Shown: one piece after another, positions 1-64,000 of the stretch
How the letters are laid out: each line of letters opens with the position of its first letter
Position numbering within the stretch: position 1 is the stretch's first letter
Source of the DNA: Aeromicrobium endophyticum
GTDB lineage: Bacteria > Actinomycetota > Actinomycetes > Propionibacteriales > Nocardioidaceae
Assembly (NCBI RefSeq): GCF_003586285.1
Contig: NZ_QUBR01000002.1
Location: 1,426,001 to 1,490,000 of the forward strand
Reading direction: 5' to 3'
DNA length: 64,000 nt
Position numbers and translations under genes: made by a program
Notes under the pieces: generated by a model
Databases searched by the model: none
Seen by the model: the letters and a program-made list of their open reading frames with translations, nothing else
What the model was told of the DNA's origin: nothing

Positions 1-2849
1 AACTGCGTCATCGCCGGCGCACCCTGGTAGGAGACGTACTGGCCCTTCGTCGCCCGGACCGCGGCATCGGTCGCCGCCGTCTCGCGCGAGGCACCTCCGT
101 ACACCTGGCACGCGGTGGTGCTGCAGATGTCGTAGTAGCGCGACGGGTTGAGGCTGCGCACGCCGTACGTCCGGGCCGCCACCGCTTGTGCCTTCAGCGC
201 CTCGGGGGCCCAGCCGGCGGGCATCTCGGCGGCCACGACGCCGCGCACGTAGTGCTCGACCGGCAGCACGTTGACGGTGTCGCGCGCCGTCGACCCCTTC
301 GACGGGACGGCCGAGCGGATCACCCCGCGGTACGCGACCGTGCCGCCGGGCAGCATCAGGCCGATGCGGGACGGACCCTCGAACTGGCCGTCACCGGTCC
401 AGCGGATGCCCTTGTACGAGCGGTACTTCGTCGAGGTGCGGTACTGCAGCGTCGACTGGGTCTTCTTGGAGGAGACCCGCACGATCCGCCAGCTCTTGAC
501 CGCACGGCCGCCGATGCGGGTCGGCAGCGACTTGCGGTAGGACGTGCCGGTCTTGCGGAACTTCAGGCCCGAGGCGGCGCGGACGTCGACGGCGTCCGAG
601 GTGTCCTGCGAGATCAGCACCCGGATCGAGCCACCGCGGGTGGCCAGCGTCGTGCCCGGGTAGTAGGTCGCCAGGATGCCGGCGTACGCCACGCCGGCGC
701 GGGCGGCGCCCTGGGCGCCGTACTGGCTCATGCCGATGCCGTGCCCGTAGCCGTGACCCATCACCGTGATGGATCCCGATGCCGGCACGGTGACGCGGTC
801 GGAGGCCGCCGGCGTCGTCGAGGCCGACGAGACCGAGGACGCCGACGACGCCGTGGACGCGAACGAGGCCGTGGAGACCGACGAGACGGACGACTGCTTG
901 GTGCGCGAGCTCGAGCTCTTCAGGTTGAACCCCTTGAGCGACGAGTAGGCGCCCTTCGCACTGCCGTTGACGCCGCGGACCTTGGCGTACCAGTCGGTGT
1001 CGCGGGTCGGCTTCAGCTTCGACATCAGCGCGGTCGGCGACGTCACGCCGCGTGCGACGCGGTCGCACGACCGGTTGGTCTTGGTGGCGACCAGGCAGAC
1101 CTCGTACGAGGTCGCCCCGGCCACGCCCGACCAGCGCAGGCGGGCCGACTTCTTGCCCGGCGTGACGCTGATGCGTCCGACCTTGGCCGGCTTGGCGGCC
1201 GGTGCCGGAGCGGCCTGTCCGCTGCCGGTGATCACGGCGCCGGCGGCGTTGTACGCGGTGGCCCGGCCCGTGGCGGCGGCTGTGAGGACGTAGCCCCCGT
1301 CGAAGTTCTGGCGGGTGCCGCCCGTGACGGCCACGGCCTCGCCGGCGGGGTAGCCGAGCACGCCGGTGCGCGAGCCCAGGCGGTCGTACTCGTCGCGCGC
1401 CGCACCCGAGATGGCGAAGACCGTCCCCGTGCCGGCGGCGCCCTTGGCGTAGAGATCGAGGTACTTGGCACGCAGGCGGCTGCCGGTCGAGGTCTGCGCC
1501 TCGCCGATGAAGATCGGCCCCGCGGTGGCCGAGCCGATCGCGGCGTAGCGCGACTTGACGGTGCTGGAGTAGCCCGCCATGTACGCCTCGACCCGGTCGC
1601 GCAGCCCGCCGGCCTCCGACAGCCACGCGTACCCGTAGCGTCCCGGGCACGCCGTGCTGAGCACGTCGCGGTGTCCCGCGATCATGTTGAGCGTCTTGCC
1701 GCCGATCGAGTAGGTGCCCTTGGCCTTGAGGTAGTTGGTGCCGAGGCGCCAGCCGATCAGCCTCACCATGGCGTCCTTGAGAGCCGGCGTGGGCTTGACC
1801 TCGTCGTAGTTGCCCATCATCGAGACGCCCATGGCGTACGTGTTGACCTCGGCGTTGCCCGAGTGGGCGGCGCGGATCGCACGGTCGATGCCGCCGCGGC
1901 GGCCCTCGAAGATCTGGCCGTACTTGTCGACCAGGAAGTTGTAGCCGAGGTCGCACCACTTGCGCGACTTCACGTGGTACGCCTGGGTCGCACGGACGAT
2001 CTGCGCCGACTGGTCGGCGGTGTACGAGTTGGTACCCGCGGTGTGGTGCACCACGACGCCGCGAGTGCGGTCGCCGGCCGCCGGGGTGTCGCACGGCGTG
2101 CCGGGCTCGGCGCCCCAGGCGCTGCGGGAGATGATCGCCGGCTGCGGCGTGTACGACGGGGCGCCGTCGGCCGCGGTGGCCGCTGCGCCGAGCGACGCCG
2201 TGCCCAGCGAGGTCGTGCGCGAGGCGGCCGTGCCCAACGAGCTCGTGCTGAACGCTGCGGTGGCCGCAGAGGGAGACGAAGCGACGGTCGTGGACGCGGC
2301 ACTCGTCGTACCGGTGCCGGTGCCGGCGTCGTCTGATCCCGGGTCGATCGTGTCGATGCGGACGCCTTGCAGCGCTCCCCCGGTGCTCGTGACCCGTGCG
2401 GCCACGCCGTCGGCGTCACCGACCCACAGGGGCTCGGTGCCGGGCCGGCCGCCCTCGCCGTCCTGCACCTCGAGGCCCAGCGGCGTCCAGGACGACCAGG
2501 TGCCGGCCGTGCGCGTGCGCACCTCGACCTGGACGCCCGTCGTCGGACCCGCGGTCCACGTCACGCCGACCATGCGGAAGTCGGACGTCGACGTCTTGGG
2601 CAGCTCGGCGACGAGATCGCTGCTCGCGCTGCCCGATGCCTCGGCGACCCCCACCACGCCCGGAACCGGGGTCGACGTGACCTCGGCGTCCGGCGCCGGC
2701 GTCGCGGCGGCAGCGTCGGTCGGTGCGACCGGCGACGTCGTCACGTCGGTGCCGGCGGCCTGCGCCGACGAGGGCGCGAGCAGGCCGGCCGCGACCACGA
2801 GCGTGATCGCGACAGCGGACGTGCGTCGAGCCGGGCTCCAGGAAAGCAT
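1..2849 (-). CDS. Secreted peptidoglycan amidase with C-terminal SpoIID/LytB domain (3' end outside window)
   Basis: About 949 residues are visible and the reading frame is still open at the left edge, so the C-terminus is missing. The ATG at 2849 opens a signal peptide (MLSWSPARRTSAVAIT, ending near SAQAAG). An Ala/Thr/Ser-rich linker follows, then a PGRP/amidase_2 domain with VVVHHTAGTNSY (zinc ligand His), GYNFLVDKYGQIFEGR and AGHRDV. After LGFP-like segments (YDRLGSRTGVLGYPAGEA) and a fibronectin-like stretch comes a SpoIID domain (GHGYGHGIGMSQYGAQGAA, VEHYVRGVVAAEMP, ALKAQAVAARTYGV). The expected role is cleavage of the MurNAc-L-Ala bond and remodelling of glycan strands outside the membrane. 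Family assignments come from motifs; the pairing of both activities in one chain is read directly from the frame. It is transcribed alone, downstream of lpdA. Confidence 0.9.
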   Translation of the reverse strand, partial: MLSWSPARRTSAVAITLVVAAGLLAPSSAQAAGTDVTTSPVAPTDAAAATPAPDAEVTSTPVPGVVGVAEASGSASSDLVAELPKTSTSDFRMVGVTWTAGPTTGVQVEVRTRTAGTWSSWTPLGLEVQDGEGGRPGTEPLWVGDADGVAARVTSTGGALQGVRIDTIDPGSDDAGTGTGTTSAASTTVASSPSAATAAFSTSSLGTAASRTTSLGTASLGAAATAADGAPSYTPQPAIISRSAWGAEPGTPCDTPAAGDRTRGVVVHHTAGTNSYTADQSAQIVRATQAYHVKSRKWCDLGYNFLVDKYGQIFEGRRGGIDRAIRAAHSGNAEVNTYAMGVSMMGNYDEVKPTPALKDAMVRLIGWRLGTNYLKAKGTYSIGGKTLNMIAGHRDVLSTACPGRYGYAWLSEAGGLRDRVEAYMAGYSSTVKSRYAAIGSATAGPIFIGEAQTSTGSRLRAKYLDLYAKGAAGTGTVFAISGAARDEYDRLGSRTGVLGYPAGEAVAVTGGTRQNFDGGYVLTAAATGRATAYNAAGAVITGSGQAAPAPAAKPAKVGRISVTPGKKSARLRWSGVAGATSYEVCLVATKTNRSCDRVARGVTSPTALMSKLKPTRDTDWYAKVRGVNGSAKGAYSSLKGFNLKSSSSRTKQSSVSSVSTASFASTASSASSVSSASTTPAASDRVTVPASGSITVMGHGYGHGIGMSQYGAQGAARAGVAYAGILATYYPGTTLATRGGSIRVLISQDTSDAVDVRAASGLKFRKTGTSYRKSLPTRIGGRAVKSWRIVRVSSKKTQSTLQYRTSTKYRSYKGIRWTGDGQFEGPSRIGLMLPGGTVAYRGVIRSAVPSKGSTARDTVNVLPVEHYVRGVVAAEMPAGWAPEALKAQAVAARTYGVRSLNPSRYYDICSTTACQVYGGASRETAATDAAVRATKGQYVSYQGAPAMTQ

Positions 2850-2865
2850 GGGGGAAGTCCATTCC

Positions 2866-2892
2866 TGTGACTGTTGTGACTGGTGTGACCAG
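2866..2892. repeat. Three tandem 9-bp units with TGTGAC core in the amidase leader
   Basis: TGTGAC recurs at 2866, 2875 and 2884 at an exact 9-bp period (TGTGACTGT, TGTGACTGG, TGTGACCAG). The array lies 17-43 bp upstream of the amidase ATG. On the coding strand it reads GTCACA three times, so all three units face the same side of the helix or transcript to within 9/10.5 turn. It could be a regulator-binding array or chance low complexity; I know of no matching regulator. Confidence 0.4.
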
Positions 2893-3031
2893 AGTGGTCG
2901 CCGGACGATTATGCCCACAGTTTTTCTTGAAATGCGACCGGAAATCGGCAATCGCGCGAACTACAAGCGTGTCATTCCTGCGGTTGCAGGCAGGACCGTC
3001 CCAGGACCTCGCCGGACTCTCCGGACGACCG

Positions 3032-4402
3032 TCAGTCGAGGCGGTGCAGACGCCGTGCCGCCTCGGCGACCGATCCCGACATCGACGGGTAGACCGTGAA
3101 GGCGTCGGCGACCTGGTCGACCGTCAAGGACGCCGACACCGCGAGCGACAGCGCGTGGATGAGCTCGCTGGCCCGAGGCCCGACGACGACTCCGCCCACG
3201 ACGACACCCATCCCCCGGCGGCAGAAGATCTTGACGAAGCCGTCGTGGACGCCCTGCATCTTGGCCCGGGCGTTGGACGCGAGCGGCAGCATCGCGACGT
3301 CGATCTGCAGGTCGCTGTCCTCGACCTGCTTCTGCGACATGCCGACCGTGGCGATCTCGGGCGACGTGAAGACGTTGCTCGAGACCTTGTTGAGGTCGAG
3401 CGGGTGCACGGCGTCGCCCAGCAGGTGCGACATCGCGATCCGTCCCTGCTGCGCCGCGACCGAGGCCAGCATCAGCACGCCCGTGCAGTCGCCGGCGGCG
3501 TAGATGCCGCGGACGGTGGTGCGCGAGACGCGGTCGACCTTGATGAAGCCGGCATCGTCGAGCAGCACGCCGACCTCGTCGAGCCCGAGACCTGCCGTGT
3601 TCGGGATCGAGCCCAGCGCCAGCAGGCAGTGCGAGCCCTCGACCGTCCGGCCGTCGGTCAGCGTGACCAGCACGCCGGACGCGGTGCGCTCGACCGATGC
3701 CATGCGCGAGTTGCCCATGACCGTCATGCCGCGCCGCGTGAAGACGTCCTCGATGACGTTGGCGGCGTCGACGTCCTCGCCCGGCAGCACCCGGTCGCGG
3801 CTCGACACGAGCGTGACGGCCGCACCGAGACCGTTGTAGGCGCTGGCGAACTCCGCGCCGGTGACGCCGGAGCCGACCACGATCATGTGCTCGGGCAGCT
3901 CTTGCAGGGAGTAGACCTGCTCCCAGGTCAGGATGCGCTCGCCGTCGGGCTGGGCGGTCGGGCTGACACGCGGGTGGGCGCCGGTGGCGACGAGGATCGC
4001 GTCGGTCTCGATGACCTGCGATCCGTCGGCGGTGTCGACCCGCACCGATCCGGCGGTCTCGATCGTCGCGGTGCCGTCGATCATGACGACGTCGCTGAGC
4101 GCGAGACGGTGGGCGATGTCGTCGGACTGCGCCTGCGCCAGAGCCAGCACGCGCGAGTCGACGGCGGCCAGGTCGGCGCGGATCGACGCCGGCACCTGGA
4201 CTCCGAGCTCGCCGGCCGTGCTGACGTCGGTGAGCAGGTCGGACGTCGCGATCAGCGTCTTGCTGGGGACGCAGTCGGTCAGGACGGTCGAGCCGCCGAT
4301 GCCGTCACGCTCGACCAGCGTGACCTCCGCCCCTAGTCGCGAGGCGACCAGCGCCGCCTCGTAGCCTCCGGGTCCGCCGCCGACGATCGTCACATGAGCC
4401 AC
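3032..4402 (-). CDS. lpdA: NAD(P)H dehydrogenase (quinone), LpdA-like flavoprotein
   Basis: A 456-residue protein of the flavoprotein disulphide reductase fold. It has an N-terminal FAD-binding VTIVGGGPGGYEAALVA, a central NAD(P) motif VVGSGVTGAEFASAYNGLG, the second FAD motif GIYAAGDCTG and a C-terminal dimerisation domain ending SGSVAEAARRLHRLD. The place of the redox CxxxxC pair reads GGSTVLTDCVPSK, with a single Cys. It therefore cannot form the lipoamide-dehydrogenase disulphide, which is the hallmark of the mycobacterial LpdA (Rv3303c) quinone-reductase group. I chose GTG 4402 because GGGAGG lies 8 nt upstream; an in-frame GTG at 4420 is the alternative. It is codirectional with the haem oxygenase gene upstream but separated from it by a 148-bp repeat-containing gap. 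Confidence 0.9.
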   Translation of the reverse strand: MAHVTIVGGGPGGYEAALVASRLGAEVTLVERDGIGGSTVLTDCVPSKTLIATSDLLTDVSTAGELGVQVPASIRADLAAVDSRVLALAQAQSDDIAHRLALSDVVMIDGTATIETAGSVRVDTADGSQVIETDAILVATGAHPRVSPTAQPDGERILTWEQVYSLQELPEHMIVVGSGVTGAEFASAYNGLGAAVTLVSSRDRVLPGEDVDAANVIEDVFTRRGMTVMGNSRMASVERTASGVLVTLTDGRTVEGSHCLLALGSIPNTAGLGLDEVGVLLDDAGFIKVDRVSRTTVRGIYAAGDCTGVLMLASVAAQQGRIAMSHLLGDAVHPLDLNKVSSNVFTSPEIATVGMSQKQVEDSDLQIDVAMLPLASNARAKMQGVHDGFVKIFCRRGMGVVVGGVVVGPRASELIHALSLAVSASLTVDQVADAFTVYPSMSGSVAEAARRLHRLD

Positions 4403-4454
4403 GGCCCCATCCTCCCGCACGGCACGGCCCGGAAGCCAATCGCCGACCCCGATG

Positions 4455-4524
4455 CCGAGGAGAGACTCGTGGTGGCCCGAGGAGAGACTGGCGGCGCGTC
4501 TCCGGCGCCGCGGAGTCTCTCCTC
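4455..4524. repeat. Intergenic direct-plus-inverted word repeat (GAGGAGAGACT family)
   Basis: CCGAGGAGAGACT occurs at 4455-4467 and again at 4477-4489. Its reverse complement AGTCTCTCCTC is at 4514-4524, giving an 11-bp stem (4479-4489 with 4514-4524) around a GC-rich 24-nt loop. It lies just after the haem oxygenase stop and before lpdA, so it could end the upstream transcript. There is no run of T. The layout (two direct copies, then an inverted one) matches two other intergenic elements in this window that use different words (13352-13431 and 40333-40415). Confidence 0.6.
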
Positions 4525-4550
4525 AGAGGTCCGTGAGTCCCTCCTCGACG

Positions 4551-5207
4551 TCAGGGGCGGCGGTAGGTGTCGAGGTGGGTGGTCATCTCGGCGAAGAGGC
4601 CGCCGTTGAGGGAGAACACCGTCTTGACCTCGTCGAGCACCCGCTCGCGCTCGGCGTGGTCGAGCGGCAGCGCGTCGAGCCGGGCACGGTAGGCGTCCTT
4701 GTAGAGCTTGGGCTTGGGGACGTGCTCGAAGGCGTAGAAGGCCGTGCCGACCCCGTCGACCAGGCCGAACTCGCGGGCGATGATGCGTCCGATCGCCTGG
4801 CCGCCCGAGAGGTCACCGAGGTAGCGCGTGTAGTGGTGCGCGACGAACAGGCCGCCCCACGACGCCGACTCGCGGATGCGCGCGACGTAGGCGTCGGCGG
4901 CCGGGCTGTCGACCGTCACGCGCCCCCAGTGGTCGAGGTCGGCGTCGATCGCGGCGAGCCGCTCGATGGCCGGGTCGATCACCGCGGACGCGAGAGGATC
5001 GGCGGCCAGCTCGGCCGCCGTGCCCTCGAGCGCCTCGTACACACGGCGGAGGAGACCGAGGAAGTGCGCGTAGCCGGCCGCGTCGATGCGGCCGGCGAGC
5101 AGCTCGGACATGAAGGTCGACCCCTCGGCCGCGGTGTGCTCGGCCTGCGAGCCCGAGCGCAGCAGGGCCGACAGGGACGCGTCCTGCGTCTCGGCGGTGA
5201 TGGTCAT
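4551..5207 (-). CDS. hmuO: Haem oxygenase (biliverdin-producing), HmuO family
   Basis: A 218-residue protein of the normal length for bacterial haem oxygenases. It opens an imported haem ring and releases iron in the cytoplasm. The proximal haem ligand is expected at His24 in SQAEHTAAEGS, and the distal helix carries YTRYLGDLSGGQAIGR with the flexible glycines. The start is the ATG at 5207, preceded by AGGAG; longer in-frame starts up to 5306 run through the promoter and are rejected. The gene diverges from the haem importer operon hmuTUV across a 173-bp control region, which fits haem import feeding haem breakdown. An inverted repeat overlaps its likely -35 and -10. Confidence 0.93.
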   Translation of the reverse strand: MTITAETQDASLSALLRSGSQAEHTAAEGSTFMSELLAGRIDAAGYAHFLGLLRRVYEALEGTAAELAADPLASAVIDPAIERLAAIDADLDHWGRVTVDSPAADAYVARIRESASWGGLFVAHHYTRYLGDLSGGQAIGRIIAREFGLVDGVGTAFYAFEHVPKPKLYKDAYRARLDALPLDHAERERVLDEVKTVFSLNGGLFAEMTTHLDTYRRP

Positions 5208-5243
5208 GACGGCTCCTGGGTGACTGAGAGGGGTGGATCGATT

Positions 5244-5279
5244 ATGACACATGGTCATCTTGATCTGACAATGTGTCAT
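5244..5279 (-). promoter_or_regulatory. Haem oxygenase promoter with inverted-repeat operator
   Basis: ATGACACAT (5244-5252) and ATGTGTCAT (5271-5279) form a perfect 9-bp inverted repeat with 18 bp between the arms. Read on the minus strand, one arm abuts TTGTCA, a possible -35, and the other runs into CATAAT, a possible -10. A bound regulator would cover both promoter elements. Directly beside it is the palindrome TGTCATGACA (5274-5283). The regulator is unknown. Confidence 0.55.
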
Positions 5280-5313
5280 GACATACATCACACTATGGGT
5301 AGGCAACCCTCAC

Positions 5314-5332
5314 TAATGTTAGCCTGCCCTTG
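5314..5332 (+). promoter_or_regulatory. DtxR/IdeR-like iron box upstream of hmuT
   Basis: TAATGTTAGCCTGCCCTTG matches the DtxR/IdeR consensus TTAGGTTAGCCTAACCTAA at 13 of 19 positions, including all eight of GTTAGCCT. It overlaps a possible -10 (TAATGT) and sits 49 bp before the hmuT start. This fits repression of haem uptake by an iron-loaded DtxR-family protein. The match was made by eye and not scored against a matrix. Confidence 0.55.
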
Positions 5333-5380
5333 CCACGCTGACGCAGGAAATGGCTCAGCGCCTCACCCCGAAGGATCCCC

Positions 5381-6490
5381 GTGCGCCGCCCTGCCCTCCC
5401 CACCGTCCGCCGCCTCGCCGCCCTCTCCCTCGCGACCGCCCTGATCGCGGCGTGCGGCGCCACGCCCGGCGGCACGGGTCACGGCGGCAGCTCGGACGTC
5501 GCCGCGGTCGACCTCGCGACCGCCAAGATCCTCCCCGACCCCAAGGCGTACGAGGGCGAGACGCACGCCTCTCTCGCCGACACGGCGATCGACCCGATCG
5601 CCACGTCGCCGAAGCAGTCCCTGCCGGTCACCGTCACCGACGCCCAGGGCACCAAGGTCACCATCACCGACACCAGCCGCATCCTGGCGCTCGACATCTA
5701 CGGGACGCTCTCGCAGACCGTCTTCGAGCTCGGGCTCGGCGACCAGGTCGTCGGCCGCGACGTCTCGACCCAGTTCGACGAGGCCACGAAGCTGCCGCTC
5801 GTGACCAGCAACGGCCACGACCTAAACGCCGAGTCGATCCTGGCGCTCGACCCCACCGTGATCCTCACCGACACCTCGCTCGGGCCGTGGGACGTCATCC
5901 TGCAGATGCGCGACTCCGGCATCCCGGTCGTCGTCACCGACTCGAAGCGCAGCCTCGACAACGTGGCGTCGCTGACCCAGCAGGTCGCCGACGCCCTGGG
6001 CGTGCCGGCCGAGGGCAGGCAGCTGGGTCAGCGCATCGAGAAGGAGACCGACTCGACGCGGGCCGCCATCGCCGAGGTCGCGCCGAAGACCGTCCAGGAC
6101 AAGCTGCGGACCGTCTTCCTGTACGTCCGCGGCCAGGCCGGCGTCTACTACATGTTCGGCGAGGGCTCGGGCGCCGACGGGCTGATCGACGCCCTGGGCG
6201 GCTACGACGTGACCAAGGAGATCGGCTGGAACGGCATGAAGCCGGTCAACGACGAGGCCATCATCGCCGCGCAGCCCGATCTGATCATCATGATGACCAA
6301 GGGCCTGGAGTCGGTCGGCGGCGTCGACGGGCTGCTCGACCGGCTGCCCGCGATCGCCAACACCCCCGCGGGCCAGCACCGCCGCATCGTCGACATGCAG
6401 GACAGCCAGGTGCTGAGCTTCGGCCCGCGCACGGCCGAGGTGCTCAACTCGCTGGCCGTGGCCATCTACGCCCCGGAGTCCGTGAGGTGA
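5381..6490 (+). CDS. hmuT: Haem ABC transporter substrate-binding lipoprotein HmuT
   Basis: A 369-residue lipoprotein. The signal sequence ends in a lipobox LIAAC with Cys25 as the lipidated residue. The remainder is a class III metal/haem/cobalamin binding fold (pattern ILALDIYGTLSQTVFELGLGDQVVGRD and a C-lobe with GGYDVTKEIGWNGMKPVNDEAI). Corynebacterial HmuT holds haem through one His and one Tyr; here His146 in SNGHDLNAES and Tyr256/Tyr257 in GQAGVYYMFG are the natural candidates, by recalled analogy. The GTG start has AAGGA just upstream. It leads an operon whose genes overlap by a few bases (hmuU starts inside its stop codon) and lies behind the iron box at 5314. Confidence 0.92.
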   Translation: MRRPALPTVRRLAALSLATALIAACGATPGGTGHGGSSDVAAVDLATAKILPDPKAYEGETHASLADTAIDPIATSPKQSLPVTVTDAQGTKVTITDTSRILALDIYGTLSQTVFELGLGDQVVGRDVSTQFDEATKLPLVTSNGHDLNAESILALDPTVILTDTSLGPWDVILQMRDSGIPVVVTDSKRSLDNVASLTQQVADALGVPAEGRQLGQRIEKETDSTRAAIAEVAPKTVQDKLRTVFLYVRGQAGVYYMFGEGSGADGLIDALGGYDVTKEIGWNGMKPVNDEAIIAAQPDLIIMMTKGLESVGGVDGLLDRLPAIANTPAGQHRRIVDMQDSQVLSFGPRTAEVLNSLAVAIYAPESVR

Positions 6491-7587
6491 CCGCGACCCT
6501 CCCGGCCCGCGCCGCGTCAGGCAGCGAGCAGCCGCCCGCACTCCCCCGCCGTCACGGCGCCCGCGCCACCGCGCTGTTCACCGTGCTGGGCGTGACGCTC
6601 GTGCTGCTGACGCTCTACGCGGCCGGCCGCGGGCAGCTCGCGATCCCCGCCCACGAGGTGTGGGGCTCGCTGATGCACCGCATCGGCCTCGACTGGGGCA
6701 CCATGCCGACGCATCCGCAGGGCGACAACACCCTGTGGCAGGTGCGCTTCCCGCGGATCGCCCTGGCCGTCGTCGTGGGGGCAGCACTGTCGACGGCCGG
6801 CGCCCTGATGCAGGGCATCTTCGGCAACCCCCTGGCCGAGCCCAGCGTCGTCGGCGTCTCGACCGGAGCGGCCTTCGCCGCCGCCATCGTGATCGTCTTC
6901 CAGATCCAGCTCATCGGCACGTGGACGACGGCCCTGTTCGCCTTCGTCGGCGGCCTCATCACGACGCTGCTGGTCTACGCGCTCTCACGCGCCGACGGCC
7001 GCACCGAGGTCGTGACGCTCGTGCTGACCGGCATCGCGGTCAACGCGGTCTGCGCCTCCGGCCTCGCACTCATGATCTTCCTCGGCGACACGCAGGAGCG
7101 CGAGCAGATCGTGTTCTGGCAGCTCGGCAGCCTCAACGGGAGCCGCTGGGAGTACGTCGGCGTGGTCACGCCGCTGGTCGTCGTCGGGCTGGTCGGGGCG
7201 ATGCTGATGGCCCGCCGGCTCGACGTGCTCGCCCTGGGCGACCGGGCGGCCCGCCACGTCGGCATCGACGTCGAGCGGCTGCGCCTGGTCGCGATCGTGC
7301 TGGTCGCGCTGCTGACCGCGGCGGCCGTCTCGTTCGCAGGCATCATCGCCTTCGTGGGCCTCGTCGTGCCCCACCTCATCCGGATGCTGGTCGGGCCGGG
7401 GCACCGCGTGCTCGTGCCGGCCAGCGCGCTCGCGGGTGCCGTGCTCCTGCTGGGCGCCGACCTCATCGCCCGCACGGCCATGACCGGCGCCGACCTGCCG
7501 ATCGGCATGCTCACGTCGCTCGTCGGCGGGCCGTTCTTCTTCTGGCTGCTGCGGCGCACCCGCCGGACCGCGGGAGGGTGGGCATGA
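6487..7587 (+). CDS. hmuU: Haem ABC transporter permease HmuU (FecCD family)
   Basis: A 366-residue polytopic membrane protein of the FecCD/BtuC family. Typical signatures are FPRIALAVVVGAALSTAGALMQGIFGNPLAEPSVVGVS near residue 90 and, toward the C-terminus, VSFAGIIAFVGLVVPHLIRMLVGPGHR, which contacts the ATPase. The GTG start at 6487 overlaps the hmuT stop by four bases, implying translational coupling. The stop in turn overlaps the hmuV start. It would form the membrane channel of the haem importer. Confidence 0.93.
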   Translation: MTATLPARAASGSEQPPALPRRHGARATALFTVLGVTLVLLTLYAAGRGQLAIPAHEVWGSLMHRIGLDWGTMPTHPQGDNTLWQVRFPRIALAVVVGAALSTAGALMQGIFGNPLAEPSVVGVSTGAAFAAAIVIVFQIQLIGTWTTALFAFVGGLITTLLVYALSRADGRTEVVTLVLTGIAVNAVCASGLALMIFLGDTQEREQIVFWQLGSLNGSRWEYVGVVTPLVVVGLVGAMLMARRLDVLALGDRAARHVGIDVERLRLVAIVLVALLTAAAVSFAGIIAFVGLVVPHLIRMLVGPGHRVLVPASALAGAVLLLGADLIARTAMTGADLPIGMLTSLVGGPFFFWLLRRTRRTAGGWA

Positions 7588-8414
7588 GCCACGGCGACCT
7601 GTGCTTGCGACTGACCGGCGTGTCCGCTCGGCTGGGCGGGCACCCGATCCTGCACGACGTCACCATGACCGTCGTGCCCGGCGAGCTCGTCGCGCTCGTG
7701 GGCCCCAACGGAGCCGGCAAGACCACGCTGCTGAGCGTCATGTCGGGCGACGTCGAGCCCGCGTCCGGGCGGGCCGAGCTGGACGGCATCGACCTGCACC
7801 GCTGGAAGGTGGCCGCGCTCGCTCGACGCCGGGCCGTGCTGCCCCAGGAGCAGCGCCTCGCGTTCGGCTTCCGTGCCGTCGACGTCGTGCGCATGGGCCG
7901 GGCTCCCTGGGCCCGGCGGCCCGAGGAGGACCTCGACGACGTCGTGGTGGCCGAGTCGATGCAGCGCACCGACGTCCTCGACCTGGCCGAGCGCTCGTTC
8001 CCGACCCTGTCGGGCGGCGAGAAGGCACGCACCTCGTTCGCGCGCGTGCTCGCGCAGCAGACCTCGCTGGTGCTGCTCGACGAGCCCACCGCCGCCCTCG
8101 ACATCCGGCACCAGGAGCAGGTGCTGTCCGAGGCCCGGCAGCTGGCCGCCGAGGGTCATGCCGTGGTCGCGGTGCTGCACGACCTCACGGTCGCCGCCGC
8201 CCACGCCGATCGCGTCTGCGTGCTCGCCGGCGGCCGTCTGCAGGCCGACGGCGCGCCGCGCGACGTCCTGACACCCGACGTCCTCGGCGAGGTCTACGGC
8301 CATCCCGTCGACGTCATCGACCACCACGGACGCCTGGTCGTCCTGCCCCACCTGATCGACACCCGTCCCCGCTCCAGCACCGAGGAGGCAGCATGCGGAT
8401 CCGCGCGCTCCTGA
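7584..8414 (+). CDS. hmuV: Haem ABC transporter ATP-binding protein HmuV
   Basis: A 276-residue ATPase with all expected motifs: Walker A GPNGAGKTT, a Q-loop region with LPQEQRLAFG, signature LSGGEKARTSFARVLA, Walker B LVLLDEPTAALD and the H-loop VLHDLTVAAAHADR. It drives HmuTU-mediated haem import. The ATG at 7584 overlaps the hmuU stop (ATGA). Its last 22 bp overlap the start of the next gene at 8393, an unusually long overlap that keeps the surface-protein genes in the same operon. Confidence 0.93.
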   Translation: MSHGDLCLRLTGVSARLGGHPILHDVTMTVVPGELVALVGPNGAGKTTLLSVMSGDVEPASGRAELDGIDLHRWKVAALARRRAVLPQEQRLAFGFRAVDVVRMGRAPWARRPEEDLDDVVVAESMQRTDVLDLAERSFPTLSGGEKARTSFARVLAQQTSLVLLDEPTAALDIRHQEQVLSEARQLAAEGHAVVAVLHDLTVAAAHADRVCVLAGGRLQADGAPRDVLTPDVLGEVYGHPVDVIDHHGRLVVLPHLIDTRPRSSTEEAACGSARS

Positions 8415-9529
8415 TGATCACCGCTCTCACGGCCGGCGCCCTGCTCGTCCCCGCGCCCGCCCAGGCCGCGGCACGCGTCAGCGTCACGAACGCCCAGGGC
8501 TCCGCCACGGTCGACCCGAGCGGTGCCACCACCATCCGGGTCAGCGGCTCGGGCTTCCAGTCGATCAAGGGCGGCCATGGCGGCATCTACGTCTTCTTCG
8601 GCACCGTCAAGGGCACCTGGCAGCCCAGCAAGGGCGGCCAGGTCGGCAACAACTACAGCTATGTGCCTGACAGCGAGAGCAAGAACAACCAGGGCTACCA
8701 GCGGTTCGTGGCCTTTCCCGGCAGCGACACCGCCGACGCCGCCAACGGCGGGACGATCAAGGCCGACGGCACGTGGTCGACCGAGATGACCGTGCCCGGC
8801 GCACTGTTCAAGACCGTCGACCGCGCGGGCAGGTCGGTGACGATCGACTGCACCAAGGTCACCTGCGGCGTCATGACGATCGGCGCCCACGGGGTCAAGA
8901 ACGCGAGGAACGAGACCTTCACGCCCGTGTCGTTCAAGGCCGCGGCGACCGGCCAGGCGCCCGCCGCGCAGCCGAGCACGGCGGCCCCCGCGACCGGCAG
9001 CGGTGCCGTCGCGGCCCCCTCGGCCCAGGCGCCCGCCCCGAGCCCGACGGCTCCGGTCACCAAGGCGGCCGACGCGGCCGCCGCCGTCGACCCCGGCACC
9101 GCGGTCGTGGGCCGTGTCCTGTCGTTCACCGGAGCCGGCTTCAGCCCGGGCGAGCAGGTCGTGGCGACCCTCGACGACGGACGCGCCGCGGTCGGCCCCC
9201 TCAGCGCGGGCCCGTCCGGCGAGATCGCCGGCGTCCTGCAGCTGCCGGCCGGCACCGCGGCGGGCACCCACGTGCTGCGCCTGACGGGGGCGGCCTCCGG
9301 CGCCACTCCGAAGGTCAACTTCCCGATCGCCGCCGATCCGGCCGCGGCGGCGGACGCCTCGGACGACGACGGACCGGCGGCCTGGCTGCCCTGGGCCTTC
9401 CTGGCCCTGGCCGTCATCGCCCTGCTGATCGCGGTGACGTTCGCGACGATGCGGGTGCGCGCGATCCGCCGCACGCGCAGGTCGTCGGTCGACGCCGCAC
9501 CGACGGCAGGAGCAGCCCATGCGGTCTGA
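8393..9529 (+). CDS. Membrane-anchored extracellular Ig-like protein of the haem locus
   Basis: A 378-residue protein with a signal peptide (MRIRALLMITALTAGALLVPAPAQA). A beta-rich domain containing KGGHGGIYVFFGTVKGTWQPSKGG and DCTKVTCGVMTIGAHGVKN (two Cys close together) follows. A Pro/Ala-rich linker and a second Ig-like segment (LSFTGAGFSPGEQVVATLDDGRA) lead to one C-terminal membrane helix (WAFLALAVIALLIAVTFATM) with a basic cytoplasmic tail. I do not recognise a named family. Position inside the hmu operon and the surface topology suggest a role in holding or relaying haem at the cell surface, which is inference. The next gene begins within its last codons. Confidence 0.75.
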   Translation: MRIRALLMITALTAGALLVPAPAQAAARVSVTNAQGSATVDPSGATTIRVSGSGFQSIKGGHGGIYVFFGTVKGTWQPSKGGQVGNNYSYVPDSESKNNQGYQRFVAFPGSDTADAANGGTIKADGTWSTEMTVPGALFKTVDRAGRSVTIDCTKVTCGVMTIGAHGVKNARNETFTPVSFKAAATGQAPAAQPSTAAPATGSGAVAAPSAQAPAPSPTAPVTKAADAAAAVDPGTAVVGRVLSFTGAGFSPGEQVVATLDDGRAAVGPLSAGPSGEIAGVLQLPAGTAAGTHVLRLTGAASGATPKVNFPIAADPAAAADASDDDGPAAWLPWAFLALAVIALLIAVTFATMRVRAIRRTRRSSVDAAPTAGAAHAV

Positions 9530-10880
9530 GATCCGCACCGCCCTGGCGGTGCTCGTCACCTCCGCCGTGCTCCTGGGCTCGGCCACGATGGCGCTGGCCG
9601 CCGATGGCGATCCCGGTACGCCCGGCCCGATCGCGTCGGAGCCCGCCAGCCCCTCCACGTCGGCCCCTACCTCCGAGCCGACGCCCTCGCCATCGTCCGA
9701 GCCGACAGACGCCCCGACGTCCGAGCCGACAGACACGCCGACGACTCCTGCGCCGACCACCCCACCGGTACCGACCGGCGCGTTCTCCGTCTCCGATGCG
9801 CAGCTGCGCTGGGGGCTCAACGACGAGTCCAACAACAAGGCCTTCGCGCCCGGCACGTTCAACTTCTTCTCGGCCGGCAAGATCGCCGACCCGGGCAAGG
9901 GCAACACCAAGCTCACGTCGGCGGGCTGGAAGCAGACCGACGGACACGTCGCCATCAAGAAGTACCTGAAGGGCTCCTGGACGCCGGCGACGTGGGCGGG
10001 GCTGCAGACCGACACCGAGGGCAGGACCATGACCAGCACCAACGGCCCGTTCAGCGGTCACGAGGTCGTCATCGGCGGCGGTACCGGCACGGTCGATCCG
10101 ACGAAGGGGTCGGCGACGATCCGGTGGAGCGGCTCGTTCACGGTGCTCTACTACTCGGGCTACAGCTTCTTCTACGTGACCGATCCGCAGCTCACCGTCG
10201 CGAACGGCATCGGCACCCTCACCGCCACGCTCAGCGGCTACGGCTCGTCGATGGACGACCTCTCACAGTGGAAACCGGTCGCGCCCCAGCCCGGCGTCGT
10301 CCTCGCCGACCTCCGCACAGTCGATCTCTCGGCTGACCTCGGGTTCTCGGTGACCCCCGAATACAGGGGAGTCGACGCCCCTGAAGGCTCCGTCCAGACC
10401 AAGAGCTCGCCCGACTGGGGGTCGTTCCCGAAGACGTTCGTCGCCTTCCAGAACGCGTCCGGCACCGGCTCGTACTGGTACTCCAGCGGCGGCGCCGCCG
10501 ACGCCCACAAGGTCGCCAAGCCGGTGACCGTCAGCTACGCCGCGGGCTCACCCCTCACGGTCAAGCCGCCGGTCACTCAGCGCAAGAAGTCGTCCGGCTC
10601 GGGCCCCGGCGCCGACCGTCCGCTGGCCCAGCCCGTGCAGCCGGCCACCGCGCCCGCGTCGCCGCTTGCGCTGCCTGCCCCGGTGGCCCCCGAGGCGGTG
10701 CTGGGCGCCGCGCCGGTGCTCCAGACCCGGCCCGTCTCGGCCGTCCACGGACTGCGAGCCGCTCCCGACCGGTCGACCGACACCACCGGCGTCTGGATCC
10801 TCGGCGGTGCTCTGCTCGCCGCCTCCGCCCTCGTGGGCGTCGCACCCTTCGTCTACTCCGCCACCCGAACCGAAAGGTAG
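9519..10880 (+). CDS. Membrane-anchored HtaA-domain protein (haem-binding candidate)
   Basis: A 453-residue protein with a signal peptide, a Ser/Pro/Thr spacer (EPTPSPSSEPTDAPTSEPTD) and an HtaA-type domain from about residue 85 to 345. Its landmarks are SDAQLRWGLNDESNNKAF, GSATIRWSGSFTVLYYSGY, TDPQLTV and GTGSYWYSSGG. A Pro-rich stretch then leads to a C-terminal transmembrane helix (WILGGALLAASALVGVAPFVY). HtaA domains of corynebacteria bind haem at the surface and pass it to HmuT. The GH motif that carries the His ligand in classical HtaA repeats is replaced here by a Tyr-rich segment (LYYSGYSFFY). Its start overlaps the preceding gene by 11 bp. Confidence 0.78.
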   Translation: MRSEIRTALAVLVTSAVLLGSATMALAADGDPGTPGPIASEPASPSTSAPTSEPTPSPSSEPTDAPTSEPTDTPTTPAPTTPPVPTGAFSVSDAQLRWGLNDESNNKAFAPGTFNFFSAGKIADPGKGNTKLTSAGWKQTDGHVAIKKYLKGSWTPATWAGLQTDTEGRTMTSTNGPFSGHEVVIGGGTGTVDPTKGSATIRWSGSFTVLYYSGYSFFYVTDPQLTVANGIGTLTATLSGYGSSMDDLSQWKPVAPQPGVVLADLRTVDLSADLGFSVTPEYRGVDAPEGSVQTKSSPDWGSFPKTFVAFQNASGTGSYWYSSGGAADAHKVAKPVTVSYAAGSPLTVKPPVTQRKKSSGSGPGADRPLAQPVQPATAPASPLALPAPVAPEAVLGAAPVLQTRPVSAVHGLRAAPDRSTDTTGVWILGGALLAASALVGVAPFVYSATRTER

Positions 10881-10882
10881 TC

Positions 10883-12166
10883 ATGTCCCTCACCACTCGA
10901 ACCCGTCGCGGGCTCGCTGGCGCGATCGCGACCGTCCTCGCCTCCAGCGGTCTCATCGCCCTCGCCTCACCCTCGCAGGCGGCCCCGCAGGACGTCACCG
11001 ACGCCTCGCTGGTCTGGAACCTCAACGACGAGCAGGGCGGTGGCGCATTCGCCGGCGGCTGCAACTTCTTGTCGGCCGGCACGGCCGGCAACACCCAGTC
11101 GAGCCGGATGTGGACCGCCGCCGACGGCTTCTACAAGGCCATCGACGGCAACGTCCGCATCGAGAAGCCCGGACGGACGAGCCCGTGGGTCACCCCCATC
11201 TGGCAAACCAAGTGCCTCGACAGGAACGGCACGGCCGTCTCGGCGTCGAACGCCGCATCGAAGACCGAGAACCGCGTTCGTCTCTCCGCCGGAACGGGCT
11301 CCTTCGACGCTTCGGACGGATCGGGCACGATCAGCTGGACGGGCTCCTTCACCTCGGCGTTCTACGGCGGCATGACCTACTGGACGGCGACCAACCCGAA
11401 GCTGGTCGTCCTTCCGAACGACACCGCGACGCTGACGGCCGACCTGAGCGGCTACGGCGCCGCCTCCAGCCAGGACCCGGGCGCCGACCCCACCAAATGG
11501 GAGACGCTCGCACCCCGCACCGTCACGCTGGCCACGTTCACCGAGGCCAACATCACCGCGAACGGCTTCACGGGCACGACCGCCTACCGGGGCGTGCCGG
11601 TCGAGACCGGCACCGGCACCGCGCAGAACACGACCGTCTCCGGCTGGGGCTCGTTCCCCCAGCAGTTCGTCGACTTCCAGAAGCAGACCGGCCAGTCGTC
11701 CTACTGGTACAGCTCGGGCGGTCCGCGTGACGCAGCCAAGCCGGCAGGCCCGGTCTCCGTCACCTTCGGCACCCCGGAGCCCCTGCCGGCCGACACCGCG
11801 CCGATCGTCGTCACCCCCACGCCGACCCCGACGCCCGCTCCCGCTCCGGCGCCCGCGCCGGCGGTCAAGGCCGGCACAGCCAAGCCCGTCGTCAAGGTCT
11901 CGAAGCGCCCGACGAGCAAGAAGGCAGGCAAGGCGACGATCACCGTGAGGTCCACGGCATCGGGCACCAAGCCGTCCGGTCGGGCCCGGGTGACGATCAC
12001 GAAGGGCAAGAGCAAGAAGACCGTCACGGTGACCATCAAGAACGGCAAGGCCACGGTCAAGCTTCCCAAGCTCAAGAAGGGGACCTGGAAGCTGCGCATC
12101 GCCTACGCCGGCAGCACGACGCAGGCCCCCGCGACGTCCAAGACCTACAAGGTCAAGTCCTCCTAG
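10883..12166 (+). CDS. Secreted HtaA-domain protein with basic Ig-like tail
   Basis: A 427-residue secreted protein that begins two bases after the previous stop. After a signal peptide comes an HtaA-like domain closely resembling that of its neighbour (DASLVWNLNDEQGGGAF, GTISWTGSFTSAFYGGMTYW, GQSSYWYSSGG). A Thr-Pro/Ala-Pro linker and a Lys-rich Ig-like repeat (KRPTSKKAGKATITV, GKATVKLPKLKKGTWKLRIAYAG) end the chain. There is no membrane helix, so it is released or held by wall interactions of the basic tail. Like the preceding protein it lacks an obvious His at the classical HtaA axial position. The pair looks like a tandem duplication with divergent anchoring. Confidence 0.78.
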   Translation: MSLTTRTRRGLAGAIATVLASSGLIALASPSQAAPQDVTDASLVWNLNDEQGGGAFAGGCNFLSAGTAGNTQSSRMWTAADGFYKAIDGNVRIEKPGRTSPWVTPIWQTKCLDRNGTAVSASNAASKTENRVRLSAGTGSFDASDGSGTISWTGSFTSAFYGGMTYWTATNPKLVVLPNDTATLTADLSGYGAASSQDPGADPTKWETLAPRTVTLATFTEANITANGFTGTTAYRGVPVETGTGTAQNTTVSGWGSFPQQFVDFQKQTGQSSYWYSSGGPRDAAKPAGPVSVTFGTPEPLPADTAPIVVTPTPTPTPAPAPAPAPAVKAGTAKPVVKVSKRPTSKKAGKATITVRSTASGTKPSGRARVTITKGKSKKTVTVTIKNGKATVKLPKLKKGTWKLRIAYAGSTTQAPATSKTYKVKSS

Positions 12167-12227
12167 GTCGCGACTCCCTGATTTCCCCCCACCCCGGTCA
12201 CCCGCCGGGCTTCCTGAAAGGCACCAC

Positions 12228-13286
12228 ATGTCCATCACCATCGCGCGGCGCGCCGCAGCCGGCCTCGTCTCCGCGGCCGTCGTCACGTCGGGGCTCGCCC
12301 TGGCCGCCCCGGCTCAGGCCGCAGACGTCGCCACACCGTCGCTGACCTGGAAGATCTCGAGCTATGCCGCCGTCGAGGGCGACCGCGGCCAGCTCGCCGA
12401 CCACTCCGTCGCAGGAGGGGCCGTCGAGACGGACCGCACCGTGACGTTCCCGAACGGCGTCGGCTCGGTCGACCCGACGACCGGCATCGCCTCGGTGACC
12501 TACGCCGGCTCCATCACGATGGGCGGCCACGACCAGTACGCCATCACGATCGCCAAGCCGACGGTGTCGGTCGACGCGGCCGGCAAGGGAACCATCTCCG
12601 CCGACGTGTCGTGGACGCTCAGCGTGCCCACCCCCACCGCTGGTGGCCCCACCCGCGTCAACCTCACGACGTTCGACACCGCCGCTGCCGGCGCCGACTG
12701 GACGACCAGCGGCGCCCTGCGCTCACTGACCAAGACGCCCCGATGGGCCGGCGTGCAGACGCCGTTCACCGACACCGCGGCGTCGGACGCAGCGGGATAC
12801 GGCACCACCGCCGGTCGGCCGACCGAGGGCAAGAGCTGGGACCCGGCCTTCGTCGCCCTGCTCAAGCCGTCCGGAGCAGGCGCGTTCTTCTACCAGACGT
12901 CGAACACCAACGACACCAAGGCGCCGTCGCCGTTCACGGCGACCGCCGAGGCCAAGATCGCCCCGAAGCCGGCCGCCAAGCCGGTCAAGATCGCGTCGAT
13001 CAAGCGCGTCAGCACCACGAAGCCGACGACCAGGAAGACCGGCACGACCACTGTCACCGTGACGTCGTCGACCGGCGCCGCCGTCACCGGCCAGGTCAAG
13101 GTCACGTTCAAGCAGAAGGGCCAGAAGACCAAGACGAAGACCGCCTACCTGTCGGCCGGCACGCGCGTCCTCACGGTCCCGAAGCTCGCCAGGGGCAAGT
13201 GGACGGTCTCCGTCAAGTACCTCGGCAACGCGGCCTTCGCGCGCACCGCCACGGTCGACGCCGGAGCGTTCCGCGTCATCAAGTAA
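12228..13286 (+). CDS. Secreted HtaA-like protein with basic Ig-like tail, His retained
   Basis: A 352-residue secreted protein and the last gene of the haem-uptake run. A signal peptide is followed by a shorter HtaA-like domain ([37 protein letters not shown]) and the same Lys-rich Ig-like tail as its neighbour ([37 protein letters not shown]). His101 in MGGHDQY falls where the haem-ligand His sits in the classical FTGH motif. It is the only one of the three HtaA-like proteins here that keeps it, judged by manual alignment from memory. A 61-bp gap precedes it, and a strong hairpin terminator follows at 13302. Confidence 0.75.
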
Positions 13287-13301
13287 CACCAACGCACGCA
13301 G

Positions 13302-13331
13302 CGGCCCGACCACGACGACGTGGTCGGGCCG
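13302..13331. terminator. Strong hairpin terminator of the haem operon
   Basis: CGGCCCGACCACG (13302-13314) pairs perfectly with 13319-13331 around a 4-nt loop, giving a 13-bp stem 15 bp after the last haem-locus stop codon. There is no U-tract, as is common in actinobacteria. It lies between convergent transcripts and may serve both. Confidence 0.8.
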
Positions 13332-13351
13332 TCGTGCGTCCGACGGCCACC

Positions 13352-13431
13352 CGAGTGGCGCGAACCGGGTCGCGAGTGGCGCAGTCCTGCGCGACACGCC
13401 GTCCCAGAATCGCGGAACTGCGCCACTCGCG
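13352..13431. repeat. Intergenic direct-plus-inverted word repeat (CGAGTGGCGC family)
   Basis: CGAGTGGCGCGAAC begins at 13352. The related CGCGAGTGGCGCAGT is at 13371-13385 and its exact 15-bp reverse complement at 13417-13431, separated by 31 bp. The element occupies the gap between convergent genes, after a separate terminator. Organisation (two direct word copies, then an inverted copy) is the same as at 4455-4524 and 40333-40415, although the word itself differs. It may be a mobile palindromic repeat or a bidirectional terminator. Confidence 0.6.
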
Positions 13432-13473
13432 GGGCGGGCGGGGGTGGGCGGCGCTGGCGGGCGGCGGGCGGGG

Positions 13474-14034
13474 TCAGGCGCCGAGGGCACGCAGGACGTA
13501 CTGCTCGACCGCGGTGGGGGTGGCGCGACGCGTGGCCAGCGACGAGTGCACCAGGGCCATCGTCGAGGCGACGTCGTCGATCGCGAACTCCCCCGCCGCG
13601 ATCCCGTCGTCGATGATCGTGCGGAGCACCGACTCGACCGCCACGACGTGCTCGCGGATCTCGGCGATCGACTCGCGCGACAGCATCGCGTACAGCTCGG
13701 GCCCGAAGCCGAAGTGGAACTCGTCCGACGAGCTGACGTGCTCGCGGATGTAGATGCGCATCGCGTCGGCCGGCCCCGTGGCACCCGCGAGCGCCTGGCC
13801 GAGCCGGTCGAGGTAGCGGTCGGTCTCGGCGCTCGCGAACGCGACGACGACGGCGTCCTTGTCGGCGAAGTGGTTGTAGATCGCGGTGCGACCGATGCCG
13901 GCCTGCGCGGCCAGGTCGGCCATCGACAGGGCGTCGAACGACCGCTCCGCCAGCAGCGACGTGAGGGCGTCGAAGACCCGGCGGCGGGTCTGCTCGCGGT
14001 GCTGCTCGAGCGAGCCACCAATGATCTTCGGCAT
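13474..14034 (-). CDS. TetR/AcrR-family transcriptional regulator
   Basis: A 186-residue protein with an N-terminal helix-turn-helix ([30 protein letters not shown]) and an all-helical ligand domain. The ATG at 14034 is chosen because TACATT lies exactly 6 nt before it, the pattern of leaderless genes in this window; long upstream extensions are shadows of punA. It diverges from the punA operon across only 18 bp, which contain an imperfect palindrome, so it probably represses itself and punA. The ligand is not evident. It converges with the haem operon, but no operator is visible there. Confidence 0.88.
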
Positions 14035-14051
14035 TGTCGTAATGTACGGCA
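14035..14051. promoter_or_regulatory. Overlapping divergent leaderless promoters with palindromic operator
   Basis: TGTCGTAATGTACGGCA is an imperfect palindrome (TG.CGTA/TACG.CA) that fills the gap between the two start codons. Rightward, TAATGT (14040-14045) is 7 nt before the punA GTG. Leftward, TACATT is 6 nt before the tetR ATG. The two -10 hexamers largely overlap on opposite strands, so both promoters cannot easily be occupied at once and one bound TetR dimer would block both. Confidence 0.6.
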
Positions 14052-14052
14052 G

Positions 14053-14844
14053 GTGACCTCCTCCGAACTTGCCCGACAGGCCGCCGACGCCCTCCGTGAA
14101 CGCACCGGCGGTGGCGATCACGACATCGCTCTCGTGATGGGGTCCGGATGGCTGCCTGCCGCCGACGCGCTGGGCACGGCCGAGCACGAGGTCCCCCTCG
14201 CCGAGCTGCCCGGCTTCAGCGCCCCCGCCGTCCAAGGCCATGGCGGCACCGTCCGCTCGGTGCGACTCGGCGACAAGCGCCTGCTGATCTTCCTCGGCCG
14301 CACGCACTTCTACGAGGGCAAGGGCGTGGCCGCCGTCGTGCACGGCGTGCGCACCGCCGCCGCTGCCGGCGTCAAGACCCTCGTGCTCACCAACGGCTGC
14401 GGCGGGCTCAACCCGGCCTGGTCGCCCGGCACCCCGGTGCTGATCAGCGACCACATCAACATGACCGCCACCTCGCCGCTCGAGGGAGCGCACTTCGTCG
14501 ACCTCACCGACCTGTACTCCAGCCGTCTCCGCGCACTGTGCAAGCAGGCCGACCCCAGCCTCGACGAGGGCGTCTACGTGCAGCTTCCGGGGCCCCACTA
14601 CGAGACGCCCGCCGAGATCGGCATGGTCCGCGCCATCGGCGGCGACCTGGTCGGCATGTCCACGACGCTCGAGGCCATCGCCGCCCGCGCCGCGGGCCTG
14701 GAGGTGCTCGGCATCTCGCTGGTCACCAACGCCGCGGCCGGCATGACCGGCGAGCCCCTCAACCACGAGGAGGTGCTCGAGGCCGGACGGTCGGCGGCCA
14801 CCCGCATGGGCAGCCTCCTCGGCGACATCCTGCCGCGCATCTGA
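14053..14844 (+). CDS. punA: Purine nucleoside phosphorylase (PNP/MTAP family)
   Basis: A 263-residue protein of the trimeric PNP family, which splits purine nucleosides with phosphate into base and ribose 1-phosphate. Motifs seen are [14 protein letters not shown], the phosphate-site [38 protein letters not shown] (aromatic/Glu of the base site) and [20 protein letters not shown] with the base-contacting Asn. The GTG start has no ribosome binding site and follows TAATGT by 7 nt. It leads an operon with an SDR-type epimerase and a phosphohexomutase, an order shared with deoD-pmmB of M. tuberculosis (recalled). The epimerase start overlaps its stop. Confidence 0.92.
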
Positions 14845-15629
14845 TGAAGGTGCTCGTCACGGGTGCCGCGGGCTCGATCGGTCGCGCGCTCGGACGTGGG
14901 CTGCCCGGCCTCGGGCACGAGCTGCGCGGCCTCGACCTCGTGAGCGAGCCCGCGGCGGGCTACGAGCACGACTGGGTCGTCGGCGACTGCCTCGACCCGA
15001 GCACCGCCGATGCCGCCGTCCAGGGTGTCGACGCGGTGGTGCACCTCGCGGGCAATCCCGACGAGGACTCGCTGCCCGCGGCCCTCGAGTCGCACGTGCA
15101 CACCACCGCCCGTCTGCTCGAGGCGATGCTCGCGCACGGTGTCGGGCGCATCGCCTACGCCAGCAGCAACCACGCGGTCGGGCGCACGCCCAGCGGCAGC
15201 GAGCTCACGACGGCGGTCCGGCCTCGGCCCGACACGTTCTACGGCACCGCGAAGGTCGCCGCCGAGGCTCTGCTGAGCCTCTACGTCGACCGCTTCGACC
15301 TCGGTGCCGTGGCGATGCGCATCGGCACGTTCGCCGACGCCCCCGAGACCGTCCGACAGCTCTCGACCTGGCTCTCGCCCGACGACGCGGTGCGGATGGT
15401 CGACGCCGCGATCAACCATCCTGCTCCGGGGTACACGGTCGTCAACGGCATCAGTGCCAACACCCGGGGCTGGTGGGACCTCACGCCCGGCCGGTCGATC
15501 GGCTTCGACCCCCAGGACGACGCCGAGGGCTACGCCACGTCGATCCAGACCCGCCCCGAGGACGACGTGGAGAACGCCTTCGTCGGCGGTCCGCACGTGA
15601 CGTCCGACTTTGTCCGATCCGCCTTCTGA
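14844..15629 (+). CDS. NAD(P)-dependent sugar epimerase/dehydrogenase (extended SDR)
   Basis: A 261-residue extended short-chain dehydrogenase. The N-terminal dinucleotide motif is VTGAAGSIG; VVHLAGNP follows, and the catalytic pair appears as YASSNHAVG and YGTAKVAAE (Tyr-xxx-Lys). Length and the SSNHAVG/YGTAK pattern resemble uronate dehydrogenases and related NAD-dependent sugar oxidoreductases, but the substrate cannot be fixed. The ATG overlaps the punA stop by one base (TGATG). It would work on a soluble sugar in the cytoplasm. Confidence 0.82.
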   Translation: MKVLVTGAAGSIGRALGRGLPGLGHELRGLDLVSEPAAGYEHDWVVGDCLDPSTADAAVQGVDAVVHLAGNPDEDSLPAALESHVHTTARLLEAMLAHGVGRIAYASSNHAVGRTPSGSELTTAVRPRPDTFYGTAKVAAEALLSLYVDRFDLGAVAMRIGTFADAPETVRQLSTWLSPDDAVRMVDAAINHPAPGYTVVNGISANTRGWWDLTPGRSIGFDPQDDAEGYATSIQTRPEDDVENAFVGGPHVTSDFVRSAF

Positions 15630-15640
15630 AGGGACCCACC

Positions 15641-17275
15641 GTGACCGACGACCTCCTCACCCGAGCGCAGGACTGGCTGAGCCAGGACCCCGACCCGGTC
15701 ACGCGCGACGAGCTCCAGGCGCTCATCGACGCGGGCGACACCGACGCCCTGCAGGACCGCTTCTCGCAGCGTCTGCAGTTCGGCACCGCCGGGCTCCGCG
15801 GCGCGCTGGGCGCAGGTCCCAACCGCATGAACCGCGTGATCGTCGCGCAGGCCGCGGCCGGGCTGGCCGCCTACCTGCTCGAGCACGGCACGCGCGGCGA
15901 CACCGGCAGGCCGAGCGTCGTGGTCGGCTACGACGCCCGCCACAACTCCGACGTGTTCGCCCGTGACACGGCCGAGATCATGGAGGCCGCCGGCGTGCAC
16001 GCCTTCCTTCTGCCGACCCACCTGCCGACGCCCGTGCTGGCCTTCGCGATCCGCCACCTCGGGTGCAGCGCCGGCGTCATGGTCACGGCCTCGCACAACC
16101 CGCCGGAGGACAACGGCTACAAGGTCTACCTCGACGACTCGAGCCAGATCGTGCCGCCCGCCGACGCCGACATCTCGGCGGCGATCGACGCCGTCGGCCG
16201 GGTCGACCAGATGCCCCGCAGCGACGCCTACGAGGTGCTGGGCGACGACGTCGCGCGCGCCTACGTCGACGCGGTCGTCGCCCTGCCCGGCGACGGCCCC
16301 CGCGACGTCGTGGCGGTCTACACGCCGATGCACGGCGTGGGTCGCGACACCCTCGTCGAGGCGGTGGCGCGCATCGGGTTCCCGCCGCTGCACGTCGTCC
16401 GCGAGCAGGGCGACCCCGATCCAGACTTCCCGACCGTCGCCTTCCCCAACCCCGAGGAGCCCGGCGCGATGGACCTCGCGCTCAAGCTGGCATCCGAGGT
16501 CGCGGCCGACGTCATCGTCGCCAACGACCCCGACGCCGACCGGTGCGCCGTCGGCGTCCGCGAGGGCGAGTCGTACCGCATGCTGACGGGCGACCAGGTC
16601 GGTGTACTGCTGGCCGACTTCCTGCTGCGCCGCGGTGTCGAGGGCACGTACGGATCGTCGATCGTGTCGTCCGACCTGCTCGGTCGCCAGGCTGCGGCCT
16701 TCGGACAGCCGTGGGAGCAGACGCTGACCGGCTTCAAGTGGCTCGGCAAGATCCCGACGCTGGTCTTCGGCTACGAGGAGGCACTGGGCTACAGCGTCGC
16801 GCCCGACATCGCGCGCGACAAGGACGGCGTCTCGGCGATCGTCACGGTGCTCGAGATGGCCGCCGAGCTCAAGGCCGAGGGTCGTTCGCTGCTCGACCGG
16901 CTCGACGACATCTACCGCGAGCACGGCCTGCACGGCACCGGTCAGCTGTCGGTGCGGGTCGACGACCTGTCGATCATCGCCCGGGCCATGGACGTCCTGC
17001 GCACGTCGCCGCCGACCGAGCTCGCCGGACTCGCCGTGACGTCGGTCGACGACCTCGCGAGCGGCTACCACGGGCTGCCCCCCACCGACGGCATCCGGCT
17101 CGGGCTCGACGGTGGGGCCCGCATCATCGCGCGGCCGTCGGGCACCGAGCCCAAGCTGAAGTGCTACATCGAGGTCGTCATCGAGGTGACCGACTCGATC
17201 GAGGTGGCACGCCACGCCGCCGACGAGCAGCTCGCCGGCATCAAGGCCGATCTCGCCGAGACCCTCGGCCTCTGA
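15641..17275 (+). CDS. pmmB: Phosphomannomutase/phosphoglucomutase family enzyme
   Basis: A 544-residue alpha-D-phosphohexomutase. The phosphoserine loop is VTASHNPPEDNGYKVY, the magnesium loop is NDPDADRCAVGV, the sugar-specificity loop is GYEEALGY and the phosphate-binding loop near the C-terminus is RPSGTEPKLKCYIE. Length and neighbourhood match PmmB next to punA in mycobacteria. Members of this long subgroup can act on hexose or pentose phosphates, so conversion of the ribose 1-phosphate made by PunA to ribose 5-phosphate is a reasonable inference. The start is GTG 15641. Confidence 0.9.
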   Translation: MTDDLLTRAQDWLSQDPDPVTRDELQALIDAGDTDALQDRFSQRLQFGTAGLRGALGAGPNRMNRVIVAQAAAGLAAYLLEHGTRGDTGRPSVVVGYDARHNSDVFARDTAEIMEAAGVHAFLLPTHLPTPVLAFAIRHLGCSAGVMVTASHNPPEDNGYKVYLDDSSQIVPPADADISAAIDAVGRVDQMPRSDAYEVLGDDVARAYVDAVVALPGDGPRDVVAVYTPMHGVGRDTLVEAVARIGFPPLHVVREQGDPDPDFPTVAFPNPEEPGAMDLALKLASEVAADVIVANDPDADRCAVGVREGESYRMLTGDQVGVLLADFLLRRGVEGTYGSSIVSSDLLGRQAAAFGQPWEQTLTGFKWLGKIPTLVFGYEEALGYSVAPDIARDKDGVSAIVTVLEMAAELKAEGRSLLDRLDDIYREHGLHGTGQLSVRVDDLSIIARAMDVLRTSPPTELAGLAVTSVDDLASGYHGLPPTDGIRLGLDGGARIIARPSGTEPKLKCYIEVVIEVTDSIEVARHAADEQLAGIKADLAETLGL

Positions 17276-17277
17276 GG

Positions 17278-17784
17278 GTGGGCACGTCCCAGCGGCGCTA
17301 CGTCCTCGCCGGAGGGCTCGTGGTGGTCGCGGTGGCGCTCGGCGCGATCTTCGGGCTCGTGGTCTCGCGCGCGATCGCCGGCTACGACATCACGCCCGTC
17401 GCCGACCCCACCAGCGCGTCCGTCACGGTCGGCGACCGTCCGCTCGCGGTGTGGGTGCGGCCGTCGACCGCGACGACCTACTGCACGTCGCGGCAGGTCG
17501 GCTCCGGGCGGGAATCGCTCTCGTCGGGACGGGCCTCGCTGTCGGTGACGACAGGCGGCGGCTCGTGGAAGCGGGTCGGCGTCGTCGAGGGGCGCTCCGG
17601 ATCGAAGCACCGGCTCTCGTGCACCGCTGAGTCGAGGCTCGCGATCGGGACGGCCGACAACCCTCGGCTGACGCGCTACGTCGTGCTCGGCGTGGCACTG
17701 GGCGGCACCGCCGTGCTGCTCGTGCTGACCGCGTTCACCCTCGCCCTGGTGACGGCGCTGCGCCGCAGGCCCACGACCGGCTGA
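17278..17784 (+). CDS. Two-helix membrane protein of unknown function
   Basis: A 168-residue protein starting two bases after pmmB. It has an N-terminal membrane helix (YVLAGGLVVVAVALGAIFGLVV), an extracytoplasmic domain of about 100 residues with two cysteines (TTYCTSRQVG and RLSCTAES) that may pair, and a C-terminal helix (YVVLGVALGGTAVLLVLTAFTLALVTAL) with an Arg-rich end. I do not recognise a family. It is the last gene of the punA operon and converges with the ExeM-type nuclease gene. Confidence 0.75.
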   Translation: MGTSQRRYVLAGGLVVVAVALGAIFGLVVSRAIAGYDITPVADPTSASVTVGDRPLAVWVRPSTATTYCTSRQVGSGRESLSSGRASLSVTTGGGSWKRVGVVEGRSGSKHRLSCTAESRLAIGTADNPRLTRYVVLGVALGGTAVLLVLTAFTLALVTALRRRPTTG

Positions 17785-17868
17785 CCCGCTCCTTCTGGGC
17801 CGGTGACCTGGCGACCTGTCAGCGGCCCGGATACGTCGCTGGCTCACCGCCAGATGCGGCGTGAACCG

Positions 17869-20800
17869 CTACCGCCGCCGCACCTTCACGGTGAACGACG
17901 TCGACGAGCCCTCCGCGACGGCGTTGCCCGCGTACGTCACCGTCACCTTCTTGCGAGGACCGGACGTCGAGAAAGTGCCGAGACGTACGCGAGCCTTGCC
18001 GTCCCTGACCGTCCCGGTCGACGTCCTGCCGCCGGCTCGGACGGTCACGGTGCCGCCGTCGACCACGAAGCCGCTGCCCTTGACCGACACCGTCACGAAC
18101 GGCTTGGTGCGCCCGCGGACGATCGTCGACGGCTTGATCGCGATCTTCCTGGTCACGGTCGCAGCCTTGCCCACCGTCACCGACGTCGTCGTCGAGGTCG
18201 GGTCGAACGACTGGCTGCCGGCGTAGTGCACCGTCAGGGGCGTGGTGCCGACCGGGAGCGTGCTCGAGAGCGAGATGGTGGCCGTGCCGGCCGACATCAG
18301 ACCCATCCCGACCAGCTGTCCGCCTGCCTCGACGTACACCACGCCCGCGGCCCCCGGCGCGCCCGTCACGGTGAGCAGGGCGCCGCGTCCGTAGGTGCCG
18401 GGCGTGACCGAGGCGGTCAGACCCGCGACGGCCCTCAGCACGGTCGTCGTCGCCGATGCGCTCGACGAGGCATGCGTCGCATCGCCCGCATAGGCGACGG
18501 TCAGCTCGTGGGTCCCGATGCCGAGGCCCCGCACCGTGAGCGTCGCGGCCCCAGCCGTCAGCTCGCCCGAGGCGAGCACCCGTCCATCGTCCGACACCGT
18601 CACCGGCCCCGTCGGAGTCGTTCCGTCGCCGGTCACCGAGACCTTCACGGTCAGGTCCTCGCCGTCGCGGATCGAGCGGCGGGTGTCGATCGCGGTGGAC
18701 GTGCTCTCACCCTGCTCGGCGTCGAAGCCGATGATCTCGGGATCGTGGTCGCTGGCCCTGAACGGCGTCGTGCCGTCGAACAGGTCGACCGAGTTGTAGT
18801 TGTAGCGGCTGTACTCGCGCCCCGGCGACTCGTACGCGTTGATGTTCCAGACATCCGCGCCGGTGACGTCGGAGTACGCGGCCGGCGAGGCGAACACGTG
18901 GTCGAGCGAGCCGACCTGCCCCTCGAACTGGTACGTCTCCTTGTCGGTCTTCTGCGCCGTGATGTTGACGAAGCCGGCCTTCTCGATGATGTCGACCGGG
19001 TCCTCCTTGTCGTACGAGTTGAAGTCGCCGGTCAGGAAGAGCCGGTCGGTGCCCGCGTCCTGCGCGAACGTGTCGGCGAAGCTGACCAGGGCCGTGGCCT
19101 GCGCCTTGCGCGACGCGTTGGAGCCGCTCTGCCCGTCCTTCTGGTCGGCGTCGAGGCCCGAGCCGGGCGACTTGGACTTGAAGTGGTTGACGATGACCGC
19201 GAACGTCGAGGCACCCGAGCCACCGGCGACCTTGAACGCCTGGGCCAAGGGCTCGCGGGCGTTGTCGAACGCCGAGCTGCCGACCAGGATCTTCGGCGCA
19301 CCGACGGTCTGCACCGCGGCCGGCTGGTAGATGAAGGCCGTGCGGATGACGTCCTCACCCGTCGGCACCTGCGCCGGGCTCGGGACGAACGCCCACGTGC
19401 CTGCTCCGGCCTCAGCGTTGAGCGCCTCGACCAGCGCGCTGAGGGCCGTGTCGCGCGGACGCCCCAGGGTCGCGGAGTTCTCGACCTCCTCGAGCGAGAC
19501 GACGTCGGCCCCGAGCCGGTTGATCGCCGTGACGATCTTGGCCTGCTGGCGGGCCAGGCTGGCGTCCGTGGCGGCCCCGCGCGGCCCGGGACCGCAGTCG
19601 TCGACGGCGATCGGGGTGCCGGCGCGGTCGCGGAAGAACTCGCACGTCGTGCCGGGCTGGGCGTCGTAGGCCTCGCCCGTGAGGGTGAAGTAGTTGAGGA
19701 CGTTGAAGGTGCCGATCTTCACGCCTCCGCCGACGTCGACCGGCCGGGCGGGCCTCGAGCCCGAGAAGGTCGCGGTCTCCTGACCCGCCACCATGCGACC
19801 GGTCGGCTGCAGGCGCCACAGGCTGCGGCGGAAGTCGAGCACGACGGGCTCGGTCACCGTCGCCGTGTCGCCGACACGCACCTGGTTGTCCTTGGTCAGC
19901 CACGGCAGGTCGACGTCCTTGTCGGCCGTGAAGCGGTCGACGTCGGCACCGTCGTCGAGCGTGATCAGCCGGGCCTGGTTGCTGGCCTGGAGCGCGGCCG
20001 CCTCGGCTCCGGGCGACACCACGTTGGTGGGCGAGTCGAGCGGCTTCGTCCCGTCGACCAGACCGATGTCGCCGAAGCGGTCGGTCGTGTAGTTGTTGGT
20101 GACGGTGTACGTGCCCCGCACGTCGAGCAGCATCCCCTCGAGCGACTCGCGCTGGGCCGTTGTCAGGGGGAACGTGACCGTCGCCGGCTCGACAGGGTCG
20201 TGCTGCTGTCCGTCGATGACGGACCAACCGCCGGTGGGCGTCGCGATCTGCGTCAGCCCGAACGACTCCGACACGATGCCGGTGACCGAGACGAAGTCGC
20301 CCGTGGTCACGTTCTTCGCGAAGGCCGCCGACGACACGAAGACCCCGTCGGACGCCGTGTGGCCGGCGATGTCGACGTCGCCCGTGCCCTCGGTCTGGAT
20401 GTAGGCGCCGTCGAAGCCGCCCGACGCGTAGGAGGCCGTCACGACGCCCTCGACCGTCACGTTCGTGCCGACGAGCGGGCTGGTGGTGCCGGTGCCCTGC
20501 ACCTCGGCGATGGTCTTGACCACCGGGTCGGCCGGGGTGTCGTCGAGGGCACACGCCTCCCCGCAGGCCAGCGGCGTGGGCGGCGACAGCGGCGCGAAGT
20601 CTGCGGCGTTGTCGTCGGTGTCGATGCCACCGGCTGCGCGCGCGAGCGATGCCGTCAGGCCGTACCCGCCGGCGGGCTCGGCCGTCTTCTCGAAGGTGTC
20701 GCCCGTGCCGTAGCCGACCAGGTCGACCAGGTCGGTGTCGGCGAGCATCGCCGTCGGGCTCGCGCTGTCGAGCGCGGAGGTCGACCTGGCGAGGGCGACC

Positions 20801-21201
20801 ACTCCCCCGGCACTGCCGCTCGGGTTGATCGTCGACTCGACGTCGAAGGCCGGCAGCGGCTGGCCCCCGGCGCCGTTGCTGGCGCCCTTGACGAGCAGCG
20901 TGCCGCCGGGCTGGATCGTCCGGTCGCCCAGCTCGGCGATGTTGGTCGCCGTGATCGTCGTGCTCGTGGCCGCCTTGTACTGCACCGACCAGCCCGACAG
21001 GTCGACCGGATCGGTCGACGGGTTGTACAGCTCGACGAACTTGTTCGTGTAGCTGGCGCCCGACGAGCCGCCGTTGAGGTAGACCTCGTTGATGACGACG
21101 CCACCGGCGGCGGCCGAGGCCGGGCCTGACGGCAGGGCCACGAGCGAGGCAGCGGACACGGCCGCGGCGGCCGCCCAACGGATGACGATCGACTTCTTCA
21201 T
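17869..21201 (-). CDS. ExeM/NucH-family extracellular endonuclease with Ig-like repeats
   Basis: A 1110-residue secreted enzyme. In order: signal peptide to about residue 31; lamin-tail domain (about 33-150; VVINEVYLNGG, KFVELYNPS); OB-fold segment (about 230-330); and endonuclease/exonuclease/phosphatase domain (about 495-825) with GTFNVLNYF, Glu571-Glu572 in SLEEVEN, Asn672-His673 in VNHFKSKS, Asp726/Asn728 in TGDFNS, Asp767-His768 in SLDHVF and the terminal SDHD at 817-820. All catalytic positions are present. Two bacterial Ig-like repeats and a basic C-terminal module follow. It would degrade extracellular DNA, or RNA, to oligonucleotides. The 5'-nucleotidase gene just upstream shares the C-terminal module, suggesting coordinated surface localisation. 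Confidence 0.9.
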   Translation of the reverse strand: MKKSIVIRWAAAAAVSAASLVALPSGPASAAAGGVVINEVYLNGGSSGASYTNKFVELYNPSTDPVDLSGWSVQYKAATSTTITATNIAELGDRTIQPGGTLLVKGASNGAGGQPLPAFDVESTINPSGSAGGVVALARSTSALDSASPTAMLADTDLVDLVGYGTGDTFEKTAEPAGGYGLTASLARAAGGIDTDDNAADFAPLSPPTPLACGEACALDDTPADPVVKTIAEVQGTGTTSPLVGTNVTVEGVVTASYASGGFDGAYIQTEGTGDVDIAGHTASDGVFVSSAAFAKNVTTGDFVSVTGIVSESFGLTQIATPTGGWSVIDGQQHDPVEPATVTFPLTTAQRESLEGMLLDVRGTYTVTNNYTTDRFGDIGLVDGTKPLDSPTNVVSPGAEAAALQASNQARLITLDDGADVDRFTADKDVDLPWLTKDNQVRVGDTATVTEPVVLDFRRSLWRLQPTGRMVAGQETATFSGSRPARPVDVGGGVKIGTFNVLNYFTLTGEAYDAQPGTTCEFFRDRAGTPIAVDDCGPGPRGAATDASLARQQAKIVTAINRLGADVVSLEEVENSATLGRPRDTALSALVEALNAEAGAGTWAFVPSPAQVPTGEDVIRTAFIYQPAAVQTVGAPKILVGSSAFDNAREPLAQAFKVAGGSGASTFAVIVNHFKSKSPGSGLDADQKDGQSGSNASRKAQATALVSFADTFAQDAGTDRLFLTGDFNSYDKEDPVDIIEKAGFVNITAQKTDKETYQFEGQVGSLDHVFASPAAYSDVTGADVWNINAYESPGREYSRYNYNSVDLFDGTTPFRASDHDPEIIGFDAEQGESTSTAIDTRRSIRDGEDLTVKVSVTGDGTTPTGPVTVSDDGRVLASGELTAGAATLTVRGLGIGTHELTVAYAGDATHASSSASATTTVLRAVAGLTASVTPGTYGRGALLTVTGAPGAAGVVYVEAGGQLVGMGLMSAGTATISLSSTLPVGTTPLTVHYAGSQSFDPTSTTTSVTVGKAATVTRKIAIKPSTIVRGRTKPFVTVSVKGSGFVVDGGTVTVRAGGRTSTGTVRDGKARVRLGTFSTSGPRKKVTVTYAGNAVAEGSSTSFTVKVRRR

Positions 21202-21274
21202 GTGGTCCCCGAGTTCATGGTGGAAGCGGTGCGGTGGACGTGCTGGAGGTCGTGCGGGACGCGGCCAGGCCCGG

Positions 21275-21292
21275 GGCGATCAGCTGATCGCC
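21275..21292. other. Perfect 18-bp palindrome between the two secreted-enzyme genes
   Basis: GGCGATCAGCTGATCGCC is a perfect palindrome 22 bp after the 5'-nucleotidase stop and 74 bp before the ExeM-type start. As RNA it would form an end-to-end stem with no real loop, so an operator for a dimeric regulator of the nuclease gene is as likely as a terminator. Flanking CCGGGG and CCCCGG words could extend a structure. Confidence 0.45.
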
Positions 21293-21313
21293 GTCACCCC
21301 GGATCGCCGGCCC

Positions 21314-24112
21314 CTACTTCTTGAGGACCTTGACCGTGAAGGTGCTCGAGGACCCGTTGGCCACGCTGTTGCCGGAGTAGCTCGCCGTGACCTTCTTCTT
21401 GGCGCCCGAGCTGGTGAACCGGCCGAGACGCACACGGGCCTTGCCGTCGTTGACGGTCGCGCGGTAGCTCTTGCCGCCCTGGCGCAGCGTGACCGTGCCG
21501 CCGTCGACGGTGAATCCGTCACCCCTGACCGACACCGTCACGAACGGCTTGGTGCGGTTGCGGACGATCTTGGCGGGACTGACCGAGGCCTTGCGCAGCG
21601 ACGTGGCGCCCTTGGCGATCGTCGCCGACGTGGTGACGGTCGTCGGATCGAACTTCTCGTCGCCGCCGTAGTACACCTCGAGGCCGTACGAGCCGGGTGC
21701 CAGCGCCACGCCGTCGAGCGTGACCCCACCGGCACCGGCGTACAAGAAGCCCAGACCGACCATCCGCCCGTCCTGGGTGACGTAGACCAGGCCGGACGCC
21801 TCGGAGTCGGCCGTCAGCCTGATCGTGGTGGCCTTGCCGTAGGTGCCGGACGCCGGCGACGCGGCGATGCCCGAGCTGCCCTTGACGATCTCGATCGTGC
21901 CGGCCGCGCTGCTGGACGACGCGGTGTCGTCGTCGCCGGAGTACGACAGCGTGAGTGCCCGCTCTCCGACCGTGAGCTTGCTGGCGTCGACCGAGACGGT
22001 GGCCGTGCCACCGGAGAGCGTGCCGGTGCCGACGACGGTGTCGCCGTCCTTGACCGAGACGGTGCCCGACGGAGCTGCCTCGGCCGCGGAGTCGACCACG
22101 GCGTCGACCGTGAAGGAGGTGCCGGTGCGAGCCTTGGCCGGCACCGTGCCGGTGACAGTCGACGGGATCTTGATCGCGAAGGGCACCGACGCCGTGGTGC
22201 CCGTCGGTGCTGCCGTGACCGACAGCGTCGCCGAGCCCGTGGCTCCCGCCGGCACGTCGAACCCGACGGTCGCCGACCCGTTCGAGACCGGGAACGAGCC
22301 CAGCGCGGTGGTCGTGCCGCCGGACGTGAGGGTCGCGGTCACGGTGGTGTTCTTGGGGCTGCCGAGGGAGGTGAGGTCGAGCTTCGGGAACGTCGCGGAC
22401 ACGCGCTCGCCCTGCTCGTAGGCGTCCTCGAGGCCTCGGGTCTCGACGGTGCGCCGTGCGAAGTCGGGCGAGATCGGGCTGTTCTTCTCGAAGTAGGTGA
22501 TCCACCCGTCACGGTCGACCAGGCCGGTGTCGGTGTTGACGCCCTCCTTGAACGCGCGGAAGTTGTCGCCGCCGGTGGCCAGGAACGAGAACGTGGCGAC
22601 CTTGTACTGCTGGTCGGCCTGCAGCGGCTTGCCGTCGATCGTCACCGAGGTGACCCGACGACCCTCTGGCCGCGTCGCGTCGTACGTGACGTGGACGTTC
22701 TTCGACACACCGAGCTGGAGGTACGGACGTGTCGGGACGTTGCCCGACGCGTCACGCTGCCACTGCTGCTCGAGCACCTTCTTGAGCGACGCACCCGACA
22801 GCCGCACCGAGTTGAGGTTGTTGGCGAACGGGAGCACCGAGTTGAGCTCGGCGAACGTCACGACGCCGTCGGTGTTGGTCTGGCTGCCCGCCACGCCCTT
22901 GTAGGTGAGGTCCGGCGGACGCAGGCCTCCGGGGTTGACGATGCCGAGGTCGGCACCGGCGGGCTGGCCCGCCACCGTCTCGAGCAGCGCATCGGCGACC
23001 AGTCCGCCGGCGGTCGACTCCGACGCGCGGTCCTCGGTGGTGCCGTCGACGAAGGCCCTGGTGATGTCGGCCGTGATCGTGCCCTTGGGCACGCTGCCGA
23101 CCTTGTCGGCGGCGGTCACGGCGTCGTCGCGGATCGTCTTGACCTCGGCCAGCTCGGGGTAGAGCTTGATCAGGTCGGCGTCGGGCGTCGTCAGCCGTGC
23201 GGTGTTCTTGAGCGTGAAGCTCGTGACGTCGCCCGTGTCGGGGTTGACCTTCAGCTTGATCTGGCCGACGTTCTCTCCGTAGTTGCCGGTCTGGATGATC
23301 GGCCGGGTCTTGCCCGAGGCACCCGGCACCGGAGCCGAGTAGGCGTACTTCTGGTGCGTGTGGCCCATGAAGATGGCGTCGACGTCGGCCGAGGTGTCCT
23401 CGACGAGGTGACGGAACACCATGCTTCCCTCGATGGCCTGCGGCAGGGTGAGGGCACCGTCGGGGGCTCCCTCGTGGAACGAGGCGACCATGACGTCGGG
23501 GCGTTGGGCCTCGGGCAGGCCCTTGAGGCGGGTGGCCTCGGCGTTGATGCCCGCGACGGGGTCGCCGAACGTGAGGCCCTCGATACCGGCGGGGCTGACC
23601 AGCGCCGGCGTCTCCTGCGTGACCGCGCCGATCACAGCGATCTTGACCCCGTCGATGTCGAAGGTCGCCGAGGCGTCGAGCGCGGCTGACCCGTCGGACT
23701 TCTTGACGTTGGCGCCGAGGATCGGGAAGTCCGCCCTCGGGATGACGCGGCCGACCAGGTCGTCGTAGCCCTTGTCGAACTCGTGGTTGCCGGTCGCGGT
23801 GGCGTCGAGCCCGACCGAGTTGAGCACGTCGATCGTGGGGTTGTCGTCGTCGACGGCCGAGGTGAACAGGGACGCACCGATGTTGTCGCCGGCCGAGACC
23901 AGCAACGAGTTGCCCGGCGCCTCGCCCTCGAGCTGCTTGATCGTGCCTGCCCACTGCACCGTGTTCTCGTCGATGCGACCGTGGAAGTCGTTGATGCCGA
24001 CCAGGTTGACGGTGACGTCGTCGGCGGCGACGGCCGGGGTGACGGTCAGCAGGGGTGCCCCCAGCAGCGTCGCGGTGGCGACGGCCAGAAGGCGGCGGGA
24101 CGGTGAGCTCAC
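21314..24112 (-). CDS. Secreted bifunctional metallophosphatase/5'-nucleotidase with Ig-like repeats
   Basis: A 932-residue secreted UshA/YfkN-type enzyme that removes phosphate from nucleotides outside the cell. After the signal peptide come the metallophosphatase motifs NLVGINDFHGR, SAGDNIGAS, TATGNHEFDKG and MGHTHQKY. The C-terminal 5'-nucleotidase domain has NPGGLRPP, FAELNSVLPF and ATFSFLATGGDNFRAF. Three to four Ig-like repeats complete the chain, the last being almost a copy of the ExeM tail. The GTG at 24112 is chosen because GGAGGTAA precedes it by 5 nt; an ATG at 24142 is upstream of that site. The ribosome binding site lies inside a perfect hairpin, so expression may be switched at the RNA level. 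Confidence 0.92.
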   Translation of the reverse strand: MSSPSRRLLAVATATLLGAPLLTVTPAVAADDVTVNLVGINDFHGRIDENTVQWAGTIKQLEGEAPGNSLLVSAGDNIGASLFTSAVDDDNPTIDVLNSVGLDATATGNHEFDKGYDDLVGRVIPRADFPILGANVKKSDGSAALDASATFDIDGVKIAVIGAVTQETPALVSPAGIEGLTFGDPVAGINAEATRLKGLPEAQRPDVMVASFHEGAPDGALTLPQAIEGSMVFRHLVEDTSADVDAIFMGHTHQKYAYSAPVPGASGKTRPIIQTGNYGENVGQIKLKVNPDTGDVTSFTLKNTARLTTPDADLIKLYPELAEVKTIRDDAVTAADKVGSVPKGTITADITRAFVDGTTEDRASESTAGGLVADALLETVAGQPAGADLGIVNPGGLRPPDLTYKGVAGSQTNTDGVVTFAELNSVLPFANNLNSVRLSGASLKKVLEQQWQRDASGNVPTRPYLQLGVSKNVHVTYDATRPEGRRVTSVTIDGKPLQADQQYKVATFSFLATGGDNFRAFKEGVNTDTGLVDRDGWITYFEKNSPISPDFARRTVETRGLEDAYEQGERVSATFPKLDLTSLGSPKNTTVTATLTSGGTTTALGSFPVSNGSATVGFDVPAGATGSATLSVTAAPTGTTASVPFAIKIPSTVTGTVPAKARTGTSFTVDAVVDSAAEAAPSGTVSVKDGDTVVGTGTLSGGTATVSVDASKLTVGERALTLSYSGDDDTASSSSAAGTIEIVKGSSGIAASPASGTYGKATTIRLTADSEASGLVYVTQDGRMVGLGFLYAGAGGVTLDGVALAPGSYGLEVYYGGDEKFDPTTVTTSATIAKGATSLRKASVSPAKIVRNRTKPFVTVSVRGDGFTVDGGTVTLRQGGKSYRATVNDGKARVRLGRFTSSGAKKKVTASYSGNSVANGSSSTFTVKVLKK

Positions 24113-24120
24113 GCAGGTTA

Positions 24121-24190
24121 CCTCCGAGAATGTCGGAGGCACCGCTCACGGCTCACCCCCGATGGTGTGCCACCTGAGAGAGCTCTCAGG
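24121..24190 (-). promoter_or_regulatory. Structured leader with hairpin masking the nucleotidase ribosome binding site
   Basis: On the transcript, CCUCCGA (24139-24133) pairs perfectly with UCGGAGG (24127-24121) across 5 nt, burying the GGAGG site. Upstream, GGCAC (24171-24167) can pair with GUGCC (24142-24138), which overlaps the 5' arm of that stem, so the two pairings exclude one another. A 5'-terminal palindrome, CCTGAGAG/CTCTCAGG (24173-24190), would form a further stem. This is the layout of a translational riboswitch or thermosensor. I could not match it to a known class. Confidence 0.5.
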
Positions 24191-24294
24191 AAGTCGTGAG
24201 CACAGCACATCTCGTGATCCGGACGAAGTCAATGCCGTTCGCGAGGACACCATGTGACGAGTCGGTGAAGTTCTGCCACGACTATCCTCGTCCG

Positions 24295-24873
24295 GTGGCC
24301 GCATCCTCGGGAGTCGTGATCGTCGCCGGGCCGTCGGGCTCGGGCAAGTCCCACCTCGCCGCGCGCCTCGGCTGGCCGGTGCTGCGTCTCGACGACTTCT
24401 ATCGCGACGCCGACGCCCCCGACATGCCGCGGTCGAGCCTCGGCATCGTCGACTGGGACCACCCCGGCTCGTGGGACGCCGTGGCCGCGGTCGGTGCCAT
24501 CGCCGAGCTGTGCGCGTCCGGCACCGCCGAGGTGCCCGTGTACGACATCGCGACGAGCCGGCGCACGGGGTCGCACGTGCTGGACGTCCCGTCGGGGCGG
24601 TTCATCGCCGAGGGCCTGTTCGCGCCCGTCATCGTCGACGCCTGTCGGGAGGCCGGGCTGCTCGACGTGGCCATCTGCCTGCGTCGCCACCGCGTCGTGA
24701 CGTTCGGGCTGCGGCTGTTCCGCGACCTGCGCGAGGGACGCAAGTCGCCGTGGGTGCTGGTGCGCCGCGGCTGGCGACTGATGCAGGACGAGCCCCGCAT
24801 CGTCGCCGAGGCCGTCGCGCACGGGTGCGCCCCCGTCACGCCGCGGCAGGCGCGCGCCCGACTGACCGCCTGA
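24295..24873 (+). CDS. P-loop nucleoside kinase-like protein (uridine kinase family)
   Basis: A 192-residue ATP-binding protein. Walker A is VIVAGPSGSGKSHLAARL, followed by RLDDFYRDAD, an acidic substrate or magnesium segment typical of uridine/cytidine kinase and phosphoribulokinase relatives. SLGIVDWDHPGSWD and a lid-like basic stretch LRLFRDLREGRKSPWVLVRRGW come later. The start is GTG 24295, since TATCCT ends 6 nt before it; an ORF extension to 24196 would run through that promoter. The substrate is not proven. Uridine or another nucleoside would fit the neighbouring nuclease and nucleotidase. Confidence 0.75.
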   Translation: MAASSGVVIVAGPSGSGKSHLAARLGWPVLRLDDFYRDADAPDMPRSSLGIVDWDHPGSWDAVAAVGAIAELCASGTAEVPVYDIATSRRTGSHVLDVPSGRFIAEGLFAPVIVDACREAGLLDVAICLRRHRVVTFGLRLFRDLREGRKSPWVLVRRGWRLMQDEPRIVAEAVAHGCAPVTPRQARARLTA

Positions 24874-24936
24874 CGTCCGCTCGTCCGCCCTCAGCGAACA
24901 GCACGCAACCGGCGGAACAAGGCCCTCGTCCACCGG

Positions 24937-24957
24937 GTTGAGCCCATCAGACTCAAC
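24937..24957. promoter_or_regulatory. HAIR-type heat-shock operator before lon
   Basis: GTTGAGC (24937-24943), a 7-bp spacer and ACTCAAC (24951-24957) match the HspR-binding HAIR consensus CTTGAGT-N7-ACTCAAG at 11 of 14 arm positions with exact spacing. It lies 14 bp before the lon start. HspR is known to repress lon in Streptomyces through such a site, so derepression on heat shock is the expected behaviour. Confidence 0.75.
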
Positions 24958-24971
24958 TTGGAGGAAGCATC

Positions 24972-27302
<2,331 letters not shown>

Positions 27303-27322
27303 CGTGTCGCGCCACGCACGAG

Positions 27323-27355
27323 CGAGCCCCGAGACCAACCAGGTCTCGGGGCTCG
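27323..27355. terminator. Bidirectional hairpin terminator between lon and ispH
   Basis: CGAGCCCCGAGACC (27323-27336) pairs with 27342-27355 in a perfect 14-bp stem with a 5-nt loop. It lies in the 99-bp gap between the convergent lon and ispH stop codons and can act on either strand. Confidence 0.85.
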
Positions 27356-27401
27356 TTGCGCGTTGCTCGTCCGATCGGTCCGTTGCTCGATCGGCGAGGG
27401 C

Positions 27402-28397
27402 CTACTTGTACGGGACGCCGGCGGCCTTCATGTCCTTGCGCAGCTCGGGGGGCAGCGCGAAGATCAGGCTCTCGTCGGCCGTGCGGACGGCGTCGGCATC
27501 GGGGTGGCCGTGCTCGCTGAGGTACCCCAGCACGTCCTGCACGAGGTCGTCGGGCACCGAGGCGCCCGACGTGACGCCGACCTTCTCGACGCCGACGAGC
27601 CACGCCTCGTCGATCTCGGAGATGTCGTCGATGCGGTAGGACGCCTTGGCGCCGGCCTCGAGGGCGACCTCGACCAGACGCACGGAGTTGGACGAGTTGG
27701 CCGAGCCCACGACGATCACCAGGTCGGCGTCCTTGGCGATCTCCTTGACCGCGACCTGACGGTTCTGGGTGGCGTAGCAGATGTCGTCACTCGGCGGGTC
27801 CTCGAGCTGGGGAAACTTCTCGCGCAGGCGCCTGACGGTCTCCATCGTCTCGTCGACGCTCAGCGTGGTCTGCGACAGCCACGACAGCCGCGCGCCCTCG
27901 GGGAACTCGAGGTCGTCGACGTCGTCGGGCGTCTGCACGATCGTGATGTCGTCGGGCGCCTCTCCGGCGGTGCCCTCGACCTCTTCGTGGCCGATGTGCC
28001 CGATCAGCAGGATGTGCTTGCCCTCGCTCGCGAAGCGCTTGGCCTCGTGATGGACCTTCGTGACCAGCGGGCAGGTGGCGTCGATGGTCTTGAGGCTGCG
28101 CTCGGCGGCCTCGGCATGCACCATCGGCGAGACGCCGTGGGCCGAGAACACGACGGTGGCCCCCTCGGGGACCTCGTCCAGCTCTTCGACGAACACGGCG
28201 CCACGGGCCGCCAGGTTGTTGACGACGTGCTTGTTGTGCACGATCTGCTTGCGCACGTAGACCGGCGCCCCGTAGAGGTCCAGCGCCTTCTCGACCGTGA
28301 TGACGGCCCGGTCGACGCCTGCGCAGTAGCCGCGCGGGTCGGCGAGCAGCACGCTGCCGCCGACGGAGGGCATGCCGAGAGTGACCTGGGAGGACAT
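27402..28397 (-). CDS. ispH: 4-hydroxy-3-methylbut-2-enyl diphosphate reductase IspH
   Basis: A 331-residue iron-sulphur enzyme for the last step of the MEP isoprenoid pathway, making IPP and DMAPP. The three cluster cysteines are in [24 protein letters not shown] and [17 protein letters not shown] and SAHGVSP supply substrate-binding histidines, with TQNRQ and [10 protein letters not shown] completing the site. Start: TACCAT lies 7 nt before ATG 28397 in a leaderless arrangement; ATG 28406 overlaps that hexamer and is less likely. It diverges from the riboswitch-controlled NlpC/P60 gene. Confidence 0.95.
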
Positions 28398-28549
28398 GGT
28401 TGCCATGGTAGGCGATGGGGCCATGGCGGCCCGAAACTGCCAAAGGTCCTGGGACCGCAGGGCGATCAACCTCACACCACCCGGGCGCGCATGATTCGAC
28501 ATCGGTCTGTAACGTTCTGCGGCGTTGGCCTCACCAGGCCGGCACTGCG

Positions 28550-28713
28550 TACGCGCCGAGGCCCGTCACGTCCGCAGTCACCGAAACAATCGCGACGGGC
28601 ATGGAAGACCCAGCAGTGCGACTCCCACGGAGTCTTGGGGTTAATCGGCACCAACCGACAGGCATCCTTCGCGCCTGAACCCGACAGGTCATCTTTCACA
28701 GGCGTGCACGAAG
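28550..28713 (+). ncRNA. ydaO/yuaA-type (cyclic di-AMP) riboswitch
   Basis: The 327-bp gap between ispH and the NlpC/P60 gene holds the conserved blocks of the ydaO class. TTGGGGTTAATCGGC is near 28633. GAACCCGACAGGTCATC is near 28674, followed by CACAGGCGTGCACGAAGGAA running into the ribosome binding site. These correspond to the class blocks GGGGUGAAUC and AACCCGUCAGCUAAC...GUAAGCG. In actinobacteria this class sits before wall-hydrolase genes and turns them down when cyclic di-AMP is high. The 5' boundary is estimated; recognition is by motif, without a covariance search. Confidence 0.8.
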
Positions 28714-28724
28714 GAACCCCTCTT

Positions 28725-29231
28725 ATGCGCATGTACGCACGCGTTTCTGCGAGCCTCTTTGCAGGCTCGGCCCTCGTCCTGACCGGCCTCTCGGCTCCGG
28801 CCCTGGCTGACGACTCGGTCAAGGTCAAGACCACGACGGTCGATCGCTCGGACAAGATCATCGACCAGGCCAAGAAGCTCAAGGGCAAGCCGTACCGCTA
28901 CGGCGGCGCGACGCCCAGCGGCTTCGACTGCTCCGGCTACGTCCAGTACGTCTACAAGGAAGCCGGCAAGAAGATCGGCCGCACGTCGGGAGCACAGCTC
29001 TCGGGCAAGAGCGTCCCGAAGAGCAAGAAGAAGCCCGGCGACATCTTGATCTTCATGCACGGCAGCACCGCCTACCACTCGGCGATCTACGCCGGTGACG
29101 GCAAGATGTGGGAAGCCCAGAAGACCGGCGTCCCGGTCGGCAAGCACGGCATCTGGTCGGACGGCTACGTCGTCCGTCGCCCCGCCGGTGGGCTGACGGT
29201 CTCGACCGCCACGGCCGGCCTGGCCAACTAG
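28725..29231 (+). CDS. Secreted NlpC/P60 peptidoglycan endopeptidase
   Basis: A 168-residue protein with a signal peptide (MRMYARVSASLFAGSALVLTGLSAPALA) and one NlpC/P60 domain. The catalytic Cys is in PSGFDCSGYVQYVYKEAG, the His in STAYHSAIYAGDGKMWEA, and the third polar residue probably in the KHGIWSD region. It should cut D-Glu-meso-DAP cross-bridges in the wall. It is small, with no separate binding domain. The ATG at 28725 follows GAAGGAACC, the last part of the riboswitch, which ties its expression to cyclic di-AMP. Confidence 0.92.
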   Translation: MRMYARVSASLFAGSALVLTGLSAPALADDSVKVKTTTVDRSDKIIDQAKKLKGKPYRYGGATPSGFDCSGYVQYVYKEAGKKIGRTSGAQLSGKSVPKSKKKPGDILIFMHGSTAYHSAIYAGDGKMWEAQKTGVPVGKHGIWSDGYVVRRPAGGLTVSTATAGLAN

Positions 29232-29234
29232 TCC

Positions 29235-29254
29235 GGGGCCATGCCCCTGGCCCC
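29235..29254. terminator. Short hairpin after the NlpC/P60 gene
   Basis: GGGGCC (29235-29240) pairs with GGCCCC (29249-29254) across 8 nt, four bases after the stop codon. It directly abuts the xseA -10 hexamer TAGGCT (29255-29260). It is a weak terminator candidate. Confidence 0.4.
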
Positions 29255-29266
29255 TAGGCTGGGGGC

Positions 29267-30523
29267 ATGGCTCTCGACACCAGTGCGGACTCCCCCGCAC
29301 CACTGCGACAGATCTCGCAGCTGCTCGACGGCTACATCGGCCGCCTCGGCGCCGTCTGGGTCGAGGCCGAGATCGCCCAGCTGACCCGCAGGCAGGGCAT
29401 CTGCTTCCTGACCCTGCGCGACCTCGGCGCCAAGATCTCGATCGACGCCAAGTGCCACGTGAGCATCCTCGACGCGTCGCCGATCCCCGTGACCGAGGGC
29501 TCGCGCGTCGTGGTGCACGCCAAGCCCGCCTTCTACGCGCCGCGCGGCAGCCTCTCGCTCGACCTGCGCGAGATCCGTCCGCAGGGCGAGGGCGAGCTGT
29601 TGGCCCAGCTCGAGCGGCGGCGACAGCTGCTGGCCGCCGAGGGCCTGTTCGACCCCCGCCTCAAGAAGCCGTTGCCCCTGCTGCCCCGCGGCATCGGCCT
29701 GATCACCGGACGCGCCTCCGCTGCCGAGCGCGACATCCTCGAGAACGCGCGGCTGCGCTGGCCCGACGTCCGCTTCGTCGTGCGCCACGCCCTGATGCAG
29801 GGCAACGACTCCGCCCGCGACGTCATGACCGCGCTCGCGGAGCTGTCGGCCGACCGGTCGATCGACCTGATCGTCATCGCCCGCGGCGGCGGATCGGTCG
29901 AGGACCTGCTGCCGTTCTCCGACGAGGCCCTCGTCCGCGCCGTCCACGCCTGCACGCTGCCGGTCGTCAGTGCCATCGGTCACGAGCCCGACACCCCGAT
30001 CCTCGACCTGGTGGCCGATCTGCGGGCGTCCACCCCGACCGACGCCGCCAAGCGCATCGTCCCCGACGTCCGCGAAGAGCTCGCCGGTGTCGCGATGATG
30101 CGCGAGCGCGCCTCGGTGGCGATCCGCTCGATCCTCGATCGTGAGGTCCGCGGGCTCGACGACATCCGCTCGCGCCCGGTGCTGTCGCAGCCGTCGACGC
30201 TCGTCGACGCCCAGCAGTCGCTCGTGCACGACTGGCGCGACCGCTCCCGTCGCTCGTTGGGCCACCGGCTCGACCGCGCGGGCGACGAGATCGTCCACCA
30301 CCTGGCCCGCGTGCGGGGGCTGTCGCCCTTGGCGACGCTCGAGCGCGGCTACGGCGTCGCCCAGCTGCCCGGCGGCACCGTCGTCACGTCGGTGCGCCAG
30401 GTCGCCGTCGGCGACGAGCTGACCATCCGCGTCGCCGACGGCACCGTCGCCACCCGGGTCGTCACCACGGCGACCGCCGAGACCACGTCGACCACCGACC
30501 CCACCGAGGACTCCCATGCCTGA
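29267..30523 (+). CDS. xseA: Exodeoxyribonuclease VII large subunit
   Basis: A 418-residue protein with the N-terminal OB-fold (LGAVWVEAEIAQLTRRQGICFLTLRD) and the catalytic domain (GIGLITGRASAAERDILENA, DLIVIARGGGSVEDLLPFSDEALVRAV, PVVSAIGHEPDTPILDLVADLRASTPTDAA). The last part is helical. With XseB it digests single-stranded DNA from both ends. The ATG at 29267 is 6 nt after TAGGCT and has no ribosome binding site, so it is probably leaderless. xseB begins inside its final codons. Confidence 0.96.
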   Translation: MALDTSADSPAPLRQISQLLDGYIGRLGAVWVEAEIAQLTRRQGICFLTLRDLGAKISIDAKCHVSILDASPIPVTEGSRVVVHAKPAFYAPRGSLSLDLREIRPQGEGELLAQLERRRQLLAAEGLFDPRLKKPLPLLPRGIGLITGRASAAERDILENARLRWPDVRFVVRHALMQGNDSARDVMTALAELSADRSIDLIVIARGGGSVEDLLPFSDEALVRAVHACTLPVVSAIGHEPDTPILDLVADLRASTPTDAAKRIVPDVREELAGVAMMRERASVAIRSILDREVRGLDDIRSRPVLSQPSTLVDAQQSLVHDWRDRSRRSLGHRLDRAGDEIVHHLARVRGLSPLATLERGYGVAQLPGGTVVTSVRQVAVGDELTIRVADGTVATRVVTTATAETTSTTDPTEDSHA

Positions 30524-30755
30524 CGCCACGACCACCCCCGAGACACCCGAGATCCCCTACGAGCAGGCCCGCGACGAGCTCATCGCCGTCGTCGCCCGCC
30601 TCGAGCAGGGCGGCACGAGCCTCGACGAGTCGCTGACGCTGTGGGAGCGCGGCGAGCACCTGGCCGGCATCTGCCAGCAGTGGCTGGACGGCGCGCGGGC
30701 TCGCCTCGCCGCGGCGACCGCGGCCGGTCAGGACGTCGACAGCGACGCGATGTAG
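30516..30755 (+). CDS. xseB: Exodeoxyribonuclease VII small subunit
   Basis: A 79-residue helical protein with the family pattern PYEQARDELIAVVARLEQGGTSLDESLTLWERGEHLAGICQQWLDGARARL. It binds and stabilises XseA. The ATG overlaps the xseA stop by 8 bp, so the two are translationally coupled. Its last 28 bp overlap, tail to tail, the DUF4245 gene on the other strand. Confidence 0.94.
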   Translation: MPDATTTPETPEIPYEQARDELIAVVARLEQGGTSLDESLTLWERGEHLAGICQQWLDGARARLAAATAAGQDVDSDAM

Positions 30756-31252
30756 CCCTCGAGCACCCGGCGCGACGCCGAGGTGTTGAGCAGCGTCGTG
30801 AGACCGTCCTCGTCGCGGACGTACGTGAGTCGTCCGTCCGGGCCCGTGCGGACGTCCCAGGTCTGCCCCGCGACGTCGGCGGTGCCGGCGCTCTTGCTGT
30901 CGGCGGCGAACCGGTCGATCGCGCGCGCCGGGGTCGACTTGAGCTGCTCGAGGCCGACGTAGTCGTCGGAATCGGTCAGCACCCCGAGGTGCCAGCCGTT
31001 CTCCTGGAAGCGGGCGGACGTGGCCCGCCATCCCTTCGGCAGGTCGGCGGGAGCCAGCAGCGGGAACGTCGCCGCGGGCCGGGCCTGCGCGACGACCGAG
31101 GCGTAGTCGATCGGCTTGACCGTCGCCTCGGGCTTGGCGGTGAACAGCTGACCGATGCCGTAGAGACCCACGATGACGGCCCCGATCACGACGACCGATC
31201 GGATGATGTCGCCGATCGCGGGATTGCCGCGAGACGATCCGGTCGAGCTCAT
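30728..31252 (-). CDS. DUF4245 membrane-anchored protein
   Basis: A 174-residue protein with one N-terminal membrane helix (IIRSVVVIGAVIVGLYGIGQLF) and an extracytoplasmic domain containing LPKGWRATSARFQENGWHLGVLTDSDDYVGLEQ, characteristic of DUF4245. Its function is unknown. The gene stands between xseB and glpX, as Rv1100 does near glpX in M. tuberculosis. It diverges from glpX. Confidence 0.88.
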   Translation of the reverse strand: MSSTGSSRGNPAIGDIIRSVVVIGAVIVGLYGIGQLFTAKPEATVKPIDYASVVAQARPAATFPLLAPADLPKGWRATSARFQENGWHLGVLTDSDDYVGLEQLKSTPARAIDRFAADSKSAGTADVAGQTWDVRTGPDGRLTYVRDEDGLTTLLNTSASRRVLEGYIASLSTS

Positions 31253-31360
31253 GCCAGTACGTCCTCACCTCGTCGGCGCCCGGGCGACGCTGCGAGGCCA
31301 CTTTACGGTGCCGACCTTCGGGGTGTCCCTGCCGCAGCACCCGACCGCTAGGCTGACCCC

Positions 31361-32368
31361 GTGGACAGCCTCAAGCCCGCCGCCCAGGCGCCCGACCGCA
31401 ACCTCGCCCTCGACCTGGTCCGCGTGACCGAGGCAGGAGCCATGGCCGCCGGCCGGTGGGTCGGTCGCGGTGACAAGAACGGCGCCGACGGCGTCGCGGT
31501 CAACGCCATGCGCTCGCTCATCAACACCGTGCAGATGAGCGGAGTCGTCGTGATCGGCGAGGGCGAGAAGGACGAGGCCCCGATGCTGTTCAACGGCGAA
31601 GAGGTCGGCGACGGCACCGGGCCGGCCTGCGACGTCGCGGTCGACCCGATCGACGGCACCACGCTGACCGCCAAGAGCCTGCCCAACGCCGTCTCGGTCA
31701 TGGCCGTCGCGCCGCGTGGCTCGATGTACGACCCGTCGGCCGTGTTCTACATGGAGAAGCTCATCGCCGGGCCCGAGGCCGCCGACGTGGTCGACATCCG
31801 CCTGCCGGTCGCCGAGAACATCGCCCTCGTCGCCAAGGCCAAGGGCATCTCGCACAGCGACGTCACGGTGTGCGTGCTCGACCGTCCGCGCCACGCCGGC
31901 CTGGTCGACGAGATCCGCGCGGCCGGCGCCCGCATCAAGTTCATCATCGACGGCGACGTCGCCGGCGGCATCACCGCGGCCCGTCCCGACACCGGCGTCG
32001 ACCTGCTGGTCGGCATCGGCGGCACTCCCGAGGGCATCATCACGGCGTGCGCGATCAAGGCCATCGGCGGCACGATCCAGGGCAAGCTGTGGCCCGTCGA
32101 CGACGACGAGCGCCAGCGGGCCATCGACGCCGGTCACGACCTCGACCGCGTGCTGCACACGGGCGACCTGGTCGACGCCGACGACTGCTTCTTCGTGGCG
32201 ACCGGCATCACCGACGGCGAGCTGATGAACGGCGTGCGCTACGGCGCCGGCAAGGCCTACACCGAGTCGCTGGTCATGCGCTCGCGCAGCGGCACGATCC
32301 GCAAGATCACCAGCGAGCACCAGCTCGGCAAGCTCAAGGCCTACTCCGCCATCGACTACGAGCGCTGA
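31361..32368 (+). CDS. glpX: Class II fructose-1,6-bisphosphatase GlpX
   Basis: A 335-residue enzyme that hydrolyses fructose 1,6-bisphosphate in gluconeogenesis. Motifs are [45 protein letters not shown] (metal site), [10 protein letters not shown]-type sugar site ([15 protein letters not shown]), [12 protein letters not shown] and [12 protein letters not shown]. The GTG start is 6 nt after TAGGCT and looks leaderless. The usual close pairing with fumC is interrupted here by a 6.5-kb insertion that includes the molybdate operon. Confidence 0.96.
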
Positions 32369-32425
32369 CGCCCCTCACGCCCGCACGGGCGGCAACCGGT
32401 CCTGCCGGGTCGTACGATCGAGGAC

Positions 32426-33355
32426 ATGCCAGTCACGATCTCCGACGAGCTCTTCGCCTCGCTGCCGTCCGGCATCGACATCTGCCACCAGACGTTCGGC
32501 GAGCCCACTGATCCCACGATCCTGCTGATCATGGGGCTCGGCGGGCCCATGGGCTGGTGGTCGACGCCGTTCTGCGAGCAGCTGGCCGAGCGCGGCTTCT
32601 TCGTCATCCGCTACGACAACCGCGACACCGGCCGGTCGACCAAGCTGCGTCAGCACCAGGTCGGCCGCGGCGCGATCGTGCGGGCGTTCACCGGCCTGCC
32701 GGTCGTCGGACGGGTGCGGGCGCCCTACTCGCTGAGCGACATGGCGGGCGACGCCACGGGCCTGCTCGACCACCTCGGCATCGAGCGCGCGCACGTCGTG
32801 GGCGTCTCGATGGGCGGCATGATCGCCCAGACCATCGCGATCGAGCACCCCGGCCGTGCGCTCAGCCTGACGTCGATCATGTCGACGACCGGACGCCGCA
32901 CGGTCGGGTTCCAGCACCCCAAGGTGCTGCCGGTGATGCTGTCGTCGGCCGGACGCACACGCGACTCGTACGTCGCCCGCTCGCTCAAGGGCTCGAAGGT
33001 CATCGGCTCCCCCGCGTTCCCGTCCGACGACGTCATGGCCCGCGACCGTGCCTACGAGACCTACGACCGCGGATGGACCGCGAGCGGGGTGACCCGGCAG
33101 ATGCTCGCCGTGCTCACGCAGGGCGACCGCACCCAGGCGCTGGGCGAGCTCGAGCTGCCGGCCCTCGTGATCCACGGCCTCAACGACCCCCTGGTGCACA
33201 AGTCGGGCGGCAAGGCGACGGCCGACGCGATCCCCGGCGCCGAGCACCTCGAGATCGCCGGCATGGCCCACGACATGCCGGCCCAGCTCTACTCCACCTA
33301 CATCGATGCCATCGTGCGCACCGCGGCGCGCGTCACCACGGCCGACGGCGCCTGA
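32426..33355 (+). CDS. Alpha/beta-hydrolase
   Basis: A 309-residue hydrolase. The oxyanion region is ILLIMGLGGPMGWW, the nucleophile elbow is VVGVSMGGMIAQ (Ser), with Asp in HGLNDPLVHKSG and His in EIAGMAHDMP. The overall pattern is close to haloperoxidase-like esterases. The substrate is unknown. TACGAT lies 7 nt before the ATG, so it is probably leaderless. The next gene starts 3 nt after its stop. Confidence 0.88.
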   Translation: MPVTISDELFASLPSGIDICHQTFGEPTDPTILLIMGLGGPMGWWSTPFCEQLAERGFFVIRYDNRDTGRSTKLRQHQVGRGAIVRAFTGLPVVGRVRAPYSLSDMAGDATGLLDHLGIERAHVVGVSMGGMIAQTIAIEHPGRALSLTSIMSTTGRRTVGFQHPKVLPVMLSSAGRTRDSYVARSLKGSKVIGSPAFPSDDVMARDRAYETYDRGWTASGVTRQMLAVLTQGDRTQALGELELPALVIHGLNDPLVHKSGGKATADAIPGAEHLEIAGMAHDMPAQLYSTYIDAIVRTAARVTTADGA

Positions 33356-33357
33356 CG

Positions 33358-33993
33358 GTGCGGCACAACCCGCAGCACGCGACGACCGACGAGCAGACCG
33401 TCCGGCGCATCATCGCCGACCACCCGTGGGCCCTGCTGGTCAGCCAGCGCGACGGCGTGCCCGTGGCCTCGCACTACCCGGTCCTGCTCGACGACTCGAC
33501 CGACGAGCTCGCCCTCGTCACCCACGTCGGGCGACCCGACGACCGGCTGCACGACTTCGAGGACGGTGAGGTGCTCGTGGTGTTCCAAGGAGCGCACGGC
33601 TACGTCTCGCCGAGCTGGTACGAGCCGGGCACGAGCGTGGCGCCCACCTGGAACTTCACCGCCGTCCACTGCTGGGGCGTCCCGCAGGTGCTCGACGCCG
33701 ACGAGAACCTCGCCGTCCTGACCCGGCTCACGGCGCACTTCGAGCAGCACGTCGACGAGCCGATGTGGCTCGACCCCGTCGCTGCCGCCCCACTGGCCCG
33801 CGGCACCGTCGGGCTGCGCATCCCGGTCGCGCGGTTCACCTGCAAGGTCAAGATGAGCCAGGACAAGCCGCCGGCGTCGGTGCAGAGCGTCATCGACCAC
33901 CTGCGGGCGCCTGGCCCCTACCGGCAGCCCGAGCTGGCGGACGACATGGAGCGTGCCCGCACCACGCGGATCAAAGACGCATCTGCGGGCTGA
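33358..33993 (+). CDS. PaiB-like FMN-binding protein
   Basis: A 211-residue protein of the PaiB/FMN-binding split-barrel family (HPWALLVSQRDGVPVASHYPVLLDD, LVVFQGAHGYVSPSWYEPGTSVAPTWNFTAVHCWGVPQV, FTCKVKMSQDKPPASVQSVI). In Bacillus PaiB is a negative regulator of sporulation and protease genes; most actinobacterial members have no assigned role. The GTG start follows the hydrolase stop closely, so the two are cotranscribed. Confidence 0.87.
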   Translation: MRHNPQHATTDEQTVRRIIADHPWALLVSQRDGVPVASHYPVLLDDSTDELALVTHVGRPDDRLHDFEDGEVLVVFQGAHGYVSPSWYEPGTSVAPTWNFTAVHCWGVPQVLDADENLAVLTRLTAHFEQHVDEPMWLDPVAAAPLARGTVGLRIPVARFTCKVKMSQDKPPASVQSVIDHLRAPGPYRQPELADDMERARTTRIKDASAG

Positions 33994-34035
33994 CTGGCTC
34001 AGCAGTGCCGCAGGTGATGATCTAGAGTCGGATCC

Positions 34036-34440
34036 ATGACGCATGTCCGGATCTCCGATGCTGCTCGCTTCCTCGGCGTCAGTGACGACACCGTCCGACG
34101 TTGGATCAGCGCCGGATCGCTCACCTCCACCACCGACGCGTCCGGCCGCATGGCCGTCGAGGGGCGCGAGCTGGCGGCGTTCTCGCAGCAGCAGGCCCGC
34201 GCCGCCGCCGACACGTCGGGCACCTCCAGCTCGGCGCGCAACCGCTTCGTGGGACTCGTCACCGCGGTCAAGACCGACACCGTCATGGCGCAGGTCGAGC
34301 TGCAGTGCGGACCGTTCCGCGTCGTGTCGCTGATGAGCAGCGAGGCCGTCGACGAGCTGGGGCTCGAGCCCGGTTCCGTTGCCGTGGCCGTCATCAAGTC
34401 CACCAACGTCATCGTCGAGTCCCTGGAGGGCCACTCATGA
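34036..34440 (+). CDS. Helix-turn-helix/TOBE (Mop) protein, likely molybdate-responsive regulator
   Basis: A 134-residue protein. An excisionase/MerR-type helix-turn-helix (MTHVRISDAARFLGVSDDTVRRWISAGSL, residues 1-30) is joined by a short linker to a single TOBE/Mop molybdate-binding domain (NRFVGLVTAVKTDTVMAQVELQCGPFRVVSLMSSEAVDELGLEPGSVAVAVIKSTNVIVE, about 69-128). It would sense molybdate in the cytoplasm and control modABC. Its domain order resembles ModE in principle but with a different DNA-binding fold. TAGAGT lies 7 nt before the ATG (leaderless). Its stop overlaps modA. Confidence 0.85.
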   Translation: MTHVRISDAARFLGVSDDTVRRWISAGSLTSTTDASGRMAVEGRELAAFSQQQARAAADTSGTSSSARNRFVGLVTAVKTDTVMAQVELQCGPFRVVSLMSSEAVDELGLEPGSVAVAVIKSTNVIVESLEGHS

Positions 34441-35225
34441 GAAGTATCGTCGTGTCAGCCGCATCCATCCTTCTGCTCGCGACCACGACGGCGTGCGGGA
34501 CGTCCGACGACAACGGCTCAGATGACGCCGCCACCTCGTCCGCGCCGCAGGACACGAGCATCACGGTCTTCGCCGCGGCTTCGCTCAAGAGCTCGTTCAC
34601 CGAGCTCGGCTCGGCCTTCGAGAAGGCCAATCCCGGCGTCACCGTGACCTTCAACTTCGCCGGCTCCTCCGACCTCGTGGCTCAGATCCAGCAGGGCGCA
34701 CCGGCCGACGTGTTCGCGTCCGCCGACACCACGAACATGGACAAGGCGACCGCCGACGACCTCGTCGCCGGGTCTCCCACCGATGTCGCGACCAACACCC
34801 TCGAGATCGCGACCCCACCGGGCAACCCCGCCGGCGTCGACTCGATCGACGACCTGGCCGACCCCGATGTCAAGGTCGTGCTGTGCGCCCCCGAGGTGCC
34901 GTGCGGTGCCGCGGCGGCCGGTGTGGAGAAGGCGGCAGGCATCAGCATCTCGCCGGTCAGCGAGGAGCAGTCCGTCACCGACGTGCTGGGCAAGGTCGTC
35001 TCGGGCGAGGCCGACGCCGGGCTGGTGTACGTCACCGACGTCAAGGCCGCGGGCGACAAGGTCCGCGGCGTCACCTTCCCCGAGTCGTCCCGCGTGGTCA
35101 ACACCTACCCGATCGCCGCGCTCACCGGCAGCAAGCACCCGGACGTCGCGAAGGCGTTCGCCGACTTCGTCGCCGGCGACCAGGGCCAGGCCGTCCTGGC
35201 CGCCGCAGGCTTCGGCGCGCCGTAG
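34437..35225 (+). CDS. modA: Molybdate ABC transporter substrate-binding lipoprotein
   Basis: A 262-residue lipoprotein with signal and lipobox (ILLLATTTAC). The ModA pattern follows: ITVFAAASLKSSFTELGSAFEKANPGVTVTFNFAGSSDLVAQIQQGAPADVFASADT and, later, GEADAGLVYVTDVKAAGDKVRGV. The first Ser pair (AAASLKSS) and SSD contact the oxyanion in known ModA proteins. It is translationally coupled to the HTH-TOBE gene through an ATGA overlap. Confidence 0.95.
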   Translation: MRSIVVSAASILLLATTTACGTSDDNGSDDAATSSAPQDTSITVFAAASLKSSFTELGSAFEKANPGVTVTFNFAGSSDLVAQIQQGAPADVFASADTTNMDKATADDLVAGSPTDVATNTLEIATPPGNPAGVDSIDDLADPDVKVVLCAPEVPCGAAAAGVEKAAGISISPVSEEQSVTDVLGKVVSGEADAGLVYVTDVKAAGDKVRGVTFPESSRVVNTYPIAALTGSKHPDVAKAFADFVAGDQGQAVLAAAGFGAP

Positions 35226-35234
35226 GGTCGGGTC

Positions 35235-36023
35235 ATGGCCTCCGCGCGCACGTCAGGGCTGCCGCGCTGGGTCCTCGTCCCAGCGGCGGCAGGCGCGCTG
35301 TTCATCGTCCTGCCGCTCGTCGCCCTGGCGTCGCGCGTGCAGTGGGGCAGCTTCTGGTCGCTCGTCACGTCCGACTCGTCCCGCGAGGCGTTGCTGCTGA
35401 GCCTGCGGACGTCCGGCACGGCGACGGTGCTGTGCGTCGTCCTGGGCGTGCCGATGGCGCTGGTGCTGGCCCGGACGTCCTTTCGCGGGCAGGCGCTCAT
35501 CCGCTCGCTGGTGCTGCTGCCGCTGGTGCTGCCGCCCGTCGTCGGCGGCATCGCACTGCTCTACACCTTCGGCCGCCAGGGGCTGCTCGGCGAGACGATC
35601 GACGTGCTCGGCCTGCAGATCGCCTTCTCGACCACCGCCGTCGTCATCGCGCAGACGTTCGTGTCGCTGCCGTTCCTCGTGGTCAGCCTGGAGGGCACGC
35701 TGCGCACCGCCGGGCAGCGGTACGAGGTCGTCGCCTCGACGCTGGGTGCGCGGCCCACGACCGTCCTGCGACGCGTCACCCTCCCCCTCGTGCTGCCCGG
35801 GCTGGCCGCGGGTGCGGTGCTGTCGTTCGCGCGCGCCCTGGGCGAGTTCGGCGCCACGATCACCTTCGCCGGCAGCCTCGAGGGCGTCACCCGCACCCTG
35901 CCGCTCGAGATCTACCTGCAGCGCGAGACCGATCCCGATGCCGCCGTGGCCCTCTCGCTGGTGCTGGTCGTCGTCGCGGTGCTGGTCATCGGCCTGGTGC
36001 GGGGCAGGAGCAACGCGCTGTGA
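35235..36023 (+). CDS. modB: Molybdate ABC transporter permease
   Basis: A 262-residue permease with five or six membrane segments. The EAA loop is [48 protein letters not shown], the ModB signature. The ATG at 35235 is 6 nt after TAGGGT, so an internal leaderless promoter may add to read-through from modA, whose stop lies inside that hexamer. The modC start overlaps its stop. Confidence 0.94.
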
Positions 36024-37066
36024 GCCTGCACCTGACCGCCACCGTGGCCGACCGCGACGTCGACGTCTCGTTCGACGTCGCCGACGGCTGCACCGTTGCT
36101 CTGCTGGGGCCCAACGGCTCGGGCAAGTCGACGGTGCTGTCGGTCGTGGCCGGCATCCTGCGCCCCGACGCGGGTCGGGCGACGCTCGACGGCGCGACGC
36201 TGTTCGACCTCGCCGGCGGCACGTGGACGCCGCCGCACCAGCGCGGCACCGGCCTGCTCGCCCAGGACGCCCTGCTGTTCCCCCACCTGGACGTGCTCGA
36301 CAACGTCGCCTTCGGCCCACGGAGCACCGGTGCGAGTCGCGCCCGCGCCCGCGACACGGCCATGACCTGGCTGCGGCAGGTCGACGCCGCCGACCTGGCC
36401 GACCGTCGACCGTCCGCGCTGTCGGGCGGCCAGGCCCAACGGGTGGCGATCGCACGGGCGCTCGCGGCGGAGCCGCGGCTGATGCTGCTCGACGAGCCGA
36501 TGGCCGCGCTCGACGTCACGGTGGTCCCCGCGATGCGCCAGACCCTCCGTCGGGTGCTCGACGGCCGCACTGCCGTCATCGTCACCCACGACGTGCTCGA
36601 CGCGCTGCTCCTGGCCGACCACGTCGTGGTGATGGACGGCGGCCGCATCGTCGAGCAGGGCGCGACCCGCGACATCCTCGCCCGTCCGCGCAGCACCTTC
36701 GCCGCCGGCATCGCCGGGCTCAACCTCGTCCGCGGCCGTGCCGAGGGCTCCGGTGTCCGCACGCCCGGCGGCCTGCTCGTGGCCGGCATGCCTGACGACG
36801 AGACCGTGCACGAGGGCGTCACCGCGGTCGGGGTGTTCTCGCCGGCTGCTGTCAGCGTGCACCTCGAGCGGCCCGGCGGCAGCCCCCGCAACGTCTACGC
36901 GGCCACGGTCCGCGAGCTCGAGCCACGCGGGTCGCAGGTGCGCGTCCGCACCGACGAGCTGGCGGCCGACGTGACGGTACCGGTCGTCGCCGAGCTCGGC
37001 CTCGCGCCCGGTGTCGAGGTCTTCCTCGCCGTGAAGGCCAGCGAGGTCGCGATCTACTCGGCGTGA
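36020..37066 (+). CDS. modC: Molybdate ABC transporter ATP-binding protein with TOBE domain
   Basis: A 348-residue ATPase with complete motifs: GPNGSGKST, a Q-loop [12 protein letters not shown], signature [28 protein letters not shown] and [14 protein letters not shown]. The last 75 or so residues ([35 protein letters not shown]) form a TOBE domain, as usual for ModC. The GTG start overlaps the modB stop by four bases. Confidence 0.95.
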
Positions 37067-37082
37067 TGGCCGTCCCGGGGTC

Positions 37083-38261
37083 ATGCTTGACCCCGTGCCC
37101 ACGCCCCGCGAGCTGCTCGAGAGGTTTCGACGGTCTCGCCGCGCCCTCGTGCTGGCCGCCGTCGTCGTGGCCATGGTCGTCGCCACCGTCGCCGACGTCC
37201 CCGGTCGCCTCTCGGCCCTCGCCCCCTCCTACGCGCCGGCCGAGCCCACGGCACGACCGTCGCCGACCGCCACCGTCGGTGCCGGAGGGCTCAGCAGCCT
37301 GACGACGTCCGTCAACGAGCAGCTCGACCGCTGCACCCCCGGACGCGCGCAGCTGGCGCGGTGCGGGCAGGCCCCGCCGCTCGGTCGAGGGACGTGGCTG
37401 GGCACTCCGGGCGGCGCGCCCGTGAGCCTGGACGACCTTCGGGGCTCCGTCGTGCTCGTCGAGATCTTCTCGGCCTCGTGCATCGCCTGTCGTCGCGCCG
37501 CCCGCTACCTCACGGCGTGGCAGACGCGCTACCGCGACGCCGGCCTGCGTGTCGTCGGCGTCCACTCGCCGCAGTTCTCGTTCGAGACGGACGAGCAGCA
37601 GCTCGCGGCCACGCTCGACGAGCTCGGGATCACCTTCCCGGTGCTGCAGGACGAGGGGTTCGCGACCCTGACCGACTACCGGAGCCGGGTGGTGCCGGCC
37701 TCCTACCTCGTCGATGCCGGCGGGACGGTGCGGGCCATCTCGTTCGGCGAGGGTGGCCACCGGCGGGTCGAGCGGCAGGTCCGCGCCCTGCTCGGGGAGC
37801 GCGATCCGCGGGCCGACCTGCCCGGTCCGGTCGGCACGTTGGACGACGGGCAGGACGCCGAGCCCGGCACGACCCCGCAGATCGACCTGGCCGACGCGAA
37901 GGGCCGGCGGGTCGACGGGGAGTCGGACGAGGCCGTCGGCGACGACACCCGCTTCCGCCTCCCCTCGGGCCAGCCCGAGGGGACCTTCAGCCTCGGGGGC
38001 GTGTGGCGCACTCGCACCGAGCAGCTGACGCCCCGCGCGGGCGCCGTCGCGCGGGTCGCCTACCGCGGTCGCGCGGCGTACCAGCTGGTGTCGGGCGACG
38101 GCACGCTGACCGTCACGACGTCCGCCGGCCTGACCCGGCGCGTCCAGGTGCGCGGGCGCGCTCGTCTCCTGCCGGTGCACACCTCACGGACGTCCGGGCC
38201 CGAGACGCTCACGATCCGCTACGAGGGCGACCTGGAGGTCTACGCCTTCTCGTTCGGGTGA
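37083..38261 (+). CDS. Membrane-anchored TlpA/DipZ-like thioredoxin protein
   Basis: A 392-residue protein with an N-terminal membrane helix (ALVLAAVVVAMVVATVADV) and a TlpA-type thioredoxin domain (VSLDDLRGSVVLVEIFSASCIACRRAARYLTAW, active site Cys-Ile-Ala-Cys; GVHSPQFSFETD; VPASYLVDAGGTVRAISFGEGGH). A C-terminal beta domain resembles the tail of mycobacterial DipZ. It lacks the CcdA-like membrane module of full DipZ, so it needs an electron donor encoded elsewhere. It starts 16 bp after modC and may be cotranscribed. A GTG at 37095 is an alternative start. Confidence 0.85.
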   Translation: MLDPVPTPRELLERFRRSRRALVLAAVVVAMVVATVADVPGRLSALAPSYAPAEPTARPSPTATVGAGGLSSLTTSVNEQLDRCTPGRAQLARCGQAPPLGRGTWLGTPGGAPVSLDDLRGSVVLVEIFSASCIACRRAARYLTAWQTRYRDAGLRVVGVHSPQFSFETDEQQLAATLDELGITFPVLQDEGFATLTDYRSRVVPASYLVDAGGTVRAISFGEGGHRRVERQVRALLGERDPRADLPGPVGTLDDGQDAEPGTTPQIDLADAKGRRVDGESDEAVGDDTRFRLPSGQPEGTFSLGGVWRTRTEQLTPRAGAVARVAYRGRAAYQLVSGDGTLTVTTSAGLTRRVQVRGRARLLPVHTSRTSGPETLTIRYEGDLEVYAFSFG

Positions 38262-38286
38262 GGCGCGGCCGACCTAGGCTGGTCGC

Positions 38287-38928
38287 ATGGACGAGGTGGT
38301 GGTGCGGCGGCGCGACGACGGTGCCCTCGAGCTGCGGGTCAACGGCGTCTTCGTGATGGACGACCTCGAGACGTCCTCCGAGCGGCTGCTGGCCCGCTCG
38401 GCCCTCGACGGCGGTGCCCGGTCGGTCCTCGTGGGCGGGCTCGGGCTGGGGTTCACGACGCGCGAGCTGCTCGACTCGCCCGACGTCGAGCGGGTCGTGG
38501 TGGCCGAGCTGCACGGCGAGATCGTCGAGCTGATGCGCGCCGCGACGATCCCGGGGGCCGACCTGCTCGACGACTCGCGGCTCGAGGTCGTGGTCGGCGA
38601 CGTCCGCGACGTCGTCGTGGCGCAGCCGACCGGCTCGCTCGACGCGATCCTGCTCGACGTCGACAACGGACCCGACTTCCTCGTCCACGACGTCAACGCA
38701 CACGTCTACCGGGACGAGTTCGTCGCGACGTGCGCCTCGCGGCTCGCCGGCGACGGCCTGCTGAGCATCTGGTCGATGGCCGACTCCGAGGCCCTGCGGC
38801 AACGGCTCGACGACCGGTTCGAGCAGGTGCGCGTCGAGCCCGTCGACGTCCGCCTGCAAGGTCGCGACGAGCGCTACTGGATCCTCGGCGGTCGACGTCC
38901 GCGGGGCCGCGCTATCGTGCCGACATGA
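38287..38928 (+). CDS. Spermidine synthase-like methyltransferase-fold protein
   Basis: A 213-residue Rossmann-fold protein with SpeE-like motifs: [17 protein letters not shown] (nucleoside-binding glycines), [26 protein letters not shown] and [16 protein letters not shown]. The N-terminal strand domain and the tetramerisation part of real spermidine synthases are missing. The substrate and activity are therefore open. It is probably leaderless (TAGGCT 6 nt before the ATG). Its stop overlaps the fumC start. Confidence 0.82.
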
Positions 38929-40322
38929 CCGAGAACAGCAGCGAATGGCGCATCGAGCACGACACGATGGGTGAGGTGCGGGTCCCCGCGCACGCCCTGT
39001 GGCGGGCCCAGACCCAGCGAGCCGTCGAGAACTTCCCGATCTCCGGCACCCCCATCGAGTCGGCGCAGATCCGTGCGCTGGCCCAGATCAAGGCCGCGTG
39101 CGCGAAGGCCAATGCCGAGCTCGGCATCCTCGACCAGGACGTCGCCGACGCCATCGTCGCCGCGGCCGACGAGGTCGCCACGGGCGCCCACGACGCGCAC
39201 TTCCCGATCGACGTGTTCCAGACCGGCTCCGGCACGTCCAGCAACATGAACACCAACGAGGTCATCGCGACCCTCGCCACCCGGGCCCTCGGCAAGGACG
39301 TCCACCCCAACGACCACGTCAACGCCTCGCAGTCGTCCAACGACGTCTTCCCGACGTCGATCCACGTCGCGGCCACGGCCTCTGCCACCCACGAGCTGAT
39401 CCCCGCGCTCGACCACCTCGCGACGTCGCTCGAGGCCAAGGCCACCGAGTTCGCGTCCGTCGTCAAGTCCGGACGCACGCACCTCATGGACGCCACGCCC
39501 GTCACGCTCGGGCAGGAGTTCGGCGGCTACGCGGCCCAGATCCGCCGCGGCATCGCCCGGGTCGAGTCGGCGCTGCCGCACACCGCCGAGGTACCGCTGG
39601 GCGGCACGGCCGTGGGCACGGGCATCAACACCCCCATCGGCTTCCCGCAGCGCGTCATCGAGATCCTCGCCGAGAACACCGGCCTGCCGATCACCGAGGC
39701 CGTCGACCACTTCGAGGCCCAGAGCGCACGCGACGGCCTCGTCGAGATGTCGGGGCAGCTGCGCACGATCGCCGTCAGCCTCACCAAGATCTGCAACGAC
39801 CTGCGCTGGATGGGCTCCGGCCCGCGCACGGGTCTCGGCGAGATCGCGCTGCCCGACCTGCAGCCGGGCTCGAGCATCATGCCCGGCAAGGTCAACCCCG
39901 TGCTGCCCGAAGCCACGCTGATGGTCGCGGCGCAGGTCATCGGCAACGACGCGACGATCGCCACGGCGGGTGCGTCGGGCTCGTTCGAGCTCAACGTCAT
40001 GCTGCCCGTCATCGGGCGCAACATCCTCGAGTCGATGCGCCTGCTCGGCAACGCCTCGCGCGTGCTGGCCGACCGCTGCATCGACGGCATCACCGCCAAC
40101 GAGGAGCGCTGCCTCGAGCTGGCCGAGTCGTCGCCGTCCGTCGTCACGCCGCTCAACCGCTACATCGGCTACGAGAACGCGGCCAAGGTCGCCAAGACGG
40201 CGGTCAAGGAGAAGAAGACCATCCGCCAGGTCGTCGTCGAGATGGGCTTCGTCGAGCGCGGCGAGGTCACCGAGGCCGATCTCGACACCGCGCTCGACGT
40301 CATGAGCATGACCCACCCCTGA
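38925..40322 (+). CDS. fumC: Class II fumarate hydratase
   Basis: A 465-residue cytoplasmic TCA-cycle enzyme interconverting fumarate and malate. Signatures are [51 protein letters not shown] and the mobile loop [11 protein letters not shown] with the catalytic Ser. The ATG at 38925 is 6 nt after TATCGT and overlaps the upstream stop by 4 bp, so it has both coupled and leaderless options. It converges with the CUT1-type ABC operon across a repeat element. Confidence 0.97.
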
Positions 40323-40332
40323 CCCACCCTCG

Positions 40333-40415
40333 CTGACGCGCGGGTTTCGCCCCCCTGACGCGTGGGTTGCGCCCGTCGCAACCCACGCGTCGGCAGGGCG
40401 CAACCCACGCGTCAG
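40333..40415. repeat. Four-copy intergenic palindromic element (CTGACGCGTGGGTTGCG family)
   Basis: CTGACGCGTGGGTTGCGCCC (40355-40374) has a perfect 20-bp inverted partner at 40396-40415. A shorter inverted copy at 40378-40392 forms an alternative 15-bp hairpin with a 6-nt loop, and a diverged direct copy begins at 40333. The four copies thus run direct, direct, inverted, inverted in the gap between fumC and a convergent gene. Alternative pairings make it a credible bidirectional terminator, and the ordered layout suggests a repeat family. Confidence 0.7.
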
Positions 40416-40428
40416 CGGTGGGGCAGGG

Positions 40429-41754
40429 TCAGCGGCGCTGGGCGAGGATGTAGCCGTCACGGTCGTAGATGACGTCGTACGTGCCGCCATGGGCCTGCTC
40501 GGCGTAGGCGGCGACGTCGCGCGGCGAGCCGATGCCCGCGTCGACGTCGAACAGGACGTACTGGGGCGTGGCCGATCCGCTCGTGCCGAGCCAGTAAACC
40601 GTGTGGTCGGTCACCAGGTGCCCGATCAGCCCGATGTCGGTCTCGACCGACGCACCCGTCGGCACCAGCGACATCGCCATGCGCGCGGCATCGGCGCGCG
40701 GCGGATCGTCGTAGGTGGCCGGATCGGCCAGTGCAGCCACCGGCGAGCTCACCATCATGAACGCCCCCACGACCAGCCCCACGGGCGTGGCCCACCGCAG
40801 CACGGGGCGGCGGTGCATCGCGTCGATCATGGCGACGAACACGATCGGCATCAGCACCAGCGAGTAGTGCCACTCGGTGCCCCAGTAGAACGGGACGTCC
40901 CCCGCGAACCGCCACGCGAACGTCGGCAGCACCAGCAGCACCCACGGCGACGCCAGGGCCGCGAACCCCGTGATCGCGACGGTCAGGACCGCGGTGGCCA
41001 GCTTGCGGTCGGACGCGTCGAGCAGCGTCGCGACGACCCCGCGATCGCCCCCGAGCGTGCCCGAGTACGCGTACGCGCCGCCGGCGTTGAAGCCCGGCAC
41101 GATCACCAGCAGCACCAGCGCCATCGCCAGGATCGCCCCGGCAGCCAGCGCCGCACCACGACGCCGCTCCCCCGCGAGCCACAGCACGACGCCGATCGCG
41201 GCGACCGTCAGGCCCATGTCCTCCTTGACCAGCAGGAGCGGCACCGACCACATGACGACGCGTCCGTAGCGGCGGTCGACGTATGCCGCGCCGGCCAGGG
41301 CGAGGAGCGGCGCCGCGAACGCGACCTCGTGGAAGTCGGCCTCGACGGCCGACTGGATGCCGAACGACAGCGCGTACGCGACGCCGACCGCGGCGCCCAC
41401 GAGGGTGCCGAGCGTGCGTGTCGCCAGCACGGCGATGACGTAGACGGACACCGCGATCAGCACGACCTGCGCCAGCAGGATCGTCTGCGCCGACGGGAGC
41501 AGCCGGTAGAACGGCGCGATCAGGGCCGTGACGGGCGAGAAGTGGTCGCCCAGGATGTTGAAGCCCGGCCCCTTGATGTCGACGATCGGGGCGCCCCAGC
41601 CGGCATAGCTCTTCACCGCCTGCTCGAAGATCGCGTTGTCGAACGAGGCGATCGTGAACCGGTCGAAGCGCACCAGCGAGACGGCGCCGTAGACGACGGC
41701 CGAGGCCAGCGCCAACGCGGCGGCCAGGAGGTGCTGCGTGCGGGTCGCCGTCAT
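40429..41754 (-). CDS. DUF2079 polytopic membrane protein
   Basis: A 441-residue protein with about ten membrane segments and the DUF2079 hallmarks near the N-terminus: SFDNAIFEQAVKSYAGWGAPIVDIKGPGFNILGDHFSPVTALIAPFYRL. HEVAFAAPLLALA and DRRYGRVVMWSVPLLLVKEDMGL follow, with a hydrophilic C-terminal tail. The family resembles GT-C glycosyltransferases in topology (acidic and His residues in the first outer loop), but its function is not established. It is the last gene of the ABC operon and overlaps the ATPase gene by 4 bp. Confidence 0.85.
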   Translation of the reverse strand: MTATRTQHLLAAALALASAVVYGAVSLVRFDRFTIASFDNAIFEQAVKSYAGWGAPIVDIKGPGFNILGDHFSPVTALIAPFYRLLPSAQTILLAQVVLIAVSVYVIAVLATRTLGTLVGAAVGVAYALSFGIQSAVEADFHEVAFAAPLLALAGAAYVDRRYGRVVMWSVPLLLVKEDMGLTVAAIGVVLWLAGERRRGAALAAGAILAMALVLLVIVPGFNAGGAYAYSGTLGGDRGVVATLLDASDRKLATAVLTVAITGFAALASPWVLLVLPTFAWRFAGDVPFYWGTEWHYSLVLMPIVFVAMIDAMHRRPVLRWATPVGLVVGAFMMVSSPVAALADPATYDDPPRADAARMAMSLVPTGASVETDIGLIGHLVTDHTVYWLGTSGSATPQYVLFDVDAGIGSPRDVAAYAEQAHGGTYDVIYDRDGYILAQRR

Positions 41755-42917
41755 CGGGGAAGCGTCAGGTTCTCGCCCGTCTCGGGGTCGAACACGTGGA
41801 TGCGCTGCCGGGGCACGACGACGCGGATCGACATGCCGGGCCGCAGAGCGCTCTCGGCCGGCAGCTGCGCGACCAGGAAGCTCTGGAACAGGTCGAACTC
41901 GAGCAGCTCCTCGACCTCGCCCATCACGGCCTCGATCTCGGGCTCGATGTCGTAGCCGAGGTAGGCGAACTGCGAGCTGCCCCGCCACTCGATGTCGTCG
42001 ATGCGCGTCGTGAACTCGACCCGGTCGCTCACAGCGGGCCCGCCGGGACCGGTCGCGTCGAGGCAGTGCTCGGGACGGATGCCCGCCACCACGACGCTGC
42101 GCTCGCCGATGCGCTCGGCCAGGTCGTCGTCGATCAGCATCGTGGCCAGCGGCATGACGAGCTGCTGCCCCATCGGGATCGCCGGTACCAGGTTCATCGG
42201 CGGCGAGCCGAGGAAGCCGGCGACGAACATGTTGGCCGGCTGGTCGTATAGCTCGCGGGGCGTGCCGACCTGGTGGATGAAGCCCTGGTGCATCACCGCG
42301 ACGCGATCGGCGGTGCTGAGCGCCTCCTCGACGTGGTTGGTGGTGAAGATCGAGGTGCGGGACGCCTCGGCCTGCCACTGCATCGTGACGGAGCGGACGT
42401 GCGCACGCACGCGCTCGGACTGGGCCGTGAAGGGAGCGTCGAACAGGTACACGGTGGCGTCGCGCACCAGCGAGCGTCCCAGGGCGACTCGCTGCCGCTG
42501 CGGCTCGTCGAGGTCGGCCGGGCGCAGGTCGAGCAGGTCGGTCAGCGCGAGCAGCTCGGCGACCTCGTGGATGCGGTCGGAGACGGCGTCCTTGTCGACG
42601 CCCTTGCGCAGCACCGACGAGAACGCCAGATTGTCGAAGACGTCGAGGTGCGGGTGCAGCGCGTAGTCCTCGAAGACCATCGAGACGTCGCGGCCCCGCG
42701 GGTCGACGGCGTTGACGACGATGTCGTCGATGAGGACGTCTCCGGAGGTCTGCTCCTCGAGCCCGACGATGGTGCGCAGCAGCCGGCTCTTGCCCGCGCC
42801 GGCCGGGCCCGTGATCGCGAGCGTCGAGCCCGACGGCACCGTGAGGGTGATGTCGTCGAGCAGCGGACGCTCACCGGGGCCGTCGGTCGTCAGGTGGCGG
42901 AGCTCGATGGATGTCAT
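41751..42917 (-). CDS. CUT1-type ABC ATP-binding subunit with degenerate catalytic motifs
   Basis: A 388-residue protein with the length and C-terminal regulatory domain of MalK/UgpC proteins. Walker A is intact (GPAGAGKS, 37-44). The Q-loop Gln is replaced by Glu83 (MVFEDYALHPH). The signature LSGGQ reads LDEPQ (136-140) ahead of an otherwise normal RQRVALGRSL. Walker B is VYLFDAPF, with Ala161 in place of the catalytic Glu. The D-loop is TAQS. His195 of the H-loop remains (TTNHVEEAL). ATP may bind, but hydrolysis at the canonical sites is doubtful. It is the only ATPase in this operon. Confidence 0.88.
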   Translation of the reverse strand: MTSIELRHLTTDGPGERPLLDDITLTVPSGSTLAITGPAGAGKSRLLRTIVGLEEQTSGDVLIDDIVVNAVDPRGRDVSMVFEDYALHPHLDVFDNLAFSSVLRKGVDKDAVSDRIHEVAELLALTDLLDLRPADLDEPQRQRVALGRSLVRDATVYLFDAPFTAQSERVRAHVRSVTMQWQAEASRTSIFTTNHVEEALSTADRVAVMHQGFIHQVGTPRELYDQPANMFVAGFLGSPPMNLVPAIPMGQQLVMPLATMLIDDDLAERIGERSVVVAGIRPEHCLDATGPGGPAVSDRVEFTTRIDDIEWRGSSQFAYLGYDIEPEIEAVMGEVEELLEFDLFQSFLVAQLPAESALRPGMSIRVVVPRQRIHVFDPETGENLTLPR

Positions 42918-43891
42918 CGGTAGGACCTTCCGAGGAGGTGGTTGATCCGGCGCGGGAGCACGAGCAGGACGATCAGCGGGATCAGCAGCCACAGCAGGCC
43001 CGCGGCGGCGACCGCGCTCGATCCGTCGACCTGGCGCGAGGCGACCAGCAGCGTGGCCGGGAGCGGGAGGCTGGGACGGTCGGGGGCCAGGCCCGCGCCG
43101 AGCGCGAAGTCGTTGCACGCGGCCACGAACACCAGCAGGGCCGCCGCGACGACCCCGGGGCCGAGGTGCGGCACGGCGAAGCGCCGCAGCTGCTGCGGGC
43201 GCGTCGCCCCGTCGGCGCGCACGGCGTCGAGCAGCGTCCACGGGACGTCGCGCATGACCGTGACGCACAGCCAGGTGGCCAGCGGCAGCGTCACGACCAG
43301 CATCGGGACGACCAGGGCCAGGCGCGATCCGTAGGCGCCGAGGGAGACCAGCTGGTCGGCGAACGGGCCAGCGAGGGCGAGCACCGGCATCAGCAGCGCC
43401 GCGACGACGAGCCCGTAGACGAGGCGTCGCGCTCGCACCTGCAGGCGGACCAGCGCGTAGGCGGCCGGCACGGCGAGCGCCACGGCGACGACCGTGGCGA
43501 CCAGCGCCACCAGCAGGGACGTCGTGGCTGCCGATCGCAGGGTGCCAGACGAGATCGCACCGTCGAAGGCTGACCAGCTGATGTCCTGCGGCAGGAGCGT
43601 GCGGGCCGTGGCGCCCTCGGGGGTCGTGGCCACCGTGAAGGTCCACAGCAGCGGGACGAGCGTGAACACGGCGAACACCTCGACCCCGAGGATCGCCCAG
43701 AACGAGACGGCCCGCGAGGTGTCGGCGAACAGCACGCCCGCGGCACCGGTCAGCATCAGCACGACCGCCACGGCGATCCACACCCACTGGTCGGGTCTGG
43801 GCACCTGCAGCACCCCGTAGTTGCCCACGCCGAAGCCGAGCGCGAACGAGGTCGCCGACGCCCACAGACGGGACCGCACCGATGGCGTCAC
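42914..43891 (-). CDS. CUT1-type ABC transporter permease (second)
   Basis: A 325-residue permease of the MalG type. It has extra N-terminal helices and then the core with the coupling EAA loop LLDAVRADGATRPQQLRRFAVPHLGPGVVAAALLVFVAACNDFALG. The GTG start at 43891 follows GAGGAG and overlaps the upstream permease by 4 bp. It would form half of the membrane channel. The substrate is unknown. Confidence 0.87.
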   Translation of the reverse strand: MTPSVRSRLWASATSFALGFGVGNYGVLQVPRPDQWVWIAVAVVLMLTGAAGVLFADTSRAVSFWAILGVEVFAVFTLVPLLWTFTVATTPEGATARTLLPQDISWSAFDGAISSGTLRSAATTSLLVALVATVVAVALAVPAAYALVRLQVRARRLVYGLVVAALLMPVLALAGPFADQLVSLGAYGSRLALVVPMLVVTLPLATWLCVTVMRDVPWTLLDAVRADGATRPQQLRRFAVPHLGPGVVAAALLVFVAACNDFALGAGLAPDRPSLPLPATLLVASRQVDGSSAVAAAGLLWLLIPLIVLLVLPRRINHLLGRSYR

Positions 43892-44709
43892 ACGACTCTC
43901 CTCACGCGCAGCACCGGCACCAGGAAGGCGGCCAGCAGGCCGGCCAGCAGGAGCAGGACGACCGACATCGCCGCTCCGAGCCCGGTCTCGAACGAGCTGA
44001 ACGTCGTGTCCCACACGACGAACGAGGCCGTGCGCACCGATGCACCGGGCGCGTCGGTGACCAGCGGACCCTCGAGGATGCGCAGGGCGTCGAGGGCACG
44101 GTAGGTCGTCGCGACGGCGATCGCGGGGGCCATGGCGGGCAGGACGACACGGGTGAGGCGCTGACGGGCGGTCGCGCCGTCGGCGATCGCGGACGTGATC
44201 AGGGTCGTCGGCACCCGCAGCAGGCCCGCCAGCAGGATGACGGCGGTGATGCCGGTGCCACGCCAGACCTCGCCGACCGTCGTCGCGACCAGGGCACCGG
44301 TCGGGCCGACGTCGTCGAGACCGAACCAGTCGACGGCGAAGCCCGAGGTGACGGCATCGCGCCACACGACCGCCGAGACGATCGCGAGCAGGCCGAACGG
44401 CAGCAGCACCAGCACCCGCGTGACGGGCCACGCCACGGTGAGGCGGCGCAGCGCGACGGCGAACGCCAGCCCCAGGACGAGCTGCAGCACGACGGCGACC
44501 GCGACGATGGCCAGCGTCGCGGCGACCGCGAGCCACCAGGAGCGGCTCGAGAGGATGTCGGTGTAGTTGTCGATGCCGACGAAGCGCTGGTCGCCCGCAC
44601 CCGTCAGCGTCGACCTCGTCAGCGACAGCCACACGGCGCGCCCGATCGGCCAGACCGTGACGACCAGCAGCACCAGGACGGCCGGCGCGAGCCAGCGCCA
44701 GCCCCTCAT
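43888..44709 (-). CDS. CUT1-type ABC transporter permease (first)
   Basis: A 273-residue MalF-type permease with six membrane helices. The EAA loop is LITSAIADGATARQRLTRVVLPAMAPAIAVATTYRALDALRI. The ATG at 44709 overlaps the stop of the solute-binding gene upstream (ATGA). It pairs with the following permease. Confidence 0.88.
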   Translation of the reverse strand: MRGWRWLAPAVLVLLVVTVWPIGRAVWLSLTRSTLTGAGDQRFVGIDNYTDILSSRSWWLAVAATLAIVAVAVVLQLVLGLAFAVALRRLTVAWPVTRVLVLLPFGLLAIVSAVVWRDAVTSGFAVDWFGLDDVGPTGALVATTVGEVWRGTGITAVILLAGLLRVPTTLITSAIADGATARQRLTRVVLPAMAPAIAVATTYRALDALRILEGPLVTDAPGASVRTASFVVWDTTFSSFETGLGAAMSVVLLLLAGLLAAFLVPVLRVRRVV

Positions 44710-45980
44710 CGGATCGTCCCGTCGAGGGCGGCCTGGACCTCGGCCTGCGACGTGCGAGGGGTGGCGTCCTGGGTCACGCCGGCCAGCGGGCGCCACGTCT
44801 CGTCGATCGCGTCGACGACGTTCGCCCACGCGGCGACGGCCGGCACGGTGACGCCCGTCGTGGCCGACGCCCGCGCCACCTCGGCGCTGCGGAAGCCCCC
44901 GGCGACGGCGGGGTCGTCGAGCAGGCCGATGCGACTGGGGGTGTGCTGCGACACGGTGGCCAGCGCCTGCAGCGACGTCGGCGACGTCAGGCACTCGATC
45001 ACGGTGAAGGCCGCCTGCTGGTCGAGGTCGGAGGCGTGCGCCGGCACGGCCAGACCGACGCCGGCCAGCGGCGCGACGCTCGCATCGGCCACGGTCGGGT
45101 AGCCGGCGACGCGCATGTCGGCCTGCACCGCCGACAGCGCCGGATCGGAGATCGCGGAGGTCGGGGCGACCAGGAACCCGCCGCCGGCCCCCGCGAAGCG
45201 CGTCACGGCGTCGGCTGTGGGGCCAGGACCGACCCCTGCGCCCTGGTAGAGCTCGACGATCGAGGCGGCCTCGCGGCCTCCCGCGGAGTCGAGACCGGCG
45301 CGGGCCGCGCGACCCGTGCCGCTCACGAGGCTGCCGCCGCCACCGGCGACCAGGCCATTGACCCACTCCGGCAGGCCGCTGCCGTCGCGGTCCTCGATCT
45401 CGATCGTGACGCCGAGGCGCTGGGCACCGGCAACGAGGTCGTCCCAGCTGATCGGCTTGGTGGTGTCGAGCCCGGCCCGCTCGGCCGTGCTGCCCTTCGA
45501 CCACAGCACCTGCGGGTCGAGGAACCACGGCGCGACGACGAGCCTGCCGTCGTGGCTCGCGGCAGCGAGGGCAGCCGGGGTGACGCCCTCGGACAGCGCC
45601 GATGCCTGGGCTGCGGGGATGGGGGCCAGGAAACCTGCCTCGGCGAACTCGGTGGTGAGCGCCGAGTCGAGGCTCATCAGGTCGATCGAGTCGTCGTGGG
45701 CCAGGAGCCGGCGCGTCAGCAGCGCGTGCCGCTCCGACACGTCGGTCGGCAGCTGCTCGACCTCGATGCGGTAGTCACCGCCGGCCTGGTCGTTGCAGGT
45801 CTGGGCGAGCGCCTCGGCGTCGACGCGGTCGGGGCCCACCTGCCACGTGATCACCGGTAGGTAGGGAACGGCCTTGTCGGCGGCGCCGCACGCAGCCAAG
45901 GGAGCGCACGTCATCGCGGCGGCGGCCACACCCGCCACGCGGCGCTGCCACCGTGAAGCGGGTCTCCCAGGTGCCCTCAC
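44706..45980 (-). CDS. CUT1-type extracellular solute-binding lipoprotein
   Basis: A 424-residue lipoprotein at the head of the operon. A long, basic N-region leads to a hydrophobic stretch and a lipobox (LAACG). The mature part has the family-1 binding-protein pattern: PVITWQVGPDRVDAEALAQTCN, EQLPTDVSERHALLTRRLLAHDDSIDLMSLDSALTTEFAEAGFLAPI and WFLDPQVLWSKG. This suggests a sugar or oligosaccharide ligand, similar to trehalose/maltose systems, but the ligand cannot be read. GTG 45980 is the most likely start; it is not well supported by a ribosome binding site. Confidence 0.83.
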   Translation of the reverse strand: MRAPGRPASRWQRRVAGVAAAAMTCAPLAACGAADKAVPYLPVITWQVGPDRVDAEALAQTCNDQAGGDYRIEVEQLPTDVSERHALLTRRLLAHDDSIDLMSLDSALTTEFAEAGFLAPIPAAQASALSEGVTPAALAAASHDGRLVVAPWFLDPQVLWSKGSTAERAGLDTTKPISWDDLVAGAQRLGVTIEIEDRDGSGLPEWVNGLVAGGGGSLVSGTGRAARAGLDSAGGREAASIVELYQGAGVGPGPTADAVTRFAGAGGGFLVAPTSAISDPALSAVQADMRVAGYPTVADASVAPLAGVGLAVPAHASDLDQQAAFTVIECLTSPTSLQALATVSQHTPSRIGLLDDPAVAGGFRSAEVARASATTGVTVPAVAAWANVVDAIDETWRPLAGVTQDATPRTSQAEVQAALDGTIR

Positions 45981-46043
45981 GGGCGCAACTTTGCCACAGC
46001 CCAGGGGCGCTTCCTGCGCGACATACGGTCGTACAATGCGCAG

Positions 46044-46292
46044 ATGACGACCGATCGAGGCATCCACGAGCACATCGCCGAGCTGGTGGCCGAGGAGAAG
46101 TCCCTCCGCGACCAGCTGGCGTCCGCGCAGATCACCCCGGACGACGAGCACGCGCGCCTGAAGGCGCTCGAGGTGCAGCTCGACCAGGCCTGGGACCTGC
46201 TCCGCCAGCGTCGCGCCCTGCGCGAGACGGGCGGCTCGCCCGACGACGCTGCCGAGCGTCCGGCAGCGGTCGTCGAGAGCTACCTGGAGTAG
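46044..46292 (+). CDS. DUF2630 small coiled protein
   Basis: An 82-residue acidic, helical protein (HEHIAELVAEEKSLRDQLASAQITPDDEHARLKALEVQLDQAWDLLRQRRALRETG), diagnostic of DUF2630, an actinobacterial family of unknown role. TACAAT is 6 nt before the ATG, so it is leaderless. It converges with phoH across a strong terminator. Confidence 0.9.
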   Translation: MTTDRGIHEHIAELVAEEKSLRDQLASAQITPDDEHARLKALEVQLDQAWDLLRQRRALRETGGSPDDAAERPAAVVESYLE

Positions 46293-46305
46293 CCGCACCG
46301 ACGCG

Positions 46306-46345
46306 ACGACGGACGCGGCCCGGCGTCCGGGTCCGCGTCCGTCGT
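46306..46345. terminator. Bidirectional terminator between DUF2630 and phoH
   Basis: ACGACGGACGCGG (46306-46318) pairs with 46333-46345 in a perfect 13-bp stem. The 14-nt loop contains a second small CCGG/CCGG stem. It fills the gap between convergent genes. Confidence 0.82.
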
Positions 46346-46353
46346 GGCTCAGA

Positions 46354-47694
46354 TCAGAGCGAGACGTCCTCGAGCATCTCGGTGACGAGCGCCGCCACGG
46401 GCGAGCGCTCGGAGCGGGTCAGCGTGACGTGGGCGAAGAGCGGGTGCCCCTTCAGCTTCTCGACCACCGCGACGACACCGTCGTGCCGGCCCACCCGCAG
46501 GTTGTCGCGCTGCGCCACGTCGTGGGTCAGGACGACCTTGGAGTTGGCACCGATGCGCGACAGCACCGTCAGCAGCACGTTGCGCTCGAGCGACTGCGCC
46601 TCGTCGACGATGACGAACGAGTCGTGCAGCGAGCGTCCGCGGATGTGCGTGAGGGGCAGCACCTCGAGCATCCCGCGGTCAAGGATCTCCTCGATGACCG
46701 CCGGCGACGCGACCGCGCCCAGGGTGTCGAAGACCGCCTGGCCCCACGGCCCCATCTTCTCGGACTCGCTGCCCGGCAGGTAGCCGAGCTCCTGGCCGCC
46801 CACGGCGTAGAGGGGCCGGAAGATGACGACCTTCTTGTGCTGACCGCGCTCCATCGTCGCCTCGAGCCCGGCGCACAGCGCCATCGCCGACTTGCCGGTG
46901 CCGGCGCGGCCACCGAGCGAGACGATGCCGATGTCGGGATCGAGCAGCAGGTCGAGGGCGATGCGCTGCTCCGCGGAGCGTCCGTGGATGCCGAACGCGT
47001 CGCGATCGCCGCGCACCAGCTGCACCTGCTTGTCGGCGGTGACGCGCCCGAGCCCGCTGCCCTTGTCGGACAGCAGCACCAGGCCCGTGTGACACGGCAG
47101 GTCTCGGGCCTCCGGGAGGTCGAGCGTGCCCGCCTCGTAGAGGTCGTCGAGGTCGAGGCTGTCGATCTCGAGCTCGCGCATGCCCGTCCAGCCCGACTCG
47201 AGGGCCAGCTCGGCGCGGTACTCCTCGGCGACCAGGCCGACGGCCGAGGCCTTGACGCGCATCGGCAGGTCCTTGGAGACGATCGTGACGTCGAGTCCCT
47301 CGTCGGACAGGTTCTTGGCGACCGACAGGATGCGCGTGTCGTTGTCGCCGAGCCGGAAGCCCGACGGCAGCGACGAGGCGTCGGTGTGGTTGAGCTCGAC
47401 CCGGATCGAGCCGCCCTCGTCGCCGATCGGCAGCGGGACGTCGAGGGTCCCGTGGAGCACGCGGAGGTCGTCGAGGAAGCGCAGGGCGCTGCGGGCGAAG
47501 TAGCCGAGCTCGGGATCGTGCCGCTTGCCCTCCAGCTCGGTGATGACGACGACCGGGATGACCACCTCGTGCTCGTGGAAGCGGTGGACGGCGTTGGGGT
47601 CCGCGAGCAGGACACTGGTGTCCAGCACGTACGTGCGGCGGGTGGGGGTCGTGCCCAGGTCCGATGACTCTGACGACGTGCGCGGTGCGGCCAC
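46354..47694 (-). CDS. PhoH-family protein with N-terminal PIN domain (PhoH2 type)
   Basis: A 446-residue protein. The N-terminal PIN-like ribonuclease domain has acidic residues in [36 protein letters not shown] and [12 protein letters not shown]. The C-terminal PhoH P-loop ATPase/helicase domain has [38 protein letters not shown] and [12 protein letters not shown]. Mycobacterial PhoH2 is a sequence-specific RNA helicase/RNase. No antitoxin-like small gene (phoAT) is obvious just upstream. The GTG at 47694 is chosen because GAGGAG precedes it; an in-frame ATG at 47763 exists. Confidence 0.92.
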
Positions 47695-47910
47695 AGCTGT
47701 CTCCTCAACGGGCCCGCGCGCGCCTGCGCCGGCCCTACTCGTGGGTAGGTGATCCAGGCTCAAGCGCGAGCGTCAACACACGTCGAACGTACGACTCGCG
47801 AACAGCGAAGAATGGGAAGACACGCGGAGCAAATATGACGCCCGCGTGAACATCCACCCCACCAGCCGCACCCGCTACAACCCGCGGAAGCGATGTGGTG
47901 ACCACAAGCC

Positions 47911-47993
47911 GAGCGAGCGCCAGCGAGCGAAGGCAGGCGCCCGGGCGAAGCCCGGCAGCGGTGAGGAACGAACCGCTGGAGCGGCGAAGCCGC
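47911..47993 (-). other. Array of hairpins at the 3' end of the prenyl transferase gene
   Basis: Three adjacent perfect hairpins lie within 53 bp: CCGGGC-GAA-GCCCGG (47941-47955), CAGCGGT/ACCGCTG with a 9-nt loop (47956-47978) and GCGGC-GAA-GCCGC (47981-47993). A GAGCGAGCGCCAGCGAGCG purine/GC repeat starts at 47911. On the uppS transcript the short loops read UUC. The array begins 5 bp after the uppS stop and probably terminates or protects that message. The remainder of this 304-bp gap (47695-47910) shows nothing recognisable. Confidence 0.55.
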
Positions 47994-47998
47994 GCGTC

Positions 47999-48760
47999 TC
48001 ACGCGCCGAATCTGCGCTCCCTCGCGGCGTAGGAGCGCATGGCGCGCAGGAAGTCGACGTGGCGGAACGACGGCCACAGGGCGTCGCTGAAGTAGAACTC
48101 CGAGTGGACGCTCTGCCACAGCAGGAAGCCCGACAGGCGCTGCTCGCCCGAGGTGCGGATCACGAGGTCGGGGTCGGGCTGTCCGCGGGTGTAGAGGTGC
48201 TCGGCGATCTGGTCGACCTCGAGCGTCTGCGCGACGTCCTCGAGCGTGCGCCCCTTCGAGGCCTGGTCGAGCAGCAGCGAGCGCATCGCGTCGGTGAGCT
48301 CTTGGCGCCCGCCGTAGCCGACGCAGATGTTGACGCGCATCTGCTCGATGTCGTGCGTCGACTCGGCGAGCTGCTTCATGCGGGCGGCCGACTCGGGCGG
48401 CAGCATGTCGAGGTTGCCGATGACGGCGAGCGGCCAGCGTCGCTCGTCGGCGATCTGCTGCATCAGGGTCTCGACGGCGGCCAGGATGCTCGCGACCTCT
48501 TCGGCCGGGCGTTGAAGGTTGTCGGTCGACAGCAGCCACAGCGTGACGATCTCGACGCCGAGGTCGTCACACCACTGCGAGAACTCGATGATCTTGTCGG
48601 CACCGGCGCGATAGCCGGTCTCGTACTTGGCGCCCCCGCGCTTGGCCCAGCGCCGGTTGCCGTCGACGATCGCGCCCACGTGGCGCGGCAGACGAGCGGG
48701 ATCGAGGCTCTTGGCGAGGCGGCGTTCGTAGATGCCGTACGCAAGATCGCTGACTCCCAT
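47999..48760 (-). CDS. Short-chain cis-prenyl transferase (isoprenyl diphosphate synthase)
   Basis: A 253-residue undecaprenyl-diphosphate-synthase family enzyme. It has VGAIVDGNRRWAKRGG (catalytic Asp), GYRAGADKI, TLWLLSTDNLQRP, VNICVGYGGRQEL and DLVIRTSGEQRLSGFLLWQSVHSEFYF. Position beside haemolysin III matches Rv1086, a Z,E-farnesyl diphosphate synthase, so a short product is more likely than undecaprenyl diphosphate. TACGCT lies 6 nt before the ATG (leaderless), divergent from the haemolysin III gene. Confidence 0.92.
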   Translation of the reverse strand: MGVSDLAYGIYERRLAKSLDPARLPRHVGAIVDGNRRWAKRGGAKYETGYRAGADKIIEFSQWCDDLGVEIVTLWLLSTDNLQRPAEEVASILAAVETLMQQIADERRWPLAVIGNLDMLPPESAARMKQLAESTHDIEQMRVNICVGYGGRQELTDAMRSLLLDQASKGRTLEDVAQTLEVDQIAEHLYTRGQPDPDLVIRTSGEQRLSGFLLWQSVHSEFYFSDALWPSFRHVDFLRAMRSYAARERRFGA

Positions 48761-48837
48761 GGAGAGAGCGTATCGCCGACCGTTGTCGTCCTGGTCGCCC
48801 GACGGGGGCCTTGAACCCGGTGCCCTACTCTCTGAGC

Positions 48838-49539
48838 ATGACGAATCACGAGCACGAGGGCGTCGTGCAGGAGGCGACCGAGAGGCTCCGTGAGACGGTC
48901 GACGAGATCAAGCCCAAGCTGCGCGGATGGCTGCACGCGGTCACGGTGCCACTGGCCTTCTTCGCCTTCATCGTGATGCTCGTGATCTCCGACGACATCC
49001 TCGTGCGCATCGGCGTCGCGATCTTCATGGTCAGCGCGATGATGCTGTTCGGCGTCAGCGCCGTCTACCACCGCGGCACCTGGAGCGACCGGGTCAAGGG
49101 CTTCTGGAAGCGCTTCGACCACGCCAACATCTTCTTGCTGATCGCCGGCTCCTACACCCCCTTCTCGCTGCTGCTGCTGACGCCGGCGCACGCGACGATC
49201 ATGCTCTCGCTGGTGTGGGGCGGCGCGCTGCTCGGTGTCCTGTTCAAGATCTTCTGGATCGGTGCGCCGCGCTGGCTCTACGTGCCGCTGTACCTGTTGC
49301 TCGGGTGGGCCGCGGTCATCTACTTCCCCGAGTTCGTCGACAACGCGTCGACGGCGGTGATCGTGCTGCTGGTGACCGGCGGCGTGCTCTACTCGATCGG
49401 CGCGGTGGTCTACGGCTTCAAGTGGCCCAACCCGTCGCCGACGTACTTCGGCTTCCACGAGATCTTCCACGCCTTCACGATCGCGGCGTTCATCGTCCAC
49501 TACATCGGCGTCAGCCTGCTCGCCTACCAGCAGCACTGA
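48838..49539 (+). CDS. Haemolysin III/PAQR-family membrane protein
   Basis: A 233-residue, seven-helix protein of the YqfA/HlyIII (PAQR) family. The metal-binding signatures are SAVYHRGTWSD, FDHANIFLLIAGSYTPF and FHEIFHAFTIAAFIVHY. Bacterial members affect membrane-lipid state; haemolysis is not established for most. The ATG at 48838 is 6 nt after TACTCT and lacks a ribosome binding site, so the ATG at 48811 is rejected. The next gene overlaps its stop by one base. Confidence 0.92.
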   Translation: MTNHEHEGVVQEATERLRETVDEIKPKLRGWLHAVTVPLAFFAFIVMLVISDDILVRIGVAIFMVSAMMLFGVSAVYHRGTWSDRVKGFWKRFDHANIFLLIAGSYTPFSLLLLTPAHATIMLSLVWGGALLGVLFKIFWIGAPRWLYVPLYLLLGWAAVIYFPEFVDNASTAVIVLLVTGGVLYSIGAVVYGFKWPNPSPTYFGFHEIFHAFTIAAFIVHYIGVSLLAYQQH

Positions 49540-50036
49540 TGGTCCGGACGCCTCGTCCGCCCTCGACCGACGAGGCGGCAGACAGGATCTCGGCCTACGT
49601 CTACGGCAACATCCTGGTGCTCGCGGCCCTGGTGCTCCTGACCAACGACGACATCGATCACGGCGCCGGTCTGGCGATCGTCGCCGGGACGGCTGTCTCG
49701 ACGTTCGTGGCGCACGCCTTCGCCGAACGCCTCGGGTCGGCGGTCCGCGAGGGCGAGCACGCCCGGATGCGTGTCGTGCTGCGCGACAGCCTCCCGATCA
49801 TCTCGTCGGCTGCGCTCCCAGCGCTGCTGATGGGCGCGGGCGCGATCGGCTGGATCTCACCGGCGGTGGCGCTGCGGATCGCCGAGGTGTCGGTGGTGGT
49901 CCGTCTCGGCGGCACCGCCTTCGTGGTGAGCCGGTTGCAGGGCCGGGCCGTCACGGCGCACACCTGGTTCGAGTCGATGGCGCTCGCCGTGACGGCGGTC
50001 GCGATCGTCGGGCTCAAGCTGCTGCTCACCCACTGA
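49539..50036 (+). CDS. Small polytopic membrane protein, unknown family
   Basis: A 165-residue protein with about four hydrophobic segments (YGNILVLAALVLLTN, GLAIVAGTAVSTFVAHAFAERL, IISSAALPALLMGAGAIGWIS, SMALAVTAVAIVGLKLLL). HAFAERLG and EGEHARMRVVLRDSLP are the main polar parts. I do not recognise the family. It is coupled to the haemolysin III gene (TGATG). Its end overlaps the convergent DUF255 gene by 11 bp. Confidence 0.8.
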   Translation: MVRTPRPPSTDEAADRISAYVYGNILVLAALVLLTNDDIDHGAGLAIVAGTAVSTFVAHAFAERLGSAVREGEHARMRVVLRDSLPIISSAALPALLMGAGAIGWISPAVALRIAEVSVVVRLGGTAFVVSRLQGRAVTAHTWFESMALAVTAVAIVGLKLLLTH

Positions 50037-52011
50037 CGACGGCGACCAGCCCGTCGACGGTCGTGACGGGCTGCCGACACACGAAGCCCTCGCAGACGTA
50101 GGCCGCGGCACGTCCGTCGACCAGGCCGCGCTGATCGAACAGCGGGACGTCCAGGCCGACGTCGCCCGCGACCACCACCGCCCCGGGCGAGACCAGCCCG
50201 AGCGCCGCCCGGTGCAGGTCGGCGCGATGCTCGACGTCGCCCACCACGGCGACCTCGAGGGGCCCGGCCAGCACGGCCTCGGCGGCAGCGAGCGTCCAGC
50301 CGGCGAACCGCGGAGCACCGGTCGCGATGGCCGCAGCCGACCCGATGCCCGCCTCGGCCGCAGCGCGGTAGCGGTGCTCACCTGTGATCGCGGCGACGGC
50401 CAGCAGCGCGTGCACCGCGGCGGACGTGCCGGACGGATACGCGTTGTCGGAGGCGTCCTTGGGCCGGACGACCAGCGCCTCGGCGTCGTCGGCGGTGTCG
50501 AAGAAGCCGCCCTCGGGGTCGGCGAAGTGGTCGACGACCCGGTCGAGCAGCGTGCGTGCGCGGTCGAGCCACACGGCGTCGCCGGTGACGCCCAGCACGG
50601 ACACGAAGGCCTCGGCGACCGAGCCGTGGTCCTCGAGCACGGCCGTGTTGGCGCCGGCCACGCCGTCGCGCGAGGTGCGCGAGAAGCGGTCGGCCAGGTG
50701 CACGTCGTGCAGCACCTCGGCAGCCGCGACGGCTGCGGCGGTGAAGTCGGGCTCGTCGAGCAGCACGCCCGCCTCGGCGAGCGCCGAGATCGCCAGACCG
50801 TTCCACGAGGCGACCACCTTGTCGTCGCGCGCCGGACGCGTGCGAGCGGCGCGAGCGGCGACGAGCTGGGCTCTCACGCGCTCCCACCGATCGGCGTCGT
50901 CGGGGTCGGCGCGCAGCTGGAGGGTCGAGAAGCCGCGCTCGAACGTCCCCGGCCCGGTGACGCCGAGCAGCTGAGCGGCCCAGGCGCCGTCGTCGACGCC
51001 CAGCAGGCGCATGAGCTGGTTGGGGTTGAAGACGTAGAACGTGCCCTCGTGACCGTCGCTGTCGGCGTCGAGCGCGGAGGCGAAGGCTCCCTCGGGGGTG
51101 CGCAGCTCGTCGAGCAGGAACCGCCCGGTCTCGCGCACGACGCGCTCGGCCAGCGGCGATCCGCTCTGGCGCCACCAGTGCAGGTAGACGCGCATCAGCT
51201 GGGCGTTGTCGTAGAGCATCTTCTCGAAGTGCGGCACGCGCCAGAAGCGGTCGACGCTGTAGCGCGCGAAGCCGCCCGTCAGCTGGTCGTACATGCCGCC
51301 ACGGGCCATCGCCTCGCACGTGCCCGCGACCAGGTCGAGCGACTGCTGCGAGCCGGTGCGCGCGTGGTGGCGCAGCAGGAACTCCAGCACCATCGACGGC
51401 GGGAACTTGGGGCTGGTGCCGAAGCCGCCCGCCTCGGCGTCGTAGCCGCGGGCCAGCTCGGCCACGGCAGCGTCGAGGTCGTCGGCCGCCAGTGCACCCC
51501 CCGAGGGGTCTATCGAGGTGTCGAGGTGCGCCATGACGTCCTTGCTGACGGTGATGACCTCGTCGCGGCGGTCCGTCCAGGCCTCGGCCAGCGCCTGCAG
51601 TACCTGGGTGAACGCCGGCGTGCCCTGCCGAGGCTCGGGCGGGAAGTACGTGCCCGCGAAGAACGGCTCACCGGCAGGCGTCAGGATGCAGGTCATGGGC
51701 CAGCCCCCCTGACCGGTCATGGCCTGGGTGGCGCGCATGTAGACCGCATCGATGTCGGGGCGCTCCTCGCGGTCGACCTTGATGTTGACGAAGTGATCGT
51801 TCATGTAGGCGGCCGTGGCCGGGTCCTCGAACGACTCGTGCGCCATGACGTGGCACCAGTGGCAGGCCGCGTAGCCCACGCTCAGCAGGATCGGACGGTC
51901 GAGCGTCCGCGCCAGCTCGAGTGCCTCGGGGCTCCACTCCCACCAGTCGACGGGGTTGTCGGCGTGCTGCTGCAGGTAGGGCGACGTGGCGTTCGCGAGT
52001 CGATTCGGCAT
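50026..52011 (-). CDS. DUF255 thioredoxin-domain protein (YyaL/SSP411 family)
   Basis: A 661-residue protein. The N-terminal DUF255 thioredoxin-like domain has PYLQQHADNPVDWWEW, LSVGYAACHWCHVMAHESFEDP with a CxxC, and VDREERPDIDAVYMRATQAMTGQGGWPM. The rest is an (alpha/alpha)6 barrel like N-acylglucosamine epimerases (FARYSVDRFWRVPHFEKMLYDNAQL, DDKVVASWNGLAISALAEAG). The role is unknown. It corresponds to Rv1084 by position. The ATG at 52011 follows AGGAG. Confidence 0.93.
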   Translation of the reverse strand: MPNRLANATSPYLQQHADNPVDWWEWSPEALELARTLDRPILLSVGYAACHWCHVMAHESFEDPATAAYMNDHFVNIKVDREERPDIDAVYMRATQAMTGQGGWPMTCILTPAGEPFFAGTYFPPEPRQGTPAFTQVLQALAEAWTDRRDEVITVSKDVMAHLDTSIDPSGGALAADDLDAAVAELARGYDAEAGGFGTSPKFPPSMVLEFLLRHHARTGSQQSLDLVAGTCEAMARGGMYDQLTGGFARYSVDRFWRVPHFEKMLYDNAQLMRVYLHWWRQSGSPLAERVVRETGRFLLDELRTPEGAFASALDADSDGHEGTFYVFNPNQLMRLLGVDDGAWAAQLLGVTGPGTFERGFSTLQLRADPDDADRWERVRAQLVAARAARTRPARDDKVVASWNGLAISALAEAGVLLDEPDFTAAAVAAAEVLHDVHLADRFSRTSRDGVAGANTAVLEDHGSVAEAFVSVLGVTGDAVWLDRARTLLDRVVDHFADPEGGFFDTADDAEALVVRPKDASDNAYPSGTSAAVHALLAVAAITGEHRYRAAAEAGIGSAAAIATGAPRFAGWTLAAAEAVLAGPLEVAVVGDVEHRADLHRAALGLVSPGAVVVAGDVGLDVPLFDQRGLVDGRAAAYVCEGFVCRQPVTTVDGLVAVVSG

Positions 52012-52159
52012 ACCGATTGCTCCTGACGAGTGGATCGGTCCACCGAACGACGCGTCTTACGTGGTGCTGCGCCCGGGTGAACCCGGCGATGTGCCTCCAC
52101 CCACCCTAGGAGGCGGAGCCAGGGGTCGCCGCGCAGATGCCCGCGACGCAGCCCGTCGC

Positions 52160-52525
52160 TCAGGCGTTGTAGACGACGAACACCTTGCGGAGAGTCTCGT
52201 GGACCGTCCAGGTGCCCTTCCAGCCGATCGGGAAGACAGCCGCCGACCCTGCGGTGAGCTCGACGGGGGCCTCTCCGTCCTGCTCGACCGTCATCCGTCC
52301 CGAGATCACCTGGATGAACTCACCTCGGTCGGTGAACTCCCACCGCGCCTGCCCCGGCTCGGACTCCCACGACCCCGAGAGGATGCGGCCGTCGTCGGAC
52401 GTGAATGGCACGAAGGCCCGCACCGTGATGTCGCCGCTGATCGGCTGGGCACTGGGAGGAGCGAGCAGAGACTCGTCGTAGTCGGTGGCCGAGTCGAGCT
52501 CGGTGGCGCGGAACGTGATGGTCAT
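52160..52525 (-). CDS. Small cupin-domain protein
   Basis: A 121-residue cupin of the DUF861 (ureidoglycine-aminohydrolase-like) type: LSGSWESEPGQARWEFTDRGEFIQVISGRMTVEQDG and VFPIGWKGTWTVHETLRKVFVVY. The first motif has few of the usual metal-binding His residues, so metal binding is uncertain. The start is at ATG 52525 with GAGGAG upstream. It stands alone between DUF255 and the Rv1083-like gene. Confidence 0.85.
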   Translation of the reverse strand: MTITFRATELDSATDYDESLLAPPSAQPISGDITVRAFVPFTSDDGRILSGSWESEPGQARWEFTDRGEFIQVISGRMTVEQDGEAPVELTAGSAAVFPIGWKGTWTVHETLRKVFVVYNA

Positions 52526-52655
52526 GCGATCTCCTCGACGACGTGGTGCGGCACCGGCGACCGGTGCTCCGTCCCAGTATCGGAAGATCCCACCAAAACG
52601 TCTGTGCCCACCTGTCGCAGCTCCGGCCCCGCCGGAGCGACATCCGCCGGGTGAC

Positions 52656-52895
52656 TCAGCGCGTGCGGTCGTGCGGGGTGGTGCGCTTGACGCCCGAGTC
52701 GGCGTCCTCGCCCTCCCACGGCCTCTGCGCCTTGCGGGCGTGGACCAGGAACGAGCGGCACAGGAAGAACGTCGCCACGATGAGGATGCAGACGATGCCG
52801 AGCGCGACGTAGCCGGGCTTGACGTCGTTGGGGTCGAGCGGCTTGTCGCGCGTGCCAGCGGCAGCGAGGTTCGCCAGGACGACATAAGCGCTCAT
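52656..52895 (-). CDS. Small single-helix membrane protein (Rv1083-like by position)
   Basis: A 79-residue protein with an N-terminal segment MSAYVVLANLAAAG, one clear membrane helix (YVALGIVCILIVATFFLCRSFL) and a basic/acidic tail (RKAQRPWEGEDADSG). TACGAT lies 6 nt before ATG 52895 (leaderless), which decides against the ATG at 52922. Size and place between DUF255 and mca match Rv1083. The function is unknown. Confidence 0.82.
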   Translation of the reverse strand: MSAYVVLANLAAAGTRDKPLDPNDVKPGYVALGIVCILIVATFFLCRSFLVHARKAQRPWEGEDADSGVKRTTPHDRTR

Positions 52896-52982
52896 GGCCT
52901 CATCGTACGCCGGTCGGGCCACCCCGGATGTGCGGGGTATTGCACCGAATCCGCCCCTCAGGACGGTGCGGTCCGCCGCGGA

Positions 52983-54764
52983 TCAGCGCCGCTGCGCCGC
53001 CATCCGGACCGGTGCGTTGCTCGCCCCGTAGCCGGAGTAGCCGTCCCGACGTTCGACCAGCTCGAAGAAGACCTGCCCGATCGTGCGGGTGTACGCGTTG
53101 AAGTACTCGCCGGTGGCGTCGCGCTCGTACATGACCCCCAGCGCTTCCAGCTCGCGGCGGAACTCGTCATCCAGGCCGAGGCGCGCCTGCAGATCGTCGT
53201 AGTAGTTGGCCGGCACCGGCAGGATCGAGAGGCCGGCGGCCCGGGCCCTGCGAACTGCCGCACGGGTGTCGGAGCACAGCAGAGCGACGTGCTGTGACGA
53301 CGGGCTCTGCTCGTCCGCGGGCGGGACGACGTTGAGCGGTAGCCGCACGTCACTGAGCGGCGACGACATCACACGGCTGCGCACCAGGCCACGAGGGCCC
53401 GCGAGCTCCACGCCGGCGTCCTCGGCTTCCAGACCGAGGACGCTGGTGAAGAACAGCACCGCCTCGTCGAAGTCCTGCCATGGCTGCGCCAGGTTGACGT
53501 GGTCGACGGCCGTCACCAGCTCTCCCGGGGTCCCGGTCCCACCGTGGAACTCGTCGATCCACGCGCTGGTGGGAGGTCCGCCGAAGAAGATCTCGGTGCC
53601 GTCGGGCGCCTCGACCGCTTGGAGCGGCACCTCCGTGGCGTACGTGCGGCGATGGACGACGGGAGCCATCAGCTCCTGCGCTCGCCGACCCGCGGCGTCC
53701 GGCTCCGCCACGAGGAAGCCGATGGCACTGAGATGAGCGACGGTGTCACGCGCATGCTGCTCGTTGAGCACGATGCGCGCGTCGCCGGACGTCCAGAGAC
53801 TGACGGGCTTGGACCGATGCCGCCCCCGGAACGCGAAGCCGAGCTGTCCGAGCATCACCTCGACGTCGCTGGTGTCCTCCGCCTTGACCTCGACGAAGTC
53901 GAAGCCCGTCGGCGGCTCGACGCAGGGCAGGAGTCCCTCGGACCCGTCGAGGATGCGCTGGGACTGATCCTCCAGCCACACCAGCGATCTCAAGGCGTGC
54001 ACGGCGGTGCGGTCCACGTCGGTCTGCCGGAAGGTGTCGTTGAAGACCTCGAGCGACAACGGCCCGTCGTAGCCGGCTCGCAGCACGTGGGCCAGGAAGG
54101 CCGGCAGGTCGAACGACCCCTCCCCCGGGAAGACCCGGTGGTGACGGCTCCACGACAGCACGTCCATCGACAGAGCAGGCGCGTCCGCGAGCTGCAGGAA
54201 GAAGATCTTGTCGCCCGGGATGCGCTCGATGTCAGCGGGGTCGTGGCCTCTCGAGAGGATGTGGAACGAGTCCAGGCAGACTCCGACGTTGGGGTGGTCG
54301 GCCAGCTCGACGATCCGCCACGACCGCCGGTAGTCGTCGACGAAACGGCCCCACGCGAGCGCCTCGAAGGCGATGCGGACGCCATGCTCGGCCGCCACCT
54401 CGCCCATGCGACGCAGCTGGTCCGCCGACACCTGGTCGGAGTCGATCGTCGCGGTGGCCACGTTGCTGCACACGAGCATCGTGTCGATGCCGAGTCGGTT
54501 CATCAGCCGGAACTTGGCCTCGGCCCTCCTCAGGTTCTCGACGAGGGCCTCCTCGCCGACGCCCTCGAAGTCGCGAAACGGCTGGTACAGGTCGAGCGTC
54601 AGACCGAGACGGGCCGCCAGCGCGACGACCTCCTCGGGGCTCAGCTCCGAGGAGACCAGGTCCGGCTCGAACATCTCGATACCGTCGAAGCCGGCCGCGG
54701 ACGCCGCGTGCATCTTGTCGACCAGGCTCCCGCTCAGGCAGACCGTGGCGATCGACCGACGCAT
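52983..54764 (-). CDS. qsuB: 3-dehydroshikimate dehydratase fused to an HPPD-like domain (QsuB/QuiC1 type)
   Basis: A 593-residue two-domain enzyme converting 3-dehydroshikimate to protocatechuate. The N-terminal xylose-isomerase-like TIM barrel (1-270) carries four metal ligands, Glu134 (IAFEALAWG), Asp165 (GVCLDSFH), Gln191 (FFLQLADA) and Glu239 (PLSLEVFND). To my memory these fall on the same numbers as in QuiC1 of Pseudomonas putida. The C-terminal VOC region (about 285-575) keeps a possible His422/His492/Glu568 facial triad of hydroxyphenylpyruvate dioxygenase type. The gene diverges from a TetR regulator across a 16-bp palindrome. A further enzyme to open the protocatechuate ring is not in the window. 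Confidence 0.93.
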   Translation of the reverse strand: MRRSIATVCLSGSLVDKMHAASAAGFDGIEMFEPDLVSSELSPEEVVALAARLGLTLDLYQPFRDFEGVGEEALVENLRRAEAKFRLMNRLGIDTMLVCSNVATATIDSDQVSADQLRRMGEVAAEHGVRIAFEALAWGRFVDDYRRSWRIVELADHPNVGVCLDSFHILSRGHDPADIERIPGDKIFFLQLADAPALSMDVLSWSRHHRVFPGEGSFDLPAFLAHVLRAGYDGPLSLEVFNDTFRQTDVDRTAVHALRSLVWLEDQSQRILDGSEGLLPCVEPPTGFDFVEVKAEDTSDVEVMLGQLGFAFRGRHRSKPVSLWTSGDARIVLNEQHARDTVAHLSAIGFLVAEPDAAGRRAQELMAPVVHRRTYATEVPLQAVEAPDGTEIFFGGPPTSAWIDEFHGGTGTPGELVTAVDHVNLAQPWQDFDEAVLFFTSVLGLEAEDAGVELAGPRGLVRSRVMSSPLSDVRLPLNVVPPADEQSPSSQHVALLCSDTRAAVRRARAAGLSILPVPANYYDDLQARLGLDDEFRRELEALGVMYERDATGEYFNAYTRTIGQVFFELVERRDGYSGYGASNAPVRMAAQRR

Positions 54765-54775
54765 GCGCCCTCCTT

Positions 54776-54791
54776 TGAACTATCTAGTTCA
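54776..54791. promoter_or_regulatory. Palindromic operator between qsuB and its TetR regulator
   Basis: TGAACTATCTAGTTCA is a palindrome with 7-bp perfect arms around TC. It lies 11 bp upstream of the qsuB ATG and 56 bp upstream of the tetR GTG, in one of the most AT-rich stretches of the window. A TetR dimer bound here would stop qsuB transcription. The natural assignment is the adjacent regulator. Confidence 0.65.
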
Positions 54792-54846
54792 TACCTTACT
54801 CGTCGCGCCTCCCCCTCGCGACCGCGCCGCGCGATACGCTCGCACC

Positions 54847-55536
54847 GTGACGACGGGGAAGACCACCACGAGCCGGCCCAGCGGCTCCTCGCGACCAGAA
54901 CGCCAGCGTGATCCCGAGCGCACCAAGGCCGAGCTGCTCCAGATCGCGACCGAGGTCTTCGCCCAGGACGGGTACTCAGGCGCTCGTGTCGACGAGATCG
55001 CCGAGCGCACGAGCACGACCAAGCGGATGATCTACTACTACTTCGGCGGCAAGGAAGGTCTTTACCTCGCCGTGCTGGAGAACGCCTACCAGGGCATCCG
55101 CGCGGCCGAGCAGGGTCTTGACGTCACCGGTCTCGAGCCCGTGGCGGCCATCCGCCGACTCGCGGAGCTCACCTACGACTACCACGTGGAGCACCCTGAG
55201 TTCATCCGCCTGGTCTCGATCGAGAACATCCATCGCGGCGAGTTCATCCGGCGCATCGACGCGCTGCGTTCGATCGCGAACCCGGCGGCAGCCCTCATCG
55301 ACAACATCCTCTCGCGGGGACGGGACGACGGATCCATCCGTCACGACGTCGACCGGATCGACGTCCACATGATGATCAGCTCGTACTGCGTCTTCCAGGT
55401 CGCCAACCAGCACACCTTCGGGCACCTGTTCGGTCGCGACATGGGCGACGAGTCGATGCGGCCGCATCACCGCGCGATGATCGGCGACGTCATCGCCGCC
55501 TGGGTGGCCACTCCCCTCGTCACCGCGCCGAGATGA
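54847..55536 (+). CDS. TetR/AcrR-family regulator of the quinate/shikimate island
   Basis: A 229-residue regulator with a disordered basic N-terminus, a helix-turn-helix ([32 protein letters not shown]) and a helical ligand domain ([29 protein letters not shown]). The GTG at 54847 is 6 nt after TACGCT (leaderless). Known quinate regulators of corynebacteria are LysR type, so a TetR here is a different solution. The inducer is probably a pathway compound such as quinate, shikimate or protocatechuate (inference). Its 3' end overlaps the aroQ stop by 17 bp. Confidence 0.88.
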
Positions 55537-55960
55537 TGTCGGCGAGCCCGCGCAGAGCGAGCTCGTAGCCGCGGACACCGGCCCCGACCACGACCAGCTC
55601 GGCGATGCCGGAGACGTACGAGTGGTGGCGGAACGGCTCCCGACGGTGGATGTTCGTCACGTGCACCTCGGCGACCGGCAGGTCGACACCGGCCAAGGCG
55701 TCGCGGATCGCCACGGAGGTGTGCGAGAAGGCGCCGGGATTGATGACGATCGCACTGCACGTGTCGCGTGCCGCATGGATGGCGTCGACGAGCACACCCT
55801 CGTGATTGCTCTGCACCGCGTCGACGGACAGCCCGAGCTCGCCCGCCGTGCTCCGCACCAGGTCCTCGACGTCCTGAAGAGTGTCGCGCCCGTAGATCGC
55901 GGGCTCTCGCACCCCGAGCAGGTTGAGGTTGGGGCCGTTGACCAGCAGCACGGTGGACAT
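55520..55960 (-). CDS. aroQ: Type II 3-dehydroquinate dehydratase
   Basis: A 146-residue dodecameric-type dehydroquinase. The family pattern is complete: [21 protein letters not shown] (catalytic Arg/Tyr loop), [38 protein letters not shown]. In this cassette it would act in the catabolic direction, from 3-dehydroquinate to 3-dehydroshikimate, as QsuC does. Its ATG overlaps the cyclase stop by one base. It ends the six-gene operon. Confidence 0.93.
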
Positions 55961-56883
55961 CAGAAGATCGCCTTCGGCTCGAGGGGCGACCCGGTGCCAC
56001 CGGTGATCTGCAAGGGGTGCGCGCTGAAGAAGAACTCCCATCGCTGGTGCCGGGAGCACGCATCTGCCAGCCCCTCGAGATCGAACATCTCCCCGATCGC
56101 CATGCCCATGTCGCGCACCAGGACGCAGTGAACCGGCATGCTCTCGGGGCTCTGTGACGGGGCGATCTCCAGTCCCCAGTTATCGCTGGCCACGAAGGCG
56201 ATGCGGTGCTCGGACAACCAGGCCGTGACCGGCAGCGACAGGCCCGGCTCGCGACTCATGTACGCCGAGCGACCCTGGTCACGCAGGGTCCGGAGCCACC
56301 CGGTGCGCACCAGCAGCGTGTCGCCCTGCGACGGCTCGAGCCCCTGTCGCGCGAGGCAGTCGTCGAGCTCCTCGACCGTGACGGCGTGGTCGGCGCTCAG
56401 ACGGTCCACGCCCAGATGCCGCGGAAGGTCGACCAGGAGCCCTCGTCCGTGGACGCCCTCGCGAAGCGCCTCGACCCCGTGCACCGAGGCCCCTCCCGGG
56501 CCGATGGAGTCCACCGGCACGCCGTTGTAGAGGAAGCCGTCGTACGCCACGTGCGACAACGCGTCGAGCTGGGTCGCGCTCTGCGGCGCCATCGTGAGCA
56601 TGTCGTCCATCCACTGGAACCCACCTGGCTCCGGCTCGACGTCAGGCGTCCGGGTCATCACGTGCACGGGGTTGGGACGCACGCCGTCGGAGGGCTGCGG
56701 GCCGTCGGCGTCCAGGGGAAGTCCGAGCGAGACGACCTCACCCACCTGGATCAGTCGTGCGGCTGCCGCGACACGCTCGGGCGTGATCCAGTTGAGGGTC
56801 CCGCGACCGTCGCCCGCACCCCAGCGTCCCCAGTTGGACAGCCGGGCACCCCAGTCGCGAAAGCCCTCCACCGGGTCGCTCAC
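55960..56883 (-). CDS. Cyclase/kynurenine-formamidase-family protein
   Basis: A 307-residue member of the PF04199 cyclase family. The metal/active-site segment is [23 protein letters not shown], the Q-T-Q-x-D-x-x-x-H variant of the classical HxGTHxDxPxH. [21 protein letters not shown] and [12 protein letters not shown] follow. Members hydrolyse formamides, lactones or similar bonds. Placement between the transporter and aroQ suggests it hydrolyses a conjugate or lactone of quinate or shikimate before entry to the pathway, which is speculation. The GTG start overlaps the permease stop. Confidence 0.85.
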
Positions 56884-57869
56884 GACGTGGCAGCTCGCTT
56901 GAGCCTGCCGGTGTTGAACGAGTCGAGCAGCACGGCGAGGAAGATCAGTGCGCCCTGGACGAACTGCACCCAGAACGACGAGACGTTGAGCAGCGTGAGG
57001 CCGTTGTTGATGACACCGATGAGCAGCACACCGACCAGTGTGCCGATCATGCTGCCCTTGCCGCCGAACAGGCTCGTTCCACCGATGACCACGGCCGCGA
57101 TGACCTGCAGCTCCGTGCCGGTCGCGGCGTTGGGCGTCGCCGAGTCGAGGCGACCCACCAGCACGATGGCCGCGACCCCCGCACAGACCGCGGCGATGAC
57201 GTAGGTCGAGAAGATGACGCCCTTGACGTTGATGCCCGCGAGTCGTGCGGCATCGGCATTGCCGCCGACCGCGTACACACGGTGCCCGAAGGTGGTGCGC
57301 GACAGCAGCAGGTGGCCGACGAGGAACAGGAGCACCGTCACGATCGCCGACACCTTGAGCCCAGCGAGGTCGGCGCTGCCGAGCCAGTTGAGCGTCGACG
57401 GCAGGTCGTAGACCGACTCGCCCTGGCTGAACTGCAGGGTCAGACCGCGTGCCATCCCCATGACGGCCAGCGTCACGATGAAGGGTGCGAGCCCCAGCCA
57501 CGCGACCGAGAAGCCGTTGAAGGCTCCCACCAGGACTGCCACGCCCATGACCGCCAGCAGGCCCAGCCAACCGCTGTCGCTGTGGTGAGCCAGCTGTGCG
57601 CCGAGGAACCCGGCCAGGGCCATCGTCGCGCCCACCGAGAGGTCGATGCCGCTCGTGATGATGACGAACGTCGCCCCGACGGCCGCGATGCCGACGACGG
57701 CGCTCTGCGTGACGATGTTCGTCAGGTTGCTGCTCGTCAGGAAGACGTCCGACATGAAGGACAGCGCCACGGAGACGATGATCAGCGCGGCCACGATCGG
57801 CGCGATGTTGCTGCTGAGGGCTCGCTCGACCTGGTGACGCCAGGGCGAGGACTGGGTTGCGGTGGACAC
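56880..57869 (-). CDS. CUT2 (ribose-type) ABC transporter permease
   Basis: A 329-residue permease of the RbsC/XylH family: FVIITSGIDLSVGATMALAGFLGAQLAHH, PFIVTLAVMGMARGLTLQFSQGE, LLSRTTFGHRVYAVGGNADAARLAGINVKGV (coupling helix) and GGTSLFGGKGSMIGTLVGVLLIGVINNGLTLLNVSSFWVQFVQG. GTG 57869 has AGGAG upstream. An ATG at 57920 overlaps the ATPase stop (ATGA) and would add a Pro/Gln-rich 17-residue tail at the N-terminus. It is flanked by shikimate-pathway enzymes on both sides of the operon. Confidence 0.9.
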   Translation of the reverse strand: MSTATQSSPWRHQVERALSSNIAPIVAALIIVSVALSFMSDVFLTSSNLTNIVTQSAVVGIAAVGATFVIITSGIDLSVGATMALAGFLGAQLAHHSDSGWLGLLAVMGVAVLVGAFNGFSVAWLGLAPFIVTLAVMGMARGLTLQFSQGESVYDLPSTLNWLGSADLAGLKVSAIVTVLLFLVGHLLLSRTTFGHRVYAVGGNADAARLAGINVKGVIFSTYVIAAVCAGVAAIVLVGRLDSATPNAATGTELQVIAAVVIGGTSLFGGKGSMIGTLVGVLLIGVINNGLTLLNVSSFWVQFVQGALIFLAVLLDSFNTGRLKRAATS

Positions 57870-57916
57870 GGGACGCTCCTGTGGCTGGGGGGTGGGCTGG
57901 GGGTGGGAGGTGCGGC

Positions 57917-59416
57917 TCATGCGGGAGGCTCGCTCACGGCGCTGCCGCCCGCCGCGAGGTGCAGGATCTTCTCGCGGTCGAACGAGCCGCGGGCGAACTC
58001 CCCGACGACCCGGCCGGCAGCCAGGACGTAGACCCGATCGGCGACTGCGAGCACCTCGTCGGTGTCCGAGCTGCAGACCATCACGGCCGACCCCTTCTCG
58101 GCCAGCGTGAACACGTGCTCGTAGATGCCGGACTTCGCGCCGATGTCGACACCGCGCGTCGGATCGTCGAACAGCACCACCCGCGGCGACATCTCGCTGA
58201 CCCGTCCGACGATGACCTTCTGCTGGTTGCCGCCCGACAGCTTGCCGATCTCCTGATGGACCGAACCGAGCTTGACGTCGTACTTCGACGTGATCTCCTG
58301 CGCCCTGCGCGTCATGACGCCCGACCTCAGCAGACCGCGCCGCGAGACCGGTGCGTAGTCGCCCATCGCGATGTTGGACCGGACGGAGGCGTCGAGGACG
58401 AGTCCCTCGGCCTTGCGATCCTCCGGGACGTAGACGACCCCTGCGGAGCGCGCGGCGGCGATGCTGCCGGTGCGCACGCGGCGACCCGCGACGCTCACCT
58501 CGCCCGAGACGACGTGAGCGACCCCTCCCACGGCCTTCATGAGCTCGGTTCGACCCGACCCGGCGAGGCCCACCAGACCGACGACCTCGCCGCGATCGGC
58601 ATGGATCGACGTGTCCTTGACGCCACGGGCCACGAGCCCTCGAGTGACCAACGCCGGTTCGCCGACGTCTCGCGGCCGCCACGGGTATGCCTGCTCGAGC
58701 TCCTTGGCCAGCATCGACCGGACCAGGGACGGCTCGTCCCACTGTCCGATGGGTTGATCGCCCACGAGGTTTCCGTCGCGCAGCACCACGACCCGATCCG
58801 CCACGTCGAAGAGCTCGTCGAGGTGGTGGGTCACGTAAAGGATCGCTATCCCCTCGTCCCGCAGGGTCCGCACGACCGAGAGCAGGGTCTCGACGTCTCG
58901 CTCCGGCAGCGACGAGGTCGGCTCGTCGAGGATCAGGACCCGTGTGTCGCGGACGAGGCAGCGAGCGATCTCGGCCAGCTGGCGCTGGGAGATCGTCAGG
59001 TCGCGGATCGGTGTGCGCAGGTCGAGCTCGCCCAGCCCCACGCGGCTCAGGCCGGCCTTCGCGCGACGTCGATTCTCCCCCCTGCGGGTGAGGCCCCCGC
59101 GGCTCGACAGGTTGCCGAGCAGGACGTTGTCGAGCAGTGTCATGTCCGGAACGTCGGTCAGCTCCTGGTAGATCACGCTGAGGCCGGCAGCGATCACGTC
59201 CCCCGTCGTGCTGGGCAGCTGCTCGCCACCCAGCACGACGGATCCGGCCGTCGGGGTCTCTGCACCGGCGAGGATCTTGATCAGCGTCGACTTGCCGGCA
59301 CCGTTCTCGCCGACGAGGCCGGTGACCTCGCCGGCGCGGAACGCGAAGTCGACGCCGTCGAGGACCGTGACCGCTCCGAATCGCTTCGAGACTCCCTGGA
59401 CCGAGACGATGGGCAT
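57917..59416 (-). CDS. CUT2 ABC transporter ATP-binding protein (two ATPase domains)
   Basis: A 499-residue RbsA/MglA-type protein. Domain 1 has GENGAGKSTLIKILAG, a signature-like ISQRQLAEIARCLVRD and VLILDEPTSSLPERD. Domain 2 has the degenerate Walker A GLAGSGRTELMKAVGG, LSGGNQQKVIVGR and VLFDDPTRGVDIGAK. This one-good-one-degenerate pattern is normal for the CUT2 family. The ATG at 59416 lies right after the binding-protein stop. It powers uptake by the adjacent permease. Confidence 0.92.
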   Translation of the reverse strand: MPIVSVQGVSKRFGAVTVLDGVDFAFRAGEVTGLVGENGAGKSTLIKILAGAETPTAGSVVLGGEQLPSTTGDVIAAGLSVIYQELTDVPDMTLLDNVLLGNLSSRGGLTRRGENRRRAKAGLSRVGLGELDLRTPIRDLTISQRQLAEIARCLVRDTRVLILDEPTSSLPERDVETLLSVVRTLRDEGIAILYVTHHLDELFDVADRVVVLRDGNLVGDQPIGQWDEPSLVRSMLAKELEQAYPWRPRDVGEPALVTRGLVARGVKDTSIHADRGEVVGLVGLAGSGRTELMKAVGGVAHVVSGEVSVAGRRVRTGSIAAARSAGVVYVPEDRKAEGLVLDASVRSNIAMGDYAPVSRRGLLRSGVMTRRAQEITSKYDVKLGSVHQEIGKLSGGNQQKVIVGRVSEMSPRVVLFDDPTRGVDIGAKSGIYEHVFTLAEKGSAVMVCSSDTDEVLAVADRVYVLAAGRVVGEFARGSFDREKILHLAAGGSAVSEPPA

Positions 59417-59417
59417 G

Positions 59418-60476
59418 TCAGCCAACCTGATCAGCCCAGATTCCGTAGTCCTTGACCTCCGCCGAGTCGATGTTGGCCGGCGTGATGATCATGCCGGGCC
59501 ACTCGATGAATCCCGAGACGTCCTTGCCGGCCTCGATCTCGGCGATCTTGTCCATCACGAGCTCGGACAGCTTGATGGGGTTCGAGCTGACCGTCATGTC
59601 CTGACGACCGGCGCGGATGTCCGCGATCGCCGGAGCGGGCGCGTCGTTGCCCGTGACGAAGATGTGTCCGGGCTCTCCGACCTTCGTCAGCAGGCCTGCG
59701 GCCTCGATGGCCTTGGTCGCACCCTGGGCCTCGCTGTCGTTCGACGTGAAGACGGCCTCGACCCCCTTGTGCGCCTGGAGCAGGTCGGTCATCACGCGGT
59801 ACGTCTTGTCGGTGTCGAAGCCCCCGTCCTGGCGCGCCACGACGTCGATGTCGGGGTACTTGCTGATGATGTTGTTGAAGCCCTTCTCCCGGTCGGTCGC
59901 CGCCGAGCTTCCCGCGATCCCCTGGATGTCGAGGATCTTGCCGGACGGTGACCCGTTCTTCTTCGTGAGGAAGTCGACGATGCCCTGGGCGCTCTGCTCG
60001 CCGATCGTGACGTGATTCATGGCGACCGTGAACTGGACGTCGTCGGACTTGATCGTGTCGCTGATCGCGATGACGGTGGCTCCCGCAGCCTTCGCGGCCT
60101 TGACCGCGGGGACGATCGCCGAGGCGTCGGCCGGGCTGATCACGATGTACTTGGCGCCCTTGGTGATCAGGTTCTGGATGTCGTTGACCTGGGTGTTGTT
60201 GTCACCGTTGGAGTTGGTCTGCAACAGCTTGAACCCGTGCGACGTGGCGCCCTTCTCGAGACCCTTGATGAGTCCCGTGAAGTAGGGGTTGGACAGGGTG
60301 TAGCCGGAGTAGCCGACGACGACATCACCGTCGCCACCGGACCCCGCACCGTCCGAGCTCGTCGCGCAGCCCGACATGGCCGTCACGAGCACGGCTGCCG
60401 ACGCGAGCGCGGCGATCTTCCATGAACGTCCCGCCCGACGGTCGGCGCGGTCGGTCGTTGTCTTCCAGCGGATCAT
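59418..60476 (-). CDS. CUT2 periplasmic-binding-type lipoprotein (RbsB family)
   Basis: A 352-residue lipoprotein with lipobox VTAMSGC. The type I periplasmic binding fold is evident from VVVGYSGYTLSNPYFTGLIKGLEKGATSHGFKLLQTNSNGDNNTQVNDIQNLITKGAKYIVISPADASAIVPAVKAAKAAGATVIAISD and, later, GVEAVFTSNDSEAQGATKAIE. Members bind sugars, polyols or autoinducer-2. Here the operon argues for a cyclitol acid such as quinate or shikimate. The ATG follows GAAGGAACGACATC. Confidence 0.92.
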   Translation of the reverse strand: MIRWKTTTDRADRRAGRSWKIAALASAAVLVTAMSGCATSSDGAGSGGDGDVVVGYSGYTLSNPYFTGLIKGLEKGATSHGFKLLQTNSNGDNNTQVNDIQNLITKGAKYIVISPADASAIVPAVKAAKAAGATVIAISDTIKSDDVQFTVAMNHVTIGEQSAQGIVDFLTKKNGSPSGKILDIQGIAGSSAATDREKGFNNIISKYPDIDVVARQDGGFDTDKTYRVMTDLLQAHKGVEAVFTSNDSEAQGATKAIEAAGLLTKVGEPGHIFVTGNDAPAPAIADIRAGRQDMTVSSNPIKLSELVMDKIAEIEAGKDVSGFIEWPGMIITPANIDSAEVKDYGIWADQVG

Positions 60477-60588
60477 GATGTCGTTCCTTCTTCGTTCCGG
60501 CGCAGGAGCGCCTGGTCGTCTCAGTGTTGCCCTTCGGAGCGGGAGCCTCGAAGGAAAGTCGCACCGGCCGCGGCCCGTGCGTCCCGAG

Positions 60589-61476
60589 TCATTCGGTGGC
60601 GGCGGCCTCCTCGGCCTCCAGGAGGGCCAGCAGGTCGGCGCGCACGCGAGCCTGGTCCGGTTCCATGCCGGTCAGGATCCGGAGGCTGTCGATGGCCTGG
60701 CCGACCGCCATCATGGAGCCGTCGATGACGTCCCGTCCCGACGACCGCCCCGCTCGCACCAGCTCGGTCTCGACGGGCCGGTAGACGATCTCGGCGATCC
60801 ATGCCTGCGGCGACAGCCTCGACGGCTCGAGGGGAAGGCCAGGATGCATCGCCATGCCGGTGGGTGTGGCGTGGACGACCCCGTCGAACTCGGACCATTC
60901 GCCGTCCAGGTCGCCGGACGCCATGCGGATCGTCTGGCCCAGGAACATGGGGGCGTACCGGTCCACCAGGTTGCGGGCACGCATCGGGTCGAGGTCGCTG
61001 ATGACGAGGCTCTCGACACCGAGTCGCAGGAGAGCATAGGCCGTGGCGGCACCGGCGCCGCCCGACCCGAGCTGCAGCACCGAACGACGCGGCGCATGAC
61101 GCAGACGACTCATGAACGAGCTGCTGAAGCCGGTCCAGTCGGTGTTGTGCCCCGTCACGCCGTCGTCTCCGAACACGAGCAGGTTCGCTGCCCCGATGCT
61201 GCGGGCGTCACGGCTGAGGCCGTCGATGAACGACAGGACACGCTGCTTGTAGGGGTGAGTGACGTTGAGCCCGGCGAAACCTGCTGCCGCGAGCCCGCGG
61301 ACGAACGACTCGAGACCCTGGTCGTCGAGGGTCTCCCCCGCGATGTCGAAGAGCTCGTAGGAGTAGTCCAGGCCCAGCCGCCGGCCTTCCATCACGTGCA
61401 TGGCGGGCGTCAAGGACTGGCCGATCCCCTCGCCCAGGAGCCCCACGCGGAAGCGGAGGGTGGAGCGCTGCGTCAT
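60589..61476 (-). CDS. qsuD: Quinate/shikimate dehydrogenase (AroE/QsuD family)
   Basis: A 295-residue AroE-fold enzyme at the head of the catabolic operon. The substrate loop is GIGQSLTPAMH, with Ser-x-Thr where biosynthetic AroE has Ser-x-Ser; this change is associated with quinate use in the corynebacterial enzyme (recalled). The catalytic Lys is in NVTHPYKQRV and Asp in GHNTDWTGFSSS. The nucleotide loop LGSGGAGAATAYAL is followed by VISDLDPMRARNL, whose acidic residue favours NAD over NADP. A catabolic oxidation to 3-dehydroquinate or 3-dehydroshikimate is therefore likely. Confidence 0.88.
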   Translation of the reverse strand: MTQRSTLRFRVGLLGEGIGQSLTPAMHVMEGRRLGLDYSYELFDIAGETLDDQGLESFVRGLAAAGFAGLNVTHPYKQRVLSFIDGLSRDARSIGAANLLVFGDDGVTGHNTDWTGFSSSFMSRLRHAPRRSVLQLGSGGAGAATAYALLRLGVESLVISDLDPMRARNLVDRYAPMFLGQTIRMASGDLDGEWSEFDGVVHATPTGMAMHPGLPLEPSRLSPQAWIAEIVYRPVETELVRAGRSSGRDVIDGSMMAVGQAIDSLRILTGMEPDQARVRADLLALLEAEEAAATE

Positions 61477-61490
61477 GCCGTCATGTCCTC

Positions 61491-61541
61491 ACTCGTGTAC
61501 GTACGAGTTAGTACATTAAGTGTGACGGCACTCACTGTCAA
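61491..61541 (-). promoter_or_regulatory. Consensus promoter and operator of the quinate/shikimate operon
   Basis: On the minus strand, TTGACA (61541-61536), a 17-bp spacer and TAATGT (61518-61513) make the most consensus-like promoter I found in the window. Just downstream of the -10, ACTCGT (61491-61496) and ACGAGT (61503-61508) form an 18-bp operator-like inverted repeat. A repressor there would block initiation. The site differs in sequence from the operator at 54776, so a second regulator is possible. Confidence 0.7.
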
Positions 61542-61577
61542 GCAACTTCGCGCGCCCCGTCCGGCGCCCACGGCACG

Positions 61578-62504
61578 TCAGGCAGTGGGCAGGTCAGCGT
61601 CCGGCGGTGCTCCCGGGCGCGAGACCGTCAGCACCGCCTCGACGACGGCGTCCTCGCGCTCGAGCCGGTGCTCGAGCTCGCGCAGCCGGTCGGCGACGCT
61701 CGACTCGACCGCGTCCCCGACCAGGTCGACGCTCGCGACGACGTACACGCGGTGCGGGCCGACGAACTCCACGTGCAGGTAGCCGACGCTCGACACCTCG
61801 TCCATCGCGGCGATGCGCTCGCGCACGACGTCGCGCACCGGCTGGGCGACCTCCATCCCGACCAGGAAGCGTCGGTTGCGGTCGATCAGCACGAAGGCGA
61901 CGACGGCCAGCAGCACGCCGACCAGGATCGAGCCGATCGCGTCGTACACCGGCGAGCCGGTGGCCTGGTGCAACCCGATGCCGGCGGCGGCGATGACCAG
62001 CCCCGTCAACGCAGCGGCGTCCTCGGCGAAGACAGCCCGCAGCGTGGGATCAGACGTCTCGAGGACGTGCTGCAGCACCGAGTCGTCGACCCGGCTGGCC
62101 TCGCCGCGCACCTGCCGCAAGGCCTGGGCGAACGAGATGCCCTCCAGCACGAACGCGATGCCCAGCACCGCGTAGGCGATCGTGTAGCTCTCGGCCGCCT
62201 CGTCGGCGGTCAGCTGCTGCACGCCGTGCGTGATCGACACGACCGCACCGGCCACGAACAGTCCGACCGCCGCGAACATCGACCAGACGTACGCCTCGCG
62301 GCCGTAGCCCAGCGGGTGCTGACGGTCGGGACGACGCTTCGAGCGGCGGTCGGCGACGAGCAGGAAGACCTCGTTGCCCGTGTCGGCCCACGAGTGGGCC
62401 GCCTCGGCCACCATCGATGCCGAGCCCGTCAGGACGGCCGCGACCGACTTGGCCAGCGCCACCAGCGCGTTGGCGGCGAAGGCCAGGACGACGGTGACGT
62501 TCAC
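61578..62504 (-). CDS. Cation diffusion facilitator transporter
   Basis: A 308-residue CDF-family metal/proton antiporter with six helices. GSASMVAEAAHSWADTGNEVFLLV gives HxxxD in helix 2, FAEDAAALTGLVIAAAGIGLHQATG gives the second metal pair ExxxD in helix 5, and a cytoplasmic C-terminal domain follows (SSVGYLHVEFVGPHRVYVVASVDLVGD). A divalent metal such as Zn or Mn is the likely substrate. The GTG at 62504 starts 4 bp after the mca stop, so it is probably cotranscribed with mca. Confidence 0.9.
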   Translation of the reverse strand: MNVTVVLAFAANALVALAKSVAAVLTGSASMVAEAAHSWADTGNEVFLLVADRRSKRRPDRQHPLGYGREAYVWSMFAAVGLFVAGAVVSITHGVQQLTADEAAESYTIAYAVLGIAFVLEGISFAQALRQVRGEASRVDDSVLQHVLETSDPTLRAVFAEDAAALTGLVIAAAGIGLHQATGSPVYDAIGSILVGVLLAVVAFVLIDRNRRFLVGMEVAQPVRDVVRERIAAMDEVSSVGYLHVEFVGPHRVYVVASVDLVGDAVESSVADRLRELEHRLEREDAVVEAVLTVSRPGAPPDADLPTA

Positions 62505-62508
62505 GCGG

Positions 62509-63381
62509 TCAGCGCAGGCCGGCGAAGAGGTCGGTCTCGGGCAGGGACGTCTCGACCTTGGAGTCGACGAGCTGGTAGTCCTCGCTGGGCCAGGCCTCGG
62601 CCTGGATCTCGCGCGGGATCGAGAAGAACCACCCGTCCGGGTCGATCTGGGTCGCGTGCGCGAGCAGCGCGGCGTCGCGCACCTCGAAGTACTCGGCGCA
62701 CTCGACCTGTGTCGTCAGGCGCTCCTCGTCCTCGGGCTTGCGCTCCCAGTCCTTGAACCGCTCGGCGTACGGGTTCTCGATGCCGTGCTCCTCGCAGGCC
62801 CGGGCGATGGCCTCCATCTTCTTCCAGCTCCAGCCCAGGTGGTAGTAGAGCTTGGAGACCTGCCACGGCTCGCCGGCGTCGGGGTAGCGCGTCGGGTCGG
62901 CCGCGGCCTCGTACGCCTCGACGCTGACCTTGTGGCACATGATGTGGTCGGGGTGCGGGTAGCCGCCGTTCTCGTCGTACGTCGTCAGCACGTGCGGCTT
63001 GAACGAACGGATCAGGCGCACGAGGGGTTCGGCGCCCTCCTCGACCGGCACCAGGCCGAAGCAGCCCTCGGGCAGCGGCGGCTTCGGGTCGCCCTCGGGC
63101 CAGCCGGAGTCGACGAAGCCGAGCCAGTCCTGCGTCACGCCGAGGATCTCGCGGGCGCGGTCCATCTCCTCGCGACGGATCTCGGTGATCAGCTCGGGGT
63201 TGTCCTCGATGCCCGGGTGCTTGAACTGGGGGTTGAGGATCGAGCCCCGCTCGCCGCCGGTGCAGGTCACGACGTGCACGTCCACCCCCTCGGCGACGTA
63301 CTTGGCGGTCGACGCGGCACCCTTGCTCGACTCGTCGTCGGGGTGGGCGTGCACGTGCATGAGGCGGAGCTTCTCGGCCAC
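62509..63381 (-). CDS. mca: Mycothiol S-conjugate amidase
   Basis: A 290-residue zinc amidase that cleaves mycothiol conjugates, releasing mercapturic acids for export. This detoxification route is specific to actinobacteria. Zinc-site motifs are LMHVHAHPDDESSKGAAS and YPHPDHIMCHKVS. Other conserved parts are CTGGERGSILNP and YYHLGWSWKKMEAIARACEEHG, which separates Mca from MshB. GTG 63381 has GAAGGAG upstream; the ORF extension to 63459 is rejected. Confidence 0.95.
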   Translation of the reverse strand: MAEKLRLMHVHAHPDDESSKGAASTAKYVAEGVDVHVVTCTGGERGSILNPQFKHPGIEDNPELITEIRREEMDRAREILGVTQDWLGFVDSGWPEGDPKPPLPEGCFGLVPVEEGAEPLVRLIRSFKPHVLTTYDENGGYPHPDHIMCHKVSVEAYEAAADPTRYPDAGEPWQVSKLYYHLGWSWKKMEAIARACEEHGIENPYAERFKDWERKPEDEERLTTQVECAEYFEVRDAALLAHATQIDPDGWFFSIPREIQAEAWPSEDYQLVDSKVETSLPETDLFAGLR

Positions 63382-63505
63382 GGTTCTCCTTCGAAGGCGT
63401 GCGCAAATCCTTGCACCTGTGCGAACACGGCGCGAGGTCCGGGTGTTCCTGCCGTCCACCGAGGCCGCACGGCACGCCTGGGTGCCGCCTGAGACACTGG
63501 ACGAC

Positions 63506-63883
63506 GTGACCGACCTCAGCTCTCGCTACGGATCCCGCCAGCGTCCCCGATGGTTCTGGCCTGCGATCGCAGCGATCGGCATCACCCTCGGCATCGCCTT
63601 CGCCGCCTGGGTCGGGTTCCAGAAGGACCCCGTCACCGGACGGCTGTGGGGCTACGACGTCGTCAGCGACACCCAGGTCACGGTCAAGCTCGATGTCATC
63701 CGTCCCGATCCGATCGCCGTGACCTGCACCGTCTACTCCCAGGCTGCCGACCACTCCATCGTCGGCGAGAAGACCGTCGACATCCCCCCGTCGAACCGCG
63801 AGAAGGTGCGCGTGCCGATCGAGATCGAGACCGAGCGCAGAGGCGTCAACGGTGTGCTGAGAACGTGTGTGCCCGCTGATTGA
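63506..63883 (+). CDS. DUF4307 membrane-anchored protein
   Basis: A 125-residue protein with one N-terminal helix (FWPAIAAIGITLGIAFAAWVGF) and a small beta domain (GYDVVSDTQVTVKLDVIRPDPIAVTCTVYSQAADHSIVGEKTVDIPPSNREKVRVPIEIE) typical of DUF4307. It lies between mca and greA, as Rv1081c does. The function is unknown. The GTG at 63506 has no ribosome binding site and only a weak -10-like sequence before it. Confidence 0.86.
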   Translation: MTDLSSRYGSRQRPRWFWPAIAAIGITLGIAFAAWVGFQKDPVTGRLWGYDVVSDTQVTVKLDVIRPDPIAVTCTVYSQAADHSIVGEKTVDIPPSNREKVRVPIEIETERRGVNGVLRTCVPAD

Positions 63884-63901
63884 GTGCTAGCCTCGTCAGT
63901 T

Positions 63902-63925
63902 CACCCCGGGCGGTTTCCCGGGGTG
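63902..63925 (+). promoter_or_regulatory. Leader hairpin upstream of greA
   Basis: CACCCCGGG (63902-63910) and CCCGGGGTG (63917-63925) form a perfect 9-bp stem with a 6-nt loop, 22 bp before the greA ATG and downstream of a possible -10 (TAGCCT, 63888-63893). The ribosome binding site AAAGGAG lies after the stem and is free. It could be an attenuator, a 5' stabiliser or the terminator of the DUF4307 gene. Confidence 0.45.
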
Positions 63926-63947
63926 CCGCACGTAAAGGAGAGCTCAC

Positions 63948-64000
63948 ATGACTCAGCCCGCAGATACCGACACCATCTGGGTGACCCAGGAGGCGTACGA
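63948..64000 (+). CDS. greA: Transcription elongation factor GreA (5' fragment)
   Basis: Only 17 complete codons are present (MTQPADTDTIWVTQEAY), cut by the right edge. The IWVTQEAYD start matches the WLTQEAYDRL opening of actinobacterial GreA. The mca-DUF4307-greA order is the same as in M. tuberculosis. AAAGGAG precedes the ATG at normal spacing. Confidence 0.8.
   Translation, partial: MTQPADTDTIWVTQEAY

Follow-up and report, generated by a model that had tools for sequence, protein, structure and literature searches.

A CUT2-type ABC importer and a PF04199 hydrolase are embedded in a quinate/shikimate-to-protocatechuate locus of Aeromicrobium endophyticum, within the 64-kb stretch of DNA analysed here (the window). 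Our analysis makes it very likely that the importer is co-regulated with, and feeds, the quinate/shikimate pathway. We further propose, tentatively and at a little under an even chance, that importer and hydrolase work together as a portable module for the uptake and unmasking of neutral quinate/shikimate lactones or esters. If so, the sugar importer family would gain a new solute class and the quinate pathway a new entry enzyme, and a TetR operator would define the regulon across actinobacteria.

The minus-strand genes for dehydrogenase, binding lipoprotein, ATPase, permease, dehydroquinase and dehydratase are open, with no internal stops. The importer unit encodes, in order, a putative QsuD-like quinate/shikimate dehydrogenase (60589..61476), a solute-binding lipoprotein (SBP; 59418..60476; PF13407, 2.9e-53), a double ATPase (57917..59416; PF00005 in two stretches), a permease (56880..57920; PF02653, 2.7e-47), the PF04199 hydrolase (55960..56883, GTG start) and a type II 3-dehydroquinate dehydratase (dehydroquinase; 55520..55960), all on the minus strand. 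The gene for a TetR-family regulator (TetR_C_29; 54847..55536, plus strand; PF00440 and PF17938) is convergent with the dehydroquinase gene and divergent from the minus-strand gene for a two-domain, QsuB/QuiC-type 3-dehydroshikimate dehydratase (52983..54764; PF01261 and glyoxalase domains). Because this plus-strand gene separates the dehydroquinase from the dehydratase, the locus comprises two transcription units, and the single-operon reading of an earlier note, which had placed the dehydratase in the importer's operon, was dropped. The permease gene shares 4 bp with each of the ATPase and hydrolase genes, the SBP gene lies 1 bp from the ATPase gene and 112 bp from the dehydrogenase gene, and hydrolase and dehydroquinase overlap by 1 bp. 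The genes listed there are real and mostly rightly named, but the hydrolase and TetR genes had been overlooked.

The proposed complete route from quinate or shikimate to protocatechuate, with its own CUT2 importer, is supported: QsuD-like dehydrogenase, dehydroquinase and QsuB-like dehydratase are all present. The dehydratase combines a TIM barrel with an HPPD-like domain and retains, at identical numbers, 10 of the 10 QsuB active-site residues listed in the accessible text of PMC7442255, in agreement with its previous assignment to the QsuB/QuiC1 type; its solved relative, 5hmq, is named as QuiC1 in the same text (PMC7442255). Against the NF042435 equivalog it scored 554 bits over the full length, below the cut-off of 1200, and it is filed here as QsuB-like. 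The dehydrogenase (PF08501) fell below the cut-off of the NF010631 equivalog (220.5 of 515 bits) and exceeded that of the NF009201 shikimate dehydrogenase subfamily (334.6 bits; cut-off 235). Its nearest solved structure is the quinate/shikimate dehydrogenase 3jyo, and both proteins carry DLD after the glycine loop. The dehydroquinase (PF01220) scored above the TIGR01088 cut-off (186.4 versus 169.85 bits). A second type II dehydroquinase copy and protocatechuate-dioxygenase-family genes are present elsewhere in the source genome.

De novo motif learning on 26 quinate loci without this importer gave a palindrome, which was then scanned over the window. Its best match (score 31.7) falls in the importer-unit promoter at 61498..61517, 21 bp before the dehydrogenase start, and its second best (22.8) at 54774..54793, between the TetR and dehydratase genes (both sites unstranded); the best unrelated place scored 6.9, and the maximum over 20 two-mer shuffles was 13.2. 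ATGWACNNNNNNGTWC occurs at 4 places in the 4.03-Mb genome, one of them this first site. Since a motif derived from importer-free loci marks both promoters in the window, the importer very probably belongs to the quinate/shikimate regulon, and the TetR protein is predicted to bind both operator-like sites. TetR relatives are encoded at 8/8 importer loci and at 26 of 48 other dehydratase loci.

The gene association is not confined to the source genome. Importer, hydrolase and TetR genes occur together in all eight related loci found with the SBP, which span three actinobacterial orders; dehydratase and dehydrogenase are present in seven of these, the eighth lying on a 6.9-kb contig, and dehydroquinase in five. 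Uniqueness to the source genome was thus rejected, as the cassette recurs in other genera, though it is rare: searches recovered it from 2 of 293 genomes of the order (E <= 1e-60), from 2 of 394 of the class (E <= 1e-70), from 1 of 199 of the family to which G481 belongs (E <= 1e-70) and, with the limit set at E <= 1e-100, from 5 of 98 relatives (among 9 matching at E <= 1e-35). These searches overlap: G000 and G070 recur, and G840, G844, G857 and G727 are apparently the genomes of L001-L003 and L008. Leucobacter weissii S27 and Alpinimonas psychrophila DSM 23737 are cultured bacteria that have the cassette. CUT2 systems are common, and the importer could in principle be a chance neighbour serving an unrelated sugar; L048, among the 48 other dehydratase loci, may be such a case: there, a few kb off and beyond a LacI-like gene, lie a different CUT2-type ATPase (38% identity) and two permeases (32%). 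The recurrence in 8/8 loci and an operator-like site that precedes the importer unit both in the window and in six of six loci with the region covered (L003-L008) argue against this explanation, which we rejected as highly improbable.

Other transporters accompany the same enzymes elsewhere. Of the 26 TetR-bearing loci without this importer, 20 encode a ShiA-like carrier, as do 23 of all 48 dehydratase loci; none of the 48 encodes this SBP. The view that known quinate/shikimate uptake is of the MFS type may be right for characterised systems, but genes of TRAP, tripartite tricarboxylate and amino-acid-type ABC systems also adjoin such dehydratases. In a search of titles and abstract openings of the open-licence literature, none of the matches listed described a CUT2 importer that takes up quinate or shikimate. 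The distribution of the two transporters, within one operator-defined regulon, is in line with a CUT2 importer that carries free quinate and/or shikimate, as the earlier note had proposed, and a hydrolase with a side function, such as freeing quinate from plant esters. No ShiA-like carrier was matched in the source genome at E <= 1e-20 (in a search without a positive control), so uptake of the free acids there may fall to the importer. The stretch examined of 8 of 10 importer loci likewise contains no such carrier. However, in the other two of the ten, L004 and L011, the importer and this carrier are neighbours, and free-acid transport leaves unexplained why the hydrolase is tied to the importer rather than to the pathway. 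We regard the free acids as the main alternative solute, possible though less likely than not.

The binding pocket also bears on this question. The unit contains a Peripla_BP_4 SBP, a tandem-ATPase protein and a BPD_transp_2 permease, as expected of a CUT2 system, and fold matches of the importer proteins recover the CUT2 fold, which does not distinguish the ligand. All three proteins score below the Rbs cut-offs (RbsB, 135 of 337 bits; RbsA, 383.5 of 745; RbsC, 221.4 of 398). The SBPs of this type form one clade, in line with the earlier note (nine rows, 99/98; 100/100 when a 49%-identical relative is added), separate from the ribose-type binders of known structure included in the tree, from which inositol binders (myo-inositol binding proteins, 4irx) were left out. 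The ribose-contact positions of RbsB-type binders we take to be N13, D89, R90, R141, N190, D215 and Q235. In the alignment, with the last two positions placed via 2ioy, N63, R196, N246 and D278 are kept in the SBP, whereas D89, R90 and Q235 are replaced by S139, D140 and S298 in 9/9 rows. The Asp-Arg pair of RbsB is thus lost and one Asp gained, leaving the pocket one net charge more negative, which, at these contact positions, would suit a neutral solute. A carboxylate-binding Arg or Lys absent from RbsB, which the earlier note had predicted, was not seen at these positions in any of the nine rows; this and the loss of one Arg speak against free acids. His155, invariant across the nine rows, could assist carboxylate binding, which weakens the case for a neutral solute.

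The hydrolase scored 73.9 bits against PF04199 (cut-off 23.1) and carries the motif Gln-x-x-x-Gln-x-Asp-x-x-x-His (Q101, Q105, D107, H111) together with R69, H252 and E265. Its sole solved relative, 5ibz, is MGS0169, a proven metal-dependent esterase, which came from an activity screen and, in the available text of PMC5341072, has this Gln-Gln-Asp-His site with Arg, His and Glu as substrate residues and shares the motif with trans-dienelactone hydrolase. By its residues, the protein is a predicted metal-dependent enzyme of the esterase/lactonase type; the relatives in L006 and L008 have His in place of the first motif Gln. None of the 48 dehydratase loci without this SBP encodes this hydrolase (up to ~9 kb in either direction, as far as contigs reached), indicating that the hydrolase travels with the importer and not with the pathway. 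An exchange of enzymes in a related Aeromicrobium locus, L011, points the same way: the importer (49-61% identity) and hydrolase (51%) are kept in order, but the places of dehydratase, dehydrogenase and TetR are taken by a short TIM-barrel protein, an SDR and a LacI regulator.

Retention of the hydrolase at 8/8 importer loci, its absence from the 48 others and the enzyme swap in L011 support a neutral lactone or ester of quinate/shikimate, opened by the hydrolase, as the imported solute, as do the MGS0169-type site, the neutral-suited pocket, the shared operator motif and the protocatechuate-dioxygenase-family genes. We give this solute assignment about even chances. It is weakened by L011 itself, the weightiest locus for an importer-hydrolase module: the operator motif is absent there and several pocket residues of its SBP are changed, so that it may import a different solute. 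Hydrolase relatives at 43-51% identity weaken it as well: of 13 places where they occur, the eight genome regions that were read, by eye, are diverse and contain neither this importer nor the dehydratase. Four plasmid regions (of 16 records) likewise show varied context and no single pathway.

CUT2 proteins usually carry neutral sugars and cyclitols, and the solute might be another such compound, converted to a quinate-pathway intermediate by unrecognised steps. The nearest outside SBP relatives in the tree, Caballeronia proteins of which one adjoins methylthioribose genes, and a hydrolase relative beside iolM are in line with this idea; a literature search gave no useful support for an IolN identity of the hydrolase. 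However, no further enzyme is common to the loci: among 232 other ORFs (at least 120 aa) in ten loci, only the carrier, in L004 and L011, and SDRs of loose similarity, in L004, L005 and L011, were seen outside Aeromicrobium. We consider such a compound improbable.

Based on these findings, we propose a mechanism built around a neutral quinate/shikimate lactone or ester. The TetR protein would control a regulon for the uptake and burning of a quinate/shikimate-type compound. The CUT2 SBP would capture the solute outside, and ATP would drive its import. The hydrolase would act first, splitting the lactone or ester to yield quinate or shikimate, which the QsuD-like dehydrogenase, dehydroquinase and QsuB-type dehydratase would convert to protocatechuate for degradation by ring-cleavage genes elsewhere in the genome. 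Of this, the genes, residues, gene conservation and shared operator motif were observed, whereas operator binding, the identity of the solute, its neutral and masked state and the sequence of reactions are what we infer.

The locus is reminiscent of the qsuABCD operon for quinate/shikimate use in Corynebacterium glutamicum, with which it shares QsuB- and QsuD-type enzymes (PMC7442255, PMC11258901, as far as their accessible text goes). There, QsuA is called a quinate transporter and QsuR is a chorismate-responsive LysR regulator (PMC11258901), whereas here a CUT2 importer, a PF04199 hydrolase and a TetR regulator are found. Importer-free actinobacterial quinate loci have the same enzymes, TetR relatives at 51-69% identity and the same operator motif, but often the ShiA-like carrier and never the hydrolase. 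At locus L143 of Rhizobium phaseoli an ABC importer likewise lies beside dehydroquinase and dehydratase; it is of the amino-acid type, another ABC family, and a Gfo/Idh-type oxidoreductase is present there.

Plant material is rich in carbon in the form of quinate, shikimate and their esters. If correct, our proposal would provide an ABC route for these compounds and widen the range of the CUT2 family, so far sugars and simple cyclitols. It would also assign a role to 'cyclase family' proteins, whose substrates are mostly unknown, and define a TetR regulon with a possible sensor for quinate-pathway compounds.

Coordinates and family matches confirm the gene names given in the earlier note: on the minus strand of the window, a QsuD-like dehydrogenase (61476-60589) is followed by the binding lipoprotein (SBP; 60476-59418), double ATPase (59416-57917) and permease (57920-56880) of a CUT2 importer, a PF04199 'cyclase family' protein with a GTG start (the hydrolase; 56883-55960), a type II dehydroquinase (55960-55520) and a two-domain dehydratase (54764-52983). 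The hydrolase had been overlooked, as had a TetR-family regulator gene, likewise assigned by family match, on the opposite (plus) strand (54847-55536). The single operon proposed to include the dehydratase is not borne out: this gene is a separate unit, with the TetR gene lying between, tail to tail with the dehydroquinase and divergent from the dehydratase.

The dehydratase retains 10/10 active-site residues of QsuB with identical numbering, as checked against the list in PMC7442255, and 5hmq, which that paper names QuiC1, is the one solved structure related to it at E ≤ 1e-20. The best solved relative of the dehydrogenase is the quinate/shikimate dehydrogenase 3jyo. Because the two proteins fall below the NCBIfam equivalog cut-offs for QuiC and NAD quinate/shikimate dehydrogenase, they are labeled QuiC-like and QsuD-like. 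A second type II dehydroquinase lies outside the cassette, so the cassette's enzyme is not the sole one; a type I dehydroquinase had no match in the genome. The genome has three matches to a dioxygenase family whose members include protocatechuate 3,4-dioxygenase. Two of these lie side by side, and the surrounding ORFs, judged by eye alone, resemble a pca cluster. Given these matches, the product of the pathway could plausibly be broken down in A. endophyticum.

The cassette recurs in other genomes, which the earlier note had left to a search. Scanning 84,980 species (one genome each) with the SBP, a search that detects close relatives only, yielded eight loci (L001-L008): three Aeromicrobium MAGs, a Modestobacter MAG, Leucobacter weissii, a Microbacteriaceae MAG, Microbacterium sp. 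CH12i and Alpinimonas psychrophila, of which five are MAGs from a single series (RYN) and three are strains. The order SBP-ATPase-permease-hydrolase and a TetR relative were found in 8/8, dehydrogenase and dehydratase in 7/8 (L006 is a 6.9-kb contig), and dehydroquinase in 5/8. Among the sampled genomes, the cassette is rare. In A. psychrophila (L008, 6500-15200), its G+C content is 51% against 60-61% in the flanks, as if recently acquired. In Microbacterium sp. CH12i (L007, 6974-8739), the dehydratase match falls into two overlapping pieces, which we read as a frameshift or sequencing error.

The dehydratase itself was detected in 49 of 394 class genomes at E ≤ 1e-60, the window's genome counted. 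The other 48 genomes contributed one locus each (L044-L091; ~9 kb per side where the contig allowed), and these loci were queried with the window proteins and their relatives. Neither the window's SBP nor the PF04199 hydrolase was found within these limits (0/48 each); some regions are small, the smallest 5.3 kb, and absences there carry less weight. A TetR relative was present in 26/48. One genome (L054) carries two distinct dehydratase copies ~12 kb apart, at positions 621 and 12969, which are 43% and 65% identical to the dehydratase of the window.

A palindrome was spotted by eye in upstream regions, the window's included. A first matrix, for which 25 sites were taken from the 26 TetR-bearing loci without the window's importer (L061 had no good site), ranked the window's two promoters highest. 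Since its seed consensus was not blind, the motif was relearned de novo by expectation-maximisation on these 26 loci alone, giving the consensus AATGTACTAGCTAGTACATT with a log-likelihood of 510.8; the same procedure on the 22 TetR-less loci gave a different, repetitive motif (167.1). With the de novo motif, the first and second scores in the window are operator-like sites at 61498-61517 (31.7) and 54774-54793 (22.8), compared with 6.9 for the best unrelated place and a maximum of 13.2 in 20 two-mer shuffles. Upstream of the importer-leading unit, a putative site with a score of 16.9 or more is present in 6/6 loci that include this region (L003-L008; in L006, it precedes the SBP gene by ~340 bp). 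The stretches of L001 and L002 do not include the region, and their dehydratase promoters score 19.5 and 9.4. ATGWACNNNNNNGTWC occurs four times in the whole 4.03 Mb genome, twice at the cassette; the reversed control occurs once. At the level of sequence, the importer is firmly part of a quinate/shikimate cassette that is conserved and shares an operator-like motif. The AATGTACTAGCTAGTACATT palindrome, conserved next to a TetR gene, also marks actinobacterial quinate loci in which the importer is absent, a separate candidate regulon.

What the importer carries is addressed by the hydrolase, for which E ≤ 0.01 leaves one solved relative, 5ibz, the metagenomic enzyme MGS0169. Passages of PMC5341072 describe an esterase activity raised by divalent metals, Mn most, and a modified motif, Gln-x-x-x-Gln-x-Asp-x-x-x-His, common to trans-dienelactone hydrolase; alanine mutants there mark Gln127, Gln131, Asp133, Arg87, His286 and Glu299 as important, and the His137 mutant was insoluble. 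All four motif residues are present in the window's hydrolase (Q101, Q105, D107 and H111), its H252-E265 spacing equals that of His286-Glu299, and R69, as we read the alignment, is the counterpart of Arg87. In L006 and L008, His replaces the first motif Gln. Relatives at 43-51% identity occur at 13 places besides the window and Aeromicrobium genome G070; the eight regions inspected were varied settings without the window's importer. A relative of the hydrolase in Streptomyces chartreusis (L098, 6796-8948) is encoded directly 3' of iolM (scyllo-inosose 3-dehydrogenase) and may open the rings of cyclitol ketones by hydrolysis.

In G070, a related locus (L011) keeps the importer (49% identity for the SBP, 59% and 61% for the rest) and hydrolase (51%) in the window's order, adjoining a dehydroquinase (47%). 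An SDR takes the place of the dehydrogenase, a short dehydratase-like TIM barrel, weakly matched by the QuiC model (32.6 of 1200 bits), that of the dehydratase, and a LacI-type regulator that of TetR. No place scores above 5.2 with the de novo motif, and a ShiA-like carrier is present; we infer that the swapped genes would perform the same steps. The constant pairing of importer and hydrolase suggests that the imported solute is what the hydrolase acts on. That solute is then likely a lactone or ester, toward which the charge balance of the SBP pocket gives a weak second hint. The main rival is import of free quinate or shikimate, in favor of which a ShiA-like carrier had no match in the A. 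endophyticum genome at E ≤ 1e-20 (a search without positive control). Importer and carrier share 2/10 loci, L004 and L011, which fits different solutes and fits different affinities too. In L004 (Modestobacter MAG, 10403-13291), the carrier has its own operator-like site and, with a type-B carboxylesterase that perhaps acts on quinate or shikimate esters, adjoins the cassette. Among 232 ORFs (at least 120 aa, outside the eight genes, ten loci), the only further families recurring beyond Aeromicrobium were this carrier and loosely similar SDRs (L004, L005 and L011).

The favored lactone or ester importer joins a varied set of transporters. ShiA-like carriers, defined by similarity to those of L004 and L011 (319 and 312 of 538 bits with the shikimate transporter model, and higher with a general metabolite/H+ symporter model), occur in 23/48 dehydratase loci and in 20/26 of those with TetR. 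TRAP-type (DctP) binding proteins near actinobacterial dehydratase and dehydrogenase genes were Pfam-confirmed in 2/2 loci tested (L058, 4539-5555; L073, 8385-9380); TRAP-like neighbors elsewhere are resemblances by eye. On proteobacterial plasmids (five regions inspected out of 318 records), tripartite tricarboxylate, TRAP and amino-acid-type ABC genes lie near QuiC-type dehydratases, and in one region genes for a TRAP binding protein and an MFS protein are both nearby. Rhizobium phaseoli (L143, 3288-9917) offers a further candidate for ABC import of quinate-type acids: its amino-acid-type ABC importer genes adjoin aroQ, a QuiC-like gene and one for a Gfo/Idh oxidoreductase. In L048 (484-4297), an ATPase relative (38%) and two permease relatives (32%) lie a few kb from the dehydratase, with a LacI-like gene between and no TetR relative in the locus; this CUT2-type system is, by its similarities, a different one and counts against the reading of the window. 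A 44%-identical CUT2 importer in Caballeronia sp. M1242 (L094, 6665-13472) probably carries methylthioribose, because it clusters with mtnK and mtnA.

Passages of PMC11258901 call C. glutamicum QsuA a quinate transporter and QsuR a LysR regulator responding to chorismate, and a passage of PMC3333776 assigns shikimate uptake in R. leguminosarum to the MFS carrier RL4709; among the open-licence titles and abstract openings listed by literature searches, none describes a CUT2 importer for quinate or shikimate. Given the amino-acid-type and L048 cases, an ABC importer adjoining the pathway is not unique, and the variety of types near dehydratases makes the transporter of the quinate/shikimate pathway look interchangeable; what is new here is the CUT2 importer together with the hydrolase, which likely handles the solute imported.
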